The notes under the pieces were generated by a model. The model did no database searches. It worked only from the letters and a program-made list of their open reading frames with translations, and was not told the origin of the DNA. The position numbers and the translations under genes were made by a program. From an uncultured Flavobacteriia bacterium (GTDB lineage: Bacteria; Bacteroidota; Bacteroidia; Flavobacteriales_D; Crocinitomicaceae), in NCBI GenBank assembly GCA_903873915.1, contig CAIQQH010000040.1, positions 1 to 44,077 of the forward strand: DNA of 44,077 nucleotides, in the 5' to 3' direction. Positions 1-44,077 of the stretch are shown here, one piece after another. Each line of letters begins with the position of its first letter. Positions within the stretch are counted from its first letter, which is position 1.

Positions 1-788
1 TATTTCTTCTTATCACGTGTCTTGTACCCTTTTGCAGGCACACCATTACGTGAGCGTGGGTGTCCACCGGAATTACGGCCCTCACCACCACCCATTGGGT
101 GATCGACTGGGTTCATAACCACACCACGTACACGTGGACGGCGACCCAACCATCGTGAGCGTCCTGCTTTTCCAGAAACTACCAAGTTGTGTTCAGCGTT
201 CGACACCGAACCGATCGTAGCGAGGCATGTCGTCAAGATCATACGCGTTTCACCTGAAGGCATTTTGATGATCGCATAGCGACCGTCACGTGCATTCAAT
301 TGAGCGTAAGTTCCTGCACCACGTGCAATAGCACCACCTTTACCAGGCTTCAATTCGATATTGTGAATCACAGTACCCAGTGGAACGTCGCTCAAGAAAA
401 GTGCATTTCCTACATTAGGAGCCGCATTTTTTCCAGATACAACTGTATCTCCCACTTTCAATCCGCTTGGCGCGATGATATAGCGTTTCTCTCCATCCGC
501 ATAGAACAACAAAGCAATGTGAGCAGTACGATTTGGATCGTACTCAATTGACTTTACCGTAGACGGGATTTCGTGCTTATCGCGTTTAAAATCGATGATA
601 CGGTACCTTTGTTTGTGTCCGCCACCGAGGTAACGCATGGTCATACGACCATCATTGTTTCGACCACCTGACTTCTTCATGCTAGAAACCAAACTCTTTT
701 CTGGAGAGCTTGCTGTTAACTCTGAATAGTCGCTGATGACCTTGTGTCTTTGCCCTGGAGTAATAGGCTTGAATTTTTTAAGACTCAT
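1..788 (-). CDS. rplB: 50S ribosomal protein L2 (partial, C-terminus off the left edge)
   Basis: L2 is a primary 23S rRNA-binding protein needed for subunit association and peptidyl-transferase centre assembly. The frame opens with [16 protein letters not shown] and carries the typical L2 core, including the conserved [17 protein letters not shown] stretch near its C-terminal end. 262 codons plus two bases (TA) are present and no stop is seen, so the last dozen or so residues of a roughly 274-residue protein lie outside the window. It is the last visible gene of the ribosomal operon, 11 bases after the rplW stop. The ATG at 786-788 is the natural start. Confidence 0.97.
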
Positions 789-799
789 TTGTCAGCTGC

Positions 800-1099
800 T
801 TAAAAATTAGTAAATAAATCAATCGTCTCTCCATCTGCAACCGTAACCACCGCTTTTTTCCATTGCTTGCTTGGTTGCTCAACGATACCTTTGTTTGTAA
901 ATTTAACAGAGGATTTTCCACCGCCATAATTCATTGTACGCACTTCAGTAATACTGACTCCATACAATTTCTCGACGGCATTTTTTATCTCGATCTTGTT
1001 TGCTGAACGGTCAACAGCGAATGTAAAACGGTTACGCTTTTCAGTTTCTACTGTTGCTTTTTCAGTAATGATCGGTTTTTTGATAATTGTTCTCATCAT
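800..1099 (-). CDS. rplW: 50S ribosomal protein L23
   Basis: L23 sits at the ribosome exit tunnel and forms the docking site for trigger factor and signal recognition particle. The protein begins MMRTIIKKPIITEKA, the usual start of the family, and at about 99 residues has normal length. A TTG at 1102 is an alternative start directly before two consecutive ATGs; I prefer the ATG at 1099 or 1096. It follows rplD with a gap of only a few bases, so the genes are probably translationally coupled. Confidence 0.96.
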   Translation of the reverse strand: MMRTIIKKPIITEKATVETEKRNRFTFAVDRSANKIEIKNAVEKLYGVSITEVRTMNYGGGKSSVKFTNKGIVEQPSKQWKKAVVTVADGETIDLFTNF

Positions 1100-1102
1100 C
1101 AA

Positions 1103-1729
1103 TTAATTTAATATCTTTTCGATCACTTCAATTGAACTTTCAGCCAAAACTACTTTTTTCGCATTCAACACATCGTATGTGTTCACAGAATCAGCAGTTA
1201 CGACCTTTACACGTCCAAGGTTACGTGAAGACAGATAAACATTGTCATTTTTTTCTCCTAGCACCAACAATACCTTTTCATTGGTAAGATTTAATGCTTC
1301 CAACATTGCCTTGAATTCTTTCGTTTTCGCAGCGTCAAATTTCGGATCTTCCAAAATTAGGATTGCATCATTCTTCGCTTTGTAAGAGAATGCTGACTTA
1401 CGAGCCAGACGCTTCAACTTTACATTCAGCTTGAAATGATAGTTGCGTGGTTTTGGTCCGAAAATACGACCTCCACCTACACGTGTACCAGACTTAATGC
1501 TACCAGCACGTGCGCCACCTGTTCCTTTTTGCTTTTTAATTTTTCGTGTTGATCCAGAGATTTCAGCGCGTTCCTTTGATTTGTGAGTTCCTTGACGACG
1601 ATTCGCCAAGTGTTGTTTCACATCCAAATAGATTGCGTGATCGTTTGGTTCAATTCCAAAAATTGTTTCTGAAAGCGTAACTTTCTTCGAAGTTGCTTTT
1701 CCTTTCGCGTCAAATACCTTTACTTCCAT
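1103..1729 (-). CDS. rplD: 50S ribosomal protein L4
   Basis: L4 binds 23S rRNA and lines the exit tunnel through an extended loop. The sequence shows the family loop around residues 60-95 ([17 protein letters not shown], then [13 protein letters not shown]). About 208 residues, usual length. The start ATG at 1727-1729 shares one base with the rplC stop (TGATG arrangement); a GTG directly upstream at 1732 is a possible alternative. In E. coli L4 autoregulates the S10 operon, but I see no leader here that would show the same. Confidence 0.97.
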
Positions 1730-2343
1730 CACTTCACAATTGTTACGGTTGAACCTTTAGAACCAGGGATTGATCCTTTTACAACGATCAAATTTCTATC
1801 AGCAAGCACTTTAAGTACAACCAAGTTTTCCATTACGATACGCTTGTTCCCCATCTGACCTGCCATGCGCATTCCTTTGAATACACGTGCTGGGTACGAA
1901 CATGCACCGATTGATCCTGGTGCACGAAGACGGTTATGCTGACCGTGAGTTGCTTGACCAACACCGGCGAAGCCGTGTCGTTTTACTACCCCTTGGAAAC
2001 CTTTACCTTTCGAAGTTCCTACTACACTAACGAATTCACCTTCCTCGAAGAGATCAACGTTAACGTTATCACCGAGATTTAAGTTATCAAAACCTTTAAA
2101 TTCAACCAACTTCGATTTAGGCGAAGTGTTGGCCTTTTTAAAGTGACCTTTCAATGCGTTTGGCGTATTTTTCTCCTTGCGGTCGCCAAACCCCAATTGA
2201 ACGGCATCGTAACCATCTCTGTCTTGCGTCTTCACCTGAGTGACAACGCAAGGACCAGCTTCTATCACCGTGCATGGTAATGCTTTACCCTCGGCACTGT
2301 AGATGCTAGTCATTCCGACTTTTTTACCAATAATTCCTGGCAT
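1729..2343 (-). CDS. rplC: 50S ribosomal protein L3
   Basis: L3 is one of the first proteins to bind 23S rRNA and helps start large-subunit assembly. The 204-residue product begins [15 protein letters not shown] and contains the conserved stretch [18 protein letters not shown] followed by [19 protein letters not shown], which forms the loop reaching toward the peptidyl-transferase centre. It lies 17 bases after rpsJ and overlaps the start of rplD by one base. Confidence 0.97.
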
Positions 2344-2360
2344 ATTTTACTTTTTATGGA

Positions 2361-2669
2361 TTAAACTACTTTAATTTCAACGTCAACACCGCTTGGCAAT
2401 TCCAAACGCATGAGCGCATCAACAGTCTTCGAAGAAGAGCTGTAGATATCGAGTAAACGCTTGTATGCGCAAAGCTCAAACTGCTCACGTGCTTTCTTGT
2501 TCACGTGTGGTGACTTCAACACAGTGTAAATTCTTTTGTGCGTAGGCAATGGAATTGGTCCGCTTACTACTGCACCTGTCGACTTCACTGTTTTAACGAT
2601 CTTCTCTGCTGACTTATCAACGAGGTTGTGATCGTAAGACTTCAATTTTATTCTGATTTTCTGACTCAT
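2361..2669 (-). CDS. rpsJ: 30S ribosomal protein S10
   Basis: S10 is a small-subunit head protein, known in E. coli also as NusE, a partner of NusB in antitermination. 102 residues, with the typical [21 protein letters not shown] start and the [21 protein letters not shown] loop. It directly follows fusA with 17 bases between, so in this genome the str genes and the S10 genes form one continuous run without a tuf gene in between, a common Bacteroidota arrangement. Confidence 0.97.
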
Positions 2670-2686
2670 CTGAATTGTAATTTTTT

Positions 2687-4792
2687 TTATGCTGTTACTT
2701 TACCGGTTACTTTCGCTACTACCGCATCTGCTACGTTCTTCGGAGCCTCTGCATAGTGAGAGAATTCCATTGACGAACTTGCGCGACCAGAAGACATCGT
2801 ACGAAGCTGTGTTACATATCCGAACATTTCAGAAAGTGGAACATCTGCTTTAACGACCTTTGATCCTGCACGGTCATCCATTCCACGAATAACACCACGA
2901 CGACGGTTCAAGTCACCTACGATATCACCCATGTTTTCTTCTGGAGTAACCACTTCCATCTTCATGATTGGCTCAAGAAGAATTGGACGCGCATTTTTCA
3001 ATGCAGTACGGTATGCCATTTTCGCACACAACTCGAAAGACAATGAATCTGAATCGACAGCGTGGAACGAACCATCCAACAATTCAACTTTCATTGCTTC
3101 AATTTGGAAGCCGGCCAATACACCATTTTTCATTGATTCTTTGAATCCTTTCTCTACTGAAGGGATAAATTCACGAGGAATGTTACCACCTTTCACCGAG
3201 TTAATAAACTCAAGACCTTTTTTCTCATCATTGTCTTGTGGAGAGATTTTCACAACGATATCGGCAAATTTACCACGACCACCAGACTGTTTTTTGAACA
3301 CTTCACGGTGATCAATTGTCGCTGTAATGTTCTCACGGTAAGAAACCTGAGGCGCACCTTGATTTACTTCCACTTTAAACTCACGCTTCAAACGGTCTAC
3401 GATAATCTCTAGGTGAAGCTCACCCATTCCTGAGATAATTGTTTGACCAGTTTCCTCGTCAGTATTTACGCGGAACGTAGGATCTTCCTCAGCCAATTTA
3501 TTCAATCCGATACCCAATTTATCTTGATCTGCTTGAGTTTTTGGCTCAATAGCGATTCCGATAACCGGTTCTGGGAAGTTCATCGATTCAAGAATGATTG
3601 GTGCATTTTCAGCACATAAAGTATCTCCTGTACGAATGTCTTTAAATCCAACCAAGGCTCCGATATCTCCAGCACCTAGCTCATCAATTTGATTTTGCTT
3701 GTTTGCGTGCATTTGGAAGATCCGAGAGATGCGCTCTTTGTTGTTCGTACGTGTGTTCAACACATAAGATCCTGCAGGTAGTCTACCTGAGTAAGCACGT
3801 GTAAAACACAAGCGACCAACAAAGGGATCAGTTGCAATTTTAAATGCCAAACCTGCGAACGGCTCATCATAAGATGGCTGACGCGAAATTGGTTCATCAT
3901 TCTTCGGATTAATTCCTACAATTGCATCAATATCTAAAGGTGAAGGAAGAATTTCCATGACCATGTCCAACATGGCTTGAACTCCTTTGTTTTTAAACGA
4001 AGAGCCACACATCATTGGAACAACTTTTCCAGAGATTGTTGCTTGACGCAATGCATCAAGAATTTCTCTTTCCGTCAATGAATTTTCATCCTCAAAGAAT
4101 TTCTCCATCAAGCTCTCATCAAATTCCGCTACTGCCTCCAACAATTCACTGCGCAATCTGCGTGCGTCATCGATAATGTCAGCAGGAATTTCTACTTCAC
4201 TAAATGTCATTCCTTGATCAGCATCGTTCCAAACGATCCCTTTCCAGTTGATCAAGTCAACAACTCCTTTGAAGTTGTCATCTTCACCAATGTTAATTTG
4301 TAGTGGCAAAGCTTGACTTCCCAACATTTCTTTCACTTGCCTGCAAACATTAAGGAAGTCAGCACCCTGACGGTCCATTTTGTTTACAAACCCGATACGT
4401 GGAACGTTGTAGTTATTTGCCAAACGCCAGTTTGTCTCAGATTGTGGCTCAACACCATCAACTGCAGAGAACAAGAACACTAAACCATCCAATACGCGCA
4501 ATGAACGATTCACCTCAACAGTGAAGTCAACGTGTCCTGGAGTGTCAATAATATTGATATGGTATTTTGTACCACGGTAAAGCCAGCCTACTGTTGTTGC
4601 TGCCGAAGTAATGGTAATCCCACGCTCCTGCTCTTGCTCCATCCAGTCCATTGTAGCACCACCTTCGTGTACCTCACCAATTTTGTGATTCACACCAGAG
4701 TAATACAAAATACGCTCAGTGGTCGTCGTTTTACCTGCATCAATGTGAGCAGCGATACCAATGTTACGTGTATATTTAAGATCTCTTGACAT
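2687..4792 (-). CDS. fusA: Translation elongation factor G
   Basis: EF-G drives tRNA-mRNA translocation using GTP and, with RRF, recycles ribosomes. At 701 residues it is full length. G-domain motifs are intact: AHIDAGKTT at residues 15-23, DTPGH at 83-87 and NKMD at 137-140. It is followed by domain II, the domain III region ([18 protein letters not shown]), and domains IV and V. It lies 5 bases after rpsG and 17 before rpsJ, in the usual str-operon position for EF-G, and is probably the housekeeping copy. Confidence 0.98.
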
Positions 4793-4797
4793 ACGGA

Positions 4798-5268
4798 TTA
4801 AAATCTAAAATGTGAGAACGCTTTGTTTGCCTCGGCCATTCTTAATGTATCTTCTTTTTTCTTGTATGCAGCGCCTTCTTCTTTCGATGCCGCGATAATC
4901 TCAGCAGCAAGTTTCCCAGCCATTGTTTTCTCGTTGCGACGACGCGAGTACCCAATCAACCATTTCATTGCAAGTGATGCCTTACGGTCTTCACGAACAG
5001 GTGTAGGGATTTGGAAAGTTGCTCCACCAACACGGCGGCTGCGAACTTCCACACTTGGAGTTACATTTTCCAATGCTTTTCTCCAAACGTCTAATCCTTC
5101 TTGGTCTTCTAATTTCTTGTCAACGATTTCCAATGCATCATAGAAAATCTTAAACGCTAAACTCTTTTTCCCATCCAGCATGAGGTTGTTCACGAATTTC
5201 GTTACTACGACATCGTTGAACTTTGGATCCGGGAGAATCGCTATCTTTTTGGCTTTTCTTCTTCTCAT
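4798..5268 (-). CDS. rpsG: 30S ribosomal protein S7
   Basis: S7 nucleates assembly of the 30S head and contacts tRNA in the E site. 156 residues; begins [19 protein letters not shown] and contains the conserved [20 protein letters not shown] segment. It lies between rpsL (16 bases upstream) and fusA (5 bases downstream) as in nearly all bacteria. Confidence 0.98.
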
Positions 5269-5284
5269 CTCTTCAAGGATTTAA

Positions 5285-5662
5285 TTATTTCTGTTTAGGT
5301 CTTTTCGTTCCGTATTTAGAACGACGTTGTTTTCTTCCTTCGACACCAGCTGTATCTTCAGCTCCGCGAACAATGTGGTAACGAACACCTGGTAAATCTT
5401 TTACCCTTCCACCACGCACCAGCACCAATGAGTGCTCTTGCAAGTTGTGACCTTCACCACCAATGTATGCATTGACCTCTTTACCATTGGTCAAACGTAC
5501 CCTGGCAACCTTTCTCATCGCCGAATTAGGCTTCTTTGGTGTTGTTGTGTAAACACGAACGCACACCCCTTTACGCTGGGGACATGAATCAAGTGCGGCA
5601 GACTTACTCTTCTTGACTACCGCTGTTCTTCCTTTGCGAACTAATTGTTGAATAGTTGGCAT
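5285..5662 (-). CDS. rpsL: 30S ribosomal protein S12
   Basis: S12 is part of the decoding centre. 125 residues with the hallmark [16 protein letters not shown] loop. Lys43 and Lys88, the residues whose change commonly gives streptomycin resistance, are both lysine, so this copy is of the sensitive type. It is the first gene of the operon: a good Bacteroidota promoter lies about 60 bases upstream and no minus-strand gene is nearer than 280 bases. Confidence 0.98.
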
Positions 5663-5718
5663 AAAATACTCTTAATTAATAATAATATACAATTGCCCCA
5701 AACGCACTTTGAGGGGTG

Positions 5719-5748
5719 CAAAGATACTAGATTTAAAATACAAAGCAA
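5719..5748 (-). promoter_or_regulatory. Promoter of the rpsL ribosomal operon
   Basis: Read on the minus strand there is TTG (5746-5748), a 19-base spacer, then TATCTTTG (5719-5726), matching the Bacteroidota housekeeping consensus (TTG/TTTG at -33, TAnnTTTG at -7). Transcription would start roughly 50 bases before the rpsL ATG, leaving an A/T-rich leader. It is the best promoter match I found in the window, as expected for a ribosomal operon. Confidence 0.75.
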
Positions 5749-5858
5749 GGGGATCTCGAAAAAAATGCGCGTTTTTCACAATATAGTGTTCACATCTTCC
5801 GTGAAAAAAAACGATTTGTCGCTGGATTGCCCAAAAATAGGGGCTTTTGATGAAAAGG

Positions 5859-5928
5859 AATGAAGAATGAAGAATGAAGAATGAAGAATTAAAAATGAAG
5901 AATGAAAAGTGAAGAATGAAGAATTACG
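5859..5928. repeat. Heptanucleotide tandem repeat (AATGAAG)
   Basis: Ten consecutive 7-base units follow AATGAAG; six are exact (starting at 5859, 5866, 5873, 5880, 5894, 5915) and the others differ by one to three bases. The array starts 16 bases after the stop of the minus-strand T9SS protein gene and ends before the rpsL promoter, so it lies in the 281-base spacer between the two. It is noncoding. Besides this array and the rpsL promoter I see nothing else in the spacer, including no clear terminator. Confidence 0.9.
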
Positions 5929-5943
5929 GAATTAAGTCAAGGA

Positions 5944-6858
5944 CTAATCAAGTACAATTCGGCGTGTAAAATAACCGCCATCCTCATCAAAGACATGCAA
6001 TACATAAAGACCTGGTTCGAACTTAGACAGATCCAAGATACAGTTAGAGCTATGCACTTCTTGGGTTTGCACCAGAACACCAGCGAGGGTAAACAATTCA
6101 ATTCGGCTGATCTGCACGTCTGACTGAATAACAAGGTTTCCCTTCGTCGGATTTGGTCCTATATATAAGGTGTGATTTTCTACTTCATTTAATCCCACAT
6201 GGGTCAACATGTATTCGCAGTCAACACCATTCGGATTTATCACAAGACTGTCATCTTGAAAACATCGAAACGTAAAGATGTAATCCTCATAGATAATACT
6301 AGGATCGCACGGCCGCAGCAGAGGGATGAAATAATCTCCACCAAAACGATGGTTAAAGGTGCCAGTTAATTTTAAATTCGCATTGAGATAAGCTTCTACT
6401 GAAATCGATGGATAACCATAAACGTCGGTACCTGTAGCTGTGAGCATGGTCCATGATTCAGGACTGCATTGATCCGAAGGACTTGGATTCGTTACACCAA
6501 TCAAATAGGAATCACCTGTACTTTTTGAAAAATCAAAGAGCTTTTGAAAAGAACTGTCTTGACGATAAAACACGGTATCGCCTTCCGAGTAGGTATAAAA
6601 GTCGCCCGCTGGAAGTACACCATATGGAACTGTTTGTCCTTGTTGATTGTATGTAAAAGCATAATCAGTCAGTACAAAATGCATGGCATTCTTTCCTTGG
6701 ATGATTGTATCTCCATTGTGCTCAATTTTCATGAATCCAAACCAGCCTATCGTCCAATAGTCATAATGCCACACTGCATTAGGTTTGACCCAGATTGAAT
6801 TCTGAGCTATCAAAGGCATTGGAGCGAAAATCATTAGGAAAATAAGAATGCGAATCAT
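5944..6858 (-). CDS. Secreted protein with T9SS type A sorting domain
   Basis: A protein of about 304 residues, exported by Sec and then probably by the type IX secretion system. From the ATG at 6858 it starts with a clear signal peptide (MIRILIFLMIFAPMPLIAQN). The longer frame starting at 6891 would add an unlikely 11 residues in front, so I chose the inner start. The last ~75 residues form a type A sorting domain: IGPNPTKGNLVIQS, a sandwich of short strands, and a FEPGLYVLHV near the end. The middle part is not a family I recognise; its function is unknown. It is a single gene following the pdhB terminator. Confidence 0.8.
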   Translation of the reverse strand: MIRILIFLMIFAPMPLIAQNSIWVKPNAVWHYDYWTIGWFGFMKIEHNGDTIIQGKNAMHFVLTDYAFTYNQQGQTVPYGVLPAGDFYTYSEGDTVFYRQDSSFQKLFDFSKSTGDSYLIGVTNPSPSDQCSPESWTMLTATGTDVYGYPSISVEAYLNANLKLTGTFNHRFGGDYFIPLLRPCDPSIIYEDYIFTFRCFQDDSLVINPNGVDCEYMLTHVGLNEVENHTLYIGPNPTKGNLVIQSDVQISRIELFTLAGVLVQTQEVHSSNCILDLSKFEPGLYVLHVFDEDGGYFTRRIVLD

Positions 6859-6901
6859 TGAACGCGAATTGGTTAAAGCGAAAATAAACAAATTCAGCCA
6901 T

Positions 6902-6933
6902 AAAAAAAAGCCGTAAGATTTCTCCCACGGCTT
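6902..6933 (-). terminator. Rho-independent terminator after pdhB
   Basis: A perfect 7-bp stem (AAGCCGT at 6908-6914 with ACGGCTT at 6927-6933) is followed on the minus strand by a run of eight T (6902-6909). It sits about 20 bases after the pdhB stop and separates pdhB from the downstream T9SS protein gene. Confidence 0.8.
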
Positions 6934-6955
6934 CCATTCTATTGGAATACTTTTT

Positions 6956-7933
6956 TTATCTGTATAGAGTGCTTTTCACCGCTTTCACTATGCGGTCAAC
7001 ATTTGGCAAGGCCTCATCAATCAATGTTGGGGAAAATGCAAATGGCGTATCTGTTTGTGTCACGCGCATGACTGGCGCATCCAAATGATCGAATGCGTAG
7101 CGTTGCAAGTGGTATGAGATTTCAGAAGAAATTGATGCCAATGGCCAAGACTCCTCAACCACCACACAACGATTCGTTTTCTTCACAGATTCAACCACTG
7201 TGGCATAGTCGAGTGGGCGGATTGTTCTCAAGTCGATGATTTCAACTGAAATCCCGTCCTTCTCCAATACGTCTGCCGCCTCTTGTGCTACTTTTATGAT
7301 TTTACCAAAAGTGACTATAGTTACATCTGTTCCTTTACGCTTCACATCGGCAACTCCTATTGGAATGATGTATTCTCCCTCAGGAACTTCTCCCTTGTCG
7401 CCATACATTTTTTCTGACTCCAAGAAAACAACAGGGTCATTATCGCGAATTGCCGCTTTCAACAAACCTTTTGCATCGTACGGATTGGATGGTGTAATGA
7501 CTTTTAATCCAGGAACATGCGCATAGAACGCTTCAAACGACTGTGAGTGTGTCGCTCCTAGTTGTCCTGCCGTACCATTTCCCCCTCGGAAAACGATCGG
7601 ACAATTGTACTGACCACCCGACATTTGCAACATTTTTGCTGCGCTGTTGATGATTTGATCCGCTGCTAAAATGGCAAAGTTCCACGTCATGAATTCCACG
7701 ATTGGGCGGAGCCCGTTCATCGATGCACCAACTGCAATACCTGCGAAACCAAGTTCAGCGATCGGAGTATCGATTACTCTTTTCGGTCCGAACTCGTCGA
7801 GCATTCCTTGTGACACTTTGTACGCACCATTGTATTCGGCTACTTCTTCACCAAGTAATAATACGCGTTCGTCACGGCGCATTTCTTCGGACATTGCCTC
7901 TCTTAATGCTTCTCTGAATTGAATTGTCTTCAT
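6956..7933 (-). CDS. pdhB: Pyruvate dehydrogenase E1 component, beta subunit
   Basis: With the alpha subunit it forms the thiamine-diphosphate E1 enzyme that decarboxylates pyruvate and acetylates lipoyl-E2, giving acetyl-CoA. 325 residues, the normal size of a separate E1-beta. Transketolase-type pyrimidine-binding features: LLLGEEVAEYNGAYKVS, then DTPIAELGFAGIAVGAS with the catalytic glutamate region, then the C-terminal transketolase domain (DLRTIRPLD, VVVEESWPLASI). No alpha subunit or E2 lies next to it; it stands between its own terminator and a divergent etfBA operon, so the partner genes must be elsewhere. A branched-chain 2-oxoacid E1-beta is the alternative reading, but the overall sequence looks like pdhB. 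Confidence 0.92.
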   Translation of the reverse strand: MKTIQFREALREAMSEEMRRDERVLLLGEEVAEYNGAYKVSQGMLDEFGPKRVIDTPIAELGFAGIAVGASMNGLRPIVEFMTWNFAILAADQIINSAAKMLQMSGGQYNCPIVFRGGNGTAGQLGATHSQSFEAFYAHVPGLKVITPSNPYDAKGLLKAAIRDNDPVVFLESEKMYGDKGEVPEGEYIIPIGVADVKRKGTDVTIVTFGKIIKVAQEAADVLEKDGISVEIIDLRTIRPLDYATVVESVKKTNRCVVVEESWPLASISSEISYHLQRYAFDHLDAPVMRVTQTDTPFAFSPTLIDEALPNVDRIVKAVKSTLYR

Positions 7934-7965
7934 GTTAAACGGTTTTAATCCGCGCTTGCAGGCGA

Positions 7966-7973
7966 CAAATTTA
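7966..7973 (-). promoter_or_regulatory. Possible -7 promoter box of pdhB
   Basis: TAAATTTG on the minus strand fits TAnnTTTG and lies 32 bases before the pdhB ATG. No clear TTG is found 19 bases further up, so only the -7 element is supported. The divergent spacer 7934-8138 otherwise shows only the etfB box. Confidence 0.45.
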
Positions 7974-8104
7974 ACACAAAATCACACGTATAAATTGCCA
8001 TTGACAGGAAATAAAGTTATTAATGTCATTTTGACACTAAGTAAATAATCTTTTTAAATGTTTCATAGATGAAGAAATAGCCGATGAAATTTGCAATATA
8101 TCGT

Positions 8105-8112
8105 TAAATTTG
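8105..8112 (+). promoter_or_regulatory. Possible -7 promoter box of etfB
   Basis: TAAATTTG on the plus strand fits the Bacteroidota TAnnTTTG element and lies 26 bases before the etfB ATG. The -33 region is not convincing. The same octamer precedes the divergent pdhB gene. Confidence 0.45.
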
Positions 8113-8138
8113 CTCCCGATAAAAATTAAAAATTCGCG

Positions 8139-8879
8139 ATGAAAATTCTAGTGTGCATCAGCAAATCTCCGGACACTACTTCGAAAATTTCATTCACTGA
8201 CAACAGTACGAAATTCGACGAAAACGGTGTTCAATTTATTGTCAACCCTTACGACGAGTGGTATGCACTCGTTCGGGCTCTTGAAATCAAGGAATCCAAT
8301 GGTGGAAATGTAACGATCATTTCTGTAGGTTCTGCAGGTGATGAAGCGGTAATTCGCAAAGCATTGGCGATTGGTGCAGATGATGCCGTTCGCATTGATG
8401 CTGATCCAACAGACGCCTATTTTACAGCCATGCAAATTGCTGAGTATGCAAAATCAAATGGTTTTGACTTGGTATTAACGGGCAAGGAAACCATTAACTA
8501 CAACGGTTCACAAGTTGGCGGCATGATTGCTGAAGCCTTGGATCAACCATTCGTTTCGCTTGCTACAAAATTGGACGTCAACGGAAGCACCTTAACCTTG
8601 GAGCGTGAAATCAACGGAGGCCTAGAAGTGGTTGAAGTAAATACCCCTGCCGTAGTTTCATGTGCAAAAGGAATGGCTGAACAACGCATCCCGAACATGC
8701 GCGGGATTATGGCAGCACGAACAAAACCATTGAACGTTGTTGCAGCGGTGGCCGTTGACCAAATGACCACTTATGTGAACTATACCATGCCGAATGCGAA
8801 ATCAGCATGTAAAATGATCGATCCAAGCAATATGGATCAACTTGTTGAATTCCTTCACAACGAAGCAAAAGTTATTTAA
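8139..8879 (+). CDS. etfB: Electron transfer flavoprotein, beta subunit
   Basis: ETF accepts electrons from acyl-CoA dehydrogenases and related enzymes and passes them to the respiratory chain; the beta subunit holds AMP and completes the heterodimer. 246 residues, normal length. It shows the family start MKILVCISKSPDT, the FDENGVQFIVNPYDEWYALVRA segment, and the LVLTGKETINYNGSQVGGMIAE AMP-binding region. The gene is 10 bases before etfA, forming the standard pair. Catabolic (fatty acid/amino acid) ETF is most likely because no fix or caiaba-type genes are nearby. Confidence 0.95.
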   Translation: MKILVCISKSPDTTSKISFTDNSTKFDENGVQFIVNPYDEWYALVRALEIKESNGGNVTIISVGSAGDEAVIRKALAIGADDAVRIDADPTDAYFTAMQIAEYAKSNGFDLVLTGKETINYNGSQVGGMIAEALDQPFVSLATKLDVNGSTLTLEREINGGLEVVEVNTPAVVSCAKGMAEQRIPNMRGIMAARTKPLNVVAAVAVDQMTTYVNYTMPNAKSACKMIDPSNMDQLVEFLHNEAKVI

Positions 8880-8889
8880 TCCAATCGCT

Positions 8890-9831
8890 ATGTCAGTACT
8901 AGTATACATAAACAGCAAAAATGGTCTCCATAAGTCAGCATTTGAGACCGTTACCTATGGAAAAAAACTCGGTGATGTTACCGTAATTACAACAGGTTCT
9001 TTGAGCGCAGATCAATTGGCTACGCTTGGGAATTATGGCGCATCTAAAGTTCTTGTTGATCGTTCAGTGGAAGGCGATGATGACCAACAATTGACACGTG
9101 TCATTGCCAACGCTGCGGATAGATGTTCTGCAAATACACTCATATTCTCTCACGATTTAGTGGCCAAAGCCGTTGCTCCTCGACTTTCTGTTCGACTTAA
9201 AGCAGGACTTATTTCTGGCGCTATTGGAATACCTTCATCTGATGGAACTGTTCCGGTGAATGTATTTTCCGGGAAGGCCTTTGGACATGTGAAGGTGAAT
9301 TCAGCTCGAACAATTATTTCATTGTTGCCAAACAGCATTCAGCCTGAGGAAAACGGAAGTGCATGTTCTGTTGAGGATTTCAGCGGGAACGCTGGTTCAG
9401 CAGGTGTGAAAGTGCTTTCTACGAAAAAACCAGAAGGAGAAATTCCATTGCCAGAGGCAGAGTTGGTTGTTTCCGCAGGTAGAGGTTTAAAAGGGCCAGA
9501 AAACTGGGGTATGGTTGAAGATTTAGCCGCTGCACTTGGCGCCGCTACAGCATGTTCACGTCCAGTGGCAGATATTGGTTGGAGACCTCACCATGAGCAC
9601 GTTGGACAAACTGGTGTTGCCATTCGTCCAAACCTTTACATTGCAGCAGGAATATCTGGAGCCATTCAACATTTGGCTGGTGTAAACGGTTCTAAAGTGA
9701 TCGTTGTCATCAATACAGACCCTGAAGCTCCCTTCTTTAAAGCGGCAGATTACGGCGTGATTGGTGATGCATTTGAGGTCTTGCCGCGATTGACAGAAGC
9801 AGTGAAAAAATTCCGTGCGTCAAATCACTGA
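8890..9831 (+). CDS. etfA: Electron transfer flavoprotein, alpha subunit
   Basis: The FAD-binding partner of EtfB. The start is taken at the ATG at 8890 (MSVLVYINSKNG), which matches family N-termini; an upstream frame extension would overlap etfB. About 313 residues. The C-terminal FAD domain is clear: SAGRGLKGPENWGMVEDLA, ACSRPVADIGWRPH, QVGQTG-like HVGQTGVAIRPNLYIAAG, then SGAIQHLAGVNGSK, followed by DPEAPFF and the aspartate-rich end. Full length, with no missing elements seen. Confidence 0.95.
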   Translation: MSVLVYINSKNGLHKSAFETVTYGKKLGDVTVITTGSLSADQLATLGNYGASKVLVDRSVEGDDDQQLTRVIANAADRCSANTLIFSHDLVAKAVAPRLSVRLKAGLISGAIGIPSSDGTVPVNVFSGKAFGHVKVNSARTIISLLPNSIQPEENGSACSVEDFSGNAGSAGVKVLSTKKPEGEIPLPEAELVVSAGRGLKGPENWGMVEDLAAALGAATACSRPVADIGWRPHHEHVGQTGVAIRPNLYIAAGISGAIQHLAGVNGSKVIVVINTDPEAPFFKAADYGVIGDAFEVLPRLTEAVKKFRASNH

Positions 9832-9867
9832 TGTTCTGAAGATATTTTAACTTTACATACATATGGC

Positions 9868-9907
9868 ATTCTAGGGAAGCAAACATGCTTCCCTACGTGT
9901 TTAGAAT
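9868..9907 (+). other. Two-tier hairpin between etfA and the nuclease-family gene
   Basis: The inner stem is perfect: TAGGGAAGCA (9872-9881), loop AACA, TGCTTCCCTA (9886-9895). An outer complement ATTCTA (9868-9873) and TAGAAT (9902-9907) brackets it, sharing bases with the inner stem base, so two nested pairings are possible. Only a short T run (GTGTTT) follows, so this is either a weak terminator for etfBA or a leader structure of the next gene, whose ATG is 17 bases away. Confidence 0.55.
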
Positions 9908-9924
9908 AGTGCAAGCGGGGCATC

Positions 9925-10512
9925 ATGGAAAAAATAAAATTAGACATCGCAGGATTGCAATATAGCCAGACTCAATCTGGAGCTTATGCATTGATATTGG
10001 TGGAATCTGGTGGGAAGCGTCAAATACCAATTGTAATTGGCGGATTCGAGGCGCAAGCCATTGCCATTGCCTTGGAGAAGATGGTGCCTGAACGGCCACT
10101 CACTCACGATTTGTTCAAGAGTTTTGCGAACTCATTTTCAATAAATGTCTTGGAAATCGTTATCTATCGGTTTGAAGAGGGTGTGTTTTATTCAAAACTG
10201 ATTTGTGAGCAGTTCAACGTGACAGCAGAAATTGATTCGCGCACTTCCGATGCCATTGCCATTGGGCTTCGTTTCAATTGTCCAATTTATACCTACGAAA
10301 ATATTTTGTCAGACACGGGCCATGCCAATGACGATGCTGGCTTTGATCCAATTGAGCATGACAATGACTTTGAGCCGGACATTCACGACTTAGATGAATT
10401 GGATGAAATTGCTATAGAAGAGCTAGAGAACCAATTGAAAGAAGCTATTGACAATGAGGATTACGAATTGGCCTCTCGCCTTCGTGATGAAATCAAAAAA
10501 CGAAACGATTAA
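9925..10512 (+). CDS. Bifunctional nuclease family protein (DUF151) with UVR motif
   Basis: 195 residues. The first ~135 residues match the DUF151/BFN domain (GLQYSQTQSGAYALILVE, then GKRQIPIVIGGFEAQAIAIALE, and DSRTSDAIAIGLRFNCPIY). An acidic linker follows, and the last ~30 residues form a UvrB/UvrC-type motif (LENQLKEAIDNEDYELASRL). Family members include a plant nuclease with RNase/DNase activity; the bacterial function is poorly known. The UVR motif is a helical hairpin that in UvrB and UvrC mediates their contact. Downstream, the MFS transporter begins 10 bases later. Confidence 0.85.
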   Translation: MEKIKLDIAGLQYSQTQSGAYALILVESGGKRQIPIVIGGFEAQAIAIALEKMVPERPLTHDLFKSFANSFSINVLEIVIYRFEEGVFYSKLICEQFNVTAEIDSRTSDAIAIGLRFNCPIYTYENILSDTGHANDDAGFDPIEHDNDFEPDIHDLDELDEIAIEELENQLKEAIDNEDYELASRLRDEIKKRND

Positions 10513-10522
10513 CACTTTTGCC

Positions 10523-11923
10523 ATGACGACTTCTGAAATTCAAAACAACAATAAGGTAAATCGTTTGGCAATCATGAGTTTCCTTCAGTTTTTTGTTTGG
10601 GGAGCATGGCTCATTACCATTTACAATTATTGGTTCGAAACAAAACATTGGGGAGGTGTAGAATTTGGCGCCATCTTTACCACACTTGGTTTATCGTCCT
10701 TGATCATGCCAACAATCACTGGAATCATTGCGGATAAATGGATCAACGCTGAGCGCCTTTATGGTGTTCTTCACATCGCGGGAGGAGTCATTCTTTGCGT
10801 CTTACCGAGCGTAGCCAATCCTGATACCTTTTTCTGGGTAATTTTCGCTGCGATGCTTTGCTACATGCCGACCATTGCGCTTTCCAACTCTGTAGCTTAC
10901 AATGTTCTGAAATCGGGTGGACATGACGTCGTTAAGAGTTTTCCTCCAATTCGTGTTTGGGGTACGATAGGGTTCATCGCCGCGATGTGGTTTGTAAATC
11001 TCACAGGAAATAAGGCCTCTGCCAACCAATTTGTGATTTCAGGTGTCACCGCAGTACTACTCGGATTTTATGCCTTTACTTTGCCGAAATGTGTGCCTGG
11101 GAAAAGTGAAAAGTCAAGTATCGCGGAAGCACTCGGATTGGATGCGTTTAAACTATTTGCCAATTATAAAATTTTACTCTTCTTCTTGTTCTCCCTATTT
11201 CTGGGTGCTGCCTTGCAGTTAACCAATATGTATGGCGACGGATACATTAGTGAATTTCGCTTCTTCGGAGCGCATAGTGATTCGGTGATTGTAAAGTACT
11301 CTACAGTAATCATGTCCATTTCTCAAATCTCTGAAACGCTATTTATCCTCGCAATTCCTTTCTTTTTAAAGCGCTTTGGGATTAAGATGGTGATGCTCAT
11401 TAGCATGCTGGCCTGGGTACTTCGCTTTGGACTTTTGGCATATGGCGACCCTGGTTCTGGGCTATGGATGATTATCATTTCGTGTATCGTTTACGGAATG
11501 GCTTTCGATTTCTTCAACATCTCTGGTTCTCTATTCATTGAGACAAATACGGATTCCAAAATCAGGTCAAGTGCTCAAGGACTTTTTATGATGATGACTA
11601 ACGGAGTCGGTGCCATCCTTGGAAGCTATGTCAGTGGATTGTTGATTACGCAGTATTTCAAGATTCACTTTGAATCAAGCGGTGAACTTGTGAGATACTT
11701 TGGTCTAGACTTGAACAACCATGCCCACGAAAAAATCTTCAAAGGATTAACTGAAAACACTTCCATCGGCGCGGATGGTGTCTTTACGAAAGCCATTGAA
11801 TTCAACGACTGGCCGGCCATTTGGATTGCTTTTGCCGCATACGCATTGGTGATCGCGGTGTTATTTGCCTTGATGTTCCGACATAAGCACGAGCCAGAGA
11901 AAATTTCAAACATTCAGCACTAA
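10523..11923 (+). CDS. Nucleoside permease-type MFS transporter
   Basis: About 466 residues with 12 predicted membrane segments. The start at ATG 10523 (MTTSEIQNNNKVNRLAIMSF) avoids overlap with the preceding gene. Sequence features such as LQFFVWGAWLITIYNYW near the N-terminus and the long hydrophilic insert before the last helix fit the nucleoside:H+ symporter family (NupG/XapB-like, PF03825), which imports nucleosides with protons. Bacteroidota commonly carry this family. Substrate is not determinable from sequence; nothing nearby is a nucleoside enzyme. Confidence 0.8.
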   Translation: MTTSEIQNNNKVNRLAIMSFLQFFVWGAWLITIYNYWFETKHWGGVEFGAIFTTLGLSSLIMPTITGIIADKWINAERLYGVLHIAGGVILCVLPSVANPDTFFWVIFAAMLCYMPTIALSNSVAYNVLKSGGHDVVKSFPPIRVWGTIGFIAAMWFVNLTGNKASANQFVISGVTAVLLGFYAFTLPKCVPGKSEKSSIAEALGLDAFKLFANYKILLFFLFSLFLGAALQLTNMYGDGYISEFRFFGAHSDSVIVKYSTVIMSISQISETLFILAIPFFLKRFGIKMVMLISMLAWVLRFGLLAYGDPGSGLWMIIISCIVYGMAFDFFNISGSLFIETNTDSKIRSSAQGLFMMMTNGVGAILGSYVSGLLITQYFKIHFESSGELVRYFGLDLNNHAHEKIFKGLTENTSIGADGVFTKAIEFNDWPAIWIAFAAYALVIAVLFALMFRHKHEPEKISNIQH

Positions 11924-11929
11924 TCCAAC

Positions 11930-12907
11930 ATGAACACCGCCATTTCGGAGGATCGAATTTTCACATTGAATTCCGATGATCAATTCAATCGTTTGGCCTT
12001 GGACATGTATGCTTTTCAAAAAAACCATTGTGCCGTCTATCGCGATTTCATTCGTTTGCTCGGTCGGCCCGAACCAAAAGAATATACCGAGATTCCTTTT
12101 CTACCCATTTCATTTTTCAAAGATCAAGAGATCATCACTGAAGGATTAGATCCGGAACTTATCTTTTTAAGCAGCGGCACAGCAGGAATGGAGCGCTCCA
12201 GACATTTGGTTGCTCGTTCAGCACTTTATGTTCGCTCATTCATGGAAACCTATCGTCAACAAATTGGACATCCAGAGGGCCAAGTTATCCTCGCATTATT
12301 ACCCAGTTACATCGAACAAGGACAATCCAGTTTGGTCTATATGGTTGACCGACTCATTCTAGAAAGTAAATCAGAGCATTCGGGATTTTTATTGAATTCT
12401 ATGGACGATGTTGCCAATCGCTATGAACAAGCGCTGCTTCAAGGGAAGAAAACAATCCTTTTTGGAGTGAGTTATGCCCTTCTTGATTTAGCGGATAAGG
12501 GTGTAAACCTTTCAAAAGCTGTGATCATAGAGACGGGTGGTATGAAGGGACGAAGAAAAGAAATGACCAAAGAGGATCTGCATTCCAGGCTGAAAAGTGC
12601 ATTAAAGGTGGAGACTGTTCTTTCCGAATATGGCATGACAGAATTGTTATCACAAGCGTATTGCGATCAGCAACTTAATTTCCGAACCCCGCCATGGATG
12701 AAAGTATTGGTTCGTGATATAAATGACCCTTTGGGATGGGCGAAACACGGAAAAACTGGGGGGATAAATGTGATTGACCTCGCAAATAAGTACAGTTGCA
12801 GTTTTATTGCAACACAAGACTTAGGGAAGACGGACAACGATTCTTTTCAAATCCTTGGTCGTTATGACCAGTCGGATGTCAGGGGCTGCAACATGCTCGT
12901 TGAGTAA
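11930..12907 (+). CDS. LuxE-like acyl-protein synthetase / phenylacetate-CoA ligase-like protein
   Basis: 325 residues. LuxE activates fatty acids as acyl-AMP and transfers them to a cysteine in the luciferase fatty-acid reductase complex. This protein shows LuxE-type features: IPFLPISFFKDQEI, the AMP-binding SSGTAGMERSRH loop near residues 81-92, ILFGVSYALLDLA, and the SEYGMTELLSQAY motif near the C-terminus. The partner acyl-CoA reductase LuxC is not in the window, and there is no luciferase, so a light-emission role is unlikely; such LuxE-like proteins in Bacteroidota are of unknown substrate. It starts 6 bases after the permease. Confidence 0.75.
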   Translation: MNTAISEDRIFTLNSDDQFNRLALDMYAFQKNHCAVYRDFIRLLGRPEPKEYTEIPFLPISFFKDQEIITEGLDPELIFLSSGTAGMERSRHLVARSALYVRSFMETYRQQIGHPEGQVILALLPSYIEQGQSSLVYMVDRLILESKSEHSGFLLNSMDDVANRYEQALLQGKKTILFGVSYALLDLADKGVNLSKAVIIETGGMKGRRKEMTKEDLHSRLKSALKVETVLSEYGMTELLSQAYCDQQLNFRTPPWMKVLVRDINDPLGWAKHGKTGGINVIDLANKYSCSFIATQDLGKTDNDSFQILGRYDQSDVRGCNMLVE

Positions 12908-12945
12908 GTGATAATTCATTACTTTTACCTTTAAAATTAATCAAC

Positions 12946-13338
12946 ATGACAGGTACAAGTATCGCACTATTGATTGTCATCGGTCTTATGGCTGGTGTGC
13001 TCGGTGGTTTTGTTGGTATTGGTGGCGGAGTGATCATTGTACCTGCACTGGTTTTTTTCTTAGGCTTCACGCAATATCAAGCACAAGGCACCAGCCTTTT
13101 CGTCTTGGCAATGCCGGTTGTCGCATTAGGCGTTTATAATTATTGGAAAACTGGCAATGTACAGTGGCAACATGGATTGATCATTGCGGGAAGTTTTCTA
13201 ATTGGAGGATACATCGGGTCCAAGCTTTCACTAAAAACACCGCCTGGAATGGTGAAACTCATCTTTGGTGTTTTGATGGCTTATGTATCTATACGTTTAA
13301 TTGTCTCCGGAGTAAATTCAATTGGTCATGAATCTTGA
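12946..13338 (+). CDS. Half-size TauE/SafE (TSUP) family membrane protein
   Basis: 130 residues with about four membrane segments. The first carries GLMAGVLGGFVGIGGGVIIV, the hallmark glycine-rich motif of TSUP permeases (TauE/SafE/YfcA), which move sulfite, sulfoacetate or similar anions. Full TSUP proteins are about 250 residues with two such halves; this one has a single half and would need to form dimers. The frame ends cleanly with no pseudogene debris behind it: the next gene starts inside its last codons. Confidence 0.8.
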   Translation: MTGTSIALLIVIGLMAGVLGGFVGIGGGVIIVPALVFFLGFTQYQAQGTSLFVLAMPVVALGVYNYWKTGNVQWQHGLIIAGSFLIGGYIGSKLSLKTPPGMVKLIFGVLMAYVSIRLIVSGVNSIGHES

Positions 13339-14515
13339 ACTGAATAAGCTGATCGATAAGCATGCAGATTCACTTTTTTTAAAAGTGAAAGAGATTCGTG
13401 AGCACCTGCACATGAATCCGGAGCTGTCCTACAATGAATTCCGCACGATGGAATTCGTTTCAGATATTCTTACTGAACATAATATTCAACACGAGAAAGG
13501 CGTGGGGAAAACAGGGATTATCGCAATTGTGAGAAATGAATCACATTCAAAGGAGGATTCTTGCATTGGTTTGCGTGCCGATTTAGATGCACTTCCCATT
13601 CATGAAGAAAATGATGTTCCTTACAAATCGACTGTTGAAGGTGTAATGCATGCCTGTGGCCATGATGTGCATACTGCCATATTACTTGGTGCAGCTATTG
13701 TCATCCAAAGTTTAAAAGAGCATCTTCCATCACCAGTTAAATTTATTTTTCAGCCTGGAGAGGAAAAAAATCCAGGTGGAGCAACGCTGATGATTGCCGA
13801 TGGGGTTTTAGAAAATCCAAAGGTACGTGAAATGATAGCCCTGCACGTTTTTCCTGACATGAATACAGGCAATGTGGGATTCAAGGAAGGACTTTATATG
13901 GCCTCGTGTGATGAAATTCATTTAACGATAAATGGTAGAGGAGGTCATGGAGCGACACCTCATCAATGCATCGATCCGATTGTGATTGGTTCATCCATTG
14001 TGATTGAGCTTCAACAAATCGTAAGTCGAAGGTGTGACCCAAAAATACCCTGTGTTTTAACATTTGGGCATTTCGAAGCTTTGGGTGCAACGAATATTAT
14101 ACCTTCCGAAGCAAAATTAAAAGGAACTTTCCGCACCATGAATGAGCCTTGGAGAAAGGAGGCTTTGGAATTGATCGATTCACAAATTCGTGCGATAGCG
14201 CAATTGCATGGTGCGACCGTTGATTTGGAAATCAGCAAGGGTTACCCTTATTTAGAAAATGATCCTGAGCTTACCCAACGAATGAGACAAAAAGCCATTG
14301 CTGTTCTTGGTGAAGATCACGTGCAAGAACTTCAAATTCGACTTACATCTGAGGACTTTTCTTTTTATGGGCAACATGTACCCGTGTGTTTCTTTCGCCT
14401 AGGCGTTCGCAACGAAGCACGAGGCATCATCTATGGAGTTCATCATCCACGCTTCGATATTGATGAAAATGCCTTGTTAACTGGAGTTAAACTGATGTGT
14501 CACGCCGCATTTTAA
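13328..14515 (+). CDS. M20D-family amidohydrolase
   Basis: 395 residues from the ATG at 13328, which overlaps the TSUP gene by 11 bases. Dinuclear metal sites of the M20 family are intact: the MHACGHDVHTA motif, FQPGEEKNPGG with the catalytic Glu pair, ALHVFPDMNTGNVG, the GGHGATPHQCIDP dimer-domain motif and HHPRFDIDENAL near the end. Relatives cleave N-acetyl, N-benzoyl or IAA-amino acid conjugates; the exact substrate is unknown. Cytoplasmic, no signal peptide. Confidence 0.9.
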   Translation: MNLELNKLIDKHADSLFLKVKEIREHLHMNPELSYNEFRTMEFVSDILTEHNIQHEKGVGKTGIIAIVRNESHSKEDSCIGLRADLDALPIHEENDVPYKSTVEGVMHACGHDVHTAILLGAAIVIQSLKEHLPSPVKFIFQPGEEKNPGGATLMIADGVLENPKVREMIALHVFPDMNTGNVGFKEGLYMASCDEIHLTINGRGGHGATPHQCIDPIVIGSSIVIELQQIVSRRCDPKIPCVLTFGHFEALGATNIIPSEAKLKGTFRTMNEPWRKEALELIDSQIRAIAQLHGATVDLEISKGYPYLENDPELTQRMRQKAIAVLGEDHVQELQIRLTSEDFSFYGQHVPVCFFRLGVRNEARGIIYGVHHPRFDIDENALLTGVKLMCHAAF

Positions 14516-14520
14516 TCTTT

Positions 14521-14955
14521 ATGAAAGCCCTATTCACCTTCCTTATTATCCTCTGGGTCTTTGTCTCGTGTGACAAACAAAAACAATCCGCTCGACAACT
14601 GGCTGGGACTTGGGAATTGACGAGCTACAAGGTGAAAAATGCAGAAGGCTTGAGCACCTATGACACAGGTTCAGGAATCTTTCATTTTGACAAATGTTCA
14701 AAAAACACCCTACAATCTACTTTTACGTTCAGTGCGACCCTTGTATTTCCGAGCGCTGCGCAGAGCAGCATCAGTCAACAAGGTACCTATGAAATGATTG
14801 AAAAAGGAGATTACATAACGGTAAAACAGCTTGATGCCTCGGGTGTGGAGATTGGGGTGTATACCTACAGGATTTTAGTGCTGACAAAAACCGATTTGGA
14901 GCTTGAATATCCCGACAATCTCGGGAATTATATCACACTTATTTTTAGCCGTTAA
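14521..14955 (+). CDS. Lipocalin-like lipoprotein
   Basis: 144 residues from the ATG at 14521. Signal peptide with lipobox: MKALFTFLIILWVFVSC, cysteine at 17, so probably lipidated and outer-membrane bound. The mature part starts with LAGTWELTSYKVKNAEG and ends with LELEYPDNLGNYITLIF, the short strand pattern of Bacteroidota 'lipocalin family' proteins of unknown ligand. Its stop overlaps the convergent recQ stop by four bases (14952-14955). Confidence 0.75.
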   Translation: MKALFTFLIILWVFVSCDKQKQSARQLAGTWELTSYKVKNAEGLSTYDTGSGIFHFDKCSKNTLQSTFTFSATLVFPSAAQSSISQQGTYEMIEKGDYITVKQLDASGVEIGVYTYRILVLTKTDLELEYPDNLGNYITLIFSR

Positions 14956-17135
14956 TTGGCCATTTCACTCATAAACTTGATGCGCATCAGGCGAAGATCT
15001 TCTTCCGAATAATCTCCATCAAACTCATTGTATGCATCGGACAAGTCATCTGTTTGTGCTTCGATAAAGTATCCATAGATTTCCTTTTGGTCTTCCACAT
15101 CAATGATATCATCAATGTAATAGTTGATATTGACTCGTGTACCTGAAGAGACAATGGCTTCGATTTCTTCCAAAACTTCAGACATTGATTTTCCTTGAGC
15201 GCGACCGATATCCTCTAACGGCAATTTGCGGTCAATGTTCTGGATCAATTGTACTTTCAATCCTGATTTATTGACCAATGACTTCACAACCATGTCTTGA
15301 GGACGTTCGATGTCATTTTCCTCCACATAATGCTGAATCATCTCGACAAAAGGCAAACCGTAACGAGCCGCTTTCCCTGTTCCAACCCCTTGAATATTTG
15401 TCAATTCATCAATCGTGATTGGGTATTGAAAGCACATGTCTTTCAGCGAGGGTTCTTGGAAGATGACAAATGGAGGAATATTCTTCTGCTTAGAAAGCGT
15501 TCTACGTAAATCCACCAACATATCGTACAAGGTCTCATCAAAGACCCCCCCTTTTCCGCCAGCACTGATAATCGATTCGTCATCGTCTGTATTGGAAAAA
15601 TCATGTTCTTTCAACAATATAAATGACCGCGGTTTTTCGAGAAACGACTTGCCTTCGTCAGTCAATTTAAGGGTGCCATAGGTTTCGATGTCTTTGTAGA
15701 TCAAGCCACCTACAATCACCTGGCGAATGACGGCATTCCAAAAATGTTCATCCTTATCATTTCCACAGCCAAATTCAGGCAAGGTGTCGTGGCGGTATGC
15801 CTTGATATCTGCTGTAACATGACCAGAAAGGTACGCGCAGTAATGTTTAGATTTTTGAGTTTCTTGCAAATCCACCAAGGCCTTCAAGAGCATGGTTACA
15901 TAGTCTTGTCCTTCGCGACGTTCTTTTGGGTTTCGGCAATTGTCGCAATAAGCATTGCATTCATGTTCATCGAAAACTTCACCAAAATAATGGAGAATAA
16001 ATTTCCTTCTGCAGACAGATGTTTCGGCATAAGATACAATTTCGCTGAGCAGTTGCTTTCCAATTTCTTGTTCAGCAATAGGTTTCCCTTGAAGGAATTT
16101 TTCCAGCTTTTCAATGTCCTTATAGCTGTAGAAAGCCAAGCATTCGCCTTCGCCTCCATCACGTCCAGCTCGACCTGTTTCTTGATAGTAGCTTTCCAAA
16201 GATTTTGGGATGTCGTGGTGAATGACAAAACGCACATCCGGCTTATCGATTCCCATTCCAAAAGCGATGGTTGCCACGATGACTTGTGTTTCCTCCATCA
16301 AGAACATATCTTGATGTTTTCCACGTGTGACCGAATCCAATCCGGCATGATATGGCAAGGCATCAATTCCATTGACTTGAAGCAGTTCAGCAAATTCCTC
16401 CACCTTTTTACGGCTTAGGCAATAGATGATTCCACTTTTCCCTTCTTTCGAACGAATGTATCGGATGATTTGCTTTTCAACATCCCGTTTTGGACGGATT
16501 TCATAATACAAATTATCCCGATTAAAAGATGACTTATACACCGTTGCATCCAACATGTTTAAGTTCTTTTGAATGTCGTATTGGACCTTTGGAGTTGCAG
16601 TAGCGGTTAGTGCGATGATTGGGACATTCGAAATCTTTTCAAAAATCTCCCGCAATCTTCGGTATTCAGGACGAAAATCATGTCCCCACTCCGAGATGCA
16701 ATGTGCTTCATCAATGGCGAAAAAAGAAATATCGACAGAAGTTAAAAATTCTATGTTCTCCAGTTTGGTCAAGGACTCGGGGGCCACATAGAGCAATTTC
16801 GTTTTGCCGTCTTGAATATCCTCCTTCACTTTAGCGATTTCTGCCTTTGACAGGGAAGAATTCAAAAAGTGGGCAATGGACTCTTCATCACTGACATTTC
16901 GTATGGAATCTACTTGATTCTTCATTAAGGCAATCAGCGGCGACACAACGATCGCTGTTCCGTTCGACAGAAGGGCTGGCAATTGATAGCACATTGATTT
17001 CCCACCTCCAGTGGGCATAATGACAAAAGAATTATTGCCATTCAGTACATTATTTATAATTTGTTCCTGACTGCCTTTAAAGCTGTCAAAACCAAAATAT
17101 TTGCGCAATGCACTACTAAGATCATTCGATACCAT
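14952..17135 (-). CDS. recQ: ATP-dependent DNA helicase RecQ
   Basis: 3'-5' superfamily 2 helicase for recombination and fork repair. 727 residues. Walker A TGGGKS at 42-47, DEAH box at 142-145 followed by the RecQ-specific CISEWGHDFRPEYRRL loop, helicase motif VI QETGRAGRDGG, the zinc-binding cysteine set (CRRKFILHYFGE, then CNAYCDNC), winged-helix region, and an HRDC domain (around residues 535-610, FQEPSLKDMCFQYP to GVGTGKAARYG). The C-terminal extension is rich in acidic residues. Divergent from tatC with 155 bases between. Confidence 0.95.
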   Translation of the reverse strand: MVSNDLSSALRKYFGFDSFKGSQEQIINNVLNGNNSFVIMPTGGGKSMCYQLPALLSNGTAIVVSPLIALMKNQVDSIRNVSDEESIAHFLNSSLSKAEIAKVKEDIQDGKTKLLYVAPESLTKLENIEFLTSVDISFFAIDEAHCISEWGHDFRPEYRRLREIFEKISNVPIIALTATATPKVQYDIQKNLNMLDATVYKSSFNRDNLYYEIRPKRDVEKQIIRYIRSKEGKSGIIYCLSRKKVEEFAELLQVNGIDALPYHAGLDSVTRGKHQDMFLMEETQVIVATIAFGMGIDKPDVRFVIHHDIPKSLESYYQETGRAGRDGGEGECLAFYSYKDIEKLEKFLQGKPIAEQEIGKQLLSEIVSYAETSVCRRKFILHYFGEVFDEHECNAYCDNCRNPKERREGQDYVTMLLKALVDLQETQKSKHYCAYLSGHVTADIKAYRHDTLPEFGCGNDKDEHFWNAVIRQVIVGGLIYKDIETYGTLKLTDEGKSFLEKPRSFILLKEHDFSNTDDDESIISAGGKGGVFDETLYDMLVDLRRTLSKQKNIPPFVIFQEPSLKDMCFQYPITIDELTNIQGVGTGKAARYGLPFVEMIQHYVEENDIERPQDMVVKSLVNKSGLKVQLIQNIDRKLPLEDIGRAQGKSMSEVLEEIEAIVSSGTRVNINYYIDDIIDVEDQKEIYGYFIEAQTDDLSDAYNEFDGDYSEEDLRLMRIKFMSEMAN

Positions 17136-17276
17136 TCGTTGGAATTACCTATCTAAATGTAAGAAAAGAACATCGAATATACGCAATCAATCCCAATACT
17201 TCGCGAAAAGATGTCATCTTCTTGTACAATCAAAGTGAATAACGTTTTTTCGAGGAACATTTCTAAGGAGATTCAC

Positions 17277-17284
17277 TACTTTTG
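17277..17284 (+). promoter_or_regulatory. Candidate -7 box of tatC, very close to the start codon
   Basis: TACTTTTG matches TAnnTTTG and ends only 6 bases before the tatC ATG at 17291. If used, transcription would begin on or next to the start codon. No convincing -33 element at the expected spacing. Confidence 0.5.
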
Positions 17285-17290
17285 CACTGC

Positions 17291-18082
17291 ATGAGCGAAG
17301 AAAAAAACATGTCTTTCCTTGACCATTTAGAGGAGTTGCGTTGGAGGTTAGTCCGCATTGCCATTTCAATTTTGGTGATTGCTACTGTATTGTTCATCTA
17401 TCAGGAGTGGATCATGAACACCTTCTTCATTGCGATGGTCAATCCAAATTTCATTTCCTTCCGCCTCATGTGCGAATGGTTCAATGTATGTATTCCGGAG
17501 ATTCCTATCGGCTTTCAAAGCACAACCATGTCTGGTCAGTTTAGTTATGCATTGATGGTCAGTATCATGGGAGGAATTGTCTTGTCATTCCCCTTCATAT
17601 TCTACCAAATTTGGTCATTTGTAAAACCTGGACTCAAGCAGAATGAACGTTCAATGGCCAGTGGCATTGTTTTTTACGTCTCAATCCTTTTTTTTCTAGG
17701 TATTTTCTTTGGTTATTTTGTCGTCGCGCCATTGACGGTTCAGTTTTTTGGAAGCTATAAAATCACGGATCAAATCGAAAACAAATTCACAATAAGCTCC
17801 TACATGAGCACCATTCTTTCAACAGTTTTTTGGTCGGGCATCTTGTTTCTACTTCCCGTTGTGACGTACATTTTTACAAAACTTGGTATTATAACGCCAG
17901 AATTTCTTCGCAAATACCGCAAACATGCCATCATTATCGTGCTGATTATTGCTGCAGCGATTACCCCTCCCGATTTGATTTCTCAAATCATTGTTTCCAT
18001 TCCGATTATGATTTTGTATGAAATTGGGATTTTCGCCGCAGTGCGCGTCGAAAAAAATCGCAAAAAGAAAGAGGTTTCTTAA
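17291..18082 (+). CDS. tatC: Sec-independent protein translocase TatC
   Basis: Core of the twin-arginine translocon that recognises RR signal peptides and exports folded proteins. 263 residues, six predicted membrane segments. Begins MSEEKNMSFLDHLEELRWRL with the family hallmark FLDHLEELR, and contains FPFIFYQIWSFVKPGLKQNERS, another conserved TatC segment. The start is the ATG at 17291 (a TTG three codons earlier is unlikely; a second ATG at 17309 is possible). The tatA gene is not adjacent. Confidence 0.96.
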   Translation: MSEEKNMSFLDHLEELRWRLVRIAISILVIATVLFIYQEWIMNTFFIAMVNPNFISFRLMCEWFNVCIPEIPIGFQSTTMSGQFSYALMVSIMGGIVLSFPFIFYQIWSFVKPGLKQNERSMASGIVFYVSILFFLGIFFGYFVVAPLTVQFFGSYKITDQIENKFTISSYMSTILSTVFWSGILFLLPVVTYIFTKLGIITPEFLRKYRKHAIIIVLIIAAAITPPDLISQIIVSIPIMILYEIGIFAAVRVEKNRKKKEVS

Positions 18083-18118
18083 TTAGATAAATCTCAAAAA
18101 AATCCTATTTTCAACACG

Positions 18119-20581
18119 ATGAACTACCGACTGTTGCTGGTCCTTTTCTTTTTTCCTGTGCAAATCATTCTTGCGCAGCAAACCAAAGTACAAGGTATTG
18201 TGACAGACCAACTCACGGGTGAACCAATGTCCTTTGTGAAGGTGTTCTTTCTTGATTCAAAAATTGGAACATTCACAGACAGTTTAGGACACTACTCCAT
18301 CGAAACATATTATGCCACCGATTCTTTGCGCTTTGTGTTCACAGGATATCTAAGTGTAACACGAAAAATCAAAAAAGATGTGGAACAAGAACTTTCCATT
18401 GTCCTGCCCATTCTCACAGCAGACATCGAAGAAGTTGTTGCCAGAGCTCCCGATGAATTGCCTTCAACCCGACTTCACAAACGAGTGATTGCCAACAAGC
18501 CAATCAACAACAAAGAAAAACTCAGCGCCTATGAATACGAGTTGTACAACAAGATTCAGTTTGATGCAAACAACATAGGCGAGAATTTCACCAAGCGAGA
18601 CATTGTAAATCGGCTTGATTTAGTGCTCGATTACTTGGATTCTACAGGAGCAGGTGACACCTATTTACCCATACTGCTTTCAGAAACTGTTTCTGACTTT
18701 TACTTTCGGAAAAATCCCAAAAGCAAGCGCGAGTATGTGCATGGAACGCGAGTAACAGGAATTGACAACTTGCAAATAAATCAGTTGCTAGGTGATATGT
18801 ATTTGGACTTTAACATTTATGACAACATCATCATCATGTTCAATCGTTCGTTTGTAAGTCCTGTAGCCGAAAATGCGCGTAATTTCTACAAGTTTTTTCT
18901 CGAAGACTCTTCCTTCATAGATCAATATTGGTGTTATAAGTTGCGTTTTGTTCCAAAGAGAGATGGCGATTTAACTTTCCAAGGTGAGATGTGGATTCAC
19001 GATACGACCTATGCCGTAAAGAACATCAAGGCGACGATTTCCTTAGATGCCAATGTGAATTTTGTTCAGGGTTTATTCTTCGAGCAGGACTTTAATCAAG
19101 TCGAAAAAGAAGTTTGGATGCTTACGAATGAAAAATTGATCTTGGATTTAAAGCTGACTCGAAATACCGGATTGTATGGCGTATATGCGCGAAAAACATC
19201 GAGCAGACGCAATTTTAAAATCAACGAAAAGCATCCGGATCAATTTTACAACACCGATTACACCGTTGAACTTGCCGACAGTGCGAAGTTGAGGGATGAA
19301 ACATTTTGGGAAACCCATCGCCACACGGAATTGAACACACAGGAATCTGGAATTATTGAGATGATAGACTCACTAAATGCCACACCATTTTTTCGCAACC
19401 TAAAGAAACTGGCTTACTTCGCCTCCACTGGCTTTTATCCGTACAAGAAACTTGAATTTGGAAATGCCTTAGCGCTTGTCAGCGGAAATCCAGTTGAAAA
19501 AGTTAGAATAGGCCTTGCCTTGCGCACCTCCAATGCGTTTTCGAGAAGGCTTGAACTTGGAGGTCGTGTTGCCTATGGCTTTGGTGATCAACGGTTCAAG
19601 TATGGAGCAACGGTGCGCTACAACATCACTCCCAAGAAACGAGGCATGTTGGTGGCTTACTACAACTATGACCTCGAACAAATTGGTGCATCACCAACGG
19701 CCGCAGCTCTGGGCTCATCGTTTGGGACAATTTTTAGAACTGGGCCCTATGATAAACTCACCTTTGTACAAAAAGTTGGGATTAATCTCGAAAAAGACTT
19801 AAAAAAAGATTTTGTCCTTTACGGCGGATTTGAATGGAAGGAATTTACCCCGAAAGGCATTGCCAATTATATACGCATCAACCAAACCACCAATTTACCA
19901 GAGACCATTCAAAGCATACGGACGACCGAATTCACTGCCCGTTTGCGGTGGGCGAAAAACGAAGAATTTATTGGAGGTTCATTTGACCGAGTTTCGATGG
20001 GCTCTTGGTTTCCAATTCTTTCATTGCAAGCAATCGTTGGTGTAAAGGGACTTTTTGGCAGTGATTACAACTACCAAAAAATAGAATTTCAAATGGAACA
20101 TGATCGCCCGATTGGTTTTCTTGGTCGCATTCGTTATGGCGTCAATGCAGGATACATTTTCGGCACTGCGGCCTATCCTTTCTTAAAGGTCCACGAAGGC
20201 AGCCAATCGTACTGGCTACAAAGTAATGCATTCAACAAATTAAATTTCTTCGAATTCATCTCCGATCGCTACGTTGGCGGATTTATTGAAAACCATTGGG
20301 AGGGGCTATTTTTTGACCGAATTCCCTTGGTTAAAAAATTAAAATTGCGCTTGGTTACTTCCAGTCGATTTACCTATGGTGCTATTTCTGACCGTCATTC
20401 AGCAGAAATGTTATTGCCCTCCTTTACCAAGAAATTTGGATCTGTGCCCTATGTTGAGGCAGCAATAGGTATTGAAAATATCCTGCAGTTTTTCCGTGTC
20501 GACTTGGTTTACCGAGCTACACATCTAGACCCTGGAATGAGTCCTTTTGGTGTGCGTGCGCGGTGGTCATTTAATTTTTAA
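18119..20581 (+). CDS. DUF5686 / CarboxypepD_reg-like outer-membrane protein
   Basis: 820 residues with a signal peptide (MNYRLLLVLFFFPVQIILAQ). Residues ~25-95 form a CarboxypepD_reg-like beta-sandwich (VQGIVTDQLTGEPMSFVKVF), as in SusC-type proteins. The rest follows the DUF5686 family with a long stretch of alternating strands ending in a phenylalanine (RARWSFNF), consistent with an outer-membrane beta-barrel whose last residue is aromatic. Function unknown; the next gene, lptB, lies 9 bases downstream, suggesting an envelope-related operon. Confidence 0.82.
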   Translation: MNYRLLLVLFFFPVQIILAQQTKVQGIVTDQLTGEPMSFVKVFFLDSKIGTFTDSLGHYSIETYYATDSLRFVFTGYLSVTRKIKKDVEQELSIVLPILTADIEEVVARAPDELPSTRLHKRVIANKPINNKEKLSAYEYELYNKIQFDANNIGENFTKRDIVNRLDLVLDYLDSTGAGDTYLPILLSETVSDFYFRKNPKSKREYVHGTRVTGIDNLQINQLLGDMYLDFNIYDNIIIMFNRSFVSPVAENARNFYKFFLEDSSFIDQYWCYKLRFVPKRDGDLTFQGEMWIHDTTYAVKNIKATISLDANVNFVQGLFFEQDFNQVEKEVWMLTNEKLILDLKLTRNTGLYGVYARKTSSRRNFKINEKHPDQFYNTDYTVELADSAKLRDETFWETHRHTELNTQESGIIEMIDSLNATPFFRNLKKLAYFASTGFYPYKKLEFGNALALVSGNPVEKVRIGLALRTSNAFSRRLELGGRVAYGFGDQRFKYGATVRYNITPKKRGMLVAYYNYDLEQIGASPTAAALGSSFGTIFRTGPYDKLTFVQKVGINLEKDLKKDFVLYGGFEWKEFTPKGIANYIRINQTTNLPETIQSIRTTEFTARLRWAKNEEFIGGSFDRVSMGSWFPILSLQAIVGVKGLFGSDYNYQKIEFQMEHDRPIGFLGRIRYGVNAGYIFGTAAYPFLKVHEGSQSYWLQSNAFNKLNFFEFISDRYVGGFIENHWEGLFFDRIPLVKKLKLRLVTSSRFTYGAISDRHSAEMLLPSFTKKFGSVPYVEAAIGIENILQFFRVDLVYRATHLDPGMSPFGVRARWSFNF

Positions 20582-20590
20582 CTTTACCCT

Positions 20591-21319
20591 GTGAAGTTAC
20601 ATACAAACAATATCTGTAAAACCTATAAAGGTCGGGATGTCGTTAAAGGCGTTTCGATTGAAGTAAATCAAGGAGAAATTGTTGGACTTCTAGGTCCAAA
20701 TGGAGCTGGAAAAACCACGTCATTTTATATGATTGTAGGACTGGTTAAGCCGGATTCTGGATCCGTTTACTTGGACGAAACCGATATCACCCAATTCCCG
20801 ATGTACCGTCGCTCACAGCTTGGCATTGGCTATTTGCCTCAAGAAGTTTCCGTATTTAGAAAGCTGAGTGTAGAAGACAACATCATGGCCATATTGGAAA
20901 TGACTGATATGAGTAAGGTTCAGCGAAAGGAAAAATTGGAAACCTTATTGGAAGAATTTCACCTCACCCATGTGCGCAAAAATTTGGGTAACCGCTTGTC
21001 GGGTGGTGAAAAACGACGCACTGAGATCGCTCGGGCCTTGGCAACAAATCCGAAGTTTGTGCTATTGGATGAGCCCTTTGCAGGTGTTGACCCAATCGCA
21101 GTTGAAGACATACAGGGCATTGTATCCGAACTTCGTAAGCGCAACATTGGAATTTTGATTACCGATCACAATGTGCAAGAAACACTGTCAATTACAGACC
21201 GGGCATATTTACTCTTTGAAGGAAGTATCTTAAAATCAGGAACGGCAGAAGAATTGGCCGACGACGAACAAGTACGTCGCGTATATCTCGGTCAAAATTT
21301 CGTTTTAAGAAAGAAATAA
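20591..21319 (+). CDS. lptB: LPS export ABC transporter ATP-binding protein
   Basis: Powers extraction of lipopolysaccharide from the inner membrane with LptFG. 242 residues starting at a GTG. Walker [10 protein letters not shown] at 35-43, a Q-loop [17 protein letters not shown] with the LptB-type motif, signature LSGGEKRR, Walker [19 protein letters not shown], and the switch [10 protein letters not shown]. These match LptB rather than other ABC ATPases. LptF/G/C/A are not next to it. A GTG start is uncommon among the neighbours but no ATG fits. Confidence 0.94.
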
Positions 21320-21378
21320 AAGATTTTAAAAAAAGGTTTATATTTACCAACAAATACAATCAAATAAATACTACAGCT

Positions 21379-21855
21379 ATGCTACGCAGCACCTCTTTCC
21401 TGGTACTCTCCTTCATGTTTGTTGCCATTTCGCTTTCTTCTTGCAAGAAAAAATGTATTATAAACAAAGACACCATTGACAATGGACTAATTATTTCCGA
21501 TGTGGTTTTCTACCCTAGAAGTGGATCCATGACTGGCAATATGGGTATTGATTTTATTATAGATGCAAATCATAAATACAGCAACGACATTGAGGTCAGC
21601 ATGTCTGGTAGTGGCAGAGCGCCAATCGATTTCACGCAATATACAGCACTTTGTTTCCCCGTATATGCAACATGCAATGCATCATTTGAACGAAATGTAA
21701 CTATAGACGCTGCAACACAAACCGTTCTGTTTAAAATTGATGTAACTCAATGTCCAGATTGTAAAGACACACTTTATACTGAAAATTATGTGTTAGTTCC
21801 TACATTTCCTAGCAACTACACTTTAGTCCAAGAGGTGACTTACATCAATAAATAG
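21379..21855 (+). CDS. Hypothetical lipoprotein
   Basis: 158 residues. Signal peptide with lipobox ISLSSC (Cys22) followed by KKKC, so probably lipidated. The mature part has several cysteines, including CxxC (CPDC), and a beta-rich pattern. I do not recognise a family. Its only neighbour downstream is a shared terminator, with the next gene convergent. Confidence 0.65.
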   Translation: MLRSTSFLVLSFMFVAISLSSCKKKCIINKDTIDNGLIISDVVFYPRSGSMTGNMGIDFIIDANHKYSNDIEVSMSGSGRAPIDFTQYTALCFPVYATCNASFERNVTIDAATQTVLFKIDVTQCPDCKDTLYTENYVLVPTFPSNYTLVQEVTYINK

Positions 21856-21902
21856 TCATGTAAATCTTATGGGATTTCATACTTTTTGAAACGCTATTGA
21901 AC

Positions 21903-21932
21903 AAAAAAGGGTGCTAATAAGCACCCTTTTTT
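21903..21932. terminator. Bidirectional rho-independent terminator
   Basis: A perfect 13-bp stem with A/T-rich flanks (GGGTGCT, loop AATA, AGCACCC, with AAAAAA before and TTTTTT after) lies between two convergent genes and can stop transcription from both sides. Confidence 0.9.
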
Positions 21933-21949
21933 ATTTCTTTTGGAAACGA

Positions 21950-22090
21950 TTACTTACTTGCAAGATCAGTTTTTGTCGTCTGGTCTAGTTTACCGTATGC
22001 ATCGCAACCATGACCGCTTGTAGATTTGCACGCTGCTAAAGTCAACGTTAGTATAATTCCTGCAAGCGTCAAAGTCAATAATTTTTTCAT
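21950..22090 (-). CDS. Small lipoprotein (46 aa) ending with CDAYG-type motif
   Basis: From the ATG at 22088-22090 the product is MKKLLTLTLAGIILTLTLAAC and then a short tail containing GHGCDAYGKLDQ. The lipobox cysteine is at 21, so the mature protein is only about 26 residues. A longer frame beginning at 22192 is unlikely since it adds a non-signal-like leader. Small lipoproteins with a CDAYG tail occur, as far as I recall, in Flavobacteriales; function unknown. Terminated by the shared hairpin at 21903-21932. Confidence 0.7.
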   Translation of the reverse strand: MKKLLTLTLAGIILTLTLAACKSTSGHGCDAYGKLDQTTKTDLASK

Positions 22091-22228
22091 GGTTACTGTT
22101 TTAGTTTGTTTGTAGTTGCTTTGTTTGTTGTGAAATGCGAAAATAAAATATTTTAACCGCTTTCGTGTAAAATAATTATTCACATTTGCCATTTAATACG
22201 CAAATCATCTTTTAATGTTACAAACGAC

Positions 22229-23920
22229 ATGAAAAAAAAGTTGTTTTTTGTCATTTTATGCCTTCATACTGTTGCATTTGGTCAGGGAGCATGGCAAATC
22301 GCGTGGATTGGGACCGAGCAGGCAACTGTTAGTAAACACCCAAAAACAACATTCAAAGACAGCCTTTCACTCCTCAATTACCTCGGTCAATTTCAGCAAA
22401 CAGCTATCTCGAAAGGTTACCTGCTCTCCTCTTGCGACAGCATTTCCTTTCATGGAAAAAATGCCGCGGTACTTTTTCATCTTGGGCAAAAGTTTGAAAA
22501 GGCTACCATACATATTTCATCTGAGGACCAGCGGTACATTAAAAATACGGCTCTTCGCGAACGGAGTATCGTTTCAATGCCTTTCTTGCCCTCTGAAATT
22601 TCTGGATTGATTGCAAATGTTCAATCCGAAATTCTATCTACTGGCTATCCGTTTGTCCGCATTTCTCTCAATTCTATTTCGATTGAAAATGGACAACTGG
22701 ATGCGCAATTGCTTGTGGACAAAGGACCTCTCGTGACGTGGAAAGAAATCCATATCAAAGGTGACAGCTCCGTTTCCTCGAAATTCATTTCGAACCTCAT
22801 CGGAATTCGCGTTGGCGATCTTTTCAACGAAGAATTGGTAAGTGATCTCGACCGAAAAATAGGACAAGTACCCTACATTAAAATCATCAAGCCATCGGCA
22901 GTTTTTTTTACCAAAGAGGGCGCTGAGTTGTTTCTTTATCTAAACACAGAACCACTCAGTTCTGTAAATGGCGTTCTGGGACTTCAGCCAGATCCATTGT
23001 CTGGCAGAGTTGGTGTAACTGGGGATTTAGATTTAAAGCTCCTAAACGCGCTTAAACGAGGTGAATTGCTTGCGTTGAATTGGCGAAGTATCAGAGTTAA
23101 AACCCAATCCATCTCTATTCGACTGAATCTCCCCTTCCTTTTCTCAACACCAATCGGAACAGATGTGCGCTTTCAACTCTACAAGCGCGACTCCTCCTTT
23201 TTGGAAGTAAAGGCATTACTTGGGATTCAATATATGCTGCGAAACGGGACCACGTTCAAAGTCTTTTATCAGAATGCCACCTCATCTTTACTCGGCGGAA
23301 GTGCTGGAAATCCAAATTTCTCTAACTTATCTTCCCTGCAAACCAATAATTATGGGGTGTCTCTCAATCGTCGGAAGATGGATTACATTCCAAATCCAAC
23401 ACGAGGATTTGCCCTTAACATAGAAGGAGCTGTCGGTGGACGAAAGAGCGTGTTAAACGATAGCGCAGATGTTGTAAAATCTAACGCTTTTCGTGGTTCA
23501 TTGGCTTCAGAATGGTTTTTTCCTTTAGCAAAGCGACATGTAGTGCACCTAAATACACTCTTTGAATTCTACTATGCGGGAGAAATTTTTCAAAACGAGG
23601 TGTTTCGCTTTGGAGGGCAACAATCGCTGCGGGGATTCAATGAGGAAGAATTGTACGCAACTACGCGTTCTGTCTTGTCGCTAGAATATCGATTTCTACT
23701 CGACAAAAACTCCAATGTTTTTGCCTTTTTTGATCAAGGGATTTACGAAAATAGATCAACTAAGTATTACAAAGACGCGCCCTTTGGGTTTGGGTTTGGA
23801 CTTTCCTTTGGCACGCGCGCAGGAATTTTCGCGGTATCGTATGGTTTAGGTAAACAAATGAATAATCCGCTGAAACTTAACAATGGAAAAATTCATTTTG
23901 GCTACGTCGCGTATTTTTAA
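22229..23920 (+). CDS. Omp85/BamA-TamA-like outer-membrane protein
   Basis: 563 residues with a signal peptide (cleaved near FGQ). Residues ~60-260 contain two POTRA-like modules (e.g. VDKGPLVTWKEIHIKG, NLIGIRVGDLFNEELVSDL) and the rest is a 16-strand-type barrel. The FRFGGQQSLRGFNEEE segment holds the L6 R-G-F motif at about residues 468-470 typical of Omp85 proteins, and the last residue is phenylalanine (FGYVAYF). It is shorter than BamA (which has five POTRA), closer to TamA-type or Bacteroidota surface-antigen proteins. Probably inserts or secretes a partner protein; which is unknown. Ends 12 bases before a convergent ABC gene. Confidence 0.8.
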   Translation: MKKKLFFVILCLHTVAFGQGAWQIAWIGTEQATVSKHPKTTFKDSLSLLNYLGQFQQTAISKGYLLSSCDSISFHGKNAAVLFHLGQKFEKATIHISSEDQRYIKNTALRERSIVSMPFLPSEISGLIANVQSEILSTGYPFVRISLNSISIENGQLDAQLLVDKGPLVTWKEIHIKGDSSVSSKFISNLIGIRVGDLFNEELVSDLDRKIGQVPYIKIIKPSAVFFTKEGAELFLYLNTEPLSSVNGVLGLQPDPLSGRVGVTGDLDLKLLNALKRGELLALNWRSIRVKTQSISIRLNLPFLFSTPIGTDVRFQLYKRDSSFLEVKALLGIQYMLRNGTTFKVFYQNATSSLLGGSAGNPNFSNLSSLQTNNYGVSLNRRKMDYIPNPTRGFALNIEGAVGGRKSVLNDSADVVKSNAFRGSLASEWFFPLAKRHVVHLNTLFEFYYAGEIFQNEVFRFGGQQSLRGFNEEELYATTRSVLSLEYRFLLDKNSNVFAFFDQGIYENRSTKYYKDAPFGFGFGLSFGTRAGIFAVSYGLGKQMNNPLKLNNGKIHFGYVAYF

Positions 23921-23932
23921 GTAGTCTAATTT

Positions 23933-24700
23933 CTACTTGCGTGAGGACTGCATCGTTTGACGAATCTCTTTCATGAATTCCGATGCATAGACAAAGCTGA
24001 CTACCTGTTCATCATTCGTGGTAATAATTGACTTACTGTCCCCTTTCCACCATCCTTTACCTTGGTACATAAACATGATGGTATCTCCAATCTCAATCAC
24101 ACTGTTCATGTCGTGTGTAATGACTACAGTGGTGATGTCGTATTCATAGGTGATTTCTCGGATCAAATTGTCGATGACAATGGAAGTTTTTGGATCAAGT
24201 CCTGAGTTTGGTTCGTCACAAAACAAATACTTTGGGTTCATTGCAATCGCTCTCGCAATACCGATACGCTTCTGCATCCCTCCACTACATTCCGATGGGA
24301 ACAATTTATTTTTCCCTGAAAGATTTACGCGGTCCAGGCAGAAATCTGCGCGGTTCTGCATTTCCTTCTTTGTCATATTTGTAAACATCGACAAAGGAAA
24401 CATTACATTTTCCTCAACAGTCATGGAATCAAAAAGGGCTGAGCCTTGAAAGAGCATGCCAATTTCCTTCCGAATTTCTTTCCGTCCAAGACGATCCATT
24501 TCGGAGAAATTTCGACCGTCAAAGAGCACTTGACCACTGTCTATTTCGTGTAAGCCAACGATGCACTTCGCTAGGACTGATTTTCCATATCCCGACTGCC
24601 CGATGATCAGATTCACCTTCCCCTTTTCAAAGCGTGCATTGATATCGAAAAGAACTTGGCTGGAACCAAATGATTTATTCACACCAATGACATCGATCAT
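23933..24700 (-). CDS. MlaF-like ABC transporter ATP-binding protein
   Basis: 255 residues. Walker A GQSGYGKS at 34-41, Q-loop MLFQGSALFDSMTVEENV, signature CSGGMQKRIGIARA, Walker B YLFCDEPNSGLDP and the switch VITHDMNSV. The degenerate, alanine/glycine-shifted Walker A and the YLFCDEPNSGLDP Walker B are those of the MlaF/TTG2A branch, which serves MlaE permeases in phospholipid or other lipid transport between membranes. It overlaps the upstream permease by 4 bases, so translation is coupled. Confidence 0.88.
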   Translation of the reverse strand: MIDVIGVNKSFGSSQVLFDINARFEKGKVNLIIGQSGYGKSVLAKCIVGLHEIDSGQVLFDGRNFSEMDRLGRKEIRKEIGMLFQGSALFDSMTVEENVMFPLSMFTNMTKKEMQNRADFCLDRVNLSGKNKLFPSECSGGMQKRIGIARAIAMNPKYLFCDEPNSGLDPKTSIVIDNLIREITYEYDITTVVITHDMNSVIEIGDTIMFMYQGKGWWKGDSKSIITTNDEQVVSFVYASEFMKEIRQTMQSSRK

Positions 24701-25437
24701 AGCAACATGATTTGAGTGAGAATGAAATTGGCAATTAGAATCGCAATACTGCTGCTTACCACTGCTTGTGTTGATGCTTTACCCACATCGAGCGCACCGC
24801 CTTTGGTATAATAGCCATAGAAAGACGCAATGGAAACAATGAGGAATCCAAACACAATCGTTTTCGTCAAGGCATAAATGACATGGTACACTTCGAAAAA
24901 CGAGCGAATTCCCAGCACATAAACTTGAGTGGTTGCCAAATCACTTGTCACCAAAACAGCCCAACCGCCAATCAGCGAAAGTGCCATCGAGAAAATAACC
25001 AAGATCGGAAAGAATAAGATAGCTGCTGTCACCTTAGGTAAAACAAGAAAAGTCAAGGAGTTTACCCCCATGATTTCTAAGGCATCAATCTGTTCCGTTA
25101 CCCGCATTGTTCCAATCTCAGATGCCACATTCGAACCCACCTTACCTGCAAGGATGAGTGAAATTATTGTAGGCGAAAATTCCAATATTGTGCTTGACTG
25201 CGTGATGTAACCAACCGTGTAATCCGGCAGTAATGGGTTGTCCATGTTTGATGCGGTTTGCAAGGCAATTACAGCACCCATGAATGTCGACATGAGCGCA
25301 ACAATTGGAATGGAATTGATTCCTATACCTTGGATCTCTTCAAACAGACGCCTTCTAAAAATCTGAAATTTCTCTGGACGCGAAAACACGACCAACATCA
25401 TCAGTATGTACTTGCCGATATTTGAGATTACTTTCAT
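24697..25437 (-). CDS. MlaE-like ABC transporter permease
   Basis: 246 residues with about five hydrophobic segments. It shows the MlaE/YrbE signature FMGAVIALQTASNM and the later SNVASEIGTMRVTEQIDALEIMGVN segment, followed by YYTKGGALDVGKAST. MlaE permeases act with MlaF and an MCE protein (MlaD) to move lipids. Here no MCE gene lies next to the pair; in many Bacteroidota it follows directly. It starts with ATG at 25437, 93 bases from the divergent SprT gene. Confidence 0.88.
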   Translation of the reverse strand: MKVISNIGKYILMMLVVFSRPEKFQIFRRRLFEEIQGIGINSIPIVALMSTFMGAVIALQTASNMDNPLLPDYTVGYITQSSTILEFSPTIISLILAGKVGSNVASEIGTMRVTEQIDALEIMGVNSLTFLVLPKVTAAILFFPILVIFSMALSLIGGWAVLVTSDLATTQVYVLGIRSFFEVYHVIYALTKTIVFGFLIVSIASFYGYYTKGGALDVGKASTQAVVSSSIAILIANFILTQIMLL

Positions 25438-25530
25438 TGGCAGCTAATTTAAGTTTAATTTCCAGTATTCACAGCGCTACACTTAAAACTTTCTCCACAA
25501 AAAGCCAACAAAACATGTACTTTTAAGCCA

Positions 25531-26166
25531 ATGAAAAAAGGACCGATCCGTTCAAAAGAACAAGTGGCAAATGCCTTAGGGAAGTACCTTCCGGAAGCAT
25601 TCGTTGACTACGTCGTCACTCTTTTTCAGGAATCAAGTGTTCGATTCAAAATTGTACCAGGAAGAGCCACAAAACTTGGGGATTTTCGAGCAGGAATGAA
25701 TGGTGAAAAGCATACAATCACTGTAAACGGTGATCTAAACATCTACTCTTTTCTCATTACGACAGTGCACGAATTTGCACATCTTCATACGTACAATGCG
25801 TATGGAAATCGTGTTTCACCGCACGGCAATGAATGGAAATCCGCATATCGTCAACTTCTTTTGCCCTTGATTGATGCCCCTGAATTGCCTGAAGATATCC
25901 GTAAAGCACTCATGAATTCATTGGTGCGTACCAAAGCCTCTTCTTGCTCTGACTACGGCCTTTCACGTGTTTTATTGAACTATGATAAACCGAAGGAAGG
26001 AGTCATTGTACTTGAGCACTTGCCAAAAAATTCTACCTTTGCACTGAATGGGAAGCACTTTGTGAAAGGCGAACTCCGACGAAAAAGATACATCTGTCAG
26101 GAAGTAAAATCCAAACGATCTTACCTCGTGAATAGTTTGGCACAGGTGATTCCCTTGAATGATTAA
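25531..26166 (+). CDS. SprT-like metalloprotease-family protein
   Basis: 211 residues. The HEFAH motif (His80, Glu81, His84) is followed by SPHGNEWK (third ligand His98), which is the SprT/Spartan pattern of zinc-binding metalloproteases. The E. coli SprT function is poorly known; eukaryotic Spartan degrades DNA-protein crosslinks. A C-terminal ~80-residue extension shows no zinc ribbon. Followed 8 bases later by manC, so probably cotranscribed. Confidence 0.82.
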   Translation: MKKGPIRSKEQVANALGKYLPEAFVDYVVTLFQESSVRFKIVPGRATKLGDFRAGMNGEKHTITVNGDLNIYSFLITTVHEFAHLHTYNAYGNRVSPHGNEWKSAYRQLLLPLIDAPELPEDIRKALMNSLVRTKASSCSDYGLSRVLLNYDKPKEGVIVLEHLPKNSTFALNGKHFVKGELRRKRYICQEVKSKRSYLVNSLAQVIPLND

Positions 26167-26174
26167 ACTATACT

Positions 26175-27263
26175 ATGAAAGACAATTATTGTGTAATTAT
26201 GGCTGGTGGCGTTGGGAGCCGATTCTGGCCGATGTCAACCCCACAAAAACCAAAACAATTTTTGGATGTTTTAGGCATCGGAAAGTCATTGATTCAAATG
26301 ACCTATGAGCGTTTATTGCTCATTGCGCCAGCAGAGAATATTTATGTGGTGACCAATGCTTCGTATGCATCCATTGTCAAGGAGCAGTTGCCAGACATGT
26401 CAATGAATCAAATATTGACTGAGCCCAAGCGAAAAAATACGGCACCTTGTGTTGCCTATGCAGCGGCGAAGATCCATGCCTTGAATCCCAATGCTACGAT
26501 GGTGATTTCTCCTGCAGACCACCTTATCATCAATCAGAACAGATTTACCGAAATCATCAATACAGCAATTCGTCAAGCCAATGACAAAGAACGCTTGGTG
26601 ACTTTGGGCATTCGGCCTACACGTCCTGATACGGGCTATGGCTATATAGAATATTCATCAGATGACAATCTTCAAGCAGGTCAAGTTACCGAAGTGAAAC
26701 AATTTCGCGAAAAACCGGATATGTTGACCGCCGAAGAATTTTTACGCAGCGGAAATTTTTGTTGGAACTCAGGGATTTTTATTTGGAAATCTTCCACAGT
26801 ATTGAATGCCTTGTACCAACATCAGCCTGCTTTGCATGCGCTTTTCGCGGGCGACCTCACGTTCTACAACAGCATCATTGAGCAAGCCCGCGTAAATGAT
26901 TGCTTTGAACGTTGTGAAGATATTTCCATCGATTATGCGATCATGGAGAGTGCAGACAATGTGGATGTTGTACTATCCGACTTCGACTGGAGCGATCTAG
27001 GCACCTGGGGAAGTTTGGGTGGGCATTTGTCTAAGGATGACCGCAACAATTCCGTCATAGGAAACAATACCCACTTGTTCAATTCCGACAACTGCATCGT
27101 AAATGTACCCGATGACAAATTGGTTGTTCTCGATGGTTTAGACGGCTATATTGTCGTTGAATCGGATGAGATGTTGATGGTTCTCAAAGCCGAAAACGAA
27201 CAAGAACTCAAAAATTTCTTAAAGGCCACAGAATCCAAGAGCCCAAAGTATTTTACGAAATAG
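26175..27263 (+). CDS. manC: Mannose-1-phosphate guanylyltransferase
   Basis: Makes GDP-mannose from mannose-1-phosphate and GTP for exopolysaccharides, LPS or glycans. 362 residues, single-domain type without the isomerase half found in longer bifunctional forms. GGVGSRFWPMSTPQKPKQFL is the nucleotidyltransferase signature; KRKNTAPCVAYAA, FREKP, NSGIFIW and SDFDWSDLGTWGSL are further GMP motifs. The C-terminal part carries the usual beta-rich domain. Followed by a strong bidirectional terminator. Confidence 0.92.
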   Translation: MKDNYCVIMAGGVGSRFWPMSTPQKPKQFLDVLGIGKSLIQMTYERLLLIAPAENIYVVTNASYASIVKEQLPDMSMNQILTEPKRKNTAPCVAYAAAKIHALNPNATMVISPADHLIINQNRFTEIINTAIRQANDKERLVTLGIRPTRPDTGYGYIEYSSDDNLQAGQVTEVKQFREKPDMLTAEEFLRSGNFCWNSGIFIWKSSTVLNALYQHQPALHALFAGDLTFYNSIIEQARVNDCFERCEDISIDYAIMESADNVDVVLSDFDWSDLGTWGSLGGHLSKDDRNNSVIGNNTHLFNSDNCIVNVPDDKLVVLDGLDGYIVVESDEMLMVLKAENEQELKNFLKATESKSPKYFTK

Positions 27264-27278
27264 CCATCTTTTGAAACA

Positions 27279-27314
27279 AAAAAAATCCCAGTCTATACTG
27301 GGATTTTCTTTTTT
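27279..27314. terminator. Bidirectional rho-independent terminator
   Basis: Perfect 11-bp stem AAAATCCCAGT (27282-27292), loop CTAT, ACTGGGATTTT (27297-27307), with T-rich tracts on both strands. Located between manC and the convergent plug-domain gene. Confidence 0.88.
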
Positions 27315-27330
27315 GTACCTATGCCATCTA

Positions 27331-28062
27331 CTACTGATTGCCAAGGCGAAGCTGATCCGCCTCCCAAGCCCGGTACAAGTCGAAATAACTTTTCGTTTCC
27401 ATCACAACAACACCGCCAAGTGTGTCTCCATATTTTGCGGGTATTCCACCGGTATAGACCATCATTCTGCCGATCGCACAACTTGGAACATTCATCATCT
27501 CTGTGCCCTTGACACCGTCTAACATAAAGATCATATCTCCCTTTCTAGCTCCTCTGAACATCAACTCCCCATCTTCAGACATTCGGGCTTCAGAGGACAT
27601 GGATAGCACCAATCCTTTGGCATCAAACTTACTTGGTGATTGTGCGATTTCCTCAGAAGTGAGCTCCTTGATCGGTAAAGAACCATACACAAGTTTCATG
27701 TCTCCTTTGGCAGAAATATTCACCACATCCAACACTTGAATTGATGTTGTAAACTTCACCGTGCCGATGTTTGCGAATCCATCCATCGGAATATTCGCTT
27801 CAATGGCTCTCAACATGGTGTCCCCTTGAGAAATGAAAGACACCATATATTTTCCTGCGGGAATTCCACTGATTCTAAAACGTCCGTCTGGATCAGTTAT
27901 ATCCGCATACTTGCGATCACCTTCCTCCACCCATGCGCGAACGCCATAGAGGGTTTGTTGGGTTTTAAAATCAACGACTGTTCCTACGATGTCTCCGAGA
28001 GCTCCTTGTCCCAATGCGCTGCTTCCTACGAGCAACATTGCGATTGCGATTATTTTTTTCAT
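27331..28062 (-). CDS. CarboxypepD_reg plus TonB-receptor plug-like protein without a barrel
   Basis: 243 residues with signal peptide (MKKIIAIAMLLVGSSALGQG). Residues ~24-108 form a CarboxypepD_reg-like domain (GTVVDFKTQQTLYGVRAWV; DPDGRFRISGIPAGKY). Residues ~130-222 look like a TonB-dependent receptor plug: ELTSEEIAQSP, FRGARKGDMIFMLDGVKG, MVYTGGIPAKYGDTLGGVVV. The frame then stops with only ~20 further residues and no beta-barrel. I see no barrel-coding sequence on the same strand downstream; the next thing is a terminator and a convergent gene. Such plug-only proteins may act as periplasmic binding or signalling parts, but function is unknown. It is not followed by debris, so it does not look like a recent truncation. 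Confidence 0.75.
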   Translation of the reverse strand: MKKIIAIAMLLVGSSALGQGALGDIVGTVVDFKTQQTLYGVRAWVEEGDRKYADITDPDGRFRISGIPAGKYMVSFISQGDTMLRAIEANIPMDGFANIGTVKFTTSIQVLDVVNISAKGDMKLVYGSLPIKELTSEEIAQSPSKFDAKGLVLSMSSEARMSEDGELMFRGARKGDMIFMLDGVKGTEMMNVPSCAIGRMMVYTGGIPAKYGDTLGGVVVMETKSYFDLYRAWEADQLRLGNQ

Positions 28063-28112
28063 GGCTTTTTTGTTTAGCTTTTCAGAAGGATGTCCGGCTT
28101 CACATTATTCCA

Positions 28113-28141
28113 TAAAAAATCCCCAAATTTCTCTGGGGATT
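28113..28141 (-). terminator. Rho-independent terminator after fabD
   Basis: An 8-bp stem (AATCCCCA at 28118-28125 and TGGGGATT at 28134-28141) is followed on the minus strand by a T run. It separates fabD from the downstream plug-domain gene. Confidence 0.8.
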
Positions 28142-28159
28142 CATATTTAAAAGGGAATT

Positions 28160-29041
28160 CTATAGTTCTGCGCTCGAACAAGGGAAGGCGCGGTCCACCT
28201 TTTTAAAGAGGCCTTGAAGCACTTTTCCAGGTCCCACCTCGATCACTTCACTCGCTCCATCTGCAATCATCGCATGCATGATTTGTGTCCAACGAACCGC
28301 ACCTGTAAGTTGAGAAACGAGATTTGCTTGTATTTCTGAAGGGTCATGCACAGCCTTCGCATTTACGTTCTGATACACTGCACATATTGGATTGCTAAAT
28401 GTTGTGTTTTGAATCGCTGCCGCCAATTCCTCGCGCGCTGGTTCCATCAATGGAGAGTGGAATGCCCCACCGACAGGAAGAATCAATGCGCGTTTGGCAC
28501 CTGCTTCTGTTAATTTTTCACATGCTTTTTCTACCGCAGGAATGGCTCCAGAGATCACCAACTGTCCTGGGCAATTGTAATTTGCAGGGACAACAATACC
28601 ATCGATTGTTGCGCAAATTTCTTCCACAACGTGATCCTCCAAACCGAGAATAGCCGCCATGGTTGAAGGTTCTTTTTCACAAGCCTTTTGCATCGCCAGA
28701 GCGCGTTGATAGACCAGTTTCAATCCATCTTCAAAACGCAATGTTTTATTCGCTACGAGGGCTGAGAATTCTCCTAGTGAATGTCCAGCCACCATGTCGG
28801 GACGAAACGTATCTCCAAGACACGCTGCAAGAATTGTTGAATGCAGGAAGATTGCAGGTTGCGTCACTTTCGTTTGCTTCAGTTCCTCATCCGTTCCTGA
28901 AAACATGACATCTGTAATGTTAAACCCTAGGATATCATTGGCCTGCAAGAATAGCTCTTTTGCAAGGGCTGAATTTTCATAAAGACCTTTTCCCATTCCG
29001 GAAAATTGTGCTCCCTGTCCGGGAAATACATATGCTTTCAT
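28160..29041 (-). CDS. fabD: Malonyl-CoA:ACP transacylase
   Basis: Loads malonyl from CoA onto acyl carrier protein to start fatty acid synthesis. 293 residues. N-terminal FPGQGAQFSGMG, active-site GHSLGE with Ser88, Arg113 in YQRALAMQ, and His195 in GGAFHSPLM form the catalytic and substrate-binding set of FabD. The C-terminal EVGPGKVLQGL is also typical. It stands alone here, between its own promoter and terminator, rather than in a fab cluster. Confidence 0.96.
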   Translation of the reverse strand: MKAYVFPGQGAQFSGMGKGLYENSALAKELFLQANDILGFNITDVMFSGTDEELKQTKVTQPAIFLHSTILAACLGDTFRPDMVAGHSLGEFSALVANKTLRFEDGLKLVYQRALAMQKACEKEPSTMAAILGLEDHVVEEICATIDGIVVPANYNCPGQLVISGAIPAVEKACEKLTEAGAKRALILPVGGAFHSPLMEPAREELAAAIQNTTFSNPICAVYQNVNAKAVHDPSEIQANLVSQLTGAVRWTQIMHAMIADGASEVIEVGPGKVLQGLFKKVDRAFPCSSAEL

Positions 29042-29068
29042 GCGCAGTTTCTATTTTGTTTTATATGG

Positions 29069-29076
29069 CAAAGATA
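29069..29076 (-). promoter_or_regulatory. -7 box of the fabD promoter
   Basis: TATCTTTG on the minus strand, identical to the box of the rpsL operon, lies 27 bases before the fabD ATG. The -33 zone falls on the T-run of the upstream gene's terminator. Confidence 0.55.
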
Positions 29077-29087
29077 CACATTCGGAC

Positions 29088-29119
29088 AAAAAAAAAGGTC
29101 CGCCGAAGCGAACCCTTTT
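29088..29119 (-). terminator. Rho-independent terminator with TTCG loop after the T9SS protein gene
   Basis: On the minus strand GTTCGC, loop TTCG, GCGGAC (one T:G pair) is flanked by AAAA and a long T run, giving an extended stem with the stable TTCG tetraloop. It lies 19 bases after the stop at 29139. Confidence 0.75.
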
Positions 29120-29138
29120 CTGTTCAATAAAGAACGAA

Positions 29139-30971
29139 TTATTTGCGCACGATCAATTTCTGAGTAGAAACAGAACCGTCAACGATTACATTTACCATGT
29201 AAACACCGTTTGTCAAAGACTCCGTGTTCACTGTAACTTTTTGTGCTCCATTTACAGAACCCAAAGCTGTCGTGTAAACTACTTTACCTGTAAGGTCAGT
29301 AACATTGACAGCTGCAGTAGTTGCATTGTTTACTTCGAAAGTAACTGTTGCTTGATTGTTTGCAGGGTTAGGATATACATTCATACCCACCATGTTTTCA
29401 ATTTCTGTAACCGCTCCAGATGGATCATCGCTCAAACGAATCATGATTGCATTTGGCTGAGTTAGGCTGAATAAAGAGGCATCAGCCAGGTATCCAATTA
29501 CAGACTGCTCGTATGTATTTTGAGCATATGCGAAACGAACTTCTGTTGCACCACCAAAGTGACAAGCTGTTACCAACACGATATCACCAGCATTCAACGT
29601 TACTGGTCCACCGCTGATTGGCAAGTTCACCCATGCAGCTGCAGTGTTTGCAACCGTTGAAATGTTAGTCTCAGCAAGGTAGTTGTATGTTCCAGCAGTT
29701 TGATCCAACAAATAGATCTTCGCCAAATATTCACTTCCAACAGCTCCAGCAGCTTGAGTAGCCAAACGCAACTTAATGTTCGAAACTGTCATGTTGTTGA
29801 AAATCTCCATTTCATTCCCAATTTCAAGTGCTTGACCTGGTTGAGAAGAAACATTGCTGATTGAACCTGAAGAAACATTATTGTCACGAGAGTACTCGTA
29901 GTTTGTTACAAATACATCCATAGATGTTTGGTTGTTTGCCAAGTTAGCATCTGTTCCTGCACCAATCCCTGTTGTTAGGTTGATTGTTTTCGTACCCAAT
30001 CCTGTTGGAATGTATGGTGTAGAGATCGAAAGTGTATCTGTTGCCGTTGCAGCGATTGCTACTGCAGCACTTGTACCTGTATATCCACCAGTTGCTGTAG
30101 CATTCAATGTTACTGCTGCTTGATTCGCACCACCATTGTTGTTCGCTTTCGCTCCGAAAGTCAATCCAGGGAAAGAAGACTGAGACGCAGGAATGTTGTA
30201 GTAATCAACACCCCAAGTAGTAGCGATATCAGTTGCTTGGTACCAGTTTGTTACTTTTATGTCATTGTTCCATGCTTCAACGATTTTCACGTCGTCAACA
30301 CCCCAGAACCAATCCCAAGCTCCGACATAATGGAAACGGATTTTCACTTGGTTTGTCCAAGGTCCGGTTCCTTTTGCAGGAGTGATGTTCACTGTCTCTA
30401 CTTCACTTGGAACACAGTTCGTGTTCACAGGAACTTCTGTGTCTGGGTTCACTTGGAAAATTGTCCAAGTCGCTCCGCCATCGTTAGATACCTCAACGAA
30501 GTTTTGATCATAATAATGACGGTAGTACTCGGAAAAAGTCAAGTACATAGGTGCGTTCACCGCTCCTGAAAGGTCAATGATTCCAGTAAACTCGAAGTAT
30601 GCATCTTGATTTTGACCGCTTCCCGCCTGATCAGAGTTGATCATTGCGAAGTTACCCGCTGAATTGGCGAAAGTAGCTGGCCATTGGTAACTAGCCTGTT
30701 GACCTGTTATGTTTGCAGGTAGAGCGTTAATGATAGCCCAATCTCCTGAGGTGTGACCTGTACCAGTAGTTTGGTTCCAATCAGAAAGTTGATCAAATCC
30801 ATTTGCCCACCATTGTTGGCCTTCTACTTTCTCAGTACTTTGTACTTTTTTCGTTACTGGACGAACGTCAGTTCTGTCATTTTGTGCAGCAACACTCTGT
30901 GTAATGGCTACCTGCGCATTCAACGCAAATCCGCCAACCAAAGCACCTGCCAATAGGTAAATCTTTTTCAT
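29139..30971 (-). CDS. Large secreted protein with T9SS type A sorting domain
   Basis: About 610 residues from the ATG at 30971 (MKKIYLLAGALVGGFALNAQ, a signal peptide). Residues ~45-230 look like a MAM/jelly-roll lectin-like domain (EGQQWWANGFDQLSDWNQ, then WGVDDVKIVEAW). The middle has a CARDB-like repeat of Ala/Thr-rich strands. Residues ~530-610 are a type A sorting domain (MNVYPNPANNQATVTF, DLTGKVVYTT, GVYMVNVIVDG, ending KLIVRK). The product is probably a cell-surface or released adhesin-like protein of unknown binding partner. Confidence 0.8.
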   Translation of the reverse strand: MKKIYLLAGALVGGFALNAQVAITQSVAAQNDRTDVRPVTKKVQSTEKVEGQQWWANGFDQLSDWNQTTGTGHTSGDWAIINALPANITGQQASYQWPATFANSAGNFAMINSDQAGSGQNQDAYFEFTGIIDLSGAVNAPMYLTFSEYYRHYYDQNFVEVSNDGGATWTIFQVNPDTEVPVNTNCVPSEVETVNITPAKGTGPWTNQVKIRFHYVGAWDWFWGVDDVKIVEAWNNDIKVTNWYQATDIATTWGVDYYNIPASQSSFPGLTFGAKANNNGGANQAAVTLNATATGGYTGTSAAVAIAATATDTLSISTPYIPTGLGTKTINLTTGIGAGTDANLANNQTSMDVFVTNYEYSRDNNVSSGSISNVSSQPGQALEIGNEMEIFNNMTVSNIKLRLATQAAGAVGSEYLAKIYLLDQTAGTYNYLAETNISTVANTAAAWVNLPISGGPVTLNAGDIVLVTACHFGGATEVRFAYAQNTYEQSVIGYLADASLFSLTQPNAIMIRLSDDPSGAVTEIENMVGMNVYPNPANNQATVTFEVNNATTAAVNVTDLTGKVVYTTALGSVNGAQKVTVNTESLTNGVYMVNVIVDGSVSTQKLIVRK

Positions 30972-31095
30972 AGTTAACAATTAATTTTGGGTAAAAATAT
31001 AAAACAAAAGTCGAATTCCCAAGAGTATAAAAAAATGACCCAAGTCATGCCTATTTTTTCAGTAAAAAAACAAACAAAAAACGCACTAAATCAAC

Positions 31096-32103
31096 TTAAA
31101 ATTCTTTCACCCATCGGAGGCGACACCAATTCACTTCACTCGACCGAAACGGACAGCGGCGAATATGAAAAACCCAATGTAGGATCGAACACATGCGCGA
31201 GCGCACTCTGAAAATTTTACCCAATTGCCAGGATAAGGAGATGTGATGGAGCGAGCCCTTTTCGTTTACAATCAGCGTGCGGGAGTAAAACGTGGGCAAA
31301 GACGACTGAATAGCATCCGGGCCATAATACACCCACGCAATGTTTCGGTGTGGGGCTTCGTATCCCCCTTTTCTCCGGACAGCCCGTTTAAGCGTATTCC
31401 AATTTCCACGATCAATAGCAGCGCATAGCGCACAATGACCAGCGCATGATGGTTTGTTCATCTGAATTTCACTCTCCGATTCCGCTACTGTCAGGGTGAT
31501 GTAATTGCTGTTCATGCCAGCGTAGTTCAAGTCCATTTTCGTGGAGTCTGCATTCCTATTGGAGCTATCAAATGGATCCAAACGGTTGTAGATATACTCA
31601 GATAAGGGTTCTTTCCATGGGTCATACCAGGCAAGCAGTTGGTATTTTCCCGGAGGAAGATTCCCCAATTGATGTGCTTCAATATGCCTGGATTCATTGA
31701 GGGAATCATTAAAAAAAATAGGGATTGAAACGGACTCACCCGGCTCTAGGTTTTTCAGTGTTACATACCCTTTATACAGTGATGTATCCATAGCCAAACG
31801 CCTTTCCTCCGTGTAAATATTTCTGTAATAATTGTCTTCCACATTGAATACCGAGAACCAGATCACCTGCTGACCTTGATTTTGATTTTGAGATCCAGGA
31901 AGAAGTACGCTACGCTGCGAATAATCCGCATTGGTGAAGGTTACCGTGAGCTGAGCGATCTTTCCTTTGACTATTGTTAGATTCGTAGAATCCTTTTCAT
32001 TGGAAGAAATCCTCATGAGCAACTTCCAAGGCACGAGATCGGCGTATGCGCAAAATGCCGAGGTGCAAAGGGCAAGAAGTAAAAAAAAACGCAGGACGAG
32101 CAT
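31096..32103 (-). CDS. Secreted protein of unknown family, probably frameshifted at its 3' end
   Basis: The open frame gives 335 residues with a signal peptide (MLVLRFFLLLALCTSAFCAYA). The part to about residue 298 looks like a native protein: beta-rich, with LEPGESVSIPIFFNDSL, LPPGKYQLLAWYDPWKE and a Cys-rich CAGHCALCAA segment. The last ~37 residues are rich in Arg, Trp and Cys, unlike a folded end. In the -1 frame, starting near the AAAATTTT run at 31211-31218, a natural-looking end (FDPTLGFSYSPLSVSVE) stops at 31136-31138. I therefore suspect one lost base, either a sequencing error or a real disruption. Family unknown. Confidence 0.65.
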   Translation of the reverse strand: MLVLRFFLLLALCTSAFCAYADLVPWKLLMRISSNEKDSTNLTIVKGKIAQLTVTFTNADYSQRSVLLPGSQNQNQGQQVIWFSVFNVEDNYYRNIYTEERRLAMDTSLYKGYVTLKNLEPGESVSIPIFFNDSLNESRHIEAHQLGNLPPGKYQLLAWYDPWKEPLSEYIYNRLDPFDSSNRNADSTKMDLNYAGMNSNYITLTVAESESEIQMNKPSCAGHCALCAAIDRGNWNTLKRAVRRKGGYEAPHRNIAWVYYGPDAIQSSLPTFYSRTLIVNEKGSLHHISLSWQLGKIFRVRSRMCSILHWVFHIRRCPFRSSEVNWCRLRWVKEF

Positions 32104-32184
32104 TCAACGAAGGTATACAATATACGTTCAATTTGATCTTCGAAAAGTGAATCAAGGATCAAGACATATATTGATCATTCATAC

Positions 32185-32892
32185 TTAAAACCACAATCCT
32201 CCTGATATTTGAAAGAATTGAAAGAAACGAAGCAAAAGAAGGTAAAGTAGTGTTGGAAGAATAAGAATACTTGATATAATGACCACTGCTAATGCCATGT
32301 TCCTTCCAGACCATTTTTCAGGATTTTTATTTATTTGTTTCAAGGCCTTTATGGCCATAACGAGTGAAACAATCAAACAAATGAATCCAATTATGACTAT
32401 GACCCAAGGACCAAGTGCAAAATTCATTGATATCAAAATAGCAGAACCAAAAATCAAAAACACGAGTGATAAAATCAACAGGATAAGTGAGGCTTTTGAT
32501 AAATAATGAATTGGCTTTTCATCTGATATTTTTCTCACCGTGAGCTCTTCATTCGCAAGTTCCATTGAACCAATAGCATTTTCCTTTTCTGCATTGGTCT
32601 CAACCAATTCTTGGTCAAGCAGTTGAGATTCATGCTTATGTGAAGAAGAGTATTCCCCCGCTTGATAAGGGTGCACATGAGTACCATTCTCAACTGTTGC
32701 TTGTTGAACTACAACGGATTCAGTTGGACTATCGGCAGCAATCAACGATTGATCTTCAGCAACTGGCTCTAGATTTTTAACGCTTGAATGATTTGACTTC
32801 CACTCCACGTGCCATCCTGGATTGTGCACGCGTTTTGTGATGGTGCAGGAAACCAGCACAGAAAGTAAAATAAAAAGGGACAGGTATTTCAT
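32185..32892 (-). CDS. Lipoprotein with C-terminal membrane segments
   Basis: 235 residues. Lipobox LVSC with Cys16, followed by TKRVHNPGWHVEW, a short basic-aromatic motif I have seen after the lipidation site in Bacteroidota. A low-complexity hydrophilic stretch follows (~35-130), then three strongly hydrophobic segments near residues 133-155, 160-183 and 198-222, with the pattern of DUF4190-like proteins. The product is thus lipidated at one end and membrane-spanning at the other. Function unknown. Confidence 0.65.
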   Translation of the reverse strand: MKYLSLFILLSVLVSCTITKRVHNPGWHVEWKSNHSSVKNLEPVAEDQSLIAADSPTESVVVQQATVENGTHVHPYQAGEYSSSHKHESQLLDQELVETNAEKENAIGSMELANEELTVRKISDEKPIHYLSKASLILLILSLVFLIFGSAILISMNFALGPWVIVIIGFICLIVSLVMAIKALKQINKNPEKWSGRNMALAVVIISSILILPTLLYLLLLRFFQFFQISGGLWF

Positions 32893-33006
32893 GGTAGTTG
32901 CTTATAAATCAGGATAAATGTACAAGCAATCTTTCCAAAAGAATAATTGAATTGCGCAATTCTAAAACACCAGGTTGCGCATTTCACAACTCGCTAAGTT
33001 TGAGAT

Positions 33007-33040
33007 AAAAAAATGCCCCATTCAAACGAACAGGGCATTT
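33007..33040 (-). terminator. Terminator of the metal-handling cassette
   Basis: An 8-bp perfect stem (AAATGCCC at 33011-33018 with GGGCATTT at 33033-33040) plus a T run on the minus strand lies 21 bases after the YHYH gene stop, marking the end of the operon. Confidence 0.85.
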
Positions 33041-33060
33041 CAAAAGTGAATACGTATTGT

Positions 33061-34431
33061 CTAATCAATTACAACTGTATACGTACGTTGCTTCCCTGGC
33101 TCGTTGATGCGCAAAAAATAAGTTCCACTATACAAGGTTGACGCAGAGAAATAACACAGGGTGCTTCCTTGAAAAATGGTCTGCGTTTGTATCACTTTTC
33201 CTGCAGCATCCACCAATTCCGCGGTTACATTTCCTATGAGCAATCCAGAGGATTGAACTACCAAAATGTCTGCTGTTGGATTAGGGAAAATGCTGAAAGT
33301 AGTTGCGCTTAAATCTTCAACTCCGGCCGATGATGTATAGGTCGTCACTGTCTCCGTAATTGATGTCACCTTAGATGCGACTTTAGTTCCATAGAATGTT
33401 GGTCCAACGACATAGGGATAAGCGGAATTGTGGTTCGCATCCACCGTTGCAAAATAGCAGTAAATTCCATTTGGATATTCGGGTGTTACACAAAAACGTC
33501 CATTGTGTTCGTCCAAATAATCTGCTTGACCAGCATGTGCCACGAACTCGTAATCTTCACGGAAATAGCCCAAGGGATAAGTCGTACTCACGGCAGGACC
33601 ATCGGCTACATTGGTGCCATCTGCCCAAACCGTTCTGGTGGTGATGTTGCGCAATTGGTAACTGGACTTGATGCGTACAATCCCTCCAGTTCCGTCAGCA
33701 TTGGCATATCCATACGCGCCATAAATCGGGAAACCATCATAGGCAAATCCAATCAATGGTGAATGTTGTGCTGCGTTGATTGCATACAATCCATCAGCTG
33801 CATACAAATCACAAACGGTTGAAATTACTGTCAAGTCAAGATTGAAGGCACTTGGATTTTGGTGATGGTGATAATTACCCATTGCTGGGTGACCTTTTGA
33901 GCAGTCGAAGCCAAGTTTTTCCGCTGGAATAGCATCACGATTCCAAGATTGTGCTGTTCCTGGTCCACCTGGACAAGGCGACATACCAGGTAAACCTCCA
34001 CACAAGGTGTTTGTTGTTGTGTTCCAAGCCACACCATCACGGTAGTCGAATAAGGCAACACCATTGATAAACACACCGATATTTCCTCCAGTCGTAGCGG
34101 TAGGCGTTCCTGTATTTTGAACTGGATTCAAAGGAAATTTAAAAATCGCATTTTGATCTGTAGCCAACGATGGATTTCCATCCAAGAAAGGACCTGTTGG
34201 ATAAGCAGGAATTCCGTTTGTAGTGACATACACCCAATTTGTTGAATATTGCACCGTTTGCACATTCGCCTCAACGTTATCTGGAATCACTGTGGAATTT
34301 CCGGAAACATAATGGCTACCCATTATCCCAGTTGTATTTTGAAGCCAAGCGGTAATAGCTGGATTCGATTGTCCGAAAGCTATGGAACTTAGTCCAACAG
34401 CAAGAACGGAACACATTTTTTTCATCATCAT
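33061..34431 (-). CDS. YHYH-domain protein with T9SS type A sorting domain
   Basis: 456 residues with a signal peptide (MMMKKMCSVLAVGLSSIAFGQ). The central part carries the YHYH-family core: HPAMGNYHHHQNP (His181 and His188-190) and SPLIGFAYDGFPIYG (~224-238), with DEHNGRFCVTPEYPNGIYCYF later. The histidine cluster is a plausible metal site, but that is inference. Residues ~376-456 are a type A sorting domain (FSIFPNPTADILVV, ASTLYSGTYFLRI), so the protein is probably secreted by T9SS. It lies 56 bases after the di-heme peroxidase gene and directly before a terminator; it is the last gene of the cassette. Confidence 0.85.
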   Translation of the reverse strand: MMMKKMCSVLAVGLSSIAFGQSNPAITAWLQNTTGIMGSHYVSGNSTVIPDNVEANVQTVQYSTNWVYVTTNGIPAYPTGPFLDGNPSLATDQNAIFKFPLNPVQNTGTPTATTGGNIGVFINGVALFDYRDGVAWNTTTNTLCGGLPGMSPCPGGPGTAQSWNRDAIPAEKLGFDCSKGHPAMGNYHHHQNPSAFNLDLTVISTVCDLYAADGLYAINAAQHSPLIGFAYDGFPIYGAYGYANADGTGGIVRIKSSYQLRNITTRTVWADGTNVADGPAVSTTYPLGYFREDYEFVAHAGQADYLDEHNGRFCVTPEYPNGIYCYFATVDANHNSAYPYVVGPTFYGTKVASKVTSITETVTTYTSSAGVEDLSATTFSIFPNPTADILVVQSSGLLIGNVTAELVDAAGKVIQTQTIFQGSTLCYFSASTLYSGTYFLRINEPGKQRTYTVVID

Positions 34432-34487
34432 ATTTAGTCGTTTTGTAGTGTTAGGATACTCTTTCTTTTGAAAACTTGTGCAAGAAA

Positions 34488-35519
34488 CTACTTTTTTGGA
34501 AAAGAAAAACGTGGGTTGTATAAAAATTGTTTGTCTGTCAAGGTGTATAGAAATGCCAACAAATCCTTTTGCTGCTTGTCGCTCAGGTGAATAGGCCCAT
34601 TTAATTCACGGCTTAAATGGCTATTTGCCGGATCAATTTTATCACTGTAATAGGAAATCACCTCCTTCAATTTTCGAAAACGGCCGTCGTGCATGTAAGG
34701 AAAGGTAAATTCAATATTTCGCAATGTCGGAATCATAAACAAGAATGAATCTACTACTTTCCCTGTTATTGCGAACCTTCCCAAGTCCTTGAATATAGGG
34801 TCACTTTGCAGACCATTCGACTTAAATTGATGGGTGGTAAACAAGGGTTCTTGGTGGCAGGAAACACAATGTTGACGAAAAATCACGAGTCCACTTTGCT
34901 CTTGTTCAGTGAAAGTCACCCCTTTTTCCTTTCGCAGCACTTGATCGTACTTGCTGTTTGACGAGATCAAGGAACGTGTAAATTGACTCAAGGCATTCAT
35001 CAGCTTCGCTGTGGTAATTTCATCGGCTCCATAAACACGTTGAAATTGTTTTCGGTAGTCATCATTCAAAGTCAGGCGGCGAATGACTTCGGCCAGGGTG
35101 TTATCCATTTCAGCGGGATGTGTCAACGGATTGATTCCTTGTGCTTCGATATGATTAACGCCTCCATCCCAGTGAAAAAACTTTTTCCATGCCAAATTAA
35201 TCAAGGCTGGAGCATTTCGAGTGCCCTTACGGCCATCAATTCCATGGCTCACATTGTGGTCAACATGCGTAAATCCCGTGTATTGAAGATGACATGTTGC
35301 GCAGGAGATGGTGCTGTCACGTGACAACATCGGATCGTAAAATAAGCTTCTTCCCAACTGAAAACCCTCTTCTGAAATTGCCTTTTCGGAAAGATCATAC
35401 GTAGGTTTCGGCCATTTTTTTGGGATTGAAATTTTTGATTTGAAGATTGGGAGATCAAAACGATATGCCGACAAGAGCCCTGAAATCAATACAAACAATA
35501 GGAAAATCAATCTATTCAT
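34488..35519 (-). CDS. MbnH-like di-heme cytochrome c peroxidase family protein
   Basis: 343 residues with an N-terminal export segment. Two c-type heme sites: CATCH (73-77) and CVSCH (218-222). In the family, MauG/CcpA-type di-heme enzymes reduce peroxide or oxidise a protein partner; the MbnH branch oxidises a tryptophan of MbnP to kynurenine. Other conserved parts: GTRNAPALINLAW, FFHWDGG and PYMHDGRFRKLKEVISYY. Its start overlaps the MbnP-like gene by 8 bases, the usual pairing for MbnP/MbnH, which favours MbnH over an ordinary peroxidase. Confidence 0.88.
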   Translation of the reverse strand: MNRLIFLLFVLISGLLSAYRFDLPIFKSKISIPKKWPKPTYDLSEKAISEEGFQLGRSLFYDPMLSRDSTISCATCHLQYTGFTHVDHNVSHGIDGRKGTRNAPALINLAWKKFFHWDGGVNHIEAQGINPLTHPAEMDNTLAEVIRRLTLNDDYRKQFQRVYGADEITTAKLMNALSQFTRSLISSNSKYDQVLRKEKGVTFTEQEQSGLVIFRQHCVSCHQEPLFTTHQFKSNGLQSDPIFKDLGRFAITGKVVDSFLFMIPTLRNIEFTFPYMHDGRFRKLKEVISYYSDKIDPANSHLSRELNGPIHLSDKQQKDLLAFLYTLTDKQFLYNPRFSFPKK

Positions 35520-36189
35520 GGCGATAGGTCAATTGAATGGATGCTTGCACTTTTGTCGCCAATTCTGCTGAAATTTTACCCGGAATCATGAGTGAATATA
35601 TCCCTTTCTCAAATGCATAGGTCAACCAATCGTCCATAAGAATGACAAGTTGAGGAATACCACGCTGCGGATTAACATCAAATGACAGGAAACGCACGGT
35701 TGCATTGGGTGCTAAATATCCTCCAAGATGGAATTCAAAGGGAAATTCCTTCCCTGTGGAATCGCGGTACAAACCTTCTGATTTTACATTGATGTAGCCG
35801 CTGTTCCATGCCCAATACATGCCGTTAATAGGGTCTAATGCACCTTCTAGAATACCAGAAACATTGCTCAAACTGTCTGTGCCCAATAGAAAATCGATGC
35901 GCACAGCCGCAGAATCTATTTCTCCAATAGATTGACTGGATGAATCTTCAAGATTAACGAGAGTAGTTGGCCAGTGCTTAATAAGCTTCCCATTCTCCGT
36001 TAAGGTGCGAAAATCACTGACATAGAATTTAATCGACTGAAAACTTATACGTCCTTCTGCGATAGTATATTCTTTACCCAATTCAATGGCTTGCGAACCA
36101 AGGCATGGAACAAAGCGAAGCACAGATTGATTAAACGCATTAAAGCAAATCAACACGAGGCAAAAGCATACAAATTTTGAAACAGTCAA
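35512..36189 (-). CDS. MbnP-like copper-binding family protein
   Basis: 225 residues with a signal peptide (residues ~3-20). The MbnP core is clear: FQSIKFYVSDFR (~50-61), IDFLLGTDSLSNVSG (98-112), ALDPINGMYWAWNSGYINVK (117-136) and FHLGGY (153-158). Trp126 and Trp128 lie in the MYWAW motif, and His154 is a likely metal ligand. The start is TTG at 36189; no in-frame ATG is available. The four-cysteine motif of classical MbnP proteins is absent: only one cysteine (Cys29) remains after the signal peptide. It starts 5 bases after the CnrX-like gene and overlaps the MbnH-like gene by 8. Confidence 0.85.
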   Translation of the reverse strand: MTVSKFVCFCLVLICFNAFNQSVLRFVPCLGSQAIELGKEYTIAEGRISFQSIKFYVSDFRTLTENGKLIKHWPTTLVNLEDSSSQSIGEIDSAAVRIDFLLGTDSLSNVSGILEGALDPINGMYWAWNSGYINVKSEGLYRDSTGKEFPFEFHLGGYLAPNATVRFLSFDVNPQRGIPQLVILMDDWLTYAFEKGIYSLMIPGKISAELATKVQASIQLTYRHE

Positions 36190-36194
36190 TGCAT

Positions 36195-36647
36195 TTATCT
36201 TTTATGTCGAGAAGGAGGACCATCACGTTGAATCACTTCTTCGAAATGTTCATTCAAGCGTTCGCGTTGTTCAGCATTGCAATAGGTCTTCAATTCATCG
36301 AAATAGGCATACAACAAAAATGCAATTTTTCTGTGATTCTCTGCAATGGCATTAACAAGTTCCTTTGCTTTCGTACTGTCCTCATTGTCTTTCAGAAAAA
36401 CGCGATAAAGCTGGTCGTGAAGTTGTTTAATTTGATCATTGAGGCGATGCATTTCCTTGTGATGATTTTGTTGAATTCGGTTAACTTCCTTTTCCTTTTG
36501 GCCTTTAATCCCCAGTTTTTCAGCAATATTTATTCTGTCTGGAGGCAGGTGTGGATGATCTGGTCTCAACAACAAAAAACAAAGTGTCACTATATTGATT
36601 ACTACCAATATAAGCAACAGCATTCTGTACATTTTCAGCGTTTTCAT
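36195..36647 (-). CDS. CnrX/Spy-like periplasmic metal-sensor protein
   Basis: 150 residues: a membrane anchor (~8-27), then a soluble helical domain. Histidines stand out: PDHPHLPPDR (His31, His33), NHHKEMHRLN (His62, His63, His67) and His77. This helical, His/Met-rich layout fits the CpxP/Spy/ZraP/CnrX family, whose members sense or bind divalent metals (CnrX senses Ni/Co; others Zn or Cu) or act as chaperones. Its position after a one-TM protein and a sigma factor suggests the CnrX role. TAATG overlap of one base with the upstream gene. Confidence 0.75.
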   Translation of the reverse strand: MKTLKMYRMLLLILVVINIVTLCFLLLRPDHPHLPPDRINIAEKLGIKGQKEKEVNRIQQNHHKEMHRLNDQIKQLHDQLYRVFLKDNEDSTKAKELVNAIAENHRKIAFLLYAYFDELKTYCNAEQRERLNEHFEEVIQRDGPPSRHKR

Positions 36648-36934
36648 TATATTGAATTATAGGGTAAAAAATAGGTGCTATAAATCGAATTGTCCTTGTT
36701 CGCGTTGATATTTTTTTGTTTTGTGCTGATTGCGAACACGTTGATGGAAATCAATAGCGCTAAGCCTGCGGCAGCCATCCAAACATGAGTACTTGGAAGC
36801 GTAAATGCTTTGACCTCCAAATGATTCGGAATATCCATCAGTTGATTGCGCAGACGGGCAGGCAAAGAACGCCCTTTGTTGAAAGGGTCGCGCTCCATCG
36901 CTTCATCTATCCAATGTTTTTTGTCCATGCTCAT
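36647..36934 (-). CDS. Small one-TM protein placed as an anti-sigma factor
   Basis: 95 residues: a charged N-terminal part (1-50), one membrane segment (~51-70) and a short periplasmic tail. It has no recognisable zinc-finger anti-sigma motif. By position between the ECF sigma factor (30 bases upstream) and the CnrX-like gene (1-base overlap), it corresponds to CnrY of the CnrYXH system, which holds the sigma factor at the membrane. The role is inferred from context and topology only. Confidence 0.6.
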   Translation of the reverse strand: MSMDKKHWIDEAMERDPFNKGRSLPARLRNQLMDIPNHLEVKAFTLPSTHVWMAAAGLALLISINVFAISTKQKNINANKDNSIYSTYFLPYNSI

Positions 36935-36964
36935 ATTGATGCCTTTAAGTTAAAAATATTGCGT

Positions 36965-37543
36965 TCACATTTCATTTTCTTGATAATAGCTGTGTAATTT
37001 TTGCTGAAGGTTTTTCCGAGCACGAAAGATTAAGGATTCTACAGCAGTGATCCTTAAGTTTAAAATTGTGCAGATTTCCTGTTGTGAAATACCTTCAATT
37101 TTATGCAATGTAAAGGCCAAGTGTTGTTTTTCAGGCAACTGATTTATTGCCGCAAATAGGACAGCTGATCGCTCCTTATTCTCCAACTCCTCCAACGGTC
37201 CTTGAGATGCAGCAATTAAACTTTCAGAGGCATTCTCATTGTCGATTGAAAGCATGAAGCCGAAGCGTTTCTTGCGCGAACGATTGCGAACATGTTCTTT
37301 GAATTTATTCACGGAAATTCGATAAATCCAAGTGGAGAGCTTTGATTCGCCTTTGAATTGAGAAATCGTTAAAAAAACGGTGGTGAATACCTCTTGTGTA
37401 AGGTCTTCCGCCTCCATCTCATTGCGCAGGAGTCCACGCAACAGATTGAAAACTTTCTCTGCATGCATCTCAATGAGCAATGAAAACTCCTTGTTGTCTC
37501 CTTTTTTGAGACGTTCAATATCAATGTGTTTTGTTTCGCTCAT
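36965..37543 (-). CDS. ECF-type RNA polymerase sigma factor
   Basis: 192 residues. Sigma region 2: HAEKVFNLLRGLLRNEMEAEDLTQEVF and the STWIYRISVNKFKEHVR segment. Sigma region 4: LPEKQHLAFTLHKIEGISQQEIC, then LNLRITAVESLIFRARKNLQQKL, a helix-turn-helix for -35 recognition. It lies 56 bases after the polyprenyl synthetase gene and heads a run of six closely spaced genes, so it probably controls its own operon. The upstream spacer holds no housekeeping TAnnTTTG box, which is consistent with another promoter type or with read-through. Confidence 0.9.
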   Translation of the reverse strand: MSETKHIDIERLKKGDNKEFSLLIEMHAEKVFNLLRGLLRNEMEAEDLTQEVFTTVFLTISQFKGESKLSTWIYRISVNKFKEHVRNRSRKKRFGFMLSIDNENASESLIAASQGPLEELENKERSAVLFAAINQLPEKQHLAFTLHKIEGISQQEICTILNLRITAVESLIFRARKNLQQKLHSYYQENEM

Positions 37544-37599
37544 CCGTAGAATACTTCAGATGACACTTTTAAGAAATCCTTGTGCACCTTGCTTGTGCG

Positions 37600-38568
37600 C
37601 TATGAAATTCTAACCATCAAATAATCTGCAAGAGCGATCAGTGGTTTTTTATTTACTTCAGGCAATTGAATTTGATCTAAGGCATTCATTGCGAAGTTAT
37701 AATGTGCCTGCATCTCCACTTCACAGGATTCTTTTGCACCAATTTGTGAATACAACTCTTTTGTTTGCGCTACTTTGAACACAGCATCTTGCTCTGAGGA
37801 CAATTCTGCCAGTTGAATTTTTTGTGCTGAATTGGCCAATTCCATGGCTTTTAGGTTGAGGAGTGTTTTCTTGTTTGAAATCACATCGCCACCTACTTGT
37901 TTTCCAAACTTTTCTGGATCGGCGTACAAATCGAGGATGTCATCCTGTATTTGAAAGGCGATGCCAATGTGCTGACCAAATTCATACAAGAGGTGTCTGT
38001 CCTCTTTGGAAGCATTGCCAATAATTGCTCCCATTTCTAAGGCACATCCCAACAAAACGGAAGTTTTTAATCGAATCATTTCCACATATTCAGAGATCGA
38101 CACATCATTTCGAAATTCAAAATCCATGTCCATTTGCTGTCCCTCACATACTTCAATGGCTGTTCTGTTGAAGATTTCCAATAGTGCTGGAAGATGCGTT
38201 CCTTGCTGCAACATCAAAAGTTGATAGGCCTTTACAAACAATACATCGCCAGAAAGAATAGCAATATTTTGATTCCAACGGGTATGCACTGTTTCCATAT
38301 TTCTCCGCAAAGGGGCTTCGTCCATGATGTCGTCATGGATCAAGGTAAAGTTGTGAAACACTTCCACAGCAATGGCGGCATGAATGGATTCGGTGCGATT
38401 TTTTCCAAACAACTCTGTCCCCATCAAGGTGAGGATTGGTCTCATGCGTTTTCCTCCTAGATTCATGAAATAACGCAGAGGGTCGTACAAATTTGACGGG
38501 GTATGCGGGAATTGAATTGAAGCAATTTCTTGTTCAATCAATGCAGTATAAGATTCGAGTGCGTGCAT
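37600..38568 (-). CDS. Polyprenyl synthetase family protein
   Basis: 322 residues from the ATG at 38568, one base overlapping the rfbA stop. First aspartate-rich motif DDIMD at 79-83, second DDILD at 209-213, and GGKRMRP near residue 38-44, i.e. a full trans-prenyltransferase joining IPP units. Product chain length (GPP/FPP/GGPP or octaprenyl) cannot be read safely. Likely supplies quinone, carotenoid or undecaprenyl precursors. Confidence 0.9.
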   Translation of the reverse strand: MHALESYTALIEQEIASIQFPHTPSNLYDPLRYFMNLGGKRMRPILTLMGTELFGKNRTESIHAAIAVEVFHNFTLIHDDIMDEAPLRRNMETVHTRWNQNIAILSGDVLFVKAYQLLMLQQGTHLPALLEIFNRTAIEVCEGQQMDMDFEFRNDVSISEYVEMIRLKTSVLLGCALEMGAIIGNASKEDRHLLYEFGQHIGIAFQIQDDILDLYADPEKFGKQVGGDVISNKKTLLNLKAMELANSAQKIQLAELSSEQDAVFKVAQTKELYSQIGAKESCEVEMQAHYNFAMNALDQIQLPEVNKKPLIALADYLMVRIS

Positions 38569-39431
38569 CAATGGTTAAGTAGATTCATCAAATAACTTCC
38601 GTATCCACTTTTAACAAGTGGTTCAGCGATTTGTTTGAGTTGATCGGCCGAAATGAATCCATTGCGGTAAGCCACTTCTTCAATACATCCAATTTTCAAT
38701 CCTTGACGCTCTTCGATCACCTGAACAAATTGTCCAGCTTGCATGAGTGACGAGAAGGTTCCTGTATCGAGCCATGCCGTTCCACGATCGAGCACAGCAA
38801 CTTTAAGTTCGCCACGACGAAGATACTCCGCATTGACATCGGTGATTTCGTACTCTCCACGAGCCGACGGCTTTAAGTTTTTGGCAATTTCCACGACAGA
38901 ATTGTCGTAAAAATAAAGACCTGGCACCGCATAATTTGATTTTGGATGTGTTGGTTTTTCTTCGATAGAAACCACCTTCATTTGAGCATCAAATTGAACC
39001 ACACCGTAACGTTCAGGGTCACTGACATGGTAGGCATAAACAACACCACCATTGGGATCATTGTTTTCTTTCAAGAGGTTGTCCATTCCTACACCATAAA
39101 AGATATTGTCACCAAGAATGAGGGCTACCTTATCGTCACCAATAAATTCTTCACCGATCACAAAGGCTTGCGCCAAGCCATTTGGAATCTCTTGTACCGC
39201 ATAGGTAAATTGACAGCCCAACGCTTCTCCATTTCCCAACAACTTTTCAAAATGGGGCAGGTCGTGTGGTGTCGAAATAATTAAAATCTCACGTATACCG
39301 GCACTCATCAAAATGGATAAGGGGTAATAAATCATTGGCTTATCAAACACCGGCATCAATTGCTTTGATACAGCCAAGGTCAAAGGATGCAATCGGGTTC
39401 CTGAACCACCTGCTAGAATAATTCCTTTCAT
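38568..39431 (-). CDS. rfbA: Glucose-1-phosphate thymidylyltransferase
   Basis: First enzyme of dTDP-rhamnose synthesis (dTTP + glucose-1-P). 287 residues, normal. [19 protein letters not shown] is the nucleotidyltransferase signature, with [35 protein letters not shown] and RGTAWLDTG typical of RmlA. The other rml genes are not adjacent. 27 bases after the RND transporter gene. Confidence 0.95.
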
Positions 39432-39458
39432 AGCGTCAATCGATTGAAAATAGGTTCG

Positions 39459-42152
39459 TTATTTTTCTTTGGTATCATCACCATTGTCTGGCTTGACATC
39501 ATCAGGCAACTGATGGTGTGGACCAAGATCTTCATCTGTTGAAAGTTGTAGATCTGACCAATCCACCTCACTGTCCTCCGTGTAGACATCGAAATAAGGT
39601 TCTTCAAATACTTTGGTCGTCAGACTTCGTTCAAGTGACAGAAGTAAGGATGGGAGAATCAACAGGTTCGTAATCATCGCGATGAGAAGTGTCACTGAAA
39701 TGAGTAAGCCCAAAGCTTGTGTTCCCCCAAATTGAGAGAACAAGAACACGGAGAATCCGCAAAACAAGACAATCGATGTGTAAAACATTCCAAGACCTGA
39801 CTCCCGAATGGCAATGAGAACACATTCTTTCAGGGTCCACTTCTTCAATTTCAATTCCTGTCGGTACTTGGCCAAATAGTGAATGGTGTCATCAACAGAA
39901 ATACCGAGTGCGATGCTAAACACCAACAGTGTTGATGGTTTCAACGGAATCCCTAACCATCCCATAATCCCTCCCGTCACGATCAATGGGACAAGGTTCG
40001 GCACCATGGCTACAATCACCATACGCCATGAACGGAAAAGAATTGCCATCAAGATTGAAATGGAAACAATGGCGAAGAGCAAACTGGAGAAGAGGTTATT
40101 CACCAAATAGCGCGTTCCCTCAGACGCCACTACAGATGTACCCGTCAATGTTATGTCAAAATACTCCTGATCGATGGCTGTCCGAAGCTTTTTCTTGAAT
40201 TCAGGCTTTTTGTAATAGGCCTTAATGAGATCCGGGTCACTTTGAAACTTAAACTGCAAATCAGAATTTCCTTTTGCTATCGCATCCGTTAAGGTGTTGT
40301 ACACTCCCGAATAGCCGTAGACCAGAGAGTCAATGTATCCTGTTTTGCCTTTTTCAACCAATGCATACAAGCGCTCCAACTGTGGACGGTCAGGATTCAT
40401 GATGCTATCGATTTGGCTTCGAATCAAATCAACCTTATCCGCTACTTCATACGAACCTATGTCCTTCATTTGACAACGCACGCGCAATGTGGTATGCGTC
40501 GTGTCCAGCAATTCCTTCACAGACAAGGCGCCGCCATTTACATTCGACACCTCAAAATTGTCAAGGTATTTCTTCAAACGTTTTCTGTCGCGGTTGGCAA
40601 TGAGCTCATATTTATCAGGGTCATTTCCATAATACGCCATGTTAACCACTTTGATGAAATCAACAATGGAAATACTTTTGGAGAACATGGTATCTTTTGC
40701 ATAATTGAGTTGCACTTGCTCGATGCGCTCAAGCGTTGACCGCTTCATCAAACGACCTTGCTCCTTGTAATCAATCATGACCTCAAAAGGAATTGAACCT
40801 CCGAAATTCCTTTCAATGAATTTTAAATCGAGGAGAATAGGGTCTCTTTTCGGTAAATCACTGGTGACATTTCCAGTTGCTTCAACACGTAGAATTCCGA
40901 AAACACTCACGACAATAATCAACACAGTCGTTCCGTACACCCACTTGCGTTTGTACTGTGTGAGGTGCAAAATTCCACGAATCAGACCAGAAGCAAACTT
41001 TCTATCCAAGTGTTTAAGGTGGCGTTCTTTTGGTGTTTTTGAGAACGACAAGAAAATAGGGAGGATACACAGGGAGATCACAAACACCATCATCACGTTA
41101 ATGGATGCCGAGATTCCAAACTCCATGAGTTTTTGAGAGTTCGTAAATGCAAAGGTCAAGAAACCAAGAGCCGTTGTAAAGTTTGTAAGGAAGGTCGCAG
41201 TTCCAATCTTTTGAATCACTCGTGAGAGACCTTTCATTTTATTCCCATGCTCCTTGATTTCCTGATGGAACTTGGTCATGAGGTAGGTACAGTTTGGCAC
41301 ACCAATGACAATCATAAGAGGCGGGATCAAGGCCATCAAAATCGATAAGCGGAATCCTAAGAAGCCCATCGTACCCATGGCCCAAATTACTGCGATTGTC
41401 ACCACAGCTAAACACACAATAATTACCCGGAATGATCGGAAGAAAATATAGAGTAAAAGTGCGGTAACGCTTAAGGATAGTGCGATGAAAATGTACATCT
41501 CACTTTGAATACGTTTACCAATAATCACCCTTAAGTGCGGCAAACCGGCGTAGTGCATCTTGCCAAAATAGGGTTGATACGACTCCGCCAACTTTTCAAT
41601 ATCCAAGACAACCTTCGATTTTTTCTGGTCACTTAAATAACGTTCATCAACACTCACCATCATCAGCGACACGTGCGTTTCATCGTTGTACAACAGCTTC
41701 TGATAGACAGGATTTGATTTTATTTCTTGCTTTATGGAATCGATGGATTTTTCGCGATAGGTGGTATCACTAAATACCTTTTGAACATCAAACCTACTTT
41801 CCTCTTTGTTGTTTTTGATGGTAAAAAGAGTCGCTTCAGAGATGACCGATTGTACACCATCGAATTGAAGAATTGAATCACCGAGTTCCTTCCATTTCCT
41901 GAAGTTTGTTTCGGTGTATAATTTTTTCGTTTTAATCGCTATGACCAATGTCCCGCCATCTTCCCCAAAGCGCTCCTTGAACAACATATAGTTCTGTGTT
42001 GTAGAGGATGATTTAGGCAAAACGAATCCGTACTTGTTTTCAAGTTTCAATCCAGTGATGGCATAATACCCAAAAAACACTGTCAGGAGTGTAATGACAC
42101 CCAAGATGAAAAAACGATTCCGAAGAATGAAATTTGCTATTTTACGCCACAT
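39459..42152 (-). CDS. RND/MMPL-family transporter
   Basis: 897 residues. The first helix (FFILGVITLLTVFFGYYA) precedes a ~170-residue periplasmic loop; then two blocks of membrane helices, the second after another loop, with 12 segments in all. Typical MMPL sequence: LLFRSWRMVIVAMVPNLVPL, GIPLKPSTLLVFSIALGISV then DDTIHYLAKYR. Such transporters export lipids, hopanoids or other hydrophobic compounds; SecDF-type is less likely. The tail is very acidic (EDSEVDWSDLQLSTDEDLG). Cargo unknown; probably a membrane-lipid role given its neighbours. Confidence 0.85.
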   Translation of the reverse strand: MWRKIANFILRNRFFILGVITLLTVFFGYYAITGLKLENKYGFVLPKSSSTTQNYMLFKERFGEDGGTLVIAIKTKKLYTETNFRKWKELGDSILQFDGVQSVISEATLFTIKNNKEESRFDVQKVFSDTTYREKSIDSIKQEIKSNPVYQKLLYNDETHVSLMMVSVDERYLSDQKKSKVVLDIEKLAESYQPYFGKMHYAGLPHLRVIIGKRIQSEMYIFIALSLSVTALLLYIFFRSFRVIIVCLAVVTIAVIWAMGTMGFLGFRLSILMALIPPLMIVIGVPNCTYLMTKFHQEIKEHGNKMKGLSRVIQKIGTATFLTNFTTALGFLTFAFTNSQKLMEFGISASINVMMVFVISLCILPIFLSFSKTPKERHLKHLDRKFASGLIRGILHLTQYKRKWVYGTTVLIIVVSVFGILRVEATGNVTSDLPKRDPILLDLKFIERNFGGSIPFEVMIDYKEQGRLMKRSTLERIEQVQLNYAKDTMFSKSISIVDFIKVVNMAYYGNDPDKYELIANRDRKRLKKYLDNFEVSNVNGGALSVKELLDTTHTTLRVRCQMKDIGSYEVADKVDLIRSQIDSIMNPDRPQLERLYALVEKGKTGYIDSLVYGYSGVYNTLTDAIAKGNSDLQFKFQSDPDLIKAYYKKPEFKKKLRTAIDQEYFDITLTGTSVVASEGTRYLVNNLFSSLLFAIVSISILMAILFRSWRMVIVAMVPNLVPLIVTGGIMGWLGIPLKPSTLLVFSIALGISVDDTIHYLAKYRQELKLKKWTLKECVLIAIRESGLGMFYTSIVLFCGFSVFLFSQFGGTQALGLLISVTLLIAMITNLLILPSLLLSLERSLTTKVFEEPYFDVYTEDSEVDWSDLQLSTDEDLGPHHQLPDDVKPDNGDDTKEK

Positions 42153-42225
42153 GGTGGTTAATTCTTTTACACTTTAAGAGGTTAAAAGTAAAAATTAATA
42201 TGGAGAAATAGGTATTAAGGCTTCT

Positions 42226-44077
42226 TTAAGGATGCAGGTCCTCCGCAAGCCATTCGAAGAACTCGCGTTGCCACAACAAACCATTCTGTGGGCTTTGCAC
42301 CCAATGGCCTTCTGTCGGAAAGGACAAATAACGGCTCTTAATGCCTTTCAATTGAGCGGCTTGAAAGGCCTGAATCCCTTCACTTTCAGGCACTCGAAAG
42401 TCCATTCCACCGTGAATTACAAGAATCGGGGTGTTCCAATTTGCGACATAGTTGTGTGGACTATTTTTCTCGTAATTGGCTTTATTTTCTGGCAACCAAT
42501 AAGGACCGCCGTGATCCCAATTCGCGAAAAACAATTCTTCAGTGGTGCCGTACCAGCTCTCTAAGTTGAACAAGCCACAATGTGAAACAAATGTTTTAAA
42601 GCGGTTTTGATGAATGCCTGCGAGCATATAGACCGAATATCCACCATACGAAGCACCAACCGCTCCGAGTCGCTCTTTGTCCACATACGACTCTTTCGTT
42701 GCTGCGTCAATGGCAGACAAGTAATCACGCATGGCTTGTCCTCCCCAATCTTTTGAAATGGCATCGTTCCATTCTTGACCAAAGCCCGGAAGACCTCGAC
42801 GATTTGGCGCCACCACAACGTAACCTTGTGAAGCCATCAAGGCCAAATTCCATCGGTACGAAAAGAACTGACTCACCTGACTTTGTGGCCCACCTTGACA
42901 GTACAAAAGTGTTGGGTACTTTTTATTCGGATCAAAATTCGGAGGCAAAACCATCCATACCAACATCTGCTTACCATCCGTTGTTGTCACCCATTTCTCC
43001 TGAACCTTCGGCATAACAATCGTGGAGAGTATATCTGCATTTGACTTCGTGAGTTGTGTGACCTTATCCTTTGATTTAATCGATACCGCATAAAAATCAG
43101 TCGGAGCAACCATCGATTGACGGCCTGCGTAAATTACATCCCCAAAAATTGAGATGCTGATGTAGTCGTATTGTCCTGTGGTCACCTGACGGATTTTCTT
43201 CGTTGCCAGCTCCACTTCGAAAATGTGCTCGGTCCCTTTCGTCGGCGAAATGAAATAAATCATTTTCCCAGAAGGATGCCAGCAAAAACTGCCCACCGTG
43301 ATGTCTATGTCAGCGGTCAAATTTACTACTGCCCCATCCGCCTTGCGCAGCATCAAATTGTTTTTGTCCGCTTCAAATCCGTTGCGTGACATGCTGAGCC
43401 AAGCCAAATCACCTTGGGGAGAATAGGCTGGATTGTTATCGTACCCTTTATTCGATTCTGTAAGGTTTATGGTAGTTTGCGTCGCAATGATATATTCGTA
43501 TAAATCACTGTTTGTGCTCAAAGCGAATTCCTTACCTTGAAGTTTTTTGGACGTATAAATAACTTTCTTCGAATCAGCACTAAAACAAAATTGATCCGTT
43601 CCACCAAATGGAGGAAGTACGCCATCAAATACCTCATCGCGTTGAATATCAATCGCCTTTTGATAGATCACAGGCAAGCCATTTTCATTCATGATTTGAT
43701 GAAGAAAAAGATGGCGGCGCTTGTAATCGTCATAATGATCCCAATGGCGGTACATCAAGTCATCCTCAATGCGTGCATTGGCCTTGGGCAAATCGGAATA
43801 TTTCGTTGTGACATCCCCACGCACCTCTATCGCTTCAATGGTCAATGCGTAGGTCTCATCGGGCGACAAGCGAAACCCTTCGATCTCAATCGATTTAAAG
43901 CGAGAAACTGTGCGAATGTTTGTCCCATCGGCATTGATTTTTCGAATTTGAAGTCCATCATCGCCGTTTGACATGAACCATATGACATTGTTTTTTCCCC
44001 ATTGCGCTTCCATTTCAGAAACTGTCGTATTGGTCACTTGTCTAGAAACACCTGTTTTCACATCAAGAATAAATAAA
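42226..44077 (-). CDS. S9 family prolyl oligopeptidase-type peptidase (N-terminus off the right edge)
   Basis: At least 616 residues. The frame runs to the right edge with coding-like sequence (LFILDVKTGVSRQVT), so the N-terminus, including any signal peptide, is outside the window and the GTG at 44061 is not the true start. An N-terminal WD40/beta-propeller-type region precedes an alpha/beta-hydrolase domain with nucleophile GASYGGYS (coded at 42634-42657), HGGMDFRVPESEG (Asp) and EGHWVQSPQN (His). Family: dipeptidyl peptidase IV / acylaminoacyl-peptidase. Substrate unknown; probably exported. 73 bases before the RND gene. Confidence 0.9.
   Translation of the reverse strand, partial: LFILDVKTGVSRQVTNTTVSEMEAQWGKNNVIWFMSNGDDGLQIRKINADGTNIRTVSRFKSIEIEGFRLSPDETYALTIEAIEVRGDVTTKYSDLPKANARIEDDLMYRHWDHYDDYKRRHLFLHQIMNENGLPVIYQKAIDIQRDEVFDGVLPPFGGTDQFCFSADSKKVIYTSKKLQGKEFALSTNSDLYEYIIATQTTINLTESNKGYDNNPAYSPQGDLAWLSMSRNGFEADKNNLMLRKADGAVVNLTADIDITVGSFCWHPSGKMIYFISPTKGTEHIFEVELATKKIRQVTTGQYDYISISIFGDVIYAGRQSMVAPTDFYAVSIKSKDKVTQLTKSNADILSTIVMPKVQEKWVTTTDGKQMLVWMVLPPNFDPNKKYPTLLYCQGGPQSQVSQFFSYRWNLALMASQGYVVVAPNRRGLPGFGQEWNDAISKDWGGQAMRDYLSAIDAATKESYVDKERLGAVGASYGGYSVYMLAGIHQNRFKTFVSHCGLFNLESWYGTTEELFFANWDHGGPYWLPENKANYEKNSPHNYVANWNTPILVIHGGMDFRVPESEGIQAFQAAQLKGIKSRYLSFPTEGHWVQSPQNGLLWQREFFEWLAEDLHP

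What the first reader, a model, noticed from the sequence alone, without database searches (positions are those of the whole stretch)
33061..37543. ECF sigma / CnrXY-like sensor / MbnP / MbnH / YHYH cassette: a possible new metal-response system
Six minus-strand genes follow each other with gaps of 30, -1, 5, -8 and 56 bases and a terminator directly after the last. The first three (ECF sigma factor, one-TM protein, His-rich membrane-anchored CnrX/Spy-like protein) have the layout of the CnrYXH metal-sensing regulator; the next two are an MbnP-like protein and its MbnH-like di-heme partner; the last is a His-rich YHYH protein with a T9SS export tag. I infer that the sigma factor controls the five genes in response to periplasmic metal, probably copper. 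MbnP/MbnH and YHYH proteins are known families, but I do not know of this combination being described.
Basis: partly seen in the sequence, partly recalled or inferred. Interest (0 to 1): 0.88.

Follow-up and report, generated by a model that had tools for sequence, protein, structure and literature searches.

The report
Surface-protein operon with its own switch
Six neighbouring genes of a Bacteroidota bacterium form a conserved unit in which a gene switch turns on itself and a set of cell-surface and periplasmic proteins, some of a copper-linked family; the switch and its DNA targets can be read from the sequence, but the signal it senses, copper or not, still has to be shown.

Summary
In detail: six minus-strand genes, gaps 30, -1, 5, -8, 56, terminator. 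Of 45 related loci, 23 keep sigma / CnrX-fold protein / MbnP / MbnH / YHYH in this order, with differing flanks. Within one genus it has three dialects, and an unlinked CotH-kinase gene has its own cassette's dialect in 19 of 19 genomes (two sites weak). A TonB receptor has the motif in 14 of 14 readable orthologues, 0 of 13 paralogues. A dedicated sigma regulon is well supported. The metal part is weaker: the sensor has the CnrX fold but none of the five CnrX ligands; this MbnP branch keeps one of eight usual His columns; MbnH gained H-x2-H-x3-H. No efflux gene belongs to the conserved unit. Best reading: surface metal (copper?) handling or uptake. New variant of a known kind.

The parts
36965..37543 (-). 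ECF sigma factor (192 aa), RpoE/SigH-like
   Evidence: Pfam Sigma70_r2/r4; profile of 20 orthologues hits SigH/RpoE structures 1e-42 to 6e-38, CnrH 6e-19
36647..36934 (-). 95-aa one-TM protein, candidate anti-sigma factor (CnrY-like in size and topology only)
   Evidence: hydrophobic stretch at about residues 51-69; no Pfam match, only a weak NCBIfam match below cut-off; no significant similarity to CnrY; a small ORF in the same slot in 28 of 30 loci
36195..36647 (-). membrane-anchored CnrX/Spy-fold protein, candidate periplasmic sensor
   Evidence: AlphaFold pLDDT 86.6, N-terminal helix plus helical hairpin; best PDB matches are CnrX chains, best E 0.085, TM-score by target 0.74 (no match at E 0.001 or better); full-length alignment with CnrX but no CnrX ligand kept
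35512..36189 (-). MbnP-family protein, divergent branch, TTG start, signal-like N-terminus without lipobox
   Evidence: PF20243 107.6 bits; W126-A-W128 and H154 kept, other MbnP His mostly lost; lipobox pattern 4 of 46 in the branch versus 10 of 10 others
34488..35519 (-). MbnH-like di-heme enzyme with branch-specific H85-x2-H88-x3-H92
   Evidence: CCP_MauG 3e-54; nearest solved structure 6e1c 3e-44; H85 42/43, H88 42/43, H92 43/43 in this branch against 0, 1 and 0 of 11 others
33061..34431 (-). YHYH protein with T9SS type A sorting tail
   Evidence: PF14240 7e-60, Por_Secre_tail 8e-9; invariant H181, H188, H190, H223 in 28 sequences
37556..37584 (-). predicted sigma-specific promoter 1 (CACAAG-N16-CATCTGA), before sigma
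36935..36963 (-). predicted sigma-specific promoter 2 (CGCAAT-N16-CATCAAT), sigma/anti-sigma gap
   Evidence: second-best hit of the matrix in the 44-kb window; held-out test
34452..34480 (-). predicted sigma-specific promoter 3 (CACAAG-N16-TATCCTA), MbnH/YHYH gap
   Evidence: held-out test
33010..33041 (-). terminator-like stem-loop after YHYH

Best explanation
The six genes are a self-contained ECF-sigma regulon for handling, most likely acquiring, a metal (copper is the best guess) at the cell surface. Inferred steps: at rest the 95-aa membrane protein holds the sigma factor and is kept in place by the CnrX-fold protein on its periplasmic side; a periplasmic signal changes that protein and frees sigma. 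Supported by sequence: sigma then uses its own promoter, a second one before anti-sigma/sensor/MbnP/MbnH, and a third before YHYH, plus one before an unlinked CotH-kinase surface protein and, in related genomes, a TonB-dependent receptor. Inferred from the families: MbnH uses peroxide to oxidise a Trp of the W-x-W motif of MbnP (to kynurenine), which with H154 and perhaps Met201 makes a metal site; YHYH is exported by T9SS and acts on the cell surface. How likely: dedicated sigma regulon about 0.9; metal as substrate about 0.6; copper about 0.45; uptake rather than detoxification about 0.4.
For: Recurrent gene order with changing flanks. CAAG-N16-CATC in 23 of 41 regions upstream of sigma, against one region each at spacings 8, 12 and 25 and none at the other spacings from 8 to 25; shuffles mean 0.11, at most 2. 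Matrix trained on 13 non-redundant upstream-of-sigma sites, then applied elsewhere: sigma/anti gap 27 of 33 (0.06 expected), MbnH/YHYH gap 18 of 27 testable of 31 (0.05 expected) (window included, rows related, so counts overstate independence). Own genome: the pattern drawn from the three sites matches 4 places in 2.8 Mb, three of them these by construction, 0 in the reversed control. In G045 and G052 regulator and MbnP-MbnH-YHYH are on different contigs; in G045 all 3 genome-wide matches of the variant motif lie at sigma, MbnP and YHYH. Cassette and CotH share the dialect in 19 of 19 genomes of the genus for which both could be read, out of 26; 17 of the 19 CotH sites score 0.85 or more, reached by 1.8% of random windows. 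TonB receptor orthologues 14 of 14 readable of 15, paralogues 0 of 13. The sigma-4 helix follows the dialect: F at window position 173 with CAAG, Y with AAAAG, mostly Q with GRGGG. CnrX fold. Multicopper oxidase with T9SS tail inside the operon of L049.
Against: No expression data. All five CnrX metal ligands are absent from the window's sensor; of possible ligand residues only H62 (32/34) and C123 (34/34) are conserved. Of eight His columns found in at least 5 of 10 other MbnPs the branch keeps one widely. The TonB receptor has no Met/His enrichment (16 M, 10 H of 781), and its orthologue was not found in the window's genome (87.5% complete; only a 41% paralogue without the motif). Eight loci of the same MbnP branch have no sigma in the 3.1-5.9 kb read upstream; six more start too near a contig end to tell. 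7 of 37 CnrX-like places have no listed MbnP nearby. Two CotH sites of the genus (G001, G018) score only 0.77, which 6% of random windows reach. CotH homologues outside the genus: motif in 2 of 8. TonB promoters in two AAAAG-dialect genomes (G017, G025) do not look like that dialect.
Confidence: 0.6

Rival explanations
1. Envelope or redox stress regulon: the Spy/CnrX-fold sensor reports misfolded protein or peroxide through its invariant Cys123, and MbnH acts as a peroxidase; metals are incidental.
For: CnrX ligands absent; C123 invariant 34/34; Spy is among the nearest solved structures by sequence profile (3oeo, E 0.009; NccX 0.024; CnrX 1.4); sigma is RpoE-like; MbnH belongs to the di-heme peroxidase family.
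Against: The targets read so far are few and specific (MbnP, MbnH, YHYH, CotH, TonB receptor), no chaperone, protease or peroxide gene among them (not a whole-genome regulon); the MbnP W-x-W partner motif is kept 46 of 46.
Confidence: 0.25
2. Copper detoxification operon: sigma responds to excess periplasmic copper and MbnP, YHYH and (in a relative) multicopper oxidase sequester or oxidise it.
For: CnrX-fold sensors answer to metal excess in Cupriavidus (recalled; the cnr region with CnrCBA and CnrT was seen); T9SS multicopper oxidase in L049.
Against: No efflux family in the conserved unit or among the targets read; a TonB receptor among the targets and copper-repressed CorA/MopE, a similar protein pair (PMC3912023, passages), point to uptake.
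Confidence: 0.2
3. Two independent neighbours: a generic sigma/anti/CnrX-like triad that happens to sit before an MbnP-MbnH-YHYH operon.
For: Triads without MbnP nearby (L079, L081, L085, L086) and MbnP-MbnH-YHYH without sigma (L048, L051, L052) exist.
Against: Promoter recurrence before YHYH and before unlinked MbnP/YHYH/CotH, with matching dialects; triad and YHYH side by side without MbnP in L088; Fisher p 2e-8 for co-occurrence of CnrX-like and YHYH over 60 genomes, 5e-4 over the 34 outside the genus (relatedness not corrected).
Confidence: 0.05

Closest known systems
CnrYXH of Cupriavidus metallidurans pMOL28 (read)
   Same: sigma + about 95-aa one-TM protein + about 150-aa membrane-anchored sensor of the same fold
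   Different: gene order sigma-anti-sensor instead of Y-X-H; sensor lacks H42, H46, E63, H119, M123; sigma only 25% identical to CnrH; no RND efflux genes in the unit
MbnP/MbnH pairs of methanotrophs and others; MbnI/MbnR/MbnT neighbours (PMC3621798, passages)
   Same: adjacent MbnP and di-heme MbnH; some known pairs lie near an ECF sigma and a TonB receptor
   Different: those sigmas are FecI-type with FecR and a signalling TonB receptor; here a CnrX-fold sensor, a divergent MbnP/MbnH branch and YHYH
MopE/SACCP and CorA/CorB (PMC3912023, passages)
   Same: surface copper protein with kynurenine plus di-heme partner, copper-regulated
   Different: MbnP profile found no CorA or MopE structure; ligands Kyn62, H64, H114 cannot be mapped here; the passages read name no sigma/sensor genes
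RpoE-type ECF promoters (GAACTT-N16-TCTGA, recalled)
   Same: two boxes with about 16-base spacer, TCTRA-like second box
   Different: first box CAAGTT / AAAAG / GRGGGA, changing together with the sigma-4 helix

Membership tests
CnrYXH metal-sensing system | sensor with CnrX fold | tested here: met
   CnrX chains lead the Foldseek list, prob 0.96-1.00, TMt 0.59-0.78, E 0.085-0.63, none at E 0.001 or better; colinear profile alignment, E 0.0012 but probability 20%
CnrYXH metal-sensing system | metal ligands H42, H46, E63, H119, M123 | tested here: not met
   map to R38, A42, Q59, Y115, L119 in the window; only the H119 position is often His in relatives (22 of 34) (ligand list recalled, residues checked in the sequence)
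CnrYXH metal-sensing system | sigma of the CnrH kind | tested here: not met
   profile: SigH/RpoE 1e-42 to 6e-38, CnrH 6e-19; 25% identity over 176 residues
CnrYXH metal-sensing system | small class II anti-sigma CnrY | tested here: inconclusive
   95 aa and one TM stretch like CnrY (95 aa), no sequence similarity (E 0.25)
CnrYXH metal-sensing system | controls metal efflux genes | tested here: not met
   no efflux family among the conserved genes, the inserts scanned or the targets read; flanking genes not all scanned
MbnP | Pfam PF20243 above cut-off | tested here: met
   107.6 bits, cut-off 27
MbnP | NCBIfam TIGR04052 equivalog cut-off | tested here: not met
   30 bits, cut-off 140
MbnP | W-x-W motif | tested here: met
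   W126 and W128 in 46 of 46 of the branch and 10 of 10 others
MbnP | copper binding and Trp oxidation | not testable with these tools
   H154 kept (45 of 46); seven other His columns of ordinary MbnPs are His in 0-4 of 46; the H201 column is Met in 39 of 46
MbnH | two CxxCH haem sites, MauG/CCP domain | tested here: met
   C73, C76, H77 and C218, C221, H222 in 43 of 43
MbnH | NCBIfam TIGR04039 cut-off | tested here: not met
   207.7 bits, cut-off 362.85
YHYH (PF14240) | model above cut-off | tested here: met
   202.7 bits, cut-off 25
T9SS cargo | C-terminal sorting domain | tested here: met
   TIGR04183 38.8 bits, cut-off 23; structure matches to T9SS C-terminal domains

The most novel reading that the evidence does not exclude
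A copper(I)-acquisition regulon of the Bacteroidota cell surface, not described in the library searched: a CnrX-fold sensor that has exchanged the CnrX site for a His/Cys arrangement releases an RpoE-like sigma with a fast-drifting promoter dialect; this switches on a TonB importer, T9SS-exported YHYH and CotH proteins, and an MbnH (with an added H-x2-H-x3-H metal motif) that builds a kynurenine/His/Met site in MbnP. It would give the YHYH family a first role.
Probability: 0.25. Interest if true: 0.82.

Novelty: new variant of a known kind. Interest (0 to 1): 0.64.

Why it matters
It ties three poorly understood families (YHYH, MbnP/MbnH, bacterial CotH kinases) to one sigma factor and promoter, so a single mutant or a metal-exposure transcriptome can test their shared role. 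The same genus shows three promoter dialects that move together between cassette and an unlinked gene and track the sigma-4 helix: a natural experiment on how sigma specificity drifts. It also offers a candidate class of small anti-sigma factors for a phylum in which only 6% of ECF sigmas are associated with class I anti-sigma genes (PMC7406223, passages).

Tried and rejected
Simple pattern CAAG-N16-CATCT in the own genome: 37 matches against 17 for the reversed control; of 30 loci read first only the window's lies before a gene start outside a longer frame; of the 7 others, read later, all lie inside long frames on one strand or the other, one also with a start 42 bases on. Too loose to define a regulon. 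Variant pattern in 12 further genomes: 10 matches, 10 in the reversed control, noise as a whole, though three of the ten lie before an anti-sigma-like gene (G043, G046) or CotH (G046). Genus pattern: 27 matches in 26 genomes, 18 in the reversed control; 8 lie on cassette contigs at cassette positions; I picked 6 others by eye for closeness to the consensus, and all 6 stood before CotH or a TonB receptor; both were then tested by orthology. The remaining 13 were not read. Three further G052 matches: one before a DUF2490-like protein (name recalled), one 107 bases before a PPK2-like gene (recalled), one that looks like coding sequence; not claimed.

YHYH structure model is weak (pLDDT 65.5); Foldseek finds T9SS tails and unrelated beta domains, nothing for the YHYH domain that I could recognise. 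MbnP finds no believable solved structure by sequence, the TonB receptor none. sigma-70-type promoter scan: 12 sites, 12.3 expected. Ten genes beside sigma-less loci: mostly enzymes or no family, no regulator among them. Literature: ten searches; none of the listings shows a paper on this combination; passages of three papers were read, the rest seen as listings; subscription papers on MbnH/MbnP (recalled) are not held.

Rejected: canonical CnrX metal site; 'His-rich' as a family trait; chance neighbourhood.
Full report
Observation. The six ORFs, strands, gaps (30, -1, 5, -8, 56) and the terminator are as described. Pfam supports sigma, MbnP, MauG/MbnH-type di-heme enzyme, YHYH and a T9SS tail; the 95-aa protein has no Pfam family; the CnrX-like protein is below the Metal_resist cut-off. 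The genome (G000, 2.8 Mb, 87.5% complete) has two further MbnP loci in whose 3.6 kb none of the regulator genes was seen.

Conservation. A scan of named genomes with the MbnP gave 45 loci. 31 have the sigma; in 30 sigma, CnrX-like gene and MbnP follow on one strand, in 28 of these with a small ORF between the first two, and 23 go on with MbnH and YHYH; in L069 the regulator genes point the other way. Fourteen have no sigma: eight with 3.1-5.9 kb read upstream, six that begin near a contig end, two of which (L038, L064) still show the CnrX-like gene. The genes on either side differ between groups (a 287-aa and a 323-aa gene before sigma in the window's group; a 1,400-aa gene and an acetyltransferase in another), so the unit runs from sigma to YHYH. 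Variants: a T9SS multicopper oxidase plus a thioredoxin-like gene between MbnP and MbnH (L049; genes of the same size in L072, not scanned), a CotH protein between sensor and MbnP (L089), an apparent MbnH-YHYH fusion (L076, may be an assembly fault), MbnP-MbnH-YHYH-YHYH in Chlorobiota (L050, L051; no sigma in 5.8 kb of L051). Over 60 genomes (own included) 30 of 37 CnrX-like places have MbnP within 3.5 kb and 24 have YHYH within 6 kb; 28 of 44 YHYH places have MbnP within 4 kb, some of the others being near contig ends or in other loci; CnrX-like and YHYH occur together in 33 genomes, alone in 3 and 5, neither in 19 (relatedness not corrected).

Promoter. Upstream of sigma many loci share CAAG-N16-CATC with a variable spacer sequence: 23 of 41 regions; one region each at spacings 8, 12 and 25; shuffles 0.11 on average, at most 2. 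A matrix from 13 non-redundant sites of this class alone puts its best hits of whole loci in the sigma/anti gap (27 of 33 above threshold, 0.06 expected) and often in the MbnH/YHYH gap (18 of 27 testable; 4 of 31 rows had no gap; 0.05 expected) (window included). The window has all three sites. The own genome has only one other match of the pattern drawn from them, in C17, with no gene assigned.

Trans targets and dialects. In more distant groups the same positions carry forms of GMAGGA-N14-TCGTCTAA. In G045 and G052 the regulator lies on another contig than MbnP-MbnH-YHYH, yet the variant motif stands before sigma and before YHYH in both, and before MbnP in G045. The pattern was made from such sites; what is informative is that G045, G038 and G055 have no other match, while G052 has three more and the reversed control has two in the four genomes together. 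Reading further matches gave two new target genes: a CotH-kinase/LTD/T9SS protein and a TonB-dependent receptor. Tested by orthology: TonB receptor orthologues (73-100% identical) have the site in 14 of 14 readable of 15, three of them being those found by the pattern; paralogues (41-56%) in 0 of 13; 10 of the 38 matches were not tested. CotH orthologues of the genus: 19 had a readable upstream and a cassette promoter to compare, of 26 genomes. Three dialects occur inside the genus: CRCAAG (13 genomes), CAAAAG (G006, G017, G025), GAGGGA...CGTC (G012, G013, G015); cassette and CotH agree in 19 of 19, two of these CotH genes having been found by the pattern itself. Random windows of the same loci reach the lowest CotH score, 0.77 (G001, G018), in 6% of cases and 0.85, reached by the other 17, in 1.8%. 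The own genome's CotH site lies at C42:20746-20774. In the sigma-4 helix the residue at window position 173 is F, Y and Q respectively; other GAAGG/GRGGG-type sigmas have Q, S or T, the GCAGG one V. Outside the genus 2 of 8 CotH homologues have a site (G046, G055); G035 and G045, which have regulators, do not; G034 shows only a loose AAAAG-type match.

Proteins. Sensor: CnrX fold by AlphaFold and Foldseek. Aligned to CnrX from pMOL28 end to end, its residues at the five ligand positions are R38, A42, Q59, Y115, L119. Family-wide H62 (32 of 34), F116, C123 (34 of 34 each) and Q127 (33) stand out; H115 is present in 22 of 34. MbnP: W126, W128, H154 kept; of eight columns that are His in at least 5 of 10 other MbnPs only H154 is kept widely, the other seven being His in 0 to 4 of 46 (the window keeps one of these, H224), one being Met in 39 of 46; lipobox in 4 of 46 versus 10 of 10. 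MbnH: H85, H88, H92 in 42, 42 and 43 of 43 of this branch and in 0, 1 and 0 of 11 others; absent from the solved 6e1c at the aligned places; in a tree of 53 rows the ordinary MbnHs fall on one side of a branch with support 84/92 (long branches present, L002 may be misplaced). YHYH: invariant H181, H188, H190, H223 with several invariant acidic residues; fold unresolved.

Mechanism. Shown by sequence: a unit with its own sigma, a conserved promoter-like set and remote targets. Inferred: that these are promoters of this sigma, the 95-aa protein as anti-sigma, the sensor's signal, Trp oxidation, metal binding, surface action. Copper is suggested by the copper-linked MbnP/MbnH and CorA/MopE pairs (PMC3912023, PMC3621798; passages read) and the multicopper oxidase of L049; it is not tested. 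The set holds importer-like and surface proteins and no efflux pump was seen in it, so I lean to acquisition or surface handling.

Novelty. MbnP/MbnH near an ECF sigma and a TonB receptor is known from Methylosinus with FecI/FecR-type regulators (PMC3621798, passages). A CnrX-fold sensor, YHYH and CotH in one sigma regulon appeared in no listing of the held library (one search lists 26 papers with the word YHYH, one search lists 40 of 55 with MbnP, seen as listings only). Record titles of several loci (for example Chitinophaga pinensis, Polynucleobacter) are those of metagenome bins and look wrong for these contigs.

Noticed in passing
L049 6718-9069; L072 6574-8919: T9SS-tagged multicopper oxidase and an AhpC/thioredoxin-like gene inserted between MbnP and MbnH in L049; genes of the same size in L072 (Pfam run on L049 only).
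   Followed up: partly
L076 297-2282: One ORF of 661 aa joins an MbnH-type N-terminal part and a YHYH protein; may be a real fusion or an assembly error.
   Followed up: no
L088 (G001:C64) 386-4073: A second sigma/small ORF/CnrX-like triad lies divergently beside two YHYH proteins, without MbnP in the 8 kb read.
   Followed up: partly
L146 (G052:C31) 1501-1528: Variant motif 41 bases before a 241-aa protein with a signal-like N-terminus; possible further regulon member.
   Followed up: no
L002 and L003 (own genome C50, C10): Two other MbnP loci with di-heme partners and no sigma seen nearby; L002's partner is very divergent.
   Followed up: no
L147 17905-18027: A 40-aa peptide annotated 'YHYH domain-containing' lies just before cnrYXH on pMOL28; it is short and not shown to be related to PF14240.
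   Followed up: no
L079, L081, L085, L086: Sigma/CnrX-like loci (small ORF between them in L079, L081, L085) without MbnP nearby; neighbours scanned include TPR (L079), sulfatase-modifying (L081) and DUF2817 (L085) genes; GCAGG/GAAGG-type motif in L079, L081 and L085.
   Followed up: partly
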